Part shown: positions 1-64,000 of the stretch, in pieces
Layout of the letters: each line of letters starts with the position of its first letter
Position numbering within the stretch: position 1 is the first letter of the stretch
Assembly (NCBI GenBank): GCA_037127255.1
Contig: JBANSL010000010.1
Location: forward strand, 34,016,120-34,080,119
Direction of reading: 5' to 3'
DNA length: 64,000 bases
DNA from: Persicaria tinctoria
Taxonomy: Eukaryota > Streptophyta > Magnoliopsida > Caryophyllales > Polygonaceae
Notes under the pieces: generated by a model
The model's input: the letters and a program-made list of their open reading frames with translations, nothing else
Database searches by the model: none
What the model was told of the DNA's origin: nothing
Position numbers and translations under genes: made by a program

Positions 1-183
1 CCTCCTCGGCCTCCTGGCCCTCCGCCTCCTCTGGATCTCACCATTGATTCGCTATCAATCGATCTCGCTCCCAATTGAACCTCGGCCAATCGATCTCGCT
101 CCCAATTTGCAGATCCGCTCTCGTGTGGAGGAAGAAGAATTACGACGTCCAATTCGATGTTGTGTTTTATACACCCAACACAA

Positions 184-368
184 CAACGTCGAATTCGACG
201 TTGCCCTCCTCCTGGACCCTTCAACTTACAACGTCGAATTAGACGTTGTACACAGCTGGGCCCTTCAACTTACAACGTCTATTTTGACGTTGTGCACAGC
301 TGGGCCCTTCAACATACAACGTCTATTTTGACGTTGTACTTCAAATTACAACGTCCATTTAGACGTTG
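184..368. repeat. ACGT palindrome array 1 (about 44-bp period)
   Basis: Five copies of a 20-bp inverted-repeat unit, CAACGT-N8-ACGTTG, start at 184, 229, 273, 317 and 349, so the first four are 44-45 bp apart. The first (184-203) is a perfect palindrome; the others differ only in the central 8 bp. A degenerate sixth lies near 143. The spacers are also repeated (cccttcaacttaca, cacagctggg). The same motif returns at 1.9, 3.0, 7.8 and 8.6 kb, so it belongs to the MULE block. Confidence 0.9.
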
Positions 369-557
369 TATTTATCCTTTTTTTTTAATTCAACTGCAAA
401 TTAAATAAAATACATTATTTGGACATTTAGATCATTGAAATTAACTTGGCATATTTCATAAATAAATAAAATACATTATTTGCACAGTTTAGTTCGTTGC
501 AATTGAAAATTATAATACATATTGTACATAAAATACATAAATAAAACGATAATACAT

Positions 558-1198
558 AATTACTTATGAAACGATAAAATACATAAATGAAACGATAATA
601 CATTGGGAAAATGGCAGAAAACCACCCCTTAAATATGGGTCTTTGCAGAAAACCACCCCTTAAAAATGAAATTGCAGAAAACCACCCCTTAAACCCATTT
701 TGTAGGTAAATCACCACCCACAACCTTTTTCCCCGTTAGGTTTTCGTTTAAAACGGTGAAAATTCATTTTTACCCCTCGCTTTTAATGTTATTATATTGA
801 GAGAAAAATGTATGAATTGAAATAAATTAATAAAATATATTTATCTATCCTTTTTAATGTTATTTTGATAGAATAACATACCTTTTTCTCTCATTAAACG
901 AGATGGATAAATATATTTTTATTAATTTATTTCAATTCATACATTTTTCTCTCATTATAATAACATTAAAAGGGAGGGGTAAAATGACTTTTCACCGTTT
1001 TAAACGCCAACCTAACGGAAAAAAGGGTTGTGGGTGGCGATTTACCTACAAAATGGGTTTAAGGGGTGGTTTTCTGCAATTTCATTTTTAAGGGGTGGTT
1101 TTCTGCAAAGACCCATATTTAAGGGGTGGTTTTCTGCCATTTTACCTATATAAATTACTTATGAAACGATAAAATACATAAATGAAACGATAATACAT
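558..1198. repeat. 46-bp direct repeats flanking a foldback element
   Basis: Identical 46-bp copies occur at 558-603 and 1153-1198 (aattacttatgaaacgat...aatacat), immediately outside the foldback element. This is too long for a transposase target duplication. Either the element entered a local tandem repeat, or recombination duplicated the flank. Related acgataatacata words recur out to about 1290. Confidence 0.85.
605..1146. mobile_element. Foldback (MITE-like) element with about 245-bp inverted repeats
   Basis: The left arm (605-850) and right arm (900-1146) are inverted copies leaving a short loop. Each arm starts with GGG/TAAAATGGCAG and carries three internal repeats of the word aaaaccaccccttaaa, followed by a shared AT-rich stretch. 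No coding capacity is visible. The same arm words form the ends of the element at 43.4-44.7 kb, so this is a family. The 9 bp on either side do not match, so its superfamily is unproven; MULE-like foldback elements are the closest known type. Confidence 0.85.
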
Positions 1199-1362
1199 AT
1201 TGTACATACGCCGGTCTCCGGGCACCTCTATCTCTCAAAAACCCTTCCGACATAATCAAGAATGAAAACGATAATACATATATTACATACGCCGATCTCC
1301 GGTTACCCCCCCCCCCCTTGAAAATACATATATTACATACATTACATACGATAAGTCTACAA

Positions 1363-1851
1363 CTACGTGGTGTTAACGCCACTGGGTGTACAACTACCAA
1401 CAGACTCATCTAGATTGGTAGAAATGTCGATCTCTACGTCGATGAACGCGTACGATCGCAACCTATCGTTTCCCGGACCCACCACCCTCTCAATTACGTA
1501 CGTTGTAACTTCACGGATACAATGTCGACATACATCGGCGTAGAACGTGTCCAGCATTTCCGTAATGCCTCTGCCCATGTCGGATAGGTAGGCCTCTCGG
1601 TCGTTTGTATAAATCTCCGTGTCGTAGTGGCATCCGAACTCCCCCGCAACCGATCTCCTTGAGCCACTCTGACATGAGATGCGGAAAAGGCAGCATGGGA
1701 ATGCCCCGTTGTACCTCCGGTGTTGGCAGTTGCAGTCGCTGGCATCGGGTGGATAACGGTGTTTCGTCCCTCTAATCTGATAGTTGATCCCATCGGACGT
1801 TTCTGCGTCTTTTATGAAGTAAGTGGGAAGTCTACGATTGGGGGCCGCCAT
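1363..1851 (-). CDS. MULE-associated unknown protein, copy A
   Basis: Single-exon ORF of 162 aa in a family I do not recognise. Copies B (2491-2934) and C (7281-7730) are clearly related but highly diverged. Shared landmarks in order are an F-[IV]-K start, a DG pair, CNC[QK]H followed about 7 residues later by F-x-C, a later G/R-C, a YAF near the C-terminus, and the ending ESVGS. The CxC...C spacing recalls a degenerate SWIM zinc finger, but the final histidine is absent (the residues are PCCLF), so this is only an analogy. A TATA box (CTATAAAAGC on the minus strand, 1911-1920) lies about 60 nt upstream of the ATG, with an 80-bp palindrome-bearing repeat behind it. Open reading frames in all three copies argue for a real protein. 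Function unknown. Confidence 0.6.
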   Translation of the reverse strand: MAAPNRRLPTYFIKDAETSDGINYQIRGTKHRYPPDASDCNCQHRRYNGAFPCCLFRISCQSGSRRSVAGEFGCHYDTEIYTNDREAYLSDMGRGITEMLDTFYADVCRHCIREVTTYVIERVVGPGNDRLRSYAFIDVEIDISTNLDESVGSCTPSGVNTT

Positions 1852-1910
1852 TAGGTAGTAATAGTGTGGAAGGGTTTGTGGTGGATGGAGTGTGGGTGTG
1901 GGTGTGGGTG

Positions 1911-2180
1911 GCTTTTATAGGCACTTGAGCATACAACGTTTAATTCAACGTTGCAAGGGTTTTGCAACGTTGGATTGAACGTTGCAACGGGGAACCCTAG
2001 GGTTGGGGTTTAGCAACGTTTAATTCAACGTTGCAAGGGTTTTGCAACGTTGGATTGAACGTTGCAAAGGGGAACCCTAGGGTTGGGGTTTAGCAACGTT
2101 TAATTTAACGTTGTATAGGGTTAGCAACTTTTGATATAACGTTGCATAGGGTATAGCAACGTTGTATCCGACGTTCCCTG
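1911..2180 (-). promoter_or_regulatory. Copy A promoter: TATA box plus palindromic 80-bp tandem repeat
   Basis: Reading from the copy A start codon outward: TATA box at 1911-1920, then an 80-bp unit repeated from 1934, 2014 and (partly) 2094. Each unit holds two ACGT inverted repeats (caacgtttaattcaacgttg and caacgttggattgaacgttg) and the palindrome AACCCTAGGGTT, which contains a telo-box-like AACCCTA. Both kinds of element are known transcription-factor targets in plants (bZIP and telo-box binders); their action here is inference. Confidence 0.6.
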
Positions 2181-2490
2181 TTGACATTATTTTCTCAATT
2201 TCGAGTTAATTAAGCAGATATCTAGTGATTTTGAAAGTGAATATGAACATATAGAATTAATATTTCGATCTAACGAATATGAAAATAATTGATAGGTGAA
2301 TATTTCGATCTTCTTAGTAGGTTCCATTCAAGCGATTATGAAAACGATTCATATGTTAATGTTTCGAATTTTAATACCAAAGATAGTACATAGAGTTCAC
2401 ATCGAAGGCGCAGGTACCAAATATATAACTTATATAATAAATATAAAGTTCTAGCGCTAATCGAACGTTGAATACACAAAATCAATTGGA
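2181..2490. other. AT-rich spacer without recognisable feature
   Basis: AT-rich sequence between the copy A promoter and the 3' end of copy B. I see no ORF, terminal repeat or RNA signature in it. Confidence 0.5.
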
Positions 2491-2934
2491 TCAGTTGCTC
2501 CCAACAGACTCTGCAGGTCCCGCTGGTTGAATCTCAATCAGCGCTTGCTGGAACGCGTAAGTCTCCCTAGTTTGTTGGGCGGGCCGCGCTACTAAGTCAA
2601 CCACGTACTCGGCAATGCTGTTAATACGCGCCCGGCTCACATCGCAGTAAAGACTTTTGATGTTATCTTTTGTATGGGCCAACACGCGAGTATAGTACGA
2701 CTCGGGGTCTCGGTCGGACTCCATACAACGGAAATACACCTCCCTTGACATCTCAGACCGGCGATGACACTGCACAGAGAATAAACAGCATGGAAATAAA
2801 ATGCGATATTTCCTGTGCTTACAGTTGCAAATGTGACGTTCAGCCGGCACACTGTGCCTCGTCACTGTAATAGTGTAACGGGTGCCATCCGAGAACTCAA
2901 CTGTCTTCACGAAACTGTACGGAGTTGAAGGCAT
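2491..2934 (-). CDS. MULE-associated unknown protein, copy B
   Basis: 147-aa ORF, second member of the unknown family. The ATG at 2934 is chosen because it gives an N-terminus (MPSTPYSFVK) aligned with copy C (MASSPNSFVK). An in-frame upstream extension runs into promoter palindromes and is probably untranslated. It has CNCKH at about residues 38-42, a following FPCC, a YYTR motif that copy C shares, a TYAFQQ segment and the ESVGS ending. It is transcribed divergently from the transposase gene, sharing a gap of about 430 bp. A TATA-like CCATATAAGG (minus strand, 2997-3006) lies about 65 nt upstream. Transposon accessory proteins such as MURB are a formal analogy only; no similarity to MURB was seen. 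Confidence 0.6.
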   Translation of the reverse strand: MPSTPYSFVKTVEFSDGTRYTITVTRHSVPAERHICNCKHRKYRILFPCCLFSVQCHRRSEMSREVYFRCMESDRDPESYYTRVLAHTKDNIKSLYCDVSRARINSIAEYVVDLVARPAQQTRETYAFQQALIEIQPAGPAESVGSN

Positions 2935-2996
2935 GGTAGAGGGCTTTTTGGGTGTTGTGTGTTTGGTGTGATAAAGTGGAGGGGGGACCAACGGGG

Positions 2997-3286
2997 CCTT
3001 ATATGGTGATTGGGAACATCTCCCATTTACAACGTTGGAATGGACGTTGTAATTGGGAACGTTCCCAATTACAACGTCCATTCCAACGTTGTAAATGAGG
3101 ACGTTCCCAATTACAACGTCCATTCCAACGTTGTAAATGGGAGATGTTCCCAATTACCACGTCTGAATGGACGTTGTAATTGGGAATGGTCCCAATTACA
3201 ACGTCCGGTGTGACGTTATTACGACTGACACATAGAACGCGTAATTGACGTCATGTATGGTCCCCCTCCTTTGCCCTTATATATAC
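2997..3286. promoter_or_regulatory. Bidirectional promoter with five palindromes at 42-bp spacing
   Basis: The gap between copy B and the transposase holds five CAACGT-N8-ACGTTG type units starting at 3030, 3072, 3114, 3157 and 3199 (42, 42, 43, 42 bp apart). The array is bracketed by a TATA-like box for copy B (2997-3006, minus) and TATATATA for the transposase (3279-3286, plus). A 42-bp spacing equals about four turns of B-DNA, so all sites would face the same side of the helix. The smaller palindrome gggaacgttccc sits between two units. A role as binding site for the transposase or a host bZIP factor is inferred. Confidence 0.7.
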
Positions 3287-3367
3287 CTCCATCATCAGAC
3301 CGATTGAATGCATCCATTTACCTCACAATTCAAGACACTAGTTACTATTTCATTCGTAGATCTGAAA

Positions 3368-6300
3368 ATGTCATCCTCAGAAAGTGAAGAAGCGATGGAG
3401 GTTGTACGAGTCGCCCCCCCCCCCCCCCCCGCCCCCCCACGACGAAACAATTGCGTACCACAGGTAAAATCCAATGGATGTATTATCTGTCTCTATGTGT
3501 TTTTCCATTATTTAACCCGAAGTAAATATATACCCTTTAAGTAATATCAAGTGCATGTACGTTGTTATGCCTTCATGTAGTTTCGAGACTTTACATGTAC
3601 GTTTACCGACACTCGTACTTGGCAATCCCGGAACGAAATGGTCGACCATTTCAAGCAACTCGGCTTGAGGAACAACATGGTCTTAGTAATCAAGCGATCG
3701 TGGTCGACCGCTTCAAATCGACCGGGTGGCGTGTTGTTAGCGTGCGAGCAATATGGAGTGTTTCGCAGAAGGGGGAAGCAGATTCGCAGCACGCAGAGCA
3801 AACTAAGCAACTGCCCGTTCTCCTTACTCGGTCATGAGGGGGGGCCGAATATGTGGACGATGACCGTGCAAAATGGAACGCACAACCATGGGCTCCCTCA
3901 ACGATTGAAGGGTCATGCTTACGCGGGAAGAATGACACCAGGGGAGAAGAAAATGTGCAAGTGGATGAAAGACATAGGAACTCCGCCGAAGGCCATCTCG
4001 TACGGGCTACGACAAGCAGATGCGAATAGCGTCACCTCAGCGCGATCACTGGAGAACACCCTCAACAAGCTCGCCGTTGAAGAGAGAGGAAATCGAACGA
4101 TGACCCAAGATACCCTCCATCGTCTCCGAGAAAGGGGCTACTACTACGATTTCAGGAGGAGCCCAGACGATGACAATGTATTGAATGACCTTTTTCTCGC
4201 ACACCCGGATGGGATTCGTCTCTTGAACAAATACCCTTACGTCGTCGTCATGGATAGTACGTACAAGACAAACGCGTAAGTACTATATCCTACGTCTTAC
4301 TACATTTCTTCCATAAATAGTGATATGCTAATGTGCGTACGTTGCGGCACCGCGTCCACAGGTACAACGTCGCGCTGTGCGAGATAGTCGGCTTAACGCC
4401 AACGGGAAACAACTTTTGCATCGCATATGCCTTTATGGCCCACGAGGACACGGACACGTACACTTGGGTGCTCAACAACCTACGTGTTATTTTTCAGGGT
4501 AAGGTGCCCGATTCGATTATGACAGATCGAGAGCTGGGCCTTATGGCTGCACTTAGGGCCGTCTTCCCCGAGGTGCAACATCTACTGTGCTGGTTACATG
4601 TAACTCGCAACTGTGAAGACACCGCTTTGAAGATTACAAAAAAACTGGAATTATCAACTCTATTCAAGAATCAGGTGTGGGGTTTATTCTCGTCTTCGAC
4701 GGAGGAGTCGTTCGAGAGGCGGCGTAGATTTCTTCACGCCCATTGGCAGCCCTTTCCCGGGGTCATGGGGTATCTGGAAACAGTGTGGCTCATCCACCGG
4801 ACGAGCCTTGTCAGATGTTACACCGACCACGTCCTACACTTTGGAACGAGGACAGCCAATAGGTACGTATATCGTTTTCGTCGTTACCCTTGTCACTCTT
4901 TTACTACATTTCGACAGTCGTTCACCTCAAGCACATGATGCATTGTGTAGGGTTGAAGGCCAACATAAAGTGTTGAAGGAAGCATTACACTCGTCCACTG
5001 GTGATTTTTGTGTCGTGGTGGATGCAATTCATCGGGTGAACGAATGTCAGGTGCACGAGATCCAGACTGCGTTGGAGATTGATCGTTTCAAGTGGCCAAC
5101 TAACGCACACGAAGTCCCCTTATTCGATCAGATTAAGCACGTGGTTTCAAAGAAGTGTTTCGGCTTAACGCCAACGGGAAACAACTTTTGCATCGCATAT
5201 GCCTTTATGGCCCACGAGGACACGGACACGTACACTTGGGTGCTCAACAACCTACGTGTTATTTTTCAGGGTAAGGTGCCCGATTCGATTATGACAGATC
5301 GAGAGCTGGGCCTTATGGCTGCACTTAGGGCCGTCTTCCCCGAGGTGCAACATCTACTGTGCTGGTTACATGTAACTCGCAACTGTGAAGACACCGCTTT
5401 GAAGATTACAAAAAAACTGGAATTATCAACTCTATTCAAGAATCAGGTGTGGGGTTTATTCTCGTCTTCGACGGAGGAGTCGTTCGAGAGGCGGCGTAGA
5501 TTTCTTCACGCCCATTGGCAGCCCTTTCCCGGGGTCATGGGGTATCTGGAAACAGTGTGGCTCATCCACCGGACGAGCCTTGTCAGATGTTACACCGACC
5601 ACGTCCTACACTTTGGAACGAGGACAACCAATAGGTACGTATATCGTTTTCGTCGTTACCCTTGTCACTCTTTTACTACATTTCGACAGTCGTTCACCTC
5701 AAGCACATGATGCATTGTGTAGGGTTGAAGGCCAACATAAAGTGTTGAAGGAAGCATTACACTCGTCCACTGGTGATTTTTGTGTCGTGGTGGATGCAAT
5801 TCATCGGGTGAACGAATGTCAGGTGCACGAGATCCAGACTGCGTTGGAGATTGATCGTTTCAAGTGGCCAACTAACGCACACGAAGTCCCCTTATTCGAT
5901 CAGATTAAGCACGTGGTTTCAAAGAAGTGTTTCGAACTTCTCTACGGTCATTGGAGGAAAGTCGTCTCCAAAACAGTAGCTCCAGAGTGCGTCGACCGTC
6001 ATTGGAGAATATGCCATGGGATACCTTGTGTGCACGACGTTCAGCGTTTTGTTGATGAAGGAATTCAAATAACACCTGACGACATCCACCCATTTTGGAT
6101 GGATCTGACGTGGGATGAAGCGGACAATGCGATCTTACCCTATGCCAGGTCGGCTTCGTACACTGCATCTAATGAAGCTTGTGACCCTGATTTGCACCCA
6201 CCGGAGCGGGGTAGCATACGGGCAAAGGGCAGACCTAGAGGGAGGAGGAACCCGTGCAGAACGAATCCCTTGCGATCTGAGCAAAATCGGGCGAATTTTG

Positions 6301-6386
6301 AAAGGGAGGAAGCCAGAGCAGGTCGCCACGGTAGGGACCGACATTCCGAACATCCGTCCGACGCACAGTATTGGGGATTTAGCTAG
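3368..6386 (+). CDS. Mutator-like (MURA) transposase with internal duplication
   Basis: Exons inferred: 3368-3463, 3581-4275, 4362-4862, 4951-5634, 5723-6386, all with GT-AG introns and continuous frame. The ATG at 3368 is preferred over 3308 because the TATA box at 3279-3286 would place transcription start near or beyond 3308. The domains are an N-terminal DNA-binding region rich in basic residues and GTHNH, the DDE core (first Asp in VVMDSTYKTNA, second in SIMTDRELGLM, with LCWLHV as the C/H pair), and a C-terminal SWIM-like segment (C...ICHGIPCVHD, then IHPFW). Exons 3-5 contain a 772-bp duplication that adds 228 residues in frame after splicing, so the second Asp and the C/H motif occur twice while the first Asp occurs once. 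Activity is doubtful. A TAG at 6384-6386 separates it from the OTU domain, which lies in the same frame. Confidence 0.85.
4391..5934 (+). repeat. 772-bp direct tandem duplication inside the transposase
   Basis: Copy 1 is 4391-5162 and copy 2 is 5163-5934. I found one difference by eye, G at 4855 versus A at 5627 (Ala to Thr). Each copy contains the same 88-bp intron (4863-4950 and 5635-5722), leaving 684 coding bases, which preserves the frame. The copies share a 3-base tcg at the junctions. The near identity implies a very recent event, or an assembly duplication. Confidence 0.95.
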
Positions 6387-6398
6387 GGAGACAACAAT

Positions 6399-7078
6399 GT
6401 GGACCCTTTCATGTTCAGGCACATTGCGGCGGTCGTCAACACCGTGGGAGATGGTCACTGCGGATATCGAGCTATGGCGCAGCTGATGTTACGGCCAGGG
6501 GAGGCACGATTCGCAGATATGAAAGGGTTTTTGTGTAACCATCTGGAGCATAACGATCACCTTTACGCTGGTTGTTACATGGGAGGGTATTCGGTCCGGG
6601 AGTTTGTCGACCTACAGAGTTACTCCGGCAGAGTGGGAGGTGACCGGAGATACTGGATCGAGTTGCCTATCATGGGTCTTGTGTTCGCAACCGTCTACCA
6701 GGTACCCCTTGTCGTCTTATCTTGGCACATGCCCTTCACATGCCTCCCTATGTACACCGAACAACCAAATGGCGCACCTCAAGAGGCCATACTGGGCATG
6801 GCATGCATCGGCAACCAAGATCATTTCGCAGCGGTGAGTGTGATCTCACTCCAACCATAAATTAACTATCATTAATTACCCCACTTAACATTATAGTATA
6901 CTTTTTGCCCTTTGTGCAGATATGGTTACATCCCAACGCCCCTTTACCTCCTCCAGCGCATGAATGGACGGCACACCATCACCCGAGCGTCAACGGATGG
7001 GATACTCCCTTCCAAGACCAATTTGATAGATTTAGAGCTTTGCGGATTCAGGAAGGTCGCCCTCTACACCATGTTTAG
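6399..7078 (+). CDS. OTU-type cysteine protease domain downstream of MULE transposase
   Basis: Exons 6399-6833 and 6920-7078 (intron GTGAGT...GTGCAG). The catalytic loop GDGHCGYRAMA (about residues 17-27) matches the OTU signature with its nucleophile Cys, and NQDHFAAV near the end of exon 1 supplies the expected His. The C-terminal tail (IWLHPNAPLPPP...) is typical of plant MULE-OTU fusion proteins, which databases often misname. Only 12 nt separate this ATG from the transposase stop and both are in one frame, so the ancestral product was probably one fused polypeptide that now carries a nonsense codon. Translation as a separate protein is unproven. OTU enzymes remove ubiquitin-like modifiers; the substrate here is unknown. 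Confidence 0.8.
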
Positions 7079-7280
7079 GAGTCATGAAAGTTGGAATTAT
7101 TGTGGTCGTATTTGTTTGTTTTCTTTTCTATGAAGTTCAGAGTTGAAAGTTGAATGTTTGTTATTATGAAGACGTAGAAACAATATAAAAACAATCGGTC
7201 GACCAAAACAAACATCAGTTGGCCCCATATCTAATTTTACAAACGGGTTTTAATGTTACATTTCAACAAGGGTTGTTGTA

Positions 7281-7730
7281 TTAAACGTAACAACTACCGA
7301 CCGACTCTTCAGGAATGTTTGGGTATATACTAATCTGCACCTGTTGGAACGCATATGTCGTCATCAGATCTTGGGCAGGGCGCACTATTGTATCAACTGC
7401 ATACTCTGCTACTCTGCGACAGCGCGACGGAGACATGTCGTCGTACAAAACGACCAGGATATCCGTTATCTGCTCAATCATCCGTGTATAGTACGATGCA
7501 GAATCGTCGGCACACTCTTGACACCCGAACTGCAACTGTGTTGACATATCCAGGATACGATAAACCTGCACAGAAAGTAGATTGCATCGAAAATAATGTG
7601 TATAGTTCATATGCTTGCAGTTGCAAGCATCCTCCTTAGGCGGACGAGGGTGTCTCCCCACTTCAACAACGAAATACGTGCCATCATTGAACTTGGCATA
7701 TTTGACAAAGGAATTTGGGCTTGATGCCAT
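7281..7730 (-). CDS. MULE-associated unknown protein, copy C
   Basis: 149-aa ORF, third member of the unknown family, lying 3' of the OTU gene on the opposite strand. It begins MASSPNSFVK, has CNCKH at about residues 38-42 with F-x-C following, then YYTR, RPAQ, TYAFQQ and the ESVGSC ending. It is closer to copy B than to copy A. It is divergent to the small + strand gene at 7947 and shares with it a gap holding four ACGT inverted repeats. The ORF is intact, but there is no direct evidence of expression. Confidence 0.6.
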   Translation of the reverse strand: MASSPNSFVKYAKFNDGTYFVVEVGRHPRPPKEDACNCKHMNYTHYFRCNLLSVQVYRILDMSTQLQFGCQECADDSASYYTRMIEQITDILVVLYDDMSPSRCRRVAEYAVDTIVRPAQDLMTTYAFQQVQISIYPNIPEESVGSCYV

Positions 7731-7757
7731 TACGTGTGTTTCGTGTATGCCAATAAC

Positions 7758-7896
7758 AAAACGTCCAATTAAACGTTGTAACAACGTCCAATTAAACGTT
7801 GCTTCAACGTTTAATGTAACGTTTGTTAGCAACGTCATATTTGGCGTTGTATAAGGAGGCCTCACAAAAAACGAGAAAGGATTTCTCACTATAAAT
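7758..7896. promoter_or_regulatory. Second divergent promoter region with ACGT inverted repeats
   Basis: Four CAACGT/ACGTTG inverted repeats start near 7758, 7782, 7805 and 7830 (23-25 bp apart) between copy C and the small gene at 7947. A TATA box (TATAAAT, 7890-7896) serves the + side, 51 nt before that ATG. A weaker TTATACAAC faces copy C. The layout mirrors the 2997-3286 promoter. Confidence 0.55.
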
Positions 7897-7946
7897 TACG
7901 CCATGCTAGGGTCGAAATTACAACATCTCGTTCGACAGAAGAAGAG

Positions 7947-8221
7947 ATGGCGGCCGGTAACACACCAAGACCCTTCTTCTCAGTCACAGGGAGTGGCCCT
8001 AGGGATTTTTTCTGGTGGGTAGAAGACGTCTCGTTCACAGAAATACTGGTAAGCCCCCTTCGGTCTCACATCCGATTTACAAAAGACCCAACTCATTAAG
8101 TAGATCTTGACTTCTGCAGCCTCTGCCTTCCAACTTCGAGGAAGAATACGGGTTGTGGGGCGTCGAAAGAATAACGCTGACTAATGGGCCAGGGAGGAGA
8201 GGCACCATCATCCGGGTTTGA
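7947..8221 (+). CDS. Small two-exon gene of unknown function in the MULE block
   Basis: Exons 7947-8048 and 8120-8221 joined by a good GT-AG intron (GTAAGC...CTGCAG) encode about 67 aa beginning MAAGNTPRPFFSVTGSG and containing FFWWVEDVSF and EEEYGLWGVERITL. I do not recognise the family. Just past the stop a different frame reads YLGNARFRVVVVPPENV and then an acidic tail to a stop near 8321, so the real protein may be longer and this copy frameshifted. The clean intron, the TATA box at 7890 and the divergent pairing with copy C support a gene. Confidence 0.45.
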
Positions 8222-8562
8222 TGTTTAGCTACTTAGGCAACGCTCGCTTCCGGGTCGTCGTAGTGCCGCCGGAGAATGTTTCACCATCAGAGGAAGAGAA
8301 CAACAATGATTTCCGCTGAGGTGTGACATGGCAGCGACCCGGAAAAACTTATTTACTAAGTTATTTATGTTGTAATCGTCTATCATCAATATGAAAAATG
8401 AGGCAGTCTATAAGTTTTCATGTAAACAGATGTGACTTCCCTGAAATAACCACAAATCATATTTGAAAACCCTCCGCGAGGGGCAAAACGCTCCAACAAA
8501 ATAAAAGATGGAGCATCGCACTAAGTTTTCGCCAACATCCTACCCGACGAGGCCCACTTTAG

Positions 8563-8706
8563 CAACGTCGGATTAGACGTTGCTAAAGTGTCCGACCCGC
8601 CCAAATCCCTTCAATTCACAACGTTGTGTAGGACAAAAGACAACGTCGAAATGAACGTTGTTGCAACGTGAAATCGAACGTTTCTACAACGTCATATTCG
8701 ACGTTT
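8563..8706. repeat. ACGT palindrome cluster upstream of CHLD
   Basis: Inverted repeats at 8563-8582, 8641-8660, 8664-8683 and 8687-8706 follow the CAACGT-N8-ACGTTG/T pattern, with a half-palindrome near 8620. The nearest lies about 140 bp before the CHLD start codon. This is probably the edge of the transposon block; I could not define its exact terminus. Confidence 0.75.
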
Positions 8707-8844
8707 CATTAACAGCGCTAATCGTGGATTTGCGGTGTACATAGGGCGAAGAGATTACGGGGGCCCACTAGTGAGAGTATTCAGATAAGTGAACCGAAGA
8801 ATCCAACCAAGTTTCGCTCCCACACGCGCGCTCACTGCTCGACC

Positions 8845-11800
8845 ATGGTGGCGGCTCCGTCGATAACCCCATCTCCGGCGTCCTTTTCTCTCTCCTCCAT
8901 AGCTTCACCTTCTTCCTCTAAGCCTCTCGCTCTTTTCTTCCATGGATCAAAACTTTCTAGGTCTAGGAAATCCTCAATTCGCCAACCAATTCGTGCTGCT
9001 GCCACTCTCAATTCCACCAATGGCGCTCTCGTCGCCGAGCCCAACAAACCTAAGGACGATTCCTATGGTCGCCAGTTCTTCCCGTTAGCAGCCGTTGTTG
9101 GACAGGTTCTCTTTCTCTCGTCCCTCTCTATCTCTCGAGGTGGACCTCGCGGTTTGTGATTTGTGAATGCCTAACTTTCGTGAATTGTGATTTGTTTTTT
9201 GCAGTTCAACTTAATTATGTGAATTTTGCTCAAGTATAAGTGAATTAAGCGTTTGATTAGGCAAATGTCATGGTTTTTGATGACTAATTGGCAAGCAGTT
9301 TTTGACAAAGATGATATTCAGTATTCATCTGACTCTGTTGAATAGGAATGTAGGCTCTACTGTAGCAAAAATGGCGGAAGTGATTTTTTTTATATGTCTG
9401 GTTTCTTTTCACTGGTACTGATAATCTGAAACTTGTATGCTATAGGATGCTATTAAAACTGCTCTTTTGCTTGGGGCCATTGATCGTGAGATTGGAGGGA
9501 TCGCCATCTCTGGGAAGCGAGGAACAGCTAAGACTGTGATGGCACGTGGCTTGCATGCCATTCTTCCTCCCATTGAAGTGGTTGAGCGCTCAGTTGCGAA
9601 TGCAGATCCACGATGTCCAGAAGAGTATGATTTAAATTGATAATTGCAGATCACCTTGGATGTTCTAGTCATTCACCAAAAAAAAGGATTTGTTTATGTT
9701 TGCTACCAAAAAGATTTGTTGTTGAAGTCAGCAGTGAAGATTTTACCCTATGATAATTAACCACTTCATTATATTCATTGACATATCAGAGTTCCTGTAA
9801 GGAAAATACTTGTTCTTCCTGTGAAGGAATAATGTGGATACCTGATTTACATTATGTTGTGTCATTATTCAGTATCATTGTTATTTATGTTTCCCTTCCC
9901 CCCCCCCCCCCCCCCCCTAAAACAAAGGACTGATTATGGTTTCTGAAGGTGGGAAGATGGATTAGCAGATCGTGCTGGTTATGACGCCTCTGGTAATATC
10001 AGAACCAGGATAATAAAATCGCCTTTTGTTCAGGTACATTTCAAAATGGCTCAACTGTTGTACATCTTTTCACAGTTTTTCATGATTTCTTAGTGACCTA
10101 AATCAATATGTTGCAGATTCCTCTTGGTGTTACAGAGGACAGGCTTATTGGTTCAGTTGACGTTGAAGAATCCGTAAAATCAGGAACTACAGTTTTTCAA
10201 CCAGGACTTCTTGCTGAAGCTCACAGGGGTGTATTATATGTCGATGATATTAATCTTCTGGATGAGGGTATTTGTAATCTTCTTCTCAATGTTCTGACTG
10301 AGGGTGTTAATACTATTGAAAGGGAAGGAATTAGTTTTCGGCACCCCTGCAAGCCCCTTCTAATTGTCACCTATAATCCTGAAGAGGGTGCAGTTCGTGA
10401 GCATTTACTGGACCGCATTGCAATTAACCTAAGGTATCCTTGTACTCTAATGCAGATATCATGGAGTATACCATTCTATCATCCATTCATTATGAGTTTT
10501 ATTTGTTTATGTATTGAGTTGCTTCAGTTTCTTCATCTTCTTCTAGTATTATATCACGGGCTTTATGTAAGTTTCATAAGTTATGTTCTTCCCCCTTTTG
10601 CGTCCAAATAGCAAACTGATGGTGTTCTTTGCTGATACAAGAATATTTCTTGCAGTGCAGATCTTCCAATGAGTTTTGAAGATCGTGTTGCAGCTGTTGG
10701 AATTGCAACACAGTTTCAGGAAGATACCAGTGGAGTTTATAAAATGATTGAGGAAGAAATGGAAGTTGCAAAGACACAAGTAAGATGCTATTAGTCATCT
10801 GCTTGGTATCTTTTTTGTTATTGTGCATGTGTTGCCTATTTCTGACTGACAAATTTAACATTGATACACTATATACATTCAGATCATTTTGGCTAGGGAG
10901 TATCTGAAGGATGTCGCTATAAGCAAAGAGCAAATTAAATACTTGGTCATAGAAGCAATGCGCGGCGGTTGCCAGGTTCAGGATTTTTTATTTTTTTTCC
11001 TCCCCTATAAGCGGATTTTTTTTTTTACAAGTGTTGCATCTGAGGCTGATTGAAGCAATTGTGGTTTTGTAGCTGAAGCACTGATTCAGTTACTACAAAG
11101 AAATTAGTTCGGGTTTATGAAAAATAGTTTTGCTATACCTTTGTGTTAAAGTGTCTACAATGCTTTTCTCTTTTCCAACTCCCAGTAGCTATATGGAACA
11201 TCTCCTGTGCTTTGTCATGTTTCTTTGGTATGATATACTCCGTATGTTTCTAGATAATATCCCATCATTTGCTGTGAGTCAAGATAACGTTATCCAAATG
11301 TCTATTTCAGGGTCATAGAGCCGAACTGTATGCTGCTCGTGTTGCCAAGTGCTTAGCTGCTCTAGAAGGACGTGAGAAAGTCTATGTGGATGACCTAAAG
11401 AAAGCTGTTAAGTATTTATTTTATGCATCATACTCGATCAACGGGCTTTACAATTGAGTGTCATGAGGCTTGTAGGAAATGGAGTTAATTGCTTTTTTTT
11501 CTATTGCTTCTCAAAGGACGGCTGTTATATTAGGCTTCTTATATTTCATTTCTTACAGGTTGAACTAGTAATTCTTCCTCGTTCTATCATCAACGACTCT
11601 CCACCAGATCAACAGAACCAGCAGCCTCCACCCCCACCACCTCCCCAACAAAATCAAGAATCATCCGAGGAACAAGAAGAAGAGGATGAACAAGAGGTTT
11701 TTCTTTTGCAAGTTTATAGTTGAACCTGCAACCTGTTTGAGAGTTTAGTTTTAGTACAAAGCATGCTCATCGTGGGGACAACTTTTTTTACAGGATGAGA

Positions 11801-13727
11801 ATGATGAAGAAAATGAACAGCAGCAGGATCAGTTGCCAGATGAATTTATTTTTGATGCTGAAGGTGGTCTTGTGGATGAGAAGCTTCTTTTTTTCGCACA
11901 GCAAGCTCAGAAACGGAGAGGGAAGGCTGGAAGAGCAAAGAATGTCATATTTTCAGAGGACAGGGGCCGTTATATCAAGCCAATGCTTCCAAAGGTTCAG
12001 TTGCTTGCTTCAAAATGCATCTCCTACCCCTTGCACGAAGAAAGGGCAAATTGCTTTATTGCTTTATTTCGTCTCTTTTACTGATCAATTTATTTGAAAA
12101 TGAGTAGCTGCTGCTTTGAAAACGACCCGGGCTTTCGTATTCAATCTTTTTCTTCATTTGTTCACTTAATATGACAAACCTTTTGAAGAATTTCAATTGA
12201 TTGCTTAGTTTTCAAATCAACTTCTCTCTTTCATTTCATTATTTCCTTTGCTCAACTCTTCATTTGGAAGCAGGGTACTGTTAGAAGATTAGCTGTAGAT
12301 GCAACTCTTAGAGCAGCAGCTCCATACCAAAAGTTGAGGAGGGAGAAGGATGTGCATAATTCTAGAAAAGTTTATGTGGAGAAGATAGATATGAGGGCAA
12401 AACGAATGGCACGCAAAGCAGGAGCTCTGGTATTTGATCTGGAATATGGCTTTGATGTGTATTACTTTATTCTTGTTTGATCACTTGCTTTCTACCTATT
12501 GTAGATGATACTCTAGCATGAGAAATTAGAATACATGTCATTGAGTTCAAGATCTTGTTTGCCTCCTTGTCTTGTCTAAGTGGATTCTTCATATAGTATT
12601 TCTTATTAATTTAGAGTGAACTTAGCTTTTAAAAATACTTTGGTTCTGTTAGGTTATCTTCGTTGTTGATGCTAGTGGGAGTATGGCGTTAAATCGGATG
12701 CAGAATGCGAAAGGTGCAGCTCTTAAATTGCTGGCTGAGAGCTACACAAGTAGAGATCAGGTGACGTTTTTTCACTCTTCACATAGTGAAATTAATATTT
12801 CTTCTCACTGCTGTCACTGGGAAGCTCATGATGGGATACTCTTTCAAATGCACATCAGATTATCTTGAATCCTACCAAAGGTGGCTTCTCCAAAATTTAG
12901 CAATCATATGAATTTGTCTCTGATCCCCATCATCAAATTTATACAGGTTTCGATCATTCCTTTCCGTGGCGACTGTGCAGAGGTTCTACTGCCTCCTTCT
13001 AGATCAATTGCAATGGCAAGAAAACGTCTTGAGACACTTCCATGCGGCGGAGGCTCTCCTCTAGCTCATGGCCTTACCACGGTCTGCAATATCACTTTTC
13101 ATTCATTCTTGTATCCCTTGATTAAATTTTTGGACCCTCACCCTCTCTTGTATGCATATAATAATGGACAGGCTGTCAGGGTAGGACTGAACGCCGAGAA
13201 AAGCGGTGACGTGGGACGAGTGATGATCGTTGCCATCACTGACGGTAGGGCTAACATATCACTCAAAAGATCAAACGATCCAGAAGCTGCTGCTGATGCA
13301 CCCAGACCTTCTTCTCAGGAGTTAAAGGTACAACTTCCATCACTGTTTCCGGGTCCTTGCTGGATATATGTTTCCCACTCTTACCATACAGTTTGGCACA
13401 AAACATTCCCTTATTGATTCTGATCAGGATGAGATTCTGGAAGTCGCTGGCAAAATATACAAAGCAGGGATGTCTCTGCTCGTGATCGACACAGAAAACA
13501 AGTTCGTATCAACAGGATTTGCGAAAGAAATAGCACGAGTAGCTCAGGGTATGTATTGTTTCCGAGTCGGTGGCTAGATTATATAGTCGAGTCTTGTTAT
13601 GAAATTGAAAGCTAAGCATTTTCCTTTGGGGGGTGATGCAGGGAAATACTACTATTTGCCGAATGCCTCAGATGCAGTGATCTCAGCCGCAACCAAGGAT
13701 GCTTTGTCCACCTTGAAGAATTCATAG
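8845..13727 (+). CDS. CHLD: Magnesium chelatase subunit D, chloroplast precursor
   Basis: CHLD is a subunit of Mg-chelatase, which with CHLI and CHLH inserts Mg2+ into protoporphyrin IX in the chloroplast, the first committed step of chlorophyll synthesis. Fifteen exons: 8845-9105, 9446-9624, 9949-10033, 10117-10433, 10656-10779, 10883-10975, 11311-11406, 11559-11696, 11794-11994, 12274-12429, 12653-12760, 12947-13081, 13172-13327, 13428-13548, 13642-13727. They join in frame to 751 aa, the normal size. In order they encode a Ser-rich transit peptide (about residues 1-50), an AAA+ domain with a degenerate P-loop (GKRGTAKT, expected for CHLD), the Pro/Gln and acidic linker ([13 protein letters not shown], then EEQEEEDEQ), and a VWA domain with the MIDAS motif DASGSMA. 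No stop or frameshift was seen. ACGT repeats from the transposon lie just upstream. Confidence 0.97.
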
Positions 13728-14710
13728 ACTCCAATTTTCAAACAAGCATAAGTTTGTATTTGTTGTAACTTTTGATCTTCTTTGTAATATTGATTTTTTT
13801 TTATATAAAAATAATCTGTAAATTTTGTTAAATGTAAATCTATACTCAAACCCACATCTGAGGTGAGTTACATTACAAAAATTAAGGTCTCCATTGAGGT
13901 GAGTTGTGTGAAGTTCTCCTTAGAAATGAAGAATTTTATGTGATGGAATATTTTACTTATCAAAATAAAATAAATGGTTAAAATAAATCAAAATAAAATA
14001 AATACTAGGTTCGTCTTCACTGCCCACAAGGATGTCTAATGTATCGCTGGCCAACAGTGCTATTTTACGATGGTGTTTGACTTCGTCCGTAGTCTACGTT
14101 CCCAACCTGGTAGCTTTAGTCTTTTATGTTTCATTTTTCGTTGTTTGTATTGCATGATTTTTTGCACATTTTCTGTATTTGTTGTATGTTTGACGGTCTA
14201 GCGTCTACCGACCTGTCGGCCTATCGAGCTTTAGACCTGTCTGAAATCGAAATTTTACTTAATAGTCTGAAGCTTGAAATTTTACTTAATAATTTTTTTT
14301 TTGAAGGAACTCGAGAACTATGGCCATTGGTGGTTGTATATTAATTGGATAGAAATAAAAGATTAACAGGTGGTTTTTTCATAATTTTGAAAAATATTGG
14401 GCGATTGAAAGTAAATCAGGTCAAATAAGAGGCGGTAATGTAAATTTCCCTTTATTAATCAGTCTCCCACCTTCGTTCGTCCCTCGCGCGGAGGCCTCAA
14501 ATTTCAAATCCAGGCTTCGTTCGAGTACAGCGCTTCTGAATTTTGTTTTCCTCTCACACACGCGCAGGTGAATTTCTTCCCTAATTCAACTGGTCAGGAC
14601 GTCAAATTCCTCCACAATTAGGTTTTCGTCCATCTAATTTTTCTTACAGAAGTTCTTTGTTGACGATGCTTCGTACATCAGTTAGGGTTTTTTGCTCCTA
14701 TTGATTTCAG
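13728..14710. other. Intergenic region between CHLD and the TITAN9-like gene
   Basis: It contains the CHLD 3' flank (with TTTATATAAA-type AT-rich signals), AT-rich sequence and the 5' leader of the next gene. The leader appears to hold TC-rich sequence from about 14460. I see no other gene. Confidence 0.5.
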
Positions 14711-16637
14711 ATGGAGGTACTGTACAAGAAGCTCTACGAAAAGTACAACAACTTGAAGGTTTGATTTTTCTTTCCTGCATTCCATGATCAATTTCAGTTT
14801 TTATTTTCTGTGACTGTCTGGTTTCGGAGCTGAAGATGGGTGCCTTGGGTTCTGATGTGGTTGCCCTAGTTTCCCCTAGCTGTAATTTGTGGGATTATCC
14901 TTAGAGGAGCAAGATTTGCTGTTCGATTTTACAGCTTATCAGCTATTTGCTTGCAGGTCAAGAGGATCTCTCAGTTGGACGATGCCAACGCGAATCTAGA
15001 AAGGAGGTTCCAGGACTATCTCAGTGGTATTCATTTGTTTCCCCGCTGTTTCGTTTTTGCTGGGTTAAGTGCTCCTTGTACTATGTATAGATAAGAAATA
15101 CCTATCAATTTCCTGTTTTCGTTATTTCTTTTCCTCTTCTTGTTTTCTTGTAGCTGCAGATGCCTATGTTGATCAGTTGAAGGGTGAAAATGAGAAGTTA
15201 CGGACTGACATTGGTGACCTCCGAAATGAAGTTGCTTCGTTGAGGTACTTTTTTGTATAAGTTTTAATGCGTCATGTCTATATTTGTGGCACAAAACAAG
15301 AAAAAAGTTTTGCTTTGTTCAGTTGCAGTTTGTCCAAGGATCAGAAGTATGAAGATATCCAGAAACTTCTATCCGAAGAGAGGCAAAAAAGTAAGGATGA
15401 TACTAAGTCTTTTGCTTGCCGATATTTGTTTGCGTTTTTGTTGTCTATCGGTAATAGCTATAAGAACTGATACAACTTGCTGTGTTTTCCTTTGTTTCTT
15501 AGTGGAATTGCATTAGGAGAAAATTGCTTCATCTATCTTTATTGATTATGTCTAGATGATGCCTTGACTCATAGTTATTGTGATTGCTTTCCTCTTCATT
15601 TTCTGTGTGATTCTGAATGGTAGTTCTCTATTTTCCTTCTTTGACAGAAAGAGAACATTAGTTGTTGGGAAAAGTACTTCTGAGTTGGGTTTTATAGTGG
15701 CAGGAAGATGAAGAAATAGTGACTGGAATATAAATTTATTTACACGTTATAATTATGCAGTTATTTGTAAACTTTGGCCATGTCAATTGCAGATGAAGAG
15801 CTTACCAAAGAAGTTGACAATCTGCTCAAGTTGCAACAAGAAGGCACAAGTCAGAACCAGGAAACAGTTACACCTCAAAGTACACTCACTAGGAAGCGTA
15901 GGAGGGTATCTAGAAATGCTAGTGATACTGTGTCTACTGAATTCGTTCATTCTGATGTACCTCATTCAAATGTATTAGAACCGGCACCCTCTCTTTCCCA
16001 AGAAAACATTTATCATGTAGACCAGGTACTTTTAGTTGTATGGCTAGTTGAGTGACTGAATTTATATCTCAACTGATGTTATGTGGAAACTTGGTTGACT
16101 TTATCTGTGAAATGCAGCTCCAGTGTTGCAGGAGCCCCAATGATTCCGGTACCTTTCTAGAACATTTTTCCATTCTGTTGTAAACGTAAGGGAAATAGAC
16201 GACGCCTCTCACGTCCTATTCTGTGTGTCTTTTCAGGCCTTTGCAATTGTCTGTTCCAAGACCTTTCTGAGTGTTTAACTGGCATGAAATTTTCCGTCGA
16301 CAGGCAGTCTGATAGTGTGGGACTATCTGCACTTCATCAGTCTAGTGGTAATTTCTCCATTTAAACTTCCCATTCTTCCAGAAAAGCATGTTGATTGTGT
16401 CCTCCATCAATTCATGTCTGAAGTCAATCTTGTTTTTTCAAAATTACAGGGTACTCATTTAAGTTAACTTGGGTGAAGAAACCTGCCAATGAGGAGACCG
16501 AGTTCTTGTATCAGGTATCATCATTGGGGACTTTTGAGAGGGTCGCGCCTGAATTCATGAGGGAGGCCATCGTCTTCAGTTTCAGGATGTGCCCCATGTT
16601 CTTTGAAAGGGTGTCTCGCTTCATCAAACATCTTTAG
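14711..16637 (+). CDS. TITAN9-like coiled-coil protein (plant Csm1/monopolin-type candidate)
   Basis: Exons 14711-14758, 14957-15026, 15154-15244, 15323-15390, 15793-16025, 16118-16148, 16237-16347, 16450-16637 join in frame to 279 aa. The N-terminal half is a coiled coil (MEVLYKKLYEKYNNLK, then heptads through QLKGENEKLRTDIGDLRNEV to about residue 115). A basic linker with TRKRRRVSRNASD follows. The C-terminal part (GYSFKLTWVKKPANEE...SRFIKHL) looks like a compact globular domain. Length, layout and C-terminus fit Arabidopsis TITAN9 (TTN9, embryo/endosperm mitosis), which has been compared with the kinetochore protein Csm1. The assignment is from memory of the family. Exon 4 has tandem acceptors 6 nt apart (ttcag and ttgcag), so two isoforms differing by two residues are possible. 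Confidence 0.7.
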
Positions 16638-17362
16638 TATAGAATGTTTTATTCAGCATAGCAGAAATCTGATAAGCCCAACATTGTAAAGTTGCTTACA
16701 AGCTCCGTATTTACAAAACATGAGTACATGACCAACTGGTGTGGATTAGTGGCAGGTTTGTGTGAAAATTGATCGACATAGAGCTGTTTCGGTGCCCATT
16801 TTGAGTGAGCTAATGTCAAAACTGCTTTGAGTTTCATCCCTCTTTAGTATTATCTGCAAAGCATAGGGTGAGTTCACAAATGTTCCATCCAGAAATGTTA
16901 TGATATGATAATAGTGGAACATGAGGTGAGATGAATCGACAAACGACTCTTCTCACTTAACCCTTGTTGAGTCTACTTTCCCTTGGTCTCTTGGTCCTCA
17001 TTCAGATTTCAGTCTACTCCGTAAGGGGTAAAGCTTGGTTTAGACTGGAAAAACAGTTGGCCAAACTTCTCCGGAAATTTTTTCTACAAATGAGCATTTC
17101 CTAGACGGTTATCTGTACATGCTACATATCTATATCTACAAAAATATAGAGAAGTCAACAGTAAGTCTGCTTGGATTAGTCCAAGTTTGTGGTTTGCAGG
17201 ACCAAAAAGATCTCCCCTGTGCCAGAGATGTATCAATCCGGAGGATCCCTCATTGCAGCTGAATAAAATTCAGTTGACGTATGTAAGCCGGTTAAGGGAG
17301 TTAGTGTGTTGCTCAGTCGAGCATGTGCAGTGTAAGTGTAGCTCTGGAAGGCAAAATGCGGG
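16638..17362. other. Convergent 3' intergenic region
   Basis: About 0.7 kb between the stop codons of two converging genes. It should hold both 3' UTRs. I see no further ORF or repeat in it. Confidence 0.5.
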
Positions 17363-20300
17363 TCAGTTGAACCGACTTGACCTTGAAGATTCATATTGTC
17401 GGTTGTGAGGGTTTCCGGAAGATGCCCATGTCTCTCTTGCAGTTCTCCCACTATAACTCCTTTGGTAATCATATGAATGACCGTCTTGACGCGTCCTTGA
17501 ACTGCCCATTCCAAATGGTTTCTTCAAGGCATTTCTCACCTCCTCTTCATACCGAAATCGCTGTCAAAAGGTTTAAAAAGCGATGAATTTCCAAGAAATA
17601 ATTGAAACGTGAAGGGACAGCAGATTGCAAGTAATAAAGAAACACGAAGAATCAAAGATGCAGTTTATCAGTCAAACCTTAGTAGGATCTGAAAGAACAG
17701 AATATGCTTCTCCAATCATTTTGAAAAGCCTGTCAGCCTCTCTTTGAACCTCCTCGGACATTTCCTTCCAAAGCCCGTCATCCAAGTTCTCACCCCTGGG
17801 CCTGGTCAAAAGCTGACAGGCCTACATCGACACAAACAAAACAAAACATTGATCATGTACTTTACATCTGGACGGTACCGTTTCTACATTTAGTACACCA
17901 GTAACTACCTTATCAGGATGATGCTTAAGGGCAGCCTTACGGTAAGCCTTCTTGAGATCTGCTGAAGTGGCAGACGGTTCAACACCCCTAGCATTATATT
18001 TCAAATTAGAGCCGAAAGAAAGCAGTGGAATTTTAAAGAAAGCAGTGGAATTTCACTCAGAAGTTCGTATTCACTATTAACCTGATATTCTTTAAGATAC
18101 TTACAAGATAAGGTAGAGATCCAAAGGAGCTTCCTGGAGAGCCCGTTCCTCCATAAGAGCAAGCCGCATTTGAGCCTGTCTCAGATCAGCCTGAAAGCTT
18201 ACTGGCTTATCAGTTGCTCCGGGTTGATTGGGTTTTTCCTCTGCCTGCTTTGTCAAAAGAGACGTGAGCAATCGAAGATCACTAGCTGCCTCTTCATAAT
18301 CTCTGATCATTTCAAATAAAGTTGCTCTTCTAGAAATTGCCTGGAACAAAATGGAAAATATGCTTAATGTACCGTGCCATGAGATTAAATCCAACAAGAG
18401 AAGACAGAGGATGTGGAATATGAAATGCAAACTGGAACAAAAGAGATTGTTAAAATACTGGTCCCAACCTTGAAATAATTTTTATCAAGAGCTATGGCCA
18501 GATTGCAATCTGCAATAGCATCACGAATCTGGTCCAATGCTTGGTAAGCTGCAGCACGATTCCCAAAACATATAGCTGCAAAGGGACGTGACTCAGAATT
18601 ACATGCCAAAGCAGCAGCATAATGTTCGACAGCTTCAGCATGCTTTCCAGCTTGATGCGCCGAATTTCCTGCAGACTGCAATGACAATCATACAATTAAA
18701 CTTGTGAACATGGTCAGATGTCCTCGAGTCACAACAACCTCTTAAAAGGGTTAATATATATATTTCTGAGACAGAAGGAACAAGCCTATATTCAGTAGAG
18801 AGTTTTGTGTTGATGTTGGACCTTGTAAAATTGGTAAAATCTCTTTAGCCATATTATTTATCACCAGTCACTAAGTATGCACAATCCAAATGAGAGTAAC
18901 ATGAACAAATCAGCTTAAAGTTGAGGTTATATTTGCTTTCTCCAAACAGATATGCTGATTTGCTTAGAGGAAAGAAGAGAAAATTCAAATGCCACCCAAG
19001 GTCCAAACTACCGGGACAAGTTGTGAATCAGGAAAACCCTGCAAAAATACAAATCATGAATACCTTACGCTTGACCAGCTCCCGAGCAGGTACAATTAGA
19101 GGTATTAATGATTCAACAACTTGGGGTCCATATCTACAAATTCCAATTCAGGTATTTGAGTACTATAAAGTACAATGACCAACTCAAATGTAAGAAAGTA
19201 AACAGGTAATAATAGTTCAGTACCTCGCTGTAGCTGATCTAATATCTGTTTGCTTCTCCAGGAAATCAAGACCTTCTTCAAGCTTTCCTAAATAGAAGTA
19301 TGAATTGAAGATGAAGGAATAACGCCATACCCAAGAAGAATGGTTTTTTAAGAATTCAGAAGGATCCACATTTGATGACTCGTTGTAGGCACCCAACAAT
19401 GGGAAGTTCTTTTCAGCAGTCTGCAGAGTCTGTTCACAAAGCTGGATCACCTCCTGATACATTCGCATCTGCATAATAAAATACAAATTGAATGGATGGT
19501 CATAACAGGATGTACAGAATCAAGAATCTCAAATAAATATTATAAACAACTATACTTCCTCAAGTAAACTACGGACCATGAAAAAAGCTTCTGCTTTCAT
19601 TTGCAGCAATTTCTCCGAGTAAGAGCTTATAGCTAAGGCTTCGTCAATAGCTCGCAGGGAAATTTCTGCATCCTTTGATGTTTTATGTCGCAAAAGCTCA
19701 GCAGAATGATCAATGCATTGGGCCACTTTCTGCAATAAGGTAATTCATGAAGACGAAATTAGCAACTTTTTCCCCAAGTCTACACAATATGCTATCATGG
19801 AAACTGAAATCATGCCCAGCTTCCATCTGGTATGGCGTATCCTGACCACAAACTCCAAAATTGCTATAAATCATGAATGGTGAAAGACATACTTATTTGA
19901 GCTATTAAGTACCTATTTGATCTATTATCAGTTCAAAGTAAATGAGAGTTTAAATGTCTCTTATCACCACCCATATTTTGTACAAAACCTAGGTGTACTT
20001 CAGATAGTATAGGGAAAATAAATATCATCATAAGTCAAAATAACATGACTTGGCAGCAACTGAATGTCTGTGGTTTAGGTCATGAAAAAACAATTGCTAT
20101 TCTAAGTTTCTTCCCCCTCTTTTATTGTCCATCCAGCAATCTGAAATGCACAATTTCATCCTTACCCATCCAAATTTATACTTGAAACCTATCTTTTTCC
20201 ATCTTCAATCACGTTTGTGTGTGATGGAGAAAAAGCTGTACATCCCACAACCAGATATTTATAGAACCCAACAGATGGACATATGCACATGCAGGGGAAA

Positions 20301-23300
20301 AAATCTCCATAAACCCCATCCTTCCCCTTACCCTAGTCCATAAAAAGGGGTGGGGCTAAGGGATAACAAAAGAATCCAGAAAAAAGAAGAATAATGGAAA
20401 TCGGAAGAGCATATTAGATCTTGTTGATTCGTACTTATATTAGATAACTACCTGGGCCTTCTGAAAGCTTTCAGAAGCCTCAACAATAAGTTTTCTGTCC
20501 ACACAAACTTCAGGTCCTGACTGCAATAACTTCATGAGAAGAAGTGATGCCTCTGCAACTTCTCCGCAAGCAAGGTAACAGCTTGAACATGAGAAGAGAA
20601 AGGGGATAAGGAAACATGCAACCACAACAAATTCAGGCTAAACAAAAATCATCAATGCTCTTGTTAATGGGCAATCACCATTCACCATTAATTGTAAACA
20701 TAGTAGTTACACAACAACAAGCGGAATGCAAGCTTAAATCATTTGCTAAGGGATAGGAGTTAAAAACTTACTTTGCCTTTCTAACTTGAACTCTGAAGAA
20801 TTTAGGATCAATCTTAGCTGCAGCCTCACAGTCCATTAATGCATCTCTAAATCTCCCAAGGGACATGCGAACTGCAGCACGATTACTGTAGCATAGCATT
20901 ATAGCTCTAAGTTCATCTCTAGATGCCTCACTGTTTGGAATACAATTCACTCCTTGCGTGTAGGAGTCCTCTGCTTTATCAAGATCCCCACTAGAGTAGG
21001 CTTGGTTTCCCCTATAACCATAACAGTGTGAAGTGACATTGGTCAGAAAATGCCCAAGAAAAAGTACACAAATACAATCTGGTTAAATGTGAACTTGTAA
21101 GCAGTGAAGCAATAGTCACCAGTATCCATACCGAGCAATATTTTAGTGAAAATGAAATGAGGTAGCTCACCTTAATCTCCATTTTTCACAAGCCCCCTTA
21201 GCTGCAAAAGTTGTGGGCCTTGTGGGTGACGGAGAGGTTGTCTCTTGCTTGACAGGTCGTCTTTTATCCATGTCTTTGCTAGGCCTTTCTTTGCAATGAT
21301 GACTGGAAAGATCTTCATTGAGGTGGACACCAGTGTTTAGAGCTGCAGAACCTCTTGGAATTGGAATTGAAGAGCTGGGGATTGTTGATGATGCATTAGA
21401 TAATAAGGTGTCTTTCAAGTAATTATATGGATCCTGGCCAACTTTTGTCCGATTTTTCTTTTTCGGACCACGGGTTACAGATGCTACTTGACCAGAGGAA
21501 GAGGCAGAAAATTTAAAGGGAATCTCTCCTCTTGATTCAAAACTGGAAGCAGATAAAAACTGAGTCTTTCCATCTCTACTACTCTTGGCCTTGTCATTTA
21601 GTCTAGAACTAACTTCTTCATTTTCTCCATTCATTTCAGCAAAGGCCTTTGCAGATTTGAAACTTTCAGTTTTAAGTGCAGAAATGGATTCTTCAGATAA
21701 AACCTCCATATCTACACGTTTACTAACTCCACAGGCAGACACCTGCTCTGTTCTCTCGCCAAATTTCATATCTATACTTTCATTAATACCCAAGAATTCT
21801 GTCGCAGTGATCAGATCGTCATCTACTATATTTCCGTAAGCCGGTTGAGTCTGCTGACAATCTTTTGACATCTTGTTTTTGGCAAGAGTACTAGATTCTT
21901 CAGATGTTGTACACATGTCTCTTAAAGATTGTTCATCACGCTCGGCTTCTTGATAAGGTGAATCCTCCATAGAGGAGTATGATTGGCAAGGTCCGTGTTT
22001 ATGTTGGAAGTCGCTTTCTTTTGAAAAAAAATTCATTGGTGCCGACGGTTGGGCCTGCGTAGATTCCTTTGGTTTAATCTTCATTTTTCTCGTTGGTTTG
22101 CCTTTACCTGGTTTCCTTCTAGTGGTAAACATAGTCCCTTTTGGAACTGGTGAGCTGAATTCAGGTGCACCTAAACCATCTTGTGTGCTTGTAAATAAAA
22201 ACTGGTGTTTCATCTGGGTTCCATCACTGGCCTGAAATTGTGGAACTTGTATGTTACCAATTGACCCTTCACCCTGAAAATTCACATCTACTGGTCTGAA
22301 CTTTTCACCCATTCCCTCAGGCAGTACGCCTTTTGACTTATCCCCAATTTCAAGCTTTCCAAGCTCATCCAGTATCATACTATTACCCAAGCCAAACATC
22401 GCCTTTTCATCGCCTGTTTTTGTTTCCTTCTCCGTGACATTATCAGTGTCAACCTTTAAATCCAGATTTTTCATCTTATTTTTGATTGTATCTGCCATGC
22501 TAGAAGCAACATAATCACTTTCTTTCTTTCTATTCCCAAACCCAAAATTATAATTTCTACTTGCACCAAAAGCAAGGCCATTACCATTGGCCAAACTAGG
22601 ATCTTTAATGTTAAGTTTCTTCAAGTCCTTAGAAAGTCCTGAAGGCAATCTACTGTATCCATCCCCATCACTATCTCCTCCTAACCCAATGTTAGTTTGA
22701 GAATCTCTGCTTATGTTAAACTGCTTACCCTCAGAACTCATAGGCGTCTCGTGCTGCAATGAATCCTGAATGTTCAGCTTTTTAATCTCATTAAGAAGCT
22801 CACCTGCTGAATTTTCATCCACCTCATAACTTCTCTGTACATTGTTCCATGCTCCACTTTCCCTCTCATGTACACCATTCACGCGACCATTGGCAGTGGC
22901 ACCCACGGAAACTTTCTCATCCCCAAGTCTCAGTCTCCTGATTTCATTCAAAATTGAACTCTCCACTTCACCTCCCTGATTTGGATTCAAACCTGAACCC
23001 GTCCTATTCACTCCAAGCATAGAAGAGCCTTCATCAGAAGAAACTCTAACGCAATCATCTGAATCAGGCGAAAATCGATTCAACGCGGGATCAAATTTAC
23101 GGGCTACAGAGCCGCCCGTTGTCCGATTATGCTGCGACTTCTTAACTTTCACAATCCGTGGCCTCGATTGGGCGTGAATCGTGCTGAATGCGCCTCTCTC
23201 CATCTCCGGTTTCGACATTGAAGACGCGCTAAATTGAAAATTCACATCGTTCGATGGATTCATAGCGCGACGCAAAGAGACTCGATCGTTAAGAACAAAC

Positions 23301-23410
23301 CTAGAAGAAATCAAAGAGCTCGAAACCTGACCTTTATTGACGAGGCTCGTCGCCTGTGGTCCTAGAACCTGAGATTGAGCTCCGGCGGTGTCTAACAACG
23401 CCGGCGACAT
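17363..23410 (-). CDS. Large TPR and J-domain protein (plant TPR15/TPR16-like co-chaperone)
   Basis: Eleven exons on the minus strand: 21171-23410, 20772-21011, 20452-20581, 19577-19729, 19224-19468, 19064-19133, 18469-18675, 18105-18340, 17909-17987, 17678-17821, 17363-17560. All phases agree and give 1313 aa. Exon 1 encodes about 745 residues of low-complexity, Ser/Lys-rich sequence with repeated short L-[KR]-[KR]-L-x-[IL] words such as [20 protein letters not shown] and KMKNLDLKV. Exons 2-8 carry TPR repeats ([40 protein letters not shown]). Exons 9-10 carry the J domain with its HPD motif ([10 protein letters not shown]) and a late helix ([15 protein letters not shown]). The tail is basic, Ser/Arg-rich. 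The order TPR then J domain matches DNAJC7-type Hsp70 co-chaperones and Arabidopsis TPR15/TPR16. The 70-bp exon 19064-19133 was found by phase requirement and encodes PARELVKRK. Confidence 0.93.
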
Positions 23411-23700
23411 CTCAGGAAACGATTCATCAAATCTGACGGCAGCTGATGACCCTCTCTCTTCAGATTTCGCCCTCTCTTTCTCTCTCTTCGACGCAGAGAT
23501 CGCTGGAGGATTTCGCTGTGAATTTTCTTGTGGACGAAGGCGAGGGAGGAGGCGAATGTGGTGATCTCTCTCCCTCTCGGTGGAGGCTTTCAGGGGTTTA
23601 CAGGTGGAGGTTCAGGATTCTCCGACTCCTTCGCTTACGAGTTACGAGTTTGCTGCGTTTTTACGGTGAGTAGAGTGTGGTAACGTTCTTTTTTAATGTT
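23411..23700 (-). promoter_or_regulatory. 5' leader and promoter-proximal region of the TPR/J-domain gene
   Basis: The sequence just upstream of the ATG is rich in GA/CT runs (ctctcttcagatttcgccctctctttctctc on the + strand, given here only as a type), typical of plant 5' UTRs. No sharp TATA box was identified. Confidence 0.35.
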
Positions 23701-23864
23701 AGGAAATTAAATAAAATGACCCAACTTTTTGCGGAGGGTAAAACTGTGCCCAACCTCTGAATTGTAAAAACGGTTTTTATAACCTAATGAGCAAAGAATA
23801 TATAGGTTTGATAATCGTTTTACAACTAATAATCAGATCACAGTATCACACAAGCGCTGCCTAG

Positions 23865-24186
23865 TTTTTTTTTTTTTTTTTTAGACACAGAGTAAAGTGT
23901 AGGCTGGGTCGGCCGCAGCAGAAACACTTCATAGCGCATCCTTGCGGATGAGAGCACGAAACTCTAGATCGTTGTCGTAGCTGTCATCGACAGGGGATGC
24001 AAGTGCACTGCGAGCGAGATAGTCAGTCACTGCATTTGATTCCCTAAAAATATGACGGATAGCTATATAAGAAAAGGTCAGATTGTAGCAGCTCGATATA
24101 GTGGTACGTAGAATACCATAGTAATTAAAAAAATGTAAGAGAAAGTCAGATTTTTTAAAGAACCAAAAAGAAAAAAGGTAGCCCAA
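23865..24186 (-). mobile_element. 5'-truncated LINE tail (RNase H remnant) with poly(A)
   Basis: The minus-strand ORF at 23929-24186 encodes the end of a plant L1 RNase H-like domain (RHIFRESNAVTDYLARSA, matching REAN.VADSLA in the other LINEs here). It is followed by a short 3' UTR and an A-run (T18 at 23865-23882). The 5' part is absent, as expected of abortive reverse transcription. Confidence 0.8.
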
Positions 24187-24690
24187 GTATCACGGATATG
24201 ATGCTCAATCTGACACAATATCATACAATTTGGATGTAGTGTACTCTTTTCAAGTTTTGTTTAACTAATTGTACCCCTCAATTTTGTTTTTGATAATTGT
24301 ACCTTTTTAAAGGTGGATATTACATATTTACCCTTACAATTAATTTATACTTTTTTCAATTTTTATCCCTTTTTAGAATATTGATGAGGAAGATATTGTT
24401 AACAAATAAGATTTTATCCTATTTTTTTTTAATCCTTTTTTTAAAAGATTGGTGATGGAGATATTTAACAAGTTTTTATCCTTTTTAATACTAATCAGTT
24501 AGATTACTGCAAAACGGATTATCAAAGGAGAATTTTCTAGGGTACAACTTCAATAATTTTCTAGGTTACAGGTAATACGTCCAAATTAATTGATTACAAT
24601 CGTTTATCGATCCATTCTAACCTAAATTATTGTGTGCGAATGATTTTATTGTAACAATTTATGTTTCTTTTTCCAGTTTGCAGCGTAGAG
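24187..24690. other. AT-rich spacer
   Basis: Poly-T/A-rich sequence with no ORF or terminal repeat that I can support. Confidence 0.4.
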
Positions 24691-26243
24691 ATGACCGAAC
24701 AAGACGAGGGAGGGTCCATATCATCCCAAGTTCAACCACAAATTGAACCTCCAACATTGAAGGTAAATCGGCATACTATATAATTTAGGTATTATGTAAG
24801 TCTAGGTAAGTGACAACTCTCTTTTTCCTTCACGTAGTTTTCTTACAGGATAAAGCAAGACTACCCTGACAAAGGACGAAGCAATAACCTTTCTAAAATG
24901 CAGTTGATACAACTTATTATGGATAATTTGAATGAGGCAGATAAACAATTGCTACGTATGAGTTGTTTTGGAATAATAGTGGAACTTGGCGAAAGGGTTT
25001 CCTTCTCCTCTCAATTGATTCATTTTATGTTGCTGCGGGAAGTCGTCACATCGAAATCGGCTTCAATGTGGTTTGTTATAAACAAAAGGTTATTTAGATT
25101 TGGGTTACGTGAGTTTCATCATGTAACTGGATTGAAATGTGTTGGGGAGGCCACTTATATAGGTGACGATTTGGACGCAAAAACGGTAATTGGTCACGAA
25201 AGATGCAATTTACCAGAGTTGGAAGAGCTATTCAAGAAGGAGCCTATGAATTCTATGTATAAGCTCAAAATGGCATATTTACTTATCATTGAGGGCATTT
25301 TGTTATCAAGGGATAAGAAGCTCAAAGTGCGACAACTGAGTATAAACATACTACATGACTTGGAAAGGGCTAATGAATTCCCGTGGGGTCGTTTGGTGTT
25401 CAAGGACACATTTGATGGATTGCGGAAGGCACTTCTTAAGGAAAGAAAAAGTAATGCTTACAGCCTTTATGGGTTCCCTTTGGCCTTTCAGGTATGAGTA
25501 ACTATACTTAAAGTTCTAAAGTATAGCATATGGATAATCAGTATCATATGAATAAGGTGGGGTTACAAGACTACTTCTATCTATCGCCATTACTTGCTTA
25601 TGATGTCATCTACCTTAAGATTTCCTTTCTCTCCAGATTTAAGCTTAAACTTACGTAGTCCCCCCAAACTAATTAGTCTCCAAGATATATATATTAATTT
25701 CTGTTTTTTTTCCTCTCTTAAGCTCTCCATCTTATGGGGTTTTTTTTTTTGCAATGGTACTTGATTTCAATTTTAGATTTGGGTCTTCGAAGCACTACCT
25801 GGATTGGCCACCGCCTTTGCTATTGTAGATAATTTGAAGGCATCACCCTTGTGTTTGCGATGGCGATCAACTGTATCCGGTGCTAAGATGCCTTCGTACA
25901 AGGACATTAAAAAACTATCACTGAAAGGGATGGTAAGTTCATTCTATGTCATTGCTATTTTAAATAAGTTTGAGGCTCATTATTTATATATATTTTTTTA
26001 TTATCATAGGTACACGCGAAGTTTAACATTTGCCACGGTGAAAGATTTGATGACAGCTTAGTGCAATCCGATGAGGAAAAAGATGAAAACATCGATTTAT
26101 TCTTGCAAAAGAGGTGTGCAGTGATATCTGTCATTGCATTTGCTTCTGACAGATATCACTGGCTTACAGGAAGAAAAAGATGACATAGAATGAACTTACC
26201 ATGCCTTACAGGAAGAAAAAGATGTTGTGTTGATTGCACATTA

Positions 26244-26282
<39 letters not shown>

Positions 26283-27520
26283 CCTTGCCTTACAGGAAGA
26301 AAAAGATGTTGTGTTGACAAGACGAAACCCTCCAAGAAATCGGAAGCCTGGACCGCAAGCAGTAGTTACTCCTTTTAAACGGATCACAACTCCAAAGAGG
26401 GTAAAATTGAATGTTCCAAAGGCGCCTTGTCATTCTTTCCTAAAAGAGACGCACAGGAAAAGGTTTTATAAGTGGTATTGTAACACGAGGTAATGGAAGC
26501 TTTGTTACATATATACTGTAATGTCATTTTTTATGTAAATTCAGGAGTAACTTAATGAATTCTCCTTGTTAGTGACCCAGCGGAGGATATTCAGTTGTTG
26601 TCTGTCACGACAACACGCGCATTTTTTACCGACATTCTCAACCATACTGGATGGCTCACAGGGGAGGTATTATGTGGTTAACAAGCACCATCTACGTACT
26701 TTAATTAATGTAATACAATATATATAATATCATTATCGGCATGTCTACTTATATATTTTGTTTAATTTCCATATATTAATCCTATTCAGCAAATAGGAGA
26801 AATGTTATGCCATATACGAAAGGCAATAGCCGAAGATTTCAACCAGTATTTCAGTGTCGCTGTTGTCGATGATTGGTGGACTGGAAAATTCAACGATTCA
26901 ATTTTCGTTAAATTTAATCAGCATGGGAAGAGCTCTTTCCAATTTGACGATGACTGGTTCAAATTGTATCGTGGAGAAGTACCTGCCCCATATGGTAAGC
27001 GTCTTGAGCTTGTGTGGAAGATTTTAGCACCATTTAACATAGACAATATCCACTGGGTTGCATTGGAGATAAACTTGGCTTTTTGGACGATATATGTATA
27101 CGATTCGGATATTTACATTACAAAAGAAAAAGAACTTCGATTGAAGCTTCAGCCTCTTTCTGAGATGCTTCCTGAGCTTCTGAAACGAACCGGGGGGATG
27201 ATTCAATTTTAGAAATGGTTTGATCAACCATTCACTATTATACGGAAGACAGACTTACCCAGGAACTTATTAAGGTACCATGTCAATTATATTTAAAAAT
27301 GATTTCAATTATAATAAAATTTATGTCCTAATCTTCGCTTCTTTGCATCTTTTGTAGTGGGAGTTGTGGCGTTTACACTGTTAAATACATAGAGGCCTTG
27401 TGTTCTTCAAGAGGGGATATGCAGCTAATTTGTGATGATTACATACCGGCGTACAGGGAACAGATAGCATACGACTTATTTACTCTCAACTGGAGCTGGC
27501 CTCCCAAAAAGAAAAAGTAG
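24691..27520 (+). pseudogene. DUF1985 plus Ulp1-type (C48) cysteine protease gene with in-frame stop
   Basis: Inferred exons: 24691-24762, 24838-25491, 25777-25932, 26010 to about 26113, 26296-26489, 26573-26666, 26790-27274, 27358-27520. Exon 2 encodes a DUF1985 domain (INKRLFRFGLREFHHVTGLK). Exons 7-8 encode an Ulp1-like peptidase with all expected catalytic residues: His in DNIHWVALEI, Asp in VYDSD, Cys in SGSCGVYTVKY. It ends in a basic PPKKKK. This domain pair is common in plant genes of transposon origin, including KI-MULEs, and Ulp1 enzymes process SUMO-type modifiers. A TAG at 27210-27212 sits between the Asp and Cys segments with the frame otherwise open, so the copy is probably dead or truncated. 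No flanking inverted repeats were found. Confidence 0.75.
26160..26312 (+). repeat. Triplicated 3' splice-site segment with CT/TA microsatellite
   Basis: The segment (c)cttacaggaagaaaaagatg occurs three times (near 26163, 26208 and 26289), each offering an AG acceptor in front of the same codons EEKD. The second and third copies are separated by (CT)n(TA)n. Only the third copy opens into the long exon. Confidence 0.85.
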
Positions 27521-28076
27521 CCTCATTCAAACTATATGGACATTTTGAGGACCTTATTTTCATTATATTTTTCAGTGCACACTTTTCGTACCGTTTTCAT
27601 TCATTTGTCAAATTCAGATTCATATTTTATGAGAACATTGAAGGCTTATTTAACCGAATTTTTTTTTGAATTATTCATAAAAAAATAAATATTTACGTAA
27701 ATATTCAAAGGTTGAAACAAATTACAAAAATATTCATTTTTTGCAGGTTAATCAGAAAAACGCGGCCTGGATACGCGTTTTATTAACAAACCTGGAAAGG
27801 GATTTGGGCGCCGGGAGGAAATTGAAACTTACAAAAGAAACGGCCTGCCGCGTTTCTAATTAGAAATAAAATGTATTTTATCTAGGAGCTAAAATGTATT
27901 TAACCGTGGGTAATTCTTGTATTGCATTATTGTGATCAACACAATCACATTACTATAACTAAGTTATTGTAGGTGGTTTCATTCTTGTAATCGTATATTT
28001 ACGTGTACCTAATTCATTATCAAGTGTTTAAAAAAAAGAGGAAATTATTAAGGTTTCAATATTTACACCAAGTATC
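27521..28076. other. Intergenic AT-rich region
   Basis: 3' flank of the Ulp1-like gene. It holds a short GC-richer patch near 27757-27860 with two gcgtttc/t words. I see no gene. Confidence 0.4.
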
Positions 28077-28210
28077 AGGGGTGGGCATGGGACGGGACGG
28101 GCTCGTATTTTTTGCAGGACGGGATTGAATTTTTTTTTTTTCAAATCCCGCCGGGTCTTATCCCTCACGGGACGAGATCGGGACGGGATTTGTCCCTCGT
28201 AAAAAAAAAT
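28077..28210. mobile_element. hAT-like terminal sequence with GGGACGGGA repeats
   Basis: It starts caggggtgggcatgggacgg, which resembles the CAGGGGTGGGCA ends of plant hAT elements, and continues with several gggacggga and reverse-oriented tcccg words. No partner end or 8-bp duplication was found, so it may be a solo remnant. Confidence 0.4.
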
Positions 28211-28797
28211 TCAAAAACAATGCAATTAACTCTAAAAATAGCAATTAGTACTCACCATCAGTAAACGAAGGCCATTCCTCGTTACATTAAGGCTGCGTTT
28301 GCATTACCATATTAGTATATTACGTATCATTTATAAACATTGTCGTTTGTTTTATGGGCCCGTTTGGTTCGAGCTAGGGAAAGGAAAGAAATTCATTACC
28401 TTTATGGGAAGGAAAAGGATAGGATTAGTGTTTGATTGTGTTTTTGTTTGGTTGACTTAGAAGATGAATCATTGAATTTCCTATTGCCTTTGTGAATGTT
28501 TGGTTGAATTGATTTAGGACAGGGATATGTTTAATCTTCTCCTAAATCATAATGTTTGTTGCTTTTAATTTGTAACAAGTAATGATCATCAACACTAACT
28601 TAGAAATCTATAAAAGCTCAGTTTTTAATTATTATTCTTTTCTATAAATTAGAATTGAAATAGAATTGAAATCATTTCGAATATCTTCAGAATTGCTACA
28701 AAACAAAGATATAACACCCTACAAATTTAATGACGCACCACAAAAGGAAGTTTGACAATTTTCAAAAGTTAAGACAATTTCAAAAAATAAAAGTTAA

Positions 28798-28868
28798 CAG
28801 AAGTTAAGACAATACACTTCAGAAGTTAAGACAATACACACTAGAAGTTAAGACAATACACACCAGAA
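28798..28868. repeat. Minisatellite, agaagttaagacaatacac unit
   Basis: Three to four degenerate copies of a unit of about 24 bp, agaagttaagacaatacac followed by a few variable bases. Confidence 0.8.
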
Positions 28869-29515
28869 ACAACTTCAATAGACCATAAAAACAACTGTTG
28901 TATCTCGAGGCACTAGTTTTATTAGCTACCTTGGTCAGCAGGAGGAGTTAGCGGATCAACTGTTGCCTTGGAGAGCATAGCGTCCAATAATTCCACTGCA
29001 AAGGCGCATAATCATATCTCTGAACTTCATGGCCTGTAGACATTCTATTGGCAATGCCTACCCATCTTGATAGTTACATCATTTAAAGGCCCAACTTCAG
29101 CTTGCAGCTTGGTTACAGCTTCATCGACGATTTCAGATAGCTTCAGATACTTATTTGTTCAATTAAGGAGCTTCTGGCTCAAGAAAACACGATAGCATAG
29201 GATATTGACCCGTCTTGTGTCCCTTGTAATCATCAATTGTTTCCTCCAGCATCTGCAAGAAACAAAACGTGAGTTACGACGATGGAACTTGGAACAATTT
29301 CCCAATAGCGAACAAACAAACAAACAAACAAACAACCAAATGCCAGATTGCCAACTGAGTACGGTTTTGGACACTCGGACTTACTCCAAAACATAAAACA
29401 ATCTACATAGAAGATGTCAGTACTAAAACTTATGCAAATAGGATTCTATTGTCGAGATAATGCCAATGAGATAAAGAGGAGATAAGGAAAAGATAAATAA
29501 GAAGGACATAGATTG

Positions 29516-29849
29516 CCCTAGTCAGGCCAGCGGAGATAATCCCCGTCTCTTCATAAATCTGAACATTATCAGCCTACCTAATTTAGAGTCTTTTTTTTTC
29601 TGACAATGGAAAGTGGCATACCTTAAGGAAATCTGGAAAGGAGGTTATTTCGGTTGATTTTGTGTCTTGGACTGCAATCTTTCCCTAGTCAGGCCAGCGG
29701 AGATAATCCCCGTCTCTTCATAAATCTGAACATTATCAGCCTACCTAATTTAGAGTCTTTTTTTTTCTGACAATGGAAAGTGGCATACCTTAAGGAAATC
29801 TGGAAAGGAGGTTATTTCGGTTGATTTTGTGTCTTGGACTGCAATCTTT
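29516..29849. repeat. 167-bp tandem duplication
   Basis: 29516-29682 is repeated as 29683-29849 with no difference that I can see. The unit starts ccctagtcaggccagcggag and ends in gactgcaatcttt. The identity suggests a recent event or assembly artefact. Confidence 0.95.
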
Positions 29850-31759
29850 CCCTACCTGAATAACAAAAGAAAACAACTTAAAATCTCGTATACCAGGAAA
29901 ATCTAAACAAGCCACCATCAATAAGTCAGCAACAATAAGCCACCATGTATCTTCATAAAATAAAAAAAATATAGAGAACCAAAAGATTGTGATAGAGGTG
30001 AAAATCCGGATCAACATAAGAATACACACAAACTGATTTTACTTGGATTAACCGGGAAAACAAGAACAAATCTCAAGAAACTGAACGGTTTCCGCTGAGC
30101 CTACCAGAGAGGATCACCTCAACTGGCCACCAAGGAGAGCAACTCTCACAAGGCCAAGGCAAAAGCCGTTCTAAATGATCACTACTGGATGTCGTACAAT
30201 GCAGAGGACTACTTCCTTAGATACCACTCACCAATCCCTCTAAATACCCCTCTTAAGAAACTGCTAGAAACTATAAGTCCTTCTACTACCCACATTACCC
30301 TTATTACATCAAGCTAATTCACTATCTAATAGATTGAATGGACATAGATTGCCCTGATCATCTCAGCATGTATCCTAAAATTTGTGGTATATTTACCTGC
30401 TGGATAAAAGAGTATTTGAGCTGTATTACACCCATTATGTCTATACATATCCATATTTGTAACATATCTCATGGAACTCATTCAAGAAAATCATCACTAT
30501 GCTTTCCCCCCACAACTCTCATTCATACGCTTGAAAAGAAAAGAGATCTTTACTTTTTTCCTAGAGTTGAAGGTACACAAAATGCAAAATTGGACATTCA
30601 CACACATAAACAATCAGATACTGAATGAAAGGTACCAATGCTACCTTTTAGCTTAATAAAGGTACTAATGCGACCTTTTAGCTTGATCACTAATCAGGAA
30701 TGTAGCTAGAATACAATTTTGTAGAGTTGCAATGATTATGATAAAAAAAAAAAACAAAGAGGTATCAGAACAGAAAAAACAAAGGCAAGAAGAATTACTC
30801 GGGAAACAAAGCATGAAATATATAGAGAACAACAAAGGCAGAAATTGTAACGAGGATGGGTGGTAGAATCCATAAGAACAATCAATTGATGAATGAAATA
30901 CCCTCTACTGCTCTACATATACAAATACAACCATTTGAACTAATCAAATTCACCATCACCAGAAAAAGGACAATTTCCCTCCCATTAACTATCATTCTCC
31001 ACTTTCTCAGTAATCCTCCCAGCTTAAAAGGAGAAAACCACCTCGCAACTAATAATCTAACACCACATAAATTTACATAGCAAAACCAACCTCTTCACCT
31101 CATCCTGCTCACAGAAGACAATCAATCATAACCGGCAGTAACAGGAATTGCTCCGGATTAATTCTGAACGGTGAACACATCAATCAAATCCATATTAAAC
31201 AATCAATCAAATTCATGTTCGACAGGATTAACATATCTTCCGCAAATTCATAATCGAAATTCGAAACAATTAAAATAAGATTCGCTAACCCTCTACTGTA
31301 GTACATTACAAGGAAATAGATTTGAAAAGCACAAGGAAAGAGGTTCCCTCGGATCGAAGGTCGAAATTGCATCAATTGAAGGCGAAATTGCAAAGCTTGG
31401 GTTAAGGACTCACCGAACGAGATTGAAGATGGACGACCGACACCAAGGTACGGACGAAGAGCGAGACAGAGATCGGAGGGACACGGTGGTGCAATCGACG
31501 ATCGATACCAAGGTCCAATCGACGGGTACGGGTAGTAGCTTTCAGATCCTTCGACGGAAAACGATGGTGTCGGGGAGCGAGCGACTGAGCGAGACAACAG
31601 GCAAATCCCAAAAAATCGAGGGTAACAAAACGGGCCGTAGTGTTTGAGCTATAAAACACTTTCATACCTTGGCTTTGAGGCCTGAAACAAACATTTTATT
31701 TTTAGCCTAACACTAATAAAGTGTTTGTTGGGTTAATTTTTAATGAACCAAACGCCCAG

Positions 31760-32413
31760 TTTATAGTTAGTAAGATGAGAGAGACAAAATGAGAATTAAA
31801 AAAAAAATGGAGAATTAAAAAAAAATGATTAAAGAGAAAAAGAAAAATTATAATTGGTCAAAACCTTAAAATCTCTCTAATGTTGACACCTCAGCATAAA
31901 CTCTTCTAAATTAAGAGTTTATATAGATATAGATATAGATAATTATATTAGATTGAATTCAATGTTTTGAATTAAGTCAAATAGTTAGTAAGATTAAAGA
32001 AAAAAATTGAGAATTAAAATAAAAAGAAGAAAAAATGAGAATTAAAAAAAAAGATTAAAGAGAAAAAAGGAAAATTACAATTGGTCAAAACCCCTAAAAT
32101 CTCTCTAATGTTGACACCTCAGCATAAACTCTTATAAATTAAGAGTTTATATAGATAAAAAAAAATGATTGGTTAAGACTCATAAAATGCCTGTAAGATT
32201 GACATATCATCCTAAACTCTTCTAAATTAAGATTTTATATAGATATAGATGGTTAGTAAAATTAAAGAAAAGAGAGAATTAAAAGAAAAAAAAAAAGAAA
32301 AAAGGAGAATTAAAGAAAATAAAAAAAATGGAAAAAAAAAATGACTTGTTAAGACTCCTAAAATGCCTCTAAGATTGACACATCATCCTAAATTCTTCTA
32401 AATTAAGAGTTTA
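31760..32413. repeat. AT-rich degenerate tandem repeats
   Basis: Four degenerate copies of a block of about 100-200 bp, each ending in words like ttgacacctcagcataaactc and aattaagagtttatatagat, near 31870, 32100, 32190 and 32370. There is no coding content. The last copy is cut by the Helitron 3' end at 32414. Confidence 0.75.
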
Positions 32414-33111
32414 CTAGCGTAGTAACCGTGCGTAACGCACGAGATTTGTAAAATGTATTATATTTTATAGAAGATATTACCATAATTTATTTACATTATA
32501 TATTAGATATATTATACTATTATAATAATATAAAAACAATATAGCAAAATAATATAAATTTGGATAAAAAAATGCTTATATTATATCAATATATAATATA
32601 TGTGGCAAAACGTCAATGTCTCACATTTCTCGCTGGGTGAGGATTGAGAAGAAGAAGAAGAAGTGGAAGAACAATCATTAAACAAAATTTCATTTAAATA
32701 TTTCATTTAAATATGAAATTTTAAATTATTTTATGTTAAAGGAAACATACATGCTCTAATCATACTAATAATATTCAATTTTCATTTTTGAAGCATACAT
32801 ACTCTAATCTTGTAGAGTATATATGTTAATTTTCTTTTTAGATCATTGTGGTTATGAAAATTAACCATTCATCTTCATCACCATCTTACATTAAAAAAAA
32901 ACACGAAATGAATTTTATAATATAAATGGTAATATATGAGAAGAAAATATATACACGGATGAATCAAAACAAAGTTCATAGCCATCAATTGAATTCAAAT
33001 ACACAATTTACAACAAACATAAAGTAGGTGTTTGAAATGTTATTGTGGATAATTGAAATTTTTATTAGTATGATGTGAATGAAAACTCAAGCCCTTATAT
33101 ATAGAAAGAGA
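32414..33111 (-). mobile_element. Non-autonomous Helitron (698 bp)
   Basis: Read on the minus strand, the element starts A|TCTCTTTCTATATATAAGG at 33111 and ends CTAG|T at 32414. It has a hairpin (CGTGCG-TTA-CGCACG, 32427-32441) ending 12 nt before the 3' terminus. These are the canonical Helitron features: 5' TC, subterminal hairpin, 3' CTRR, and insertion between A and T. It contains no Rep/helicase sequence and so depends on another element for movement. Confidence 0.85.
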
Positions 33112-34090
33112 TAATACAAATAAAAAGATTCTTCCCTTGCAAGATTGATAGAGATTAGATAAATAAATTGGTTTTATTTTTGAGAAAATTTGCTAAAATA
33201 TCACTCTTTCCTAATCTAATTAGGTTAATAGCATACTAACTTTTGTAATTTGCCGTTCTAACACCCAATTAACAGTTATTAGCCCCTTAGCAGTCCTTCT
33301 CCCCAGAGAAATTGTCGTGGTGAGAGGTGGCCGGAATGGGCAGGTGCAAGAACGGGAGGGTGTTTGCGAGGCTTCGTCGGTGGGGGCTGGGTGTCGGAGC
33401 GGCTGGATTTGGGCTCGGGATGGCCGGAATTGGTGGAATGAAGGCCGAAAATTGGGAGGTTTAGTGCTTGGTAATGGCGGATCTTGGCCGTGAAGGGGAA
33501 GGTGGAGGCTGCTGGTGCGTCGGGGAGAGCGGTACGTGTCCAAGGAGGGCGGATCTGGCGAGGGAGCGCCGGATCTGGTGTGGAGGCGCAAGATTCTGGG
33601 CAAAAGCGAGAGACGGGGAGCAGGGGAGCGAGAGGAAGGGGATGAGCCGAGGTCAAGCGAGTCCAGATATGAGTGAGAGGAAGGAGGCGGCGACGAGTGA
33701 GCGGCGGAGGGAGCAAGGTCTAGGTCGAGCGAGCGAGGTCGATCGGCCGGAGCGAGGGACTGAGGAGCGGCGGTCGGAGCGAGGGCGGCGTCCAGAAATT
33801 TCAGATCTTGTACAGAGGAGGAAGAAGGGAGGTTGAAGAAGCATTTTTCACAAAATTACAAAAATTCACCCATAAATAGAAATTTTTGTAAAATTACAAA
33901 AAGTCATTAATTTTCCGACCACCTAATTGCCTGTTTTGGAATAGTATTTTGCACCCTATGGTTGGCAACTGATTTTCCAAATTAGGCGTTTCACGTCGTT
34001 TAAATTGATGACTTGACAGGAAGAACGTGGTTATGCAGAGGAGAATATGCTCTCACTCATATCAGGAGATGAAAATTTTTTAACCCGAAG
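33112..34090. other. GC-rich patch of unknown nature
   Basis: AT-rich flanks surround a GA/GC-rich segment (about 33290-33840) open in several frames on both strands. The predicted peptides are Arg/Pro/Ser-rich low complexity, which is what purine-rich DNA gives by chance. The purine-rich stretch at 43.6-44.05 kb is similar in composition. No feature can be supported. Confidence 0.4.
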
Positions 34091-37000
34091 GTGTATGGGG
34101 GCCCTGATGAGGCGAATAGTTGTGTGATGTTGGTCAGTAAGACAGTTGAGAATAATAAGGGGTCAGATAAAGAAAAGATTGAGACGGAAGGAAGTACCGT
34201 TATCTCTGCTAGGATGGATGAGGGAGGTACTGAACTGGGCTACAATGGGGTTGGTGAGCCGGGGAAAGTTCAGTCGTCGATGGGGGTGAATACTCAGTCG
34301 GCTGAAGACGTGGATCAAAGTCCTATGGTCACTGGGGAAACGGATGAGGTGATGACTATCACCCATGCTTGAGTAGGTTGGTCCCATTTTCTTTTCATGG
34401 GATTAATGAATTGTATTTTATGGAATTGCTGGGGAGCTGGTCGTGCCGGGTTTCGCAGGGCTATTAGGTACTTGTTGAAGAAACATAAGGTTGATGTGTT
34501 GGCTGTCTTCGAACCAAAAATTTCTGGGTTGAGGGCGAAGGAAGTCTGTGATCGGATAAAGCTCCCCAACAGGTTTCTGGTGGAGGCGAATGGATACAGA
34601 GGCGGAGTATGGCTTTTGTGGGATGGGGAGAAGGTTAATGTAACAGTGGTTCGACACAATGACAGATTCATCTTGGCGAGGATTGGGATTGGGGTGAAAA
34701 CTATTCACCTCCTAGCTGTCTATGCGCAGCCTAGGGTGGATGAACGTAGGTTTCTATGGAGTCGATTGAATGAGGCGATTGAGGACGTTGAAGGAACCCT
34801 GTTTGTGGGGGGGGGATTTCAATAGTATTGTGCATGATTGGGAGAGGGACAAGCAAGGAGGTCCCTTGGCTGGCGACACAGAGAGATTTACTGAATGGAT
34901 TGATCGCAATGGGCTTATAGACATGGGATTTATTGGTCCTACATTTACGTGGTCTCGGGGGAAGACTACGGACACGTATGTGGCGAAGAGGCTGGATCGA
35001 GTCCTCTGTAATGCAAATGGGCGGATGGAGTGGCCGGAGGCGCTAGTTCGGCATCTGCCTAACCATGGATCGGATCATGCCCCGCTGTTACTGATGTTGG
35101 ATGTGCCGATTAAGGTTGACAGGAAGAGGCGCCCTTTTAGATTCCAAGCCGCTTGGATCTCTCACCCGGAGTTCAATGATGTAGTGAAGGGTGCCTGGAA
35201 CAGGGACTGTGAAGCTAATGTAGCATTGTCGCAGCTTCGGGAGTGCCTGTTGAAGTGGAATAGGAAGGTTTTCGGTAATATATTTGAGAGGAAAGAAAAG
35301 TTGGAGGCTGAACTAGAAAGGATTAAAAGGTTGTTGGAACTTAGAACTGACGATCAGCTTATACAAATGGCCATGACAGTGCAGAATGAGTTGGAGGAGA
35401 CGCTCCGACAGGAGGAAATGTTGTGGTTTCAGAAATCTAGGGAGAATTGGCTGCGGGCGGGGGATAGAAACACGCCTTTCTTTCATATGTCTACGATGGT
35501 GCGTCGGAAGAGGAACAGAATTCAGATGCTGAAAGGAAGTGATGGGAAGGAGATTGTGGATGGTAAAGCTATTGAGAATGCAGTGACTACTTTTTTTCAT
35601 GAGCTCTATACGATCCCGGCTGAGGAGATGTGTCCGATTAGCATCACTGGTGGGGGTTTCCCCCAGATCTCGTCCGAGCAGTGGCAGATGCTTGACAGGC
35701 CTATGGATGAGTTGGAGATTTACCAAGCTATTAAGGAGATGGGCTCGTACAAGGCCCCGGGGATCGATGGCTTTCAAGCTATTTTCTTTCAGCAGTGCTG
35801 GAGTACTACAGGACAGACTGTGGTGAATTTTGTTAAAAATTTCTTCACTACGTCGAAGCTCCCGGAAGCCACGAATGAAAGACTGATCGTGCTCTTGGCG
35901 AAGGTCGCTCGCCCCGAATTGGTATCTCAGTTCAGGCCGATTAGCTTGTGCAATGTGCTTTACAAAACCATAACGAAGGTTATGGCGAACCGTATTCGGA
36001 AGCTGCTACCGATCCTCATAGGGCCTATGCAAGGTAGCTTTGTTCCTGGTAGACTCATCACCGATAATATTGTGATAATGCAAGAGATTGTTCATTCGAT
36101 GCGAAAGAAGAAAGGTAGGAAAGGGTGGATGGTGTTGAAAATCGATCTCGAGAAAGCCTATGATAGGCTCCGATGGGACTTTATAGAAGATACTCTGATG
36201 GATGCTGGGTTTCCGATGAGATGGGTCAGATGGATTATTGAGTGTGTGAGCACGGTGAACACTCGAGTGCTCATAAATGGCGAGATGACGGATGCATTTA
36301 AACCGACGAGGGGTATTCGGCAAGGAGATCCGATCAGTCCTTATTTATTCGTGTTGTGTGTTGAAAGGCTTAGCCAATTGATAAATAAGGCTGTTGAGAG
36401 CGAAGAATGGAAGCCTATTAAACTCACTCGTATGGGTCCTGAGATTTCGCACGTTATGTTTGCGGATGATATTATTTTGACGGTTGAGGCGTCGGTGGAA
36501 CAACTGAGATGTGTGAAAGGAGTGTTGGAGGAATTTTGTGGGGGTTCTGGACAAAGGATCAATGTTAGTAAATCCAAGTTATATGTATCCCCCAACGTGG
36601 AGGCAAGTATCGTGGAGGAGCTGCAGAGTGAATGTGGCTTCGAGGTTACTAAGGACCTTGGAAGCTACCTTGGAATGCCAATTCTTCATAAGAAGGTGAG
36701 TGCTGAGACATTTGCTCCGATCATCGATAAAATGAGTTGTAGATTGGCAGGCTGGAAGGGCAGGCATTTGAGTTTTGCGGGACGGGTGACACTCACGAAA
36801 TCCGTTCTATCGGCTATACCTGTCTACTCAATGGCTTCTGTGGTTATGCCCAGCGCCACGTGCGTGAAGATTGATAGACTATGTAGGGGATTCATATGGG
36901 GAGACACCGAAACTCATCGGAAGATCCATCTTGTGAGTTGGGAGGACATGTGTAAACCAAAAAAGATGGGAGGTCTGGGCATCAAGTCGATGAACGACAT

Positions 37001-38587
37001 GAATATGGCTATTATAGGGAAACTCGCTTGGAGATTTTTGAATGACAATACGAACAGCCCGTGGTGTGCAATTGTGCTGGCAAAGTATGCCCGGAATGTG
37101 ACTGCTCCTGTGCAAAATGGGTCAGCGGTTTGGGGTGCAATAAGAAAAGGTGTTAGTTCGGTTATTGCGGATGGGATACGATGGATTATTGGAAACGGTA
37201 GTGTGGCCCGGTTCTGGATAGATTGTTGGATTGGTAAAGCAAGCTTGCTCGGATGCGCCAAAAAGGTGGTGGAGGAAGAGAATAGGGAGAGGAAGGTCCG
37301 ATCGTATTGGGAGAATGGTAGGGGTTGGAAATGGGAGGAACTGGCGGATTACCTTCCGTCTAGTGTTCTGCTACAGCTCGCGGCTTGTGTGGTGGAAGAT
37401 GAGGAAGGTCCTGATCGATTGTCATGGAAGGGAAGTCCAGATGGCGGGTATACGGTAAGATCTGCATATGATTTAATTGCCAACGCCAATGAATTCAGCT
37501 GTGTGGATGGGGGGGTGTTTGATAGGATTTGGAAACTCAAGGTCTCGGAGAGAGTTCGTGTTTCATCTGGATGGTGCTGCGAGGGGTGATTCTTACGAAC
37601 GAGGAGAGATGCCGCCGACATTTGTCCCAATCTCCCTCATGTGTTGATTGCCATGGTGTGTCGGAGACCCTTGATCATTTGTTTAGGGAGTGCCCTTATG
37701 CAAAGGAGATATGGAATGTGCTCCCAACACCAGCAGGGGGTGAGGAGTTTTTTAATGAATCATATGCTATTTGGATCAGATGGAATCTAATGTCAAAAAA
37801 CAAAGTGGAGGGGGAGCTGGACTGGTCATGTATGTTCGCCAACGCTTTGTGGTGGATGTGGCGTTGGAGGAATGGCAGAGTGTTCAATGAGGAGGTGCAA
37901 ATGGAGAGCAAGCCACAATTTATAATCAAGCAAACTAAAGACTACACTGAGGCGTGGAATGCTATACCAACGCAGCATCATCAGCAACATAAAGCTGAGA
38001 TTCTCGTCCGGTGGGAGAAGCCTCCTCTTGGGTGGGTGAAGGTAAATTCGGATGGGTCAGTGGACGCGTACGGGATGGCCTCTGCTGGGGGTGTTATTCG
38101 TGGGGACCAGGGAGAATGGATTGGGGGCATGCTGCAGTTCATTGGGATAGGTACTGTCATCATGGCTGAAATTTGGGGTGTTCTGGAGAGCTTGAAATTA
38201 GTTTGGGACTTGGGCTTTCGGAAGGTGATCGTAGAGACCGACTCTCGATGTGCACTCGGGTTAATTCAAGGGAAGATTGAGGATAGTCATCCGTTATCTA
38301 GCCTGGTTCGCAAATGCCATGGCTTCATCAACCGGAGTTGGGAAATCCAATTTCGCCATGTCTTTAGGGAAGCGAACCGTGTCGCTGACTCCCTTGCTAG
38401 TGCGGCTAGACACGTTTCTTTAGGCGTTCATATTATATCGGAGCCACCAGTAGACTCCGTTATGTTTGTTGAAGACGATGTAAGGGGAAGGGCTACTCCC
38501 CGCCTTATCAATGTGTAGCCGATTACTGCTTTATGTATTATATTGAGAGCTTTAGCTCTCGTTTGCTCACCAAAAAAAAAAAAAAAA
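34091..38587 (+). mobile_element. L1-type LINE, nearly complete ORF2 with poly(A)
   Basis: The order is a possible ORF1 tail (34091-34372), the endonuclease (from 34397), reverse transcriptase, a Cys/His zinc-binding linker, the RNase H-like domain, a short 3' UTR and an A-run (38572-38587). ORF1's nucleic-acid-binding part is missing, so the element appears 5'-truncated. I could not find a target-site duplication. Confidence 0.9.
34397..38518 (+). pseudogene. LINE ORF2: endonuclease, reverse transcriptase and RNase H, two frameshifts
   Basis: The endonuclease starts MNCILWNCWGAGRAGFR. A run of nine G at 34807-34815 (eight would keep the frame) shifts it into the next frame at LFVGGDFNSIVHD, followed by the SDHAPLLL motif. 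The RT has the expected blocks: FRPISLCNVLYK, DLEKAYDRLRWDF, IRQGDPISPYLF and the catalytic FADDII. A one-base loss near 37560 moves the reading to the 37529-38518 frame. There the zinc-binding linker (C...C...H..C) and an RNase H domain follow, with catalytic Asp (VNSDGS), Glu (MAEIWG), Asp (VETDS) and REANRVADSLA. Only two small lesions separate it from an open ORF2, so it is a young copy. Confidence 0.92.
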
Positions 38588-38723
38588 TTCCATTTTGTTT
38601 ATCTTTATTAAATTGGCAATTCAAACTTAAGAACTGATCATTATTGTCTCTTAATTATTATTATTTCTTAAAATATTTGTAATAATTACAGGAAACCTTT
38701 ATAGAAGGTCTTGTTCAGTTTTT

Positions 38724-39645
38724 ATGACAGTAACAAATAAAGAGCAAGCCTCATCCTTGTCAGCTAAGCTAGACGAGTCACATCAGCAGCTGATTGAGCT
38801 CTCTGAATCCTAGGAGGCTATACTTCATGAGCTTCTTACAATATCACAGGAAAGAGACCGATCATGGCAGTCCGAGCTAGAGTCTCTCTAGAAGCAATAT
38901 GCTGCAGACAGTGTGGCTCTATCGTCTGCCATGAATGAGGTACAAAGGCTCAAGAAGCAGCTTGATGTAGCAGCTGAGTCTGCACATGAGGAGGTCCAAA
39001 GCCTAAGAGTTGAGCTCTCGGAAACTGTAGACTTGGTCTAGGAATTGAAGCACCAGCTGCTGGAGGATGCTAAGGAATCCGAAGCTCGCGGTCTTGAAAG
39101 GCTCAGTGACACTCAAAGGCAGCTGAAAGCAGCCACTGAATTTGTGGAAGCAATTCGGTCAGATAGCTTGGAAGCAAAGGAAGGATACAACACCCTAGCT
39201 TAGGAACTAGAGCAAATGAAGATGCAAGTGAACACATTGGAGGTGCTTGTGACCCAACTTAAGCAACATTTTTCCAAGAAACCTACGGATGATCATGAGG
39301 TTGAGGAGGCAGACAAGCTCAACATAAAGATTGATTCGCTAAAACTCGAGGCAGGACAGTTGAAGTTGGCATTGGAGGCATCTGAGGCGAGGTACCAGAA
39401 TGAATATATCCAAAGCACACTTCAAATCATGAGTGCTTATGAAGTTGTGGAGAGAGCAAAGTCAGAATCAAACCTCAAGGAGGCGGCATTGGTGGAAAAT
39501 TGAAAAAGGCGAAAGAAGCAGTTGCAGAGTTGCGAACGAGCAGCCATAGAGCTAAGAAGTTTGCGGAACATCTATATGTGACACAAGTTGCGAACGCAGA
39601 ACTAGAATCAGAGGGTAAGAACCGGAAGTTAGTAGAATATATATG
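38724..39645 (+). pseudogene. ICR-like (interactor of constitutive active ROP) pseudogene fragment
   Basis: A long coiled-coil frame contains LSAKLDESHQQLIELS, ISQERDRSWQSELESL and SAMNEVQRLKKQLD, which resemble the plant ICR/RIP family of microtubule-associated ROP GTPase effectors. The frame is open for about 0.8 kb except for four TAG codons (38811-38813, 38889-38891, 39039-39041, 39201-39203). A one-base loss near 39498 then moves the reading into LKKAKEAVAELR. No introns are visible inside the frame. The protein's start and C-terminus are missing. The family call is from memory of its coiled-coil words. Confidence 0.7.
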
Positions 39646-39737
39646 ATCCTCAGAAACAATGGCACCAGAAAACAAGCTGAATTATTATGACCAATGATTT
39701 GAACATATAATCAGAGGGTAAGAACCGGAAGTTAGTA

Positions 39738-39750
<13 letters not shown>
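39611..39750 (+). repeat. Duplicated 38-bp segment at the ICR/SAC fragment junction
   Basis: The sequence atcagagggtaagaaccgga and the next 18 bases occur at about 39607 and again at about 39710, enclosing about 65 bp. The second copy runs into the TA microsatellite. It marks a rearrangement joining the two gene fragments. Confidence 0.8.
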
Positions 39751-39775
<25 letters not shown>

Positions 39776-39776
<1 letters not shown>

Positions 39777-39865
39777 AGCAAGCTTCTGAAGACCTGGGTC
39801 ACATTGGTTCGATCAACACAGTCAATGCAGTTAGATCTGATAACTCCCTTTTGTTCTTCCAACAA
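39776..39865 (-). pseudogene. SAC-domain phosphoinositide phosphatase fragment
   Basis: About 30 codons read EEQKGVIRSNCIDCVDRTNV, which contains the SAC catalytic CX5R-T signature; the QKGVIR lead resembles plant SAC6-8 proteins. It is abruptly followed by a (TA)n tract (about 39737-39774). Only the catalytic exon remains, so it cannot be functional. Confidence 0.75.
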
Positions 39866-40644
39866 ATTCCCTTACATCCATCCTTTAGGAAGTATCTGCA
39901 GTGCTAAAAGAAAAATGATTAGAACCAATATCATGGAATACATTCCCTGTGAAACATCCTTCTCATGCTTACTTAGAAATGGTGACAGGTGATCAGGAAG
40001 AAAGAGAAGGTCTATGAATTGCATATACATACATCTTGATCACCCTTGCTTCTCGAAATCCTCTGAAATTTCATCATAAACAATTTCCAGGTTTTCAAAA
40101 TTGGAGCTGCCACATATCTGCATTGATAACAAGAAAGACCACAAACCAAAATTAGGTCCATTCTCAACATATTCACACGAACAACCTTAGTGTCAATCTC
40201 AATATTCTAGCTATGCGTATTTCATTATGCGGGGATAATTCAGAATAAACTAGCCAATAATTTATGAAATTCCAGGTCAAACCAAAATAATTTGCTTGCT
40301 ATTCAGATGCTAGACCGGAGATAAGCATGAACATGCTAGACAGACAAACCAGTCCCCAAGAGGCTTGGGGTGAGTTTAGTGGTCTTGAACCTCACGTTAT
40401 GCCTCATTCCATCTGCTGTTTAGCAGTTACAATTGCAACACTGATTCGTAAGACTGACCTACTATTTGGACACACTACAGATTATAGAATATAGAGGATG
40501 CAATTATGAAGCTTATTTGCAAGTATGACATGCTATTTGTGAACAGTCTACGGAATATAATAACCACAGACCACTAGAGTATCAATATGTGATAAATCCT
40601 TAGACCATGTAACAAAGGAAATTGAAAGCACACATCAAGTCTAC
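39866..40644. other. Non-coding sequence between gene fragments
   Basis: It has the look of decayed intron or flank sequence, AT-rich and without an ORF or repeat I can support. Confidence 0.4.
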
Positions 40645-41151
40645 CTTCATGAAGCAGACTTGACCACGAGCAGCTTAGCACTTGTTGAGCATGACGAAAT
40701 AAAAGATGCAGGAGGTTCTCTACCCATCTCTCCCAAAAATCTGAAGGGCATGATTTAACAAATGGAATCAAGACTGAGTGAATAAGCTGTTTCATATGTC
40801 TGAACTCCATATACTCCTCATTCTCCATTAATGCTAGAATCACTGTATTACTATCCAAAATATGAAAAAATGTGTTGGCGATTGAAGTTGACAAGCCCAA
40901 CAGATTGTACCTACAAAGTAGAATACCAAAAGTGAACACATTAAAATAATAGGACTTGTATAGTAAGAGCAATGCACGGCAATGGACATTACCAATTAGA
41001 TAATATCGTGTCAACTATGAGAGAATAAGAAAAGAAGTCATCTGGAAAACACCAGTACATACCCACTTTCCCTTATGCCTCTCAACCAGTTTCATATGTC
41101 AGCTTCATTTGGCTCAGAATTTGCTAATGTAATTGTCAACCAACGATCCAT
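40645..41151 (-). pseudogene. HASTY (exportin-5 homologue) gene fragment, two exons
   Basis: Exon 41063-41151 gives NWLRGIRESG after an in-frame TGA. Exon 40645-40910 gives YNLLGLSTSIANTFFHILDS, then ALMENEEYMEFRHMKQLIHS and LSCSWSSLLHEG. These match the C-terminal region of plant HASTY, the importin-beta family protein involved in miRNA biogenesis and export. Donor and acceptor signals between the exons are still recognisable, so it came from genomic DNA rather than a retrocopy. The rest of the gene is absent. Confidence 0.7.
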
Positions 41152-41499
41152 CTGCAAATGATAAAGCACCCTTGTGCACTTTTTGATTCACTTCTCCTTT
41201 TCTACACAGGAGTTCCGAATGACAACTGATATCTTCCTGATATAAAGTCAGCTAGCTTTCTCCCCAAAACTCAAAACAAAAAAGATTGATTTCGCTGCAT
41301 TTCAAAAAGTCAGCTAGCTGATATCTTCCTGATCTAATTTCTCACAAACAACAACCATCTGATTAAAACAATCATGTATCTAATAAATCTTGTGAAATCA
41401 TCACAAAACACAGGCAATTTAAAAGCCCAAAATACAGATCACAAATTCAAACTAAAGGCAAATTGACGCATACCTTGACAGCGGCTGCTCTTCAGACGC

Positions 41500-41580
41500 C
41501 GTGCTTCGCGAGAGGGCGGAAGAAGAAAAGAACCCTAGCTAGAGCTTCGCGAGAGGGCGGAAGAAGAAAAGAAGCGAAGG
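41500..41580. repeat. Short tandem duplication, cttcgcgagagggcggaaga unit
   Basis: A unit of about 30 bp (cttcgcgagagggcggaaga, then agaaaagaa) occurs at about 41506 and 41546. Confidence 0.85.
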
Positions 41581-41735
41581 AAACGAAGCGACAGAAATTA
41601 ACCAATAATCTCAAACCACAAATTAAGTACTGTATTACTATATGGAGTCAAAGATCCAAGTCAACAAAAATTCAACGAAATTGAATATACCATACTCCGT
41701 ATGGAATTAGTGTTTTAGCAGTAAATGCAGTATTA

Positions 41736-42167
41736 TTACATGAACAAAAAGTTCTCTAAGCACCGTCGGTTGGCCTCCTTCGTATTCGTATCCCCCTTTG
41801 GCTCCTTCTTCTCCCCGGGCTCCTTCTTCTCCGCCTTCTCCGGATCCAGTGCAAATGCAAGTGCGATGGCGATGGCCTTGAAACAGATGAGCACCACCAG
41901 TCCAATCATAACGCAGTCGGTTGACTTTGAGTTGGCTCCCTTAGCATCAATCTTACGGACTACGAACTCAGACAAGACATCGCCAACCACCGCTGTTGGA
42001 TCAAGTAGATTCGACGCGTGATGGATCAAGGTCGCAGTAGGTTTTAGGATGATCTTTGGATCGATCAATTTGCACTGAATTGGTTTGTAGGTGGGGTGGG
42101 GTGGACGTGGACGGAGGGAGGTGCATCGGGAGAAATGGAGGTTTGTGGTGAGGGCTAAACCCGCCAT
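41736..42167 (-). CDS. Small putative plastid membrane protein
   Basis: An intact single-exon ORF of 143 aa. The first 35 or so residues are rich in Thr/Ser/Arg/Pro and poor in acids, as in chloroplast transit peptides. A single hydrophobic helix (CVMIGLVVLICFKAIAIALA) lies at about residues 86-107. A Lys/Glu/Pro-rich tail follows (EKAEKKEPGEKKEPKG). I do not recognise the family. The ordered transit-peptide, membrane-helix and charged-tail layout makes chance unlikely, but it lies among gene fragments and could be a capture. Confidence 0.5.
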   Translation of the reverse strand: MAGLALTTNLHFSRCTSLRPRPPHPTYKPIQCKLIDPKIILKPTATLIHHASNLLDPTAVVGDVLSEFVVRKIDAKGANSKSTDCVMIGLVVLICFKAIAIALAFALDPEKAEKKEPGEKKEPKGDTNTKEANRRCLENFLFM

Positions 42168-42834
42168 TGGAATGGGAAGCGATTTGGATTTTGAGGGATT
42201 GGATTTTGAGGGAAGGAGGGGAAGGTTACAAGGATAGGCTACAAGTATCAGTTGCAGAGTCTTCGGTAAGTGTTACTCCTTATTCCGTCACTTAGGGCAT
42301 GTTTGGCGGGAGCTTTCCAAAGCGTTAGATAGGGCGTGACGGAGTTCAACCCAGCACTCGCAATCGACTCTCACTACCCTCCCGACTAGTCTAAGCATCG
42401 AAAAAGACTCAAAAACGAATCGAAACGAGGATAAATTCGGAGCTCACCGAGATGGATTTTTCGCTACTTCGGAGCACTGGATCGGAGGTCTGAGTGTTGT
42501 CGGATGCCCGTAATGGCTTGTCGAACCTGCACCGCATATGGGTGATTACAAAGGAAGAGCTTCTAGATGGTTTCGATCGATCGAGGAGGAGAACGGCTTA
42601 CCGCAAGTTAGCTTGCAAAACAGAGCAAGGAGGTCGGTTCACTCTCAAACGGACGTTGGATCTTCGGAGGCTCGTCGATGACGCCAAGAGCTCCAGGGGC
42701 GGCTGCGATTGCTCTTCGATGAAAGAGGAGGATGCGAGGGTGACAACAACGATGAAGAGGCTCCGATGCGAGGTGCGTGGTGATGGTGACGAGGGGAGGA
42801 ACCAAGGCTGCGATGGTGGTGATGGTGATGATCG
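42168..42834. other. Region upstream of LINE tail
   Basis: 5' flank of the small plastid gene, then at about 42296 a word agggcatgtttggcggga typical of MITE ends, and a mixed region with a 121-codon open frame (42494) of GGD-rich low complexity that I do not consider a gene. Confidence 0.35.
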
Positions 42835-43399
42835 ATGGATGATGATGGAGAAGTGGTGAATTTTTATAAGGGTGGCGCTGTGTGCAAGGAGGGGAATGCA
42901 GCAGCTGGTGGAGTTCTCAGGACGGCGGAAGGCGCTTGGGTGGGAGGTTTTGGACATCGTATTGGCTCGTGTCCGACGGTTATGGCAGAATTATGGGGGA
43001 TCCTTGGGTGTCTCCGCCTAGCCTGGAGGATGGGTTTCCGTCAAGTCGAGGTGGAAACGGATTCTCGAATGGCTTACTCTATGGTGGTTAATGGTGTGGC
43101 GGATTACCATCCGTCTTCGAGCCTGGTTAAGTGTTGCCAAGGCTTTCTGAAAAGGAACTGGTCGATCCAGCTCCGTCATGTCTTCAGGGAAGCGAACAAG
43201 GTCGCCGACTCCCTTGCCAAGATGAGCCTGTCGTTGGTTCATGGGTTTCACGAGCTATTGGAGCCACCGGATGATACGAAGAAACTCATTGAGAGTGATT
43301 GTATGGGGAAGGCTACTCCCCGGATGGTCGTGATGTAGCTTTTGAACTTTGTAACTCGGGTTGGTTTTCCGCCCCGTGTTGTTTACCAAAAAAAAAAAA
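42835..43399 (+). mobile_element. 5'-truncated LINE tail (RNase H domain) with poly(A)
   Basis: The open frame 42835-43338 encodes an almost complete L1 RNase H-like domain: AAGGVLRTAEGAW, MAELWGILG, VETDSRMAY, REANKVADSLAKM. A short 3' UTR ending in gtttacc and A12 follows (43388-43399). It is a different subfamily copy from the element at 34-38.6 kb (clearly diverged protein). The first catalytic Asp segment is missing, so it is not functional. The A-run directly abuts the foldback element that follows. Confidence 0.85.
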
Positions 43400-44663
43400 C
43401 ATAAAACCACCCCTTAAATAAGTCACATTGCTCTAAATCACCTCTTATATCTGAAATTGCAGAAAACCACCCATTAAAAACAAATTGTTAACGAAAAGCC
43501 ACCCATTACCTTAACTCCGTTTACTTTCCGTTAAAATAATTGAAATTACAATTTCACCCCCTAGAAATCGTAGCCTTCAAGGAGAAAGAGAAATGGAGGT
43601 CGATCCGTCGTCTCAGATCAAGGAGGAAGAGAGGTCGGGACGCCGGAGAAATCACTAGGAAGGATGAGACCTTCGATCAAGGAGGAAGAGAGGTCGCTTC
43701 CTCTTCGATCTAGATCTGGGTCTGGATTTAGGCCACGTTTGGAAGCGACCTTGGATTGGAGACGACTTTGGATCGAGATCTGGAGGAGCAGTTGCAAGTT
43801 GGGGAGGAAGGAGGAGGTCGGGACAGTTGAGGGAGGAGGTCTCTACAACCCATCGTCGACGCCCCATCGCCCATCGCCCGACAACCTCGCCAATCTCTGC
43901 AGCCCCACAACAACAAATCCACCTCCTCCCCGGATTCCCACACCTTCATCCCCCACCCGTCGCCGGATCGAGGCTCTCCGGAGCCCTGCCCGCCTCGCCT
44001 GGACCTCTGCAACAACCCGAGCCCCAACCTTCTCCTCAGATCCACACCATTCTCCCTGTGTGTGACCCCGTACCAAACCCCATCAGTATCACCCACCCAC
44101 ATTTAATTATTTAATTTTCAGAAAGTATTTAGAAAAAAAATTCTATTTTATTTACATTTTTTTAGTTATTTAGTAATTAAATAGCTAATGAAAATATAAA
44201 TTTTTCTCCAGAAAGAAAAAAAATACATGTTTCATTTATTTTTAAATCGTAAATACTAAATAAAATTTGCTCACAAAAAAAAATAAAAAATATGCACTTT
44301 ATTTTGTAAAAAAATAATTGAATCAAATAATTTTGATCAATAAAATAAAACATCATAAAAAATAAAACATTTTTTCTAAAAATAGAGATTGATATTTAAA
44401 TTGAATGGATTATATTCTATAAAAAAAATTGTTAAAAAAAACTATTTTTAGGGGAAAAAACTCTAATACTAACAAAGATAAGGGTATAATGGTAATCTAA
44501 CATAATTTTATCAACTACTTAACATTTACCTAACGGAATAGTGAAAACGGGTGGCTTTTGGTTAACGGTTTGTGTTTAATGGGTGGTTTTCTGCAATTTT
44601 ATATATAAGGGGTGGTTTAGTGCAATGTGGCATATTTTAAGGGTGGTTTTATGCAGTTTACCC
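43400..44663. mobile_element. Foldback element, same family as 605-1146
   Basis: The left arm starts cataaaaccaccccttaaat and the right arm ends ttaagggtggttttatgcagtttaccc, which is its inverted copy over about 130 bp, with gcagaaaaccacccattaaa repeats inside both arms. The outermost 9-10 bp of the left arm are missing, replaced by the LINE A-run. The centre holds a purine-rich segment (43.6-44.05 kb) open in several frames, probably not coding, and AT-rich DNA. Confidence 0.8.
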
Positions 44664-45170
44664 TTTTTATAATTAGGGTTAGTCTTTCAATTTCAAACCC
44701 AAAATTAGTTCTAACAAATTCTCATCGATTAGGATTAAATCACCAAACAAAATCAGAAATTAATCAAACAATACTAAGAAGTAAGAACGAGTCTATTTTC
44801 GCATCGCTGGGATTACCCCGACCCTAGAACAAGAGATCTAGCCACTCATGGAAAAGTACATGCTTGATTTAATCAAATTCGGCAGGACAAACATAGAACA
44901 ACGGAGATAGAAACGGAAATTACCGGAATTTGATATATCGAACAAGTTTTTCTTTCCAAAAATCTCTAGTCTCCCAAATATTATTATAGATATAATATTT
45001 TAAAATACCATTTAATAAAGGGTGATTTAGGCAATTAGTCTATTTGAAACTTTCAATTAGCTAATTAGAGAAGAAACTTATTTAATTAGATTACCTAGTC
45101 CATTCCCCAAATGGGGTACTAAAGTCAATGGTCAACTGTTTGACCGTTGACCGGTCAACGTTTGACCCGT
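44664..45170. other. AT-rich intergenic region
   Basis: It contains a short palindrome-like cluster of tcaacggtcaaccggtcaac words near 45130-45165 but no gene. Confidence 0.35.
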
Positions 45171-45880
45171 TTTTTTTTTTTTATGACATTTTTGTGATGC
45201 CATGTTTTTACCGTTTTGATTCCACTTTTTATTACATTTTTTTCAAACCTTGATGACATTTTTTGTGTACTGTGATGCCACGTCGACCATAGATGCCAAA
45301 TTTTTTTTACTTTTGACTACTGATGACACTTTTTTAAAGTCAATTTTTTGATGATATTTTTTTACCGTAATGCCATATTTTTCAAATTACTGTTTTGATG
45401 ACATTTTTTTTAATGTGATGCAACTTTTTCAAATTAGTGTTTTTGATGCCATTTTTCTAATGTAATTATTTGATGCCACTTTTTTATTCGAATCGTTTGA
45501 TGTCACATTTTTTTTAATTTAATCAATTGTATATCGATAAATTTTCATCGATTCTATTTTTATTCACCGATGACACGTTTGTGATTACATTTCATTGATG
45601 CAATCACTTGTGGTGACATGTTTATTACATTTTTATTCATTGATGACACAATCGGATAAAATGTGATTAAACTTGATTGATGACATCTTTTATCGATGAC
45701 TTTTATTCATTGATGACATTTGTGATGACAAATCATTGATCTCAATCATTTGTGATGACATTGTTTGTCGATTACATTTTTATTGATAACATTTTTATAC
45801 AATTAGTAACATATGAGCATAAAAGTTGATTACATTTCATTGGTGACATTTTTATTGGTGACATATTTATGATGACATTT
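45171..45880. repeat. Degenerate gatgacattttt repeat field
   Basis: More than twenty degenerate copies of tgatgacatttttt / tgatgccattttt occur at irregular intervals of about 20-50 bp. No coding potential. Confidence 0.85.
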
Positions 45881-47591
45881 AAGAATCTAATAACATGAAA
45901 TACCACATAACATGTCTTCCCTCCTCCTTTTTTCCAGGCTCGGGACCGGTTGTGTACCAAAACACAAGCGGAGTTAAAAACATGTTATGAATTTGCAATT
46001 ACTCAACTATAAGATTCGTTTCTTATCTCCATGAGAGCTCCATTCTGGCATTTTTTATTGTCTCCAAATTAGTACCATGAATTTGCAATTACATAAACAA
46101 ATTCATCAAAAATGAATAATGAATTCTACGTACTCAAAACACCATCCCTACATATAATATTATATCTAAATAAAAAATGATAGATAAAGATGCAATTCAA
46201 GGCATTGGTACTTCTCAGCACTATGAGTTGCAAACCAGTTAAAGCTACCCACTAGACCCCATTCATATTCATAATAAAAGAAAAGATGTAGGTGAAGCTA
46301 TCAAAATGCAAAACCATTCCAAACAACGAATACAAACTTAGTGTGGTCTAACTTCTTGTTTCCCATGAAGTTCTAAATAATTTCTATGAGCACAAAATCA
46401 GATGAGCTAAGCCATCTATTATCTAACTCGGTAAAATTTTATCATGCAGTATGCTAAAAAATGTACACCCACAAAATCAGATGAGCTAAGCCATCTATTT
46501 CAGGTTGAACCACATGCTCCACCGATTGTGCAGGCCCCCTAATAAAAAATGAGATGCCATCTGACTCTATGAGCATTGATTATAGGTACATCATTTCTCC
46601 TATAACTTAACCCGAATGAGATGCCATCTATTATCTAACTCGGTAGAAGTTTATAATGCAGCATGTTAAAATATGTAGACCCACAAAATCAGATGAGCTA
46701 AGCCCTTTAAATGAAGGAACTTACCTAAAATTAAATTTGTTGGCTGCATGAAGCCAAAGCAGTCCAGCTCAACATTGTCAAAGTTTTGATGCTATCGCTC
46801 ACAGCATGTGTCTACTTGCAGTTCACCTTAGAAGTAGTTTGGAGGAAGAAATCTCCCTCGGACACAAGAAAAGAAAAGGAAAAAAGGGAGAAAGAAGAGG
46901 AGAAAGGTGGGGGAAAACAAAAACAAAAGAAAGAAAACAGGAGTAAGGAAAAAGCACAACACATTGGCAGAACCAGATTAAAAAGTAGAAACATGCCGCA
47001 GAACTAAGAAAGGATGCAACATGTAGCAATGTGAAGGCAGCACAGTAAACATGCTGCAGCTATGTAACTATGTAACATGTAGCTATTTGAAGGCAGCACA
47101 GTGAACATGCTCAACAAAGGAAAGCATGGAAAAAGAATCTAATACTGAAAGCAAATCCCCATAGAAAGATGATCCTAGTTAAACTTGTCATCCAAAGTAC
47201 CAAACAAATTTCAGCAAGTAATATTCCTGTAACTCTACATGTCAACAGTTGCTGAGATGTTATCCTTCATGCCTTGGAAACATGTGATGAAATAAACTTA
47301 GACAGATTACAGAAAAGAGGTTTAGTGCACGGTTGAAGGGTGATAGTTCACATACATCAATAAGACCAAAGAACCTTGTCATAAGCAAGGGATGGCTGGT
47401 ATGGGTGAAAGAAAAGAGAATGCTTGAACAAACATCTCGAGCCAAAAATCTCCAATTCAGTTCTACTTCATCCTGCAAAAGAGAAATAGATAGCAAAACC
47501 AGCTTTTATGAAGAGTTAAAACCCACAGAAACTTCTGATACAAGAGAGGAAGAAGAAAAACATACTAAAAAGGTAAAATTGACAGCAGTAC
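45881..47591. other. Gene-poor region with dispersed direct repeats
   Basis: A segment of about 75 bp containing cccacaaaatcagatgagctaagcc occurs at about 46425-46500 and again at about 46635-46705, and its core a third time near 46395-46420. Elsewhere there are short purine-rich open frames (46.8-47.0 kb) that I treat as chance. No gene is supported. Confidence 0.5.
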
Positions 47592-47661
47592 CAATTCGAG
47601 GAAAGCTTCTCATATGCATCTTTCACTTCCTCTATGGGGCAACCTCTACTGATGCCAAGAA
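47592..47661 (-). pseudogene. Possible J-domain exon fragment
   Basis: A 70-bp open exon with AG acceptor and GT donor reads LGISRGCPIEEVKDAYEKLS, like helix I-II of plant J-domain proteins. The HPD region is not found downstream, and the next plausible segment stops in frame. Either a gene fragment or an isolated match. Confidence 0.35.
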
Positions 47662-47691
47662 CTATAACAAAATACAAAATTAAGCACAAGA

Positions 47692-47765
47692 ATCAGTGCT
47701 TTAAAACAATCTAACCAAATCAGTGCTCTAAAACAATCTAACCAAATCAGTGCTCTAAAACAAGG
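47692..47765. repeat. 28-bp tandem repeat
   Basis: About 2.6 copies of acaatctaaccaaatcagtg followed by ctctaaaa. Confidence 0.9.
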
Positions 47766-49495
47766 ATAAAGCCCAAGAAGTTATACCCTTTCAGGAATCA
47801 GTTGAACAAGGAGCTCATAATAGGCAGAGACTAAAAAACGATTATTCATATTCAAACATGTGAAACATCAATACCCCATTCATATAGCTGAAACAGATTG
47901 CATACATATCATAACGGAGGGAAATCGGCACAGGAACAGAAAATAGGATAAAGGTTTAGGAGATGATTCTTTCAATTTCATTAATTGGAAAAAACATTTT
48001 GAAGATAAACTAACACGACATAGCAAAGTATACCTAACAAAAGGAAGTGATGCAACAATTGCCAACATACCAATCTTGTAAAGGAGCGATCCTGTCTCCA
48101 GCATCTAGCTGAGAAGATTGATCCAGTATAGAAGCTCTGCACAACATACAATTTATTCCAAAGACATTGAAAAGAGTCAATTACAACTGGTCGATCCAGA
48201 AAAACAACAAAACCTAGTCCGATTATTCTGAAACCTAGCGGCCAATTCGATCCCAATTTCAATATCTAACGCGAATAATGTATGATTACTCAAAACCCTA
48301 GGCTACTTAAATTCGTAAAATCAGGTAGATCTGAGATGGAATCACCATGGACAGTGCCCCATGGAGGCAGATGAGCCTCCGCTTTCCAAGTCGTCGCCAG
48401 AGATCAGGAGGAGAAGCGCCTTCATTGTCTTCTTCTTCACCGGCCATGGATGGAGCATTGGGGAAAGGCAAGCGAACCTGTGCCACCGGAGAAAGAGGAG
48501 GAACGAGCGAACTTGTTCCTTCACCGTCTGGAAGAACGAGCGAGGAGTCTGCAAAAAAAAGAACGAGCGAGGAGCCTGAGATGGGGGAGAAGGAATGGGG
48601 TAGAATTAGAAAGGGGCAAAATAAACTTTAACCTAGATTAGAACGCTTAATAAAATAAGTAAGATAGTTAATTACCTAGTTAAATAGTACAAATGGTATA
48701 AAATACCAAATTTCTCTTTAATAAAACACCCTTATAGAGTATTCCTAAATCCTTTATGAAATAATTCCAACCCATTTGTATTCGATAAAACCAACCCTTT
48801 AGAAATCTTATGAAATAATATTTTATCTTTTAAATCCTCAAATAATATTATAATATTTTAAATACCGCTAACTAGTTAAATAAATTAACGGATAAATATG
48901 AACCGAACCGATAATATAAATCCCAACCGGTTAAATGATAATCAAATTATACAAATTGGCAAGGGGCCCCACATGACGTGGTTCGATTTGCCTCTCCGCC
49001 CCTCTGCCTCTTTTACTCCCATTTCTCTCCTAATTTAGGGTTTTTTTCCTATGCTTTTTGCTCGATTTGGCTGGTTTTTGATCCGTTTGGTTTGGAATTT
49101 ATTTTCTAGGCATTTTCTAAAACATCTTCCTGATGCGGTTGAGAACGAGCAAACAGGTCGGGCCTCATTTTTTCGTTTTTGGCTCCTTTTCATTTATACA
49201 GGTAAGTTGCTCATGAACATTCATGGCTCCTTTTCATTTATACATGAAATTTGAAAGGAATTTGTATATATACTTTTCAAGATTGGTAATTGAATCATTA
49301 AATCCTCTAATGATATAACTTACAAATATAATTTGATAATGAAATTTCAAGGGGATTTTTTAGGTCATTTAATCATTATTAGTAATCTTACTTAACAATA
49401 AATTATCATTATTAGCAATCTTTTCGTTTTTAAATTTTTTTAAAAAAAAAGGGAACCCATGGAAACCTTATTTGTTCAGCCCTTTCAGATTCCTT
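47766..49495. other. Gene-poor region
   Basis: It includes a G/A-rich stretch at 48340-48620, open in several frames, with the word gaacgagcgaggag repeated twice, and AT-rich DNA beyond. A minus-strand first exon (MAGEEEDNEGASPPDLWRRL near 48430) is possible but unsupported. Confidence 0.35.
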
Positions 49496-49499
49496 TTCT

Positions 49500-49690
49500 T
49501 TTTAATCATAGTCCAGTTTGATCGACTCAGTCGCTCTACATATGGATCGGGTATTGTGTGACCCATTTAAGTGGTTGACCCTCACACTCACAAGCGACTC
49601 CATATTTCTAGGGGATTCGAACTTCGATCCTCTTGGCATGGCATGTAGCCCCACAACCACTGCACCAACGGGTTTGAGGTTTTTTCCTCA
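49500..49690 (-). mobile_element. tRNA-derived SINE
   Basis: On the minus strand a Pol III A box (TGGTGCAGTGG, 49657-49667) is followed 34 nt later by a B box (GTTCGAATCCC, 49612-49622), the spacing of a tRNA promoter. The sequence between them (ggctacatgccatgccaaga) does not fold as a standard tRNA. The tail runs through a short body to a T/A-rich region near 49490-49505. Exact ends are uncertain. Confidence 0.75.
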
Positions 49691-49699
49691 CTCACCCTC

Positions 49700-50831
49700 T
49701 TTTGAGTACTTTCCCTAAGATTTATATGTGGCTTGGAGGCTGTGGGTTGCTTGGGTGTCGTTTCGCGTCGGTTCTGTCACCTCCCTCCTTTATTTCTCAC
49801 CTCATCTTTTGGCTGCGTGTTCTTCTCCGGGTTGGTGGCTTCTGCTCGCTTCCGTCCTCCGTCATCGGGCTCTTGGGGCTTTGGCGGTGTGGCCCTCGTC
49901 GTTGGGGGCGACCCGCAAATCCGAATCTCCTTCGAGGTTTTCTAATCCCCATTCGCCGGTTGGGTTTGTTTCGGTTCCTCTCCGTGCGCCGCCATCCCTC
50001 CTGGCTTCAATCTTCGGTTGCTTTGTGCGTCAACTTCTTACCCTCGTCGGTCGCCGCCTTCGTTAACCGTCGCCCCGTGAACTATCTAGTATCTCCTTTC
50101 CGCCCTTGCCTTGCTGTGCAAGGACTTTGGTCTTGCTCTGCAATACTGTTCATCTCCTTAGAGTGAGTGCAAGGCTAATTTTTTTTTGGCCTTCTACGGA
50201 AAAAATAAATAAATAAATAACCCCAAAAAAGGTCCGAAAGGACCTAATTTAAATTCCGAAAGGGTTAAAAATTCGAAAGGACTTTGTCAAAATCTCGAAA
50301 AGGTTCAACAAAAATCCCGAAAGGGTTTGTCTAAAAACCTGAATGAGTTGAACAAATCCCGAAAGGGTATGGAAAATATCTTTTGAGGCGTTTTCGAACG
50401 AGCGGCGTGTGGCTCTACATCCGACGCCTTTGAAGATCTTTTGCTTGGTTGGGGTCGTGGAGTCCGGAGTTGGGATCGACTGGGGTCGTGGTGGTGCGTT
50501 CAAGGCGACTCCGTGTCTAGGAAGGAGCTTCCTTGGAGTTTCGACCGTACAACCCACAGGATATAGGTTCTCTTTGTACTGCTGTCCCGCAATGCTACTT
50601 TTCGGTGGTGATTGACTTCGTTCTTCGCCGGCGTCCTCAACTTTTTAGGAGTAGTTCTGCTTAGGTCGTCTTGTTATAGACTTTATTTTTGTTTTATTTT
50701 GTTGCGCCGGTTTGCTATTTGTACCGTATGTTTAGGCGGTTTTCGTCTTCTTAAACGTCGATCTCTAATCATTCCAATAAAAAAATCTGTTTATAAAACA
50801 TGGTGGGTCCCAGAAAATGCGTTTCAGATAA
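49700..50831. other. Unassigned GC-richer region, possibly retroposon 5' leader
   Basis: A pyrimidine/GC-rich stretch is open in three frames at 49.70-50.17 kb (low-complexity peptides, no family recognised). It is followed by a field of aatcccgaaagggtt-type repeats and then a region ending in an aataaaaaaa-like tail near 50780. It may be a decayed LINE/SINE part; I cannot assign it. Confidence 0.35.
50230..50372. repeat. ccgaaaggg motif cluster
   Basis: About seven copies of (c)ccgaaaggg(t) or close variants occur within about 140 bp, each followed by AT-rich spacers. Confidence 0.8.
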
Positions 50832-52246
50832 GGGAAATTCCGTTTGGTGCCCCTGAGGTTTTGACAATTCCGCTTGGTGCCCTAAGGTTTTATTTTGTCC
50901 GGATGGTGCCCCTGAGTTTTGTCGAAAGTCCGCCTCATGCCCAAAACTCATATTTTCACTTTTTTAAATCAATAAAATGGCCCATTATTTTTCCTTATTT
51001 CACAAGACCCCGTTTACTTTTAACAATGAACAAAATTACCTATTATTTAACTAAATCCAACATAAAAGTGAAAAAAAAAACACCTTATATATTTTTTTCA
51101 ATAAAATCACACATAATTTCCAAAATTTTAGCAAAAACTCACCCATTATTACAAAATTTTTTAGAAGAAAATCAACCTTTATTTTTAACGTTACACAAAA
51201 GATTCATTATTTTTAATATTTTGCAAAAAAAAAATATCATTATTTGTCAAACATTGTACATACATAACATACCACCCATTATTTATAAAAAAAAAATTGC
51301 ATCAATCCACCCTCACATTTTTTGAAAAAAAAAAATTGACCTATAAATTACAAAAAGGAAAAAATCATAAAACCATACTTTTGATTAAAAAAAACCTCCT
51401 TTATTCTAATTGAGTATTGGGTACAAAAAAAATCCACCCTCTTATTCATCAACCCACCCTTTATTTTTTAAATTACTTTTTCAATAAAATTCTAATCGAG
51501 TATTGGGTTAGATTGATCAATTAGAATGGTTCATGACGGGTCAACTCGATCCGATCCGACATTTTCGGGTCAAGTGAAACCTAAAGACCCGATTTTAAAA
51601 GAAAATGATATTTATAATGTATTTCTTTCTTATACAATAAACTATTGTGGCTAAATATTAAATTGAAAATGATAATAATTCTGGGTTTACATATTGAACC
51701 GGGGAAAAAAAAATATATTACCAAAATATTGAGCCACCATATGATCAACCGCATTTAAAATTGTTCAAATTTAGTGAATTATAGGTTAAATATTATTTTG
51801 GAAGATAATAGGTGTTAAATATTGTTTTGGAAAATAATGAGTGTTTTTATTTTATTTTTTCAAAGTATGGAAACTAATATGTCTTTTGTATAATTTTAAA
51901 AACTGTAATGATTTTTAAAAAAAAATTTGGAAGAAGGGTGATTTTTTGATAAAAGTTTTGGAAATAATATGTGATTTTGTTAAATTTTAGAAAAAAGGTG
52001 GTTTTTTCAATTTTATATTGAATTTAGATAAATAATAGGTAATTTTGTTTATTGTTAAAAGTAAAAGAGGTTTTGTGAAATAAGGAAAAATAATGGGCCA
52101 TTTTATTGATTTAAAAAAGTGAAAATATGAGTTTTGGGCATGAGGCGGACTTTTGACAAAACTCAGGGGCACCATCCGGACAAAATAAAACCTTAGGGCA
52201 CCAAGCGGAATTGTCAAAACCTCAGGGGCACCAAACGGAATTTCCC
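50832..52246. mobile_element. Non-autonomous foldback MULE with 9-bp target duplication
   Basis: The ends read GGGAAATTCCGTTTGGTGCC and its inverted copy. The inverted repeats are near identical for at least 250 bp and contain three degenerate sub-repeats of ccgtttggtgcccctgaggt. The 9-mer TTCAGATAA flanks both ends (50823-50831 and 52247-52255), as expected of Mutator-like insertion. The interior is AT-rich and non-coding. It sits just upstream of the PAL pseudogene. Confidence 0.92.
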
Positions 52247-52271
52247 TTCAGATAAATATTCAAATTTTCAG

Positions 52272-54128
52272 ATTTCTGAACGCCGGAGTCTTCGGCTCCG
52301 ATGGCGGCCAAACCCTCCCGCACTCCACCACCAGGGCCGCCATGCTCGTACGGATCAACACACTCCTCCAAGGATACTCTGGCATCCGCTTCGACATCCT
52401 CGCCGCCCTCGCCGCCTTCCTCAACGCCAACGTCACCCCCTGCCTCCCCCTTCGCGGTACCATCACTGCCTCTGGCGACCTCGCTCCGCTCCCCTACATT
52501 GCCGGCCTCCTCACCGGCCGCCCTAACTCCGTTGCCGTCAACTCAGATGGCAAACACCTCTCCCCTGCCGATCCCTTCAGTGCCTCTCGCGTCGCCTCCG
52601 GCTTCTTCGAGCTCTAGCCAAAGGAAGGTCTGGCTCTCGTCAACGGCACCGCCGTCGGATCCGGCCTCGCCTTCACCGTCTTATTCGATGCCAACGTCCT
52701 CGCGCTTTTGTCGGAGGTGCTATCCGCCATCTTCGTTGAGGTTAAGCAAGGGAAGTCGGGGTTCATCGATCACCTGACTCACAAGGTTAAGCACCACCCC
52801 AGCCAGATCGAGGCGGGGGTGGTCATGGAGCACATCTTAGACGACAACGCTTACATCAAAGGCGCGCAGAAGCTTCATGAGACCGATCCTCCCCAGAAGC
52901 CGAAGCAGGATCGCTACGCCCTGAAGCCGAAGCAGGATCCTCCCCAGAAGCCGAAGCAGTGGCTAGGGCCGCATATCGAAGTCATCCGCTTCTCCACCAA
53001 ATCGATCGAGCACGAGATCAATTCTGTCAACGATAATCCCTTGATCGATATCTCTAGAAACAAGGCTCTCCATGGCAGCAACTTCCAGGTACCTAAGGTT
53101 TCATATTCCAACGGGATAAGATGATTGCAAATTTTGCAATTTGAATATGTAATTGATGTGAATTTCAGTGTATTTTCTCAGGGCACACCGATTGGAGTTT
53201 CCATGGATAATACTCGTCTGGCATTGGCTGCAATTGGGAAGCACATGTTCGCTCAATTCGCAGAGCTTGTGAATGACTTCTACAACAATGGATTGTCTTC
53301 CAACCTTACTGTAAGCAGAAACCCTACCTAGGATTATGGCTTCAAAGGCATAGAGATCGCCATGGCATCTTACTGTTCGGAGCTACAGTTTTTGGGGAAT
53401 CCGGTGACCAACCATGTCCAGAGCGCTGAGCAGCACAACCAGGATGTGAACTCCCTGGGGCAGATCTCCTCAAGGAAGACAACTGAAGCTGTTGAGCTCC
53501 TCAAGCTGATGAGCTTGACTTACTTGGTTGCATTGTGCCAGGCAATTGATCTGCGACACCTGGAGGAGAATATGAGGAGCGCGGTTAAGACCGCCGTGAT
53601 CCAGGTGACCAGGAAGGTGCTCACCACCAATGCCAATGGGGAGCTCCACCCGTCTCGATTCTGCGAGAAGGATATGCTCCGAGTGGTCGACAATGAGTAC
53701 GTGTTTGCATACACAGACGAACCCTGTAACTCAACGTACACCTTGATGCCTAAGCTGAGGCAAGTGCTGGTAGACCATGCCCTCAAAAACGGGGATGGGG
53801 AGAAGAACCAGAACACGTCGATCTTCCAGAAGATTGTGCTGTTCGAGAAGGAGCTCAAGGAACGGCTTCCAAAGGACATCGAGAACGTGAGGTCTGAATA
53901 TGAGGCAGGGAACCCGGCGATCAACAACCAGATGAACGATTACAGGTCTTACCCGCTATACAAGTTCGTGAGGGAGGAGTTGGGAACCGGGCTTTTGACA
54001 GGGGAGAAAACAAGTTCCCCAGAGAGGAGTTCAACAAGGTGTTCGCCGCATTGTGCCAAGGACAGATTATCGACCCTTTGCTGGAGTGTCTCAAGGAGTG
54101 GAATGGTGCTCCTCTTCCCATCTGTTAG
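52272..54128 (+). pseudogene. Phenylalanine ammonia-lyase (PAL) pseudogene
   Basis: PAL deaminates L-phenylalanine to cinnamate at the start of phenylpropanoid metabolism. The reading frame begins inside the protein ([19 protein letters not shown]) and includes the MIO-forming Ala-Ser-Gly ([12 protein letters not shown]), the [20 protein letters not shown] block and the normal end APLPIC. The N-terminal part of roughly 160-170 residues is missing. Lesions: TAG at 52615-52617 in FFEL*PKEG (CAG in the family), TAG at 53329-53331, a 2-base gain near 54012, and an internal duplication around 52890-52960 that repeats KPKQD. A 93-bp GT-AG intron (53089-53181) splits the [11 protein letters not shown] codons, a place where I do not recall a PAL intron. 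Confidence 0.95.
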
Positions 54129-55924
54129 CCTCTTCTAAGTACTCAAATCCTTTTTTTTTTCCTTCATTCTGTGGTTGAGTTGAGTCATCTCTTGGTCATG
54201 GGCAGCTTGAAGATGCGCTACCTGCTTGGGAACAAGGGAAAGTAATTTAAGAAAGATTCTGGTATTTAACTGAAACAATGATGTAAAGAAAGTGGAACAA
54301 ACCATATCCCCACACTTCTTCATAGCTTCATCATTTGCCTTCTGGATGCTTTCTAGTTCAATTTGAAGTGGGTCCAAGATAAGCCTGACAGGTTGCTGAC
54401 GGTTGGTTCTAACATCGGAACTTCTAGAATTATTCAGGTAGTAATTTCTAGTTGGACCAGAAAGATGTGGCAGAGTATTTTCCTCAGTCCACGAGGAATT
54501 TGATGCAACATAAGGTGATTGTTAGTTTGCACCGAGGAAGCATCAAATAGCCCACACATGTTTGGCCTCAGCAGAGATGCTCTAGTTGATGATTGAAGCA
54601 GATGAGAACAAGCATCATTTACAACATATTGACTAGATGGCAAGAACGAAGATCCACTAGTTGGCGTTTGAACTGGTTGAGAACAAGCACCATTTCCAAC
54701 AGATTGACTAGATGGTAAGGACGGCGATCCATCAGTGACGCTGATCTCTGTGCAGAGTGGTTGTGTAGTAGGCAGCTGAGGAAAAGAAGATGCAAAAGGA
54801 AGATGAAGACTTAAGATAAAAGAGGATTTATCACTACATATACATAACAACTTTCTCTAAATTTTCCAATGCATTGTTTATAATCTACTAGACTACTACC
54901 CAAGATCAACTTCAGATACTCTACCCGAAGGTGACCCCCCTTCATAAATTGTAACTACTTGTATGCGGCTGAGTATACTTCAATAAACAAAAAAGGGAAC
55001 TTTTAGAAGGCATGCTTGAATGGATTCATTGAAACTGATTTGCAGAAAATAAATCAGAAGAAATATAGTCGACATAAAACCCCAAGTCCCAACGTTAGTC
55101 ATCCTTCAGACAAATAGACAACATTGACAAAAAAAAAATAGTATTGTCCAATTCAATTAAACTCGCTTTTACCTGATCTAGAGGTACTTGGTAGCTTTGA
55201 TTTATGCAATTAAGTTGAGGCATCGTGGATGGGATAAATCCAGAAGAACATAAGTCTGTCGGGGCATTTTCTTGGGTTTGCTATCTGAGATCTTCTATGG
55301 TTGTATCTTGATTCACAGAACCATATTCACCACCAGGTAAAGCTATACATGGAGAGCTGCCTCCAGTTGAAACTCCATTAGCATTCTCTGCGCCTCTTTA
55401 TGTTGATTTCCCATATATGACAAAGTTGCTGGTTCGTTTGTAGAGCATCCAACAGAGAAAGGATTTAGCTGCTCACTTGAGGTAACTGGAACCTCCTCTG
55501 ATAAATTGTTTGTAACTTGAAGCTTATCCACAGGTTTTGAAGCAGAAATTTTATTTATCTGAACATCATCAGAATCCACATACATGTCCGGTATTTCCGT
55601 GCACAAACCATCATGAAAAAACCCAATTGTATACGATGGAACAGCTGATTCATCTGAACTCCGCATGCCATATTTAGGACCTTGGCTTTCTGTGGATGGA
55701 GAAGAGCAAGAGATGACATTTTGTGGAGCATGATTCTGGTTCTTCTTCAAGATGTTAGCTCCTAATTCGGACTCCGGGACAAGTGAAGAGTCTGATATGT
55801 TAAGATTGTCAGGGGTAATTGGAGCAGAAAGCACATCCATCTGCTCTATTGAAGATGAAACGGGAACTGGCACATAAGTTACATTTATCTGCTCAATATC
55901 AGAGCCCATAGCCACAGTCATTTC

Positions 55925-57885
55925 TTTTTTTGGTGAACAAACTGGGAGTAAGACTCCCTAGATAAACACACGAAATAAATTAAACAGTACAAAGTCTAGA
56001 CTTTGAACCACCACAGGCATCAAAGAGCAACAATCGCTGAGTGCCGTCAAGGGGCTCAAAGAGCTCGTGGTAACCGAAAGGTAAGGAAAAGGCAACATGG
56101 ACAATACTGTCAGCGACAGCGTTCGCCTCCCGGTAAACATGGCGTAATTGGACAAGCCAATTTCTACTAAGGAAGCCATGACAAGCAACTACCAGGCTGA
56201 ACAGGGGGTGCGTAGGTTTGATCGTCTTTGAAAGAAGGTTCACCACCACCGCCGAATCTGTTTCCACCACAACTTTCTTGAAACCCAAGTCCCAGTCTAT
56301 CTCAAGGCCTTTCAGGACTCCCCAGCACTCCGACATGGGCACAGAACATGCGCCAAGGTTGAGCGCGAAACCCTTCACCCAGCCGGCATTAGCATTTCTA
56401 ATGACCCCACCGGCCGCCGCTCTGCCATCCAAACAGCGTCCTCCATCCGTGTTCACCTTCACCCACTCCTCCTGAGGTTTCTCCCAGCCAATCTCCCGCT
56501 CCATCTTCTTCTTCAGACCCCTGCTGCTCTTCCTCTTCTCCATACAATTTTTGTAACTCAGCACCTCCTCATGGCAGGCTATAGCAGTAACCGGGAGGAT
56601 AGCCCTCTTCTGAAATATAATTTCATTCCTTCTCTTCCATAGCCTCCAAGCCACGACCGCGAACATGGAGTTCCAAGCTCCTTCACCGTCCAGGCTAGTA
56701 GCGTCGAGGATGTTTGATCTGATCCACGCAGCAAAAGGCATCTTCCAGCTCCGCTCGTGCCGGTTAGCATCCACGACCTGCAACCACAGCTTGTTAGCAG
56801 CACCGCAGTCCTAAACAAGTGTTCCAACGTTTCCTCAAAGGTTTTACAAATGGGACACAAAGACGACGTACCGAATCCTCTCCGAACGCGCTCCGTGTTG
56901 TTAAGAACACCTTCTTTGCTCATAAGCCACATGAAAGAACGAATTCTCTCATTAACATCTAACTTCCAAATGGCTTCGAAAAAGGGTATGTCATTCCCAT
57001 TGCATTCGTCCCATTTCCATAAAGCTTTGTATCCCGAGCTCACAGCGTAATCTCCGTCTTTCGTGTATTTCCAAGAAGGAATATCTTCACCCTCAGTGAT
57101 GGCCACCGAAGCTAAGCTCATCAGAATGCTAGTCAGGAGCCTATTTTCCAGATCCTCCCAACGCCATCCTCTCCCTGGGTCCCATAGCTTAGCCACCGTG
57201 CTTTCCGAATTGTACTGCACCTCCCCTCTTCTGGATTTGTACAGCGGTTCGTCAGTGATCCACGGATCATCCCAGAACGCAGTGCTCTCACCATTCCGGA
57301 CGTTCCATCTGAGGCCTGGGTTGACAATCACGCTCAGGCTCTTCCGGATGCCCTTCCACACATGAGACGCCCTCGAAGATCTGCCCAAGGCAGTGTTAAT
57401 ATACTTCCCGGACAGAATGTCTCTCCACAACTCATCACCCCCCATTAAGAACCTCCAGGAGAGTTTAGCCAGAAAAGCCAAATTAAGCTCTTCCATCGCT
57501 TTTATGCCTAACCCACCGAGCTCAATGGGTTTAATTATCTCTTCCCAAGCAACTTTGTGGACTTTCCTTTTAGTTGCTGAAGATCCCCAAAGGAATTTTC
57601 TACACACCCTATCAATCTTGCCACAAACCCCGCTAGGGATGCTAAGAACTCCCATACAGTATGTCGGGATCGTCGACAGGACCGCTTTCGTGAGGGTGAT
57701 GCGACCAGCGAAACTAAGCAGATCCGTCGCCAGCTTCTCCAACTCCTCTTTCTCATCCACCCAGATCCCACTATCATCGAACAGACCTTCAACCCGATTA
57801 TGCTTTCTCCGAACAACAGTGGACGTGTGGAAGAATCTAGAATTTCTTTCTTCAGTTGGCAAAGATTCATTAGAAATCTCTTACT
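55925..57885 (-). mobile_element. LINE insertion with large in-frame deletion of RT core
   Basis: The minus-strand ORF 56579-57862 reads RNSRFFHTSTVVRRKHNRVE and VDEKEELEKLATDLL and then jumps directly to SFAGRITLTKAVLSTIPTYC, the part that in the 34-38.6 kb copy lies several hundred residues later, beyond FADD. The catalytic RT blocks are therefore deleted. The zinc-binding linker and, after a frameshift near 56780, the RNase H domain (KVNTDGG, VETDSAVVV, REANAVADS; 55980-56783) follow. A T-run at 55925-55931 marks the poly(A). The 5' end is truncated. Confidence 0.88.
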
Positions 57886-58264
57886 CATAATGAGGCACAA
57901 CCCTATTAGAGGTAAAATTCCCACTTTCTTTGAAAGATTGGCTCTCAGTAATTGGCACAGAGCTAGAGAGAATGCCGTGGGAAACCTGATTTTGGTCACT
58001 CGTCAATATCACTTTTTCGAAGGTCCAACGCTTGAGAGACACCTCAATGTCCTCAGCATCCAACTACCCAACCCCATCATTAGCATCCTCCCACTCCTGC
58101 ACACTTTTTCCGGGATTTTGGCTTTCAGTAACTAACAACCCCTTAGGAACTTGCCCTTGCCTATTCTTTAAGGTGCTGGTGCCTAGTTTACAATGCAATA
58201 TTTGTGGATTATCTGAAGCAATTGGAGCATCGAGAGTATCAAACTGTTCCACTAAAGATGAACC

Positions 58265-58747
58265 TTAAAGTACAGCTTCAGCTAAAAGAACTTGATCAGG
58301 GAATTTATCAGGGTCCACAGGTACGACCATCGAATTTTCCATGGGAGAACGGTCAGAAGATATGTCAATAACATCCAGTGATAAGCCATTATCAGTTACA
58401 GGATTATCTGAAGTAATTGGAGCGTCGAGAGTATCCAACCGATCCACCAAAGATGAACCTGAAAGTGCTTCAGCAAAAAGAACTTGTTCAGGATATTTAT
58501 CGAGGTCCACAGGCAGGGCCATGGAATCTTCCATGGGTGAACTGTTAAGAGATATGTCAATAACATCCACTCCATTATCAGTTACCATTTTCAACCTTTC
58601 TCTCGGACTTGGTTCTTGTAGAGGCACCACAGGGTTAGATGTTACAGTTGGGAAAGTAGATAGAGCATTGACATTTGCACCATCAGAATCTCCAGGCAGA
58701 GTACTTTCAACCCTTTTCTTCAGTGACTCAATCTTCTTCAATCTCAT
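58265..58747 (-). repeat. Tandem protein-level repeat in the MOM1-like gene
   Basis: Two units of about 60-65 residues follow one another: VTDNGVDVIDISLNSSPMED...DTLDAPITSDNP and VTDNGLSLDVIDISSDRSPM...DTLDAPIASDNP (the second ends near 58200). A third partial unit (IEQMDVLSAPITPDN) lies across the LINE near 55830. The repeat is also visible in DNA (ccatgggagaacg / ccatgggtgaactg). Confidence 0.8.
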
Positions 58748-60239
58748 CTCCTTGTCATTGGTCCTTTCAGTCTAATGTGCAGCCGTCAGGTTCGCAAAGC
58801 GCTGGTCCATCTCATGATCGTGTCCTTGAAGTTTTATCTTAAACTGGTCATTTAACTCCTTAAGCTTATCCAATTTGGACAATGATTCACCTAGTTCACA
58901 GATTAAATCTTTCTGCAAACTATATAGTTTGCTCATCGTTTAGCCCGGAAGTATTCTAAAATTTCCCCATGTTGCTTTTGTGCAAGTTCTCGCATCCTTG
59001 CCTGGTGAGTTTCCTCTACTTGCTGGATAAGTTCAGAAATGTCACCTTGCGCATTGCTCAAACCCGTCGTCTCTGGAGATAAATTTGCTTCTATTCCTTG
59101 TGCCATGCAATTGACAGAATCTAAACAGACTGCATCACTTTTTTAAAACAAGGAGGATGTCAAGCCATTACCAGAACGGCTTACACTTTGACCTGCAAAA
59201 GAGGGGGGGGGGGCAGTTTGTCTACAACATTAAATTAAAAGGATCCGGAAATTTTCATAATTCCATTCATCCACTTGTTAAAACTGCAAAGGCTAGTTTA
59301 GAAGACGCGGAATTTGAAGGTACCTGCAAGTTTGGAGGAGCCATGCTTCTTAAGAACCATTTATCCTCTCTCTTGTAGACTTTCTGCAAGGCGCATCAAG
59401 GTAGATCTTCTGCCCCTCAAGCTCCTTTTAGCAATACTTCTCCCCCTGGACCATCGAGGAATTTCTTTATCCAGTACACCTATTTTGAGCAATCCACCTT
59501 CAGACATCTCAGGTCGGTAGTCTTTCACATAATGGAATTCTTCTTCTCATAGACTCTGATTTATCAGGCAAAAATCGCCAACGAGGACTCCTGTCATCAA
59601 GCAAACTAGACCAAAAGACATTTTGTGGCACATCATGATCCAGAGATTGTACCTCCAGTTCACCATGTAGCTTTACGTTTCTAGAGTAACCTCTACCAAC
59701 CTCACTTACTTTTGAAATTAATGAGCAGTTAATACTAGGGTCGTCAACTTTAGAAGACAATATAGTTGACAACTCATGTATAATATTGCACAAAATTTCT
59801 GATTCTAATGACTCGGTTGATTCGGAGGTATTAATCAGATGGAGTGCATCAAGTTTATCAAACAAGTTTGTGGCACCCATAAGCAAGAAGCATATGACAA
59901 GTGCTCATGCTAACTAATGGATTGCCACTTTTAACCGTATCCAGTGATAAACCCAAAGCTTTCTCCTCATTCATGGGTACACACACAATATAATTGAAAC
60001 ACTCTTACATGATCACTCTCTATGTGAATTGTCATATTTTGCAGGGCTCGGATATCATTTACTGGGTTCCAATCGATGTTGAAAAGAATCACATCATCTA
60101 CAGATGAAAGTCTAATGCTAACATGAGAGGACTTATATTTTGTCAGTACCACAAATTTTCCTTTGGTTTTATCATTGAAAAGATCAACCGCAGTTTGTTT
60201 TTCCTTTTGAGGGACAAAGAGTTGACTATATATGTGCAC

Positions 60240-60700
60240 ATATGATTCCTAGCCAAAGCGTTGACAGATAAAATCATCTAGAATATGACCAATCCCAATA
60301 GAATACTTCATAGGATTATTAATTGTTTGTAACAATGAAAAGAATAAAGTCAGAACACAAAGGCTTCTGCATGCTAGCTAACCAAAAAATACAGGCCTAA
60401 AGACAACAGGAATGTAGAGCTACACCACACGAAATTGAAAAACACAAGTTCTTGTATTTTTTTGTAGTCTCATTGCATCGAAAGTTTCTTACATCTCCCT
60501 AGTGTACTGTCTACCACGGTAATTTTTTTTTACAAACAGCGCCTCAACAGAAATTTTTACTAGTAAAATATAGAAGTTGATAATATAAGATGCATGAATG
60601 GCACTAAAACTTCTTTTACAATAACCCCACATACAAATCAAAAAGAAGATCCAGGGCAGCTATAGAGATGCCAATATCAAAGCGCAGAAGTAGATTTTTA
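60240..60700. other. Intronic-looking region of the MOM1-like gene
   Basis: AT-rich sequence between two conserved segments, with no ORF or repeat. Confidence 0.35.
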
Positions 60701-61719
60701 GACCACCTTATACTTTATTGAGAGCATAAAAGACAACAATAATAACATACCTTGTACACAAACAACAACCTTAATCCTTGCTCCTTTTATACCAATGGTT
60801 AAATAATCCACTGATGGAATGTGTTCTTTGGAAAAGTTTACCAAGGATGGATCCAATGCATATGGATGATCACAACACTGACAAGAAACATGAAATCTTA
60901 CATTTACACATTGAAATCTTACATTTACACGTTGAGAATTATTCATAAAGAGGCATGAAAGCACTGAGGTAAACAGAAAAAGGACTTTGGGGCAGCTGTC
61001 ACTGGTTTTGAAATTAACCAGAATGCTTTCCTACTAGTCTCCTGTGTAGACTGCAGAGTACAGAACCAACTCACCGGAACTAATAGTGAGTTTTCTCTGC
61101 AGGTTTTGGACCAAAGAAAACTTTAATCACTTCATAATCAAACTGTATTTCCACCTCGATGATCAAAATGTCATTATTATGATGTCCAATTATTAAGAGG
61201 AGCCTTATTAAATTAGCACCTTGGGAACAATAAAGACAATTCAATAACATGATTAAAGAAGATATGAACATTGTGTTTTTTCACAGACTAGCTTGCACTA
61301 TGTACCTTTCTAAGAGCACGGAGAACATCATTTAGATGATTGAGGATTCCTTTCTTTGCATTTGAGCATAAAGATCAATAATTTGTTAAGAGTGTAGAAC
61401 AGTACTGCTCAAGCTGAACATTAGATAGCTGGACAAGAACCCAATACTCTCTAAACCTCAAATCATTCCAATCTTCCGGGTAAGCACTTTGAGAACCTTG
61501 TGATAGATACCAATGGTGACTGATCATGAGATGCATCAATGCCACTCTGTAATTTAAAGAGACAGTTTCAAGAGGAAGACATTATAAAAGTATTCACATT
61601 AATTTACCAAAATCATCCTACCCGTATAACAGACAATATAACAATAGCAGACAATGGGGATAATTGAAAGTATAATTAGGAGCACAAAAGATCATAACCA
61701 TTAACTTTATGATGTTCTT

Positions 61720-62990
61720 GGAAGGCGTTGATGAAGGAAATCGAGAATGCAAATAAACTACGAATAAAATAAAGCAAACCGATTGGATCCCAGCAAATAA
61801 TGTTCAAGACTCCCTCCCGATGTAGCAAGAGAAAGTCAGGTTCGATCCTCGAGGAAGCTAGTCAGCGGATCCTAGGCAGCGGAGGAATCTCACGGGCAGA
61901 AGTCGACCACAGATTACCCGACCTCGACTAAGGTTAGTCGACAGAAGGTCGGACAAGTCGAAACAAGGAGGCGACAACTACGGTTTTTGTCGATATCGAG
62001 AAGATTTACTCGATATCGAGTAAATATGTCGACGTCGAGGAATTGTGTTTTCCGAGATCGAGTACCTGCAGTTCAGAAGCTACGGCGATCCTTGTTGATC
62101 GAAAATCAGTAGTTGATGTCGACCTGTTTGGTCAAAATCGAGGAAGACAGAAACTATAAAACGAATGCAAAATCTTCGAACTTTAAACCGATGGATGAAA
62201 GAGAACTTCCAAGCAGATTGGGATTTGCAACAACGATTACCATGATAGCGGAATATAAACCATAAAAGGCGGTGACTTTATCGATAAAGGAGAAGACTTT
62301 CACCTAATCCGACAAGTAGGAAAATAGATCTCGCGATAAATATCCCTAATTGCATCTATTCCTTTTCATAATTAGAATTTATAAACTTCCGAATAGAAAT
62401 CATAATTACTACCCAAGTTTCACAACACGAGTTTTTCAATTTCTCAATCAAAGATGAACCACATAGAATAGATTAAGATAACGATAAAATACCTTCTTTT
62501 GCAATCGCTAATCCACCAACATGGCTCTCGTTGGGCTCACCTCAACCCCAGAAGTAGGTGGACTACTCGTGCCTCATTGCAATCGCAGACATTGATTGAA
62601 AAGAAATAACTTGCATAAACTAAATTCAAAGTCTTTACAATCCCGGCACTCAAACTTTCGTAGAATGCCAAAACCCTAAAACCTTTGACTCCTAAACTCT
62701 ATGTGGAACTACTTCTCTGAAATTGAATGAATAGAAAATCAGCCCATGGGTTTATTTATAGGGCTTAATCCTTGCTAATCAAGGAAAACAATCTATATCT
62801 ACTTCCTAAAGATAAAGTTAAATAAAGATAAAGCATTAAATCTAAAAGGGAATATCTAAATATCTCTTGACATAAGTGAATAATCTTCTCTCCTTGGATA
62901 AATCCTTGATAGAACTTGATAGATTCGGATCTCTTCGCTATCCAAACAATCCAGCTCGACTCGGACATGCCCAACAGCGTCGCGGCCCAA
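61720..62990. other. Probable retrotransposon-derived region
   Basis: It includes tcgatatcgag words at 61995-62060 (gtcgatatcgagaagattta, ctcgatatcgagtaaatatg) and the phrase aacatggctctcgttgggctcacctcaacc (given in two parts: aacatggctctcgttgggct, cacctcaacc), which I recall as common in plant LTR-retrotransposon sequence. No gag, protease or RT frame is visible, and the LTR boundaries cannot be set. Confidence 0.4.
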
Positions 62991-62999
62991 AGATCGTTT

Positions 63000-63265
63000 T
63001 GGTCGACATCGAGGAATTTCCTCGACATCGAGGAAATATGTCGTCGACTTGGCTTGTCTGGCTTTCTCGAGTAACTTCTTCCCGACTTGGAATCGGACAT
63101 GTGTTCTCGGTTTGGTCGATATCGAGGAATTTCCTCGACATCGAGTAAAAATGTCACTCGAGTTGGCTTTTCTCCTCAGCTTCTCGAGCAGCTTGTCCTC
63201 GACCAGGCTTGCCTTCGCATTTTTGTCGATATCGAGGAATTCTTCTCGACATAGAGTAAAACTCG
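63000..63265. repeat. Approximately 110-bp tandem array with tcgacatcgaggaa palindromic cores
   Basis: Three units begin near 63000, 63114 and 63224. Each opens with (g)gtcgacatcgaggaattt, then cctcgacatcgag, forming an imperfect inverted repeat. A related copy lies 1 kb upstream at 61995-62060. Confidence 0.85.
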
Positions 63266-64000
63266 GCTTCCGTCTTCTCTTCTTGGTTTTGTCCCGGAAT
63301 GGCTCCAAATTCTGTAATATTAAACCAAAACTCATGTAGACCTCTATTTCTTGCAAATAAGAATATATTACATAAATTCAACATATTCCCAGCCCGAAAT
63401 ATGCAAAGTATATGAAATAAGGAGCTAAAATGTGCATAAAAACATGGCTATTTCAGTGGACATCAAATCACCCCATACTTAAGCTTGCTTGTCCCCAAGC
63501 AATAACTTGGATGGTCATTCAGGGGAAACCTGCAAAGACTCTCAACATAATGAATTCATTGTAATATTATCCAACACTCAATTGCCATCCTTGAAAAGGT
63601 ACTTGGTGCCTACAAATCTGTGTATGTGAATGAAAAGCAATTTCTACACACAAAAGGAGGTTTATACCAAAACAATTTCATGTGACAAAGCAACAATAAT
63701 CAAGAGGATTTTTTTTCAGCTAAAAAAGGAGTAGATAGGTAAAAGGCTAAAGGTGAAAAATTTTTGGTCATGTGGTGTTAAATCCGGGGAAATGCATTAT
63801 TTCCAAACTTTCTTAACCACATCCCTTCTTCATAAGATTTCTCACCTTTCATAATGCTTTTGTCAATAATAATGCTTTTAGCTCTCTAACCTCAGCACTG
63901 CCTTCTCGCGAGTCGCAAACATGGGTGTCATGAATGGCCCCGAATACTTAGTGCTTTGGACTCCTCACCTGTGTCCCATCTCGCCAAACTATTATCTCAG
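63266..64000. other. Window end, probable retrotransposon non-coding sequence
   Basis: It contains tcaccccatacttaagcttg followed by cttgtccccaagcaa, a phrase widespread in plant LTR retrotransposons near the 5' end of the internal region. No ORF longer than 60 codons stands out. The element continues past the window. Confidence 0.4.

Follow-up and report, generated by a model that had tools for sequence, protein, structure and literature searches.

Introduction

The described systems closest to the element reported here are the VANDAL elements of Arabidopsis, in which an accessory protein (VANC21, VANC6) encoded by a Mutator-like element (MULE) occurs together with a short, tandemly repeated motif found in non-coding regions of that element, and in which both the motif arrays and the VANC protein diverge between families, as described in the available portions of PMC5735166 and PMC10398659. 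The Abermu elements provide a second comparison: an accessory ORF, ORFR, lies opposite to the transposase strand and diverges faster than the transposase (available portion of PMC9168764). The MUDR, MUDRAVI2 and VANDAL groups include a plant mobile domain (PMD) gene and SWIM-type transposases; the PMD gene runs antisense in the majority of MUDR members and frequently does so in MUDRAVI2 (available portion of PMC6446971). The PMD domain is also present in MAIL1 and MAIN of Arabidopsis, both involved in silencing, and the authors of PMC5418596 speculate, in the part available, that MULEs use captured PMDs against silencing.

Here, a stretch of 64,000 nucleotides from Persicaria tinctoria (hereafter the window) was analysed; it contains most of a MULE that resembles each of these systems and departs from each. 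VANC carries DUF1985 and DUF287, whereas the accessory proteins of the present element (termed O) have no Pfam match to either; the VANC21 motif is a 9-mer, whereas a palindrome is present here; and four O paralogues occur in one element, whereas several paralogues per element are not described in the portions of PMC5735166 and PMC10398659 considered. In the corresponding portion of PMC9168764, a single ORFR per Abermu element is described and palindrome arrays are not mentioned. Similarly, neither an OTU part nor the O family is mentioned in that of PMC6446971, and MAIL1 and MAIN are host genes, whereas the PMD gene here belongs to an element with several genes. The comparison of the O family with ORFR and maize MuDR mudrB, and that of the element with the MUDR, MUDRAVI2 and VANDAL groups, are by description.

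The element and its copies

The element, a plant MULE some 13.2 kb long that is repeated in the genome, occupies positions 1-8749 of the window (forward strand) and has its left 4.5 kb outside it. The right end lies at 8746/8749, where blastn alignments stop in 15 of 20 other genomic copies, and the left end maps to about 34011638 of G000:C10, roughly 4.48 kb ahead of the window, on the basis of a boundary common to a second copy and the TIR-like sequence CCCTATATACACCGCAAAT. Copy C58 has the short terminal inverted repeat CCCTATATACACCGC on both sides; the window copy has it intact on the left and with one mismatch on the right. An earlier note on this DNA gave coordinates, 1363-7730, that span only part of the element.

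The target site duplications of MULEs are 8-11 bp in length. By eye, no exact target site duplication, which measures 9-10 bp in several MULE groups (available portion of PMC6446971), is seen in the flanks of the window copy or C58. A 9-mer common to window positions 65/96 and 8814 was rejected as a target duplication because the left end lies elsewhere, and the array at 160-375 was rejected as the left end of the element since the element continues; this array is upstream of the PMD gene.

The 20 copies that were fetched were chosen by their match to O2 and all come from the same genome. Gene order and strand are kept among them, except for extra out-of-order fragments in L061 and L069. Transposase exons are present in 18 of the 20 and absent from L056 and L075; in L056, O1, O2 and the arrays are present and no transposase exon was found. 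Within this genome, the proposal of the earlier note that the O family travels with this MULE is supported.

The O protein family

Three minus-strand ORFs, O1 (1363-1851, 162 aa), O2 (2491-2934, 147 aa) and O3 (7281-7730, 149 aa), are intact at the positions first assigned to them and encode diverged versions of one cysteine-rich protein, as had been claimed for a shared family: the BLASTP identities are 35% for O1/O2 (E 5e-27), 47% for O2/O3 (E 4e-45) and 33% for O1/O3 (E 1e-25). O1 is found in 17 of the 20 copies, O2 has at least 151 matches within its own genome, and the database relatives of O3 (P0004-P0007) show 69-89% identity. A fourth paralogue, O4, lies outside the window in the left 4.5 kb of the element. 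The invariant columns of the three-way alignment of O1-O3, in which the motifs named by the earlier note are present, include C36-N37-C38, H40, C49, C70, Y126-A-F and E142-S-V-G-S; in a family alignment of nine sequences (A4), C36, C38, C49 and C70 are retained in all nine and H40 in eight. The conserved cysteines suggest that the O proteins may bind zinc.

In agreement with the expectation that the family has no named counterpart, O1-O3 yield no known-domain match in Pfam, NCBIfam or PDB sequences, and no Pfam match to the VANC domains DUF1985 or DUF287 is obtained for O1-O4, P0004, P0005 or P0008. Listings of open-licence papers on MULEs with OTU or accessory ORFs contain no description of the family. 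Two AlphaFold models of family members (pLDDT 77 and 76), in both of which the Cys loop is the low-confidence part, give no clear match to PDB folds, SWIM or treble-clef included. The pI is below 7 in seven of eight family proteins (5.5 for O1 and 5.3 for O3), O2 alone being above this value (8.7); a mostly acidic pI is unusual for a DNA binder and counts against a binding function.

The O proteins are under purifying selection, as the earlier note had suggested, and the evidence, all from the same genome, is best for O2. In a simulation of neutral drift to the O1-O3 distances, the chance of no stop is 0.001-0.0055; in all three O pairs, conservation is higher at the first two codon positions than at the third. 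The dN/dS of O2 is 0.30-0.36 against four divergent copies, L072-L075 (Fisher P 1e-5 to 6e-5), and the signal is weaker for O1 (0.52) and O3 (0.46); the O2 values are higher among the divergent copies themselves (0.41-0.64) and, on few changes, against L069 (0.94). Values above 1, again on few changes, are obtained for O1 (2.04 against L069; 3.45 against L071, over 61 codons) and for the transposase (Tn_ex2, 1.54 against L069; Tn_ex3, 1.31 against L061). In L075, O1 (0.68) has two stops and O3 (0.71) has one; the O3 comparison with L071 is not significant (P 0.08), and O4 has one stop in C58. O3 values against L061, L069, L072 and C58 (46-48% identity) were rejected because the best match there is the O2 paralogue, and L074 (47%, two stops) was also left out. 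Of the three outcomes that the earlier note named as counting against its proposal, namely a known-domain match, a dN/dS near 1 across copies and absence of the family near other MULE-OTU transposases, none was obtained, the last two being examined within this genome.

The transposase, PMD and G4 genes

The ORFs had been described as flanking a MURA-OTU gene. The transposase part of this description holds: a MULE transposase gene with a C-terminal OTU-like part lies at 3368-6836 on the plus strand (PF10551, E 9.7e-18, above the cut-off), with exon 1 at about 3368-3463 and exon 2 at about 3581-4276, the exon limits being judged visually from the reading frames and from sequences resembling splice sites. 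The C-terminal part carries motifs resembling Cys and His boxes (GDGHCGYR...DHFAAV), on which the label OTU-like is based; it has no Pfam match, and no OTU protein is among its two PDB sequence matches. The window copy is damaged by a 772-bp tandem duplication (4388-5159 / 5160-5931) within the later exons and by an in-frame stop before the OTU-like part (about 6384-6386). The same codon is open in 14 of 14 other copies compared. Other copies read the transposase and the OTU-like part in one frame, and the dN/dS of the latter is 0.18 against L072.

A probable start of an antisense PMD gene lies at 1-44 on the minus strand, where an ATG at 44 is accompanied by a TATA box and the body lies left of the window; a PF10536 match (E 1.1e-33) is located at L076:510-1541:-, in the part of the element outside the window, and this body and the ATG at 44 probably belong to one gene. 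G4, a small two-exon ORF at 7947-8221 on the plus strand (exons 7947-8048 and 8120-8221, by eye), has at least one exon in 11 of the 20 copies; no homologue of it was found, and its protein may continue in another frame after a frameshift in the window copy. The earlier note did not include G4, the palindrome arrays, O4 or the PMD gene, the last two of which lie outside the window.

The palindrome arrays

An 18-bp palindrome, AACGT-N8-ACGTT, has 22 exact sites in positions 1-8730 and none in the remaining 55 kb, a small sample from which alone the frequency outside the element is taken; with one mismatch allowed, the counts are 25 and 2. A first-order Markov model predicts 0.02 sites at N8, and each of the other spacings from 0 to 20 between half-sites gives at most five. 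Host sequence, a magnesium-chelatase gene for example, is present in the 55 kb that lack exact sites.

No palindrome of the 22 falls inside the coding segments compared. Unstranded arrays are found upstream of the PMD gene (five palindromes, 185-367), upstream of O1 (six, 1935-2175), in the divergent promoter region of O2 and the transposase (four, 3031-3217), between O3 and G4 (three, 7760-7823) and at the right end of the element (four, 8564-8705), and arrays occur at both element ends as well as in promoters. All seven recognised genes have at least three palindromes 30-325 bp upstream of the ATG; at least three within 300 bp upstream are seen for all seven, compared with 10.3% of random positions and strands. 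The seven are not independent because two divergent gene pairs share arrays. A TATA-like box lies between the nearest palindrome and the ATG in six of the seven genes. Among the divergent copies, L073 has three exact palindromes and L075 has four.

The half-sites are conserved above the surrounding array. In the O2/Tn array of copies L071-L073, 116 of 120 half-site positions are identical (97%) versus 379 of 497 (76%) in the rest of the array (Fisher 1.7e-8), despite a CpG in each half-site. In the O1 spacer, the half-sites exceed the rest of the array in six of six copies; they are below the sequence outside the array in L061 (95% versus 97%) and L069 (93% versus 97%).

The outer base pair is complementary in 16 of the 22 window palindromes (permutation P 0.007) and in 14 of 20 when only distinct palindromes are counted (P 0.017); complementarity of the inner pair falls short of significance (P 0.09 over 22 sites and 0.08 over 20). 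The outer pair is A:T in 53/53 sites of the PMD array (left of O1) and in 63/63 of the O2/Tn array, including 9/9 in divergent copies; G:C is the commonest in the O1 array (46/79), and the O3/G4 and right-end arrays are mixed. Array specificity of the outer pair is therefore seen in two arrays and, in part, in another, the sites within an array being non-independent because of tandem re-amplification.

Discussion

The presence of the same palindrome before all seven recognised genes suggests a switchboard carried by the element itself, which perhaps serves escape from plant silencing. The explanation that we favour, with roughly even confidence, is that this large multi-gene MULE has its own transcriptional control, in which O1-O4 would bind the palindromes and keep the promoters active. 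The O proteins would be element-encoded regulators, probably zinc-stabilised, that bind as dimers to the palindrome TRCAACGTYNAATTNRACGTTGYA upstream of the genes and at the element ends. Their binding would jointly switch on the O genes, the transposase-OTU gene, PMD and G4 and keep them unsilenced, and the paralogues may have diverged in target, some reading arrays with an outer symmetric A:T and others arrays with an outer symmetric G:C. The O proteins would thus work like Arabidopsis VANC, which binds its motif and lowers DNA methylation, without VANC domains. The fuller version is a multi-channel promoter code encoded by the element itself, in which four paralogous dimeric regulators read different classes of the one palindrome and co-ordinate and de-silence the seven genes, as an anti-silencing system of separate origin from VANC, perhaps with a new fold; it is put forward tentatively, as less likely than not. 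Transposase binding would likewise account for the arrays at the element ends.

That the palindromes are instead transposase sites, used in end synapsis and promoter autoregulation, with the O proteins as partners or structural accessories that do not bind them, appears somewhat unlikely. Such sites would account for arrays at both ends plus promoters, as long Mutator TIRs carry transposase-binding sites and promoters (available portion of PMC3310237), and the acidity of O1 and O3 and the mixed outer pair in the O3/G4 and right-end arrays also agree with them. However, they leave unexplained why internal promoters hold about as many palindromes as the ends and why four diverged O paralogues exist, and one protein would be expected to give one consensus, whereas the outer pairs differ between the O1 and O2/Tn arrays. 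This difference between arrays equally weighs against sites for a host transcription factor (for example, a dimeric one recognising an ACG inverted repeat) that drives all the genes while the O proteins act elsewhere, which we regard as distinctly unlikely. Host factors with palindromic ACG-type sites exist, and a position directly upstream of TATA boxes is ordinary enhancer placement, but no exact palindrome occurs in the remaining 55 kb, host sequence included, albeit a small sample.

If the O proteins do bind the palindromes, they may act as repressors through which the element limits its own expression and regulates its copy number. A shared operator beside TATA boxes suits a repressor equally well, and L056 retains O1, O2 and the arrays with no transposase exon found; nevertheless, four selected paralogues in a highly repeated element would be more easily explained as helping its spread, and repression seems quite improbable. 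The idea that the locus is a functionless collection of tandem repeats and ordinary captured pieces of host genes, which draws on the capture of host sequences by MULEs (available portion of PMC9168764) and on some close-copy dN/dS values near or above 1 from few changes, is hardly credible because the dN/dS of O2 is well under 1, gene order and strand are kept, and the half-sites are conserved above the surrounding array.

Among plant transposon proteins, only VANC of Arabidopsis appears in the literature searched as countering silencing through binding to specific sequences. TnpA of Spm, on which that literature yielded no paper, may be another. If the favoured explanation, in which the O proteins bind the palindromes and activate the element, is true, the present MULE would be a second system, one without VANC domains and with a candidate 22-24 bp palindrome before each recognised gene, and the arms race of transposons with DNA methylation would become testable in another lineage. 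Additionally, the O paralogues, as DNA binders whose target classes might be separable, could then be of use for sequence-directed demethylation or activation in plants.

A protein family of four paralogues

The three minus-strand ORFs of the earlier note, O1 (1363..1851), O2 (2491..2934) and O3 (7281..7730), are correctly placed with open frames, and they are indeed versions of one protein, being homologous across almost their full length with pairwise identities of 33-47% (in pairwise protein comparison, O1/O2 35%, E 5e-27; O2/O3 47%, E 4e-45; O1/O3 33%, E 1e-25). The Cys/His motif, YAF and ESVGS are kept in all three, and the invariant columns of the three-sequence alignment include CNC, H40, C49, C70, YAF and ESVGS. 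A family profile detects no further member in the 64-kb window (best other match E 0.58), and a fourth paralogue, O4, lies to its left (-4089 to -3670, negative positions being left of the window; plus strand; profile E 1.3e-25 for one sequence), with 26% identity to O2.

That the pattern belongs to no named family is upheld by searches of Pfam (zero accepted matches; two rows with E <0.1, both far below cut-off), NCBIfam (zero matches) and PDB sequences (zero matches). A three-sequence profile search of ~5.8 billion proteins returned five relatives, all without names and encoded on contigs of 589-1477 bases (source 'ena'), and a second round with eight sequences against the same proteins returned no others. 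Four of the five (P0004-P0007) are O3-type, with 69-89% identity to O3, which, against 47% between O3 and O2 within one element, indicates that the O3/O2 duplication predates their split from O3; the fifth, P0008, is a distant relative (31-36% identity to O1-O3). P30, C36, C38, C49, L51, C70, Y80 and D98 are invariant in a nine-sequence alignment including O4, and across O2 copies C36, H40 and C70 are kept in 21/21 and C38 and C49 in 20/21. Two structure models (pLDDT 77 and 76) agree on the secondary structure, which begins with two strands, the Cys loop and a second pair of strands and continues with two long helices and a single strand; neither model clearly matches a solved fold.

The element and its copies

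With 150 of 2021 candidates scored, O2 has at least 151 matches in its own 1.68-Gb genome, a plant genome judging from its PMD and magnesium-chelatase genes; many of these matches are full-length with an open frame. Twenty copies, chosen over a range of 100% to 73% identity to O2, were compared. When oriented alike, they have one gene order, O1(-) O2(-) transposase(+) OTU part(+) O3(-) G4(+), except that two, L061 and L069, hold additional fragments out of place; the strands of the listed gene matches are as expected in the 20 copies. O1 is found in 17/20, O2 in 20/20 (by choice), O3 in 14/20 and G4 in 11/20, all lower bounds, as some fetched stretches stop short of gene positions. A transposase exon is present in 18/20 and the OTU part in 14/20 of these O2-chosen copies of one genome, in agreement with the proposal that the family travels with this MULE. 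G4 is a small two-exon ORF (7947..8221, plus strand; region 7947-8330) with no homologue found in the protein database.

The right end lies at 8746 or 8749 in 15/20 copies, and the left end precedes the window by ~4.48 kb, at the point from which the window copy and another copy, C58, align. Both copies carry CCCTATATACACCGC at the left end, and the right end is its reverse complement, with one mismatch in the window copy. From the shared left boundary and the right end, the element is ~13.2 kb long with short TIRs; no target duplication is demonstrable at its ends. The left part holds O4, also present in L060 (97%) and C58 (98%, one stop), and a minus-strand plant-mobile-domain (PMD) gene (PF10536, E 1.1e-33). 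One copy, L056 (G000:C3:73911067-73921000), has O1, O2, arrays and the right end, with no transposase, OTU, O3 or G4 found in the fetched stretch, and is a derivative that may supply only accessory proteins.

Within the window transposase (3368..6836, plus strand), a 772-bp tandem duplication occupies 4388-5931; the unit is single in 17/17 fetched copies with that exon. Together with a stop ahead of the OTU part, the duplication suggests that the window copy makes no full transposase. Additionally, an inverted-repeat insertion (599-1152) with 177-bp arms, 93% complementary, and GCAGAAAACCACCCCTTAAA repeats lies in the left spacer, flanked by ~46-bp direct repeats of a repeat that was seemingly tandem beforehand.

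Selection on the proteins

The suggested selection on the O protein is supported by the open frames, a codon-position bias and O2 dN/dS below 1 against divergent copies. When neutral drift is simulated to the observed O1-O3 distances, the frame is still open in 0.1-0.55% of runs, and the third codon position is the least conserved in 3/3 O pairs. Rather than being near 1, dN/dS of O2 is 0.30, 0.33, 0.36 and 0.32 against four divergent copies of this genome, L072, L073, L074 and L075 (Fisher P 6e-5, 3e-5, 5e-5 and 1e-5), whose O2 has zero stops and a dS to the window copy of 0.31-0.45; among themselves, the four give 0.41-0.64 for O2. O1 yields 0.52 against L072 (P 0.009) and 0.68 against L075 (2 stops), and O3 yields 0.46 against L073 (P 0.011; 3 stops), 0.47 against L071 (P 0.08) and 0.71 against L075 (1 stop). 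Transposase parts are similar to the O genes (0.34-0.82 against L072 and L073), and the OTU part is lower (0.18 against L072, P 4e-7; 0.33 against L073). Values from close copies are scattered, some >1, with few changes behind them.

A spaced palindrome upstream of the genes

Repeat analysis reveals many CAACGT...ACGTTG units. The exact palindrome AACGT-N8-ACGTT occurs 22 times in 1-8730 and 0 times in the other 55 kb of the window (25 and 2 with one mismatch allowed), against 0.02 sites expected from a first-order Markov model, and the other spacings in the range 0 to 20 yield 0-5 sites each. The whole window copy, including its left part, has 29. The listed coding segments contain 0/22. The symmetry extends into the flanks (C at -1 in 21/22, G at +18 in 17/22) around an AATT-rich centre, with the extended consensus TRCAACGTYNAATTNRACGTTGYA; the outer pair is complementary in 16/22 window sites (permutation P 0.007; P 0.017 for 20 distinct sites) and the inner pair in 14/22 (P 0.09). 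The O2/transposase array also contains, at 3004-3159, two inverted repeats, one of 37 nt with perfect arms and one of 74 nt with arms matching at 95%, which, if transcribed, could form a hairpin or be a source of small RNA.

In 7/7 genes (PMD, O1, O2, transposase, O3, G4 and O4), the stretch 30-325 bp ahead of the ATG contains at least three palindromes; these represent five independent arrays, as two gene pairs share one array each. At least three sites lie within 300 bp upstream at 10.3% of random positions and strands in the element, so the placement is far from chance. A TATA-like box stands between palindromes and ATG in 6/7 genes, at -57 to -127; none is found for O3 by the pattern used. 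The right-end array is followed by no gene of the element. Beyond the element, 10108-10608 matches TIGR02442 (E 1.5e-51) and TIGR02031 (E 2.3e-46), partially and below cut-off, and probably belongs to a magnesium-chelatase subunit gene; if the ORF at 8845, ~100 bp past the element, is its start, the right-end array lies in its promoter region.

In the O2/transposase spacer of L071-L073, singled out from ten aligned copies, the window base is kept at 116/120 half-site positions and at 379/497 other in-array positions (Fisher 1.7e-8, with sites within one array non-independent); outside the array, identity is 95%, 83% and 85%, respectively. L069 points in the same direction (half-sites 36/40, rest 103/155); of the remaining alignments, five are near-identical to the window and L061 is without most of the array. 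For the O1 spacer, compared in six copies, identity is 93-98% in half-sites and 74-94% elsewhere in the array; outside the array it is 97% in L061 and L069, equal to or above the half-sites there. CpG decays fast where methylated, and the half-sites hold CpG yet are retained, which argues for use of the palindromes.

Among the fetched copies, with 23 unassignable sites excluded, the outer pair is A:T in 53/53 sites of the PMD array left of O1 and in 63/63 of the O2/transposase array, including 9/9 from divergent copies with different bases at the eight inner positions. The O1 array has mostly G:C (46/79), symmetric A:T being absent from its listed classes. The O3/G4 array (A:T in 13/39 sites of near copies, 1/3 of divergent ones) and the right-end array (G:C in 25/58 and 2/5) are mixed.

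A candidate binder

The symmetric palindrome and its constant 8-bp spacing point to a dimer. The candidate binders encoded by the element are O1-O4, the transposase, PMD and G4. Judging from co-occurrence, we favour the O family, which is the sole set of paralogues among these, whose conserved Cys fit a putative structural zinc site, and alongside which three arrays prefer an outer pair that is not shared by all three.

VANC21, an Arabidopsis VANDAL anti-silencing protein whose motif is arranged in tandem repeats, has its peaks in introns, between genes and in the non-coding termini (PMC5735166); the palindromes of this element, upstream of each recognised gene, in non-coding parts and at both ends, resemble such VANC-type targets. 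Other reports describe an antisense PMD gene in MULEs (PMC6446971), an accessory ORF opposite to the transposase strand (PMC9168764) and a MULE-captured PMD (PMC5418596) as known kinds.

MULEs carrying OTU are also a known kind. A search of the open-licence literature found no description of the O family, its fourfold presence or the element-wide palindrome. We read the element as a MULE with putative accessory regulators, a known kind, whose set of four O paralogues and palindromes appear to be new within that literature.
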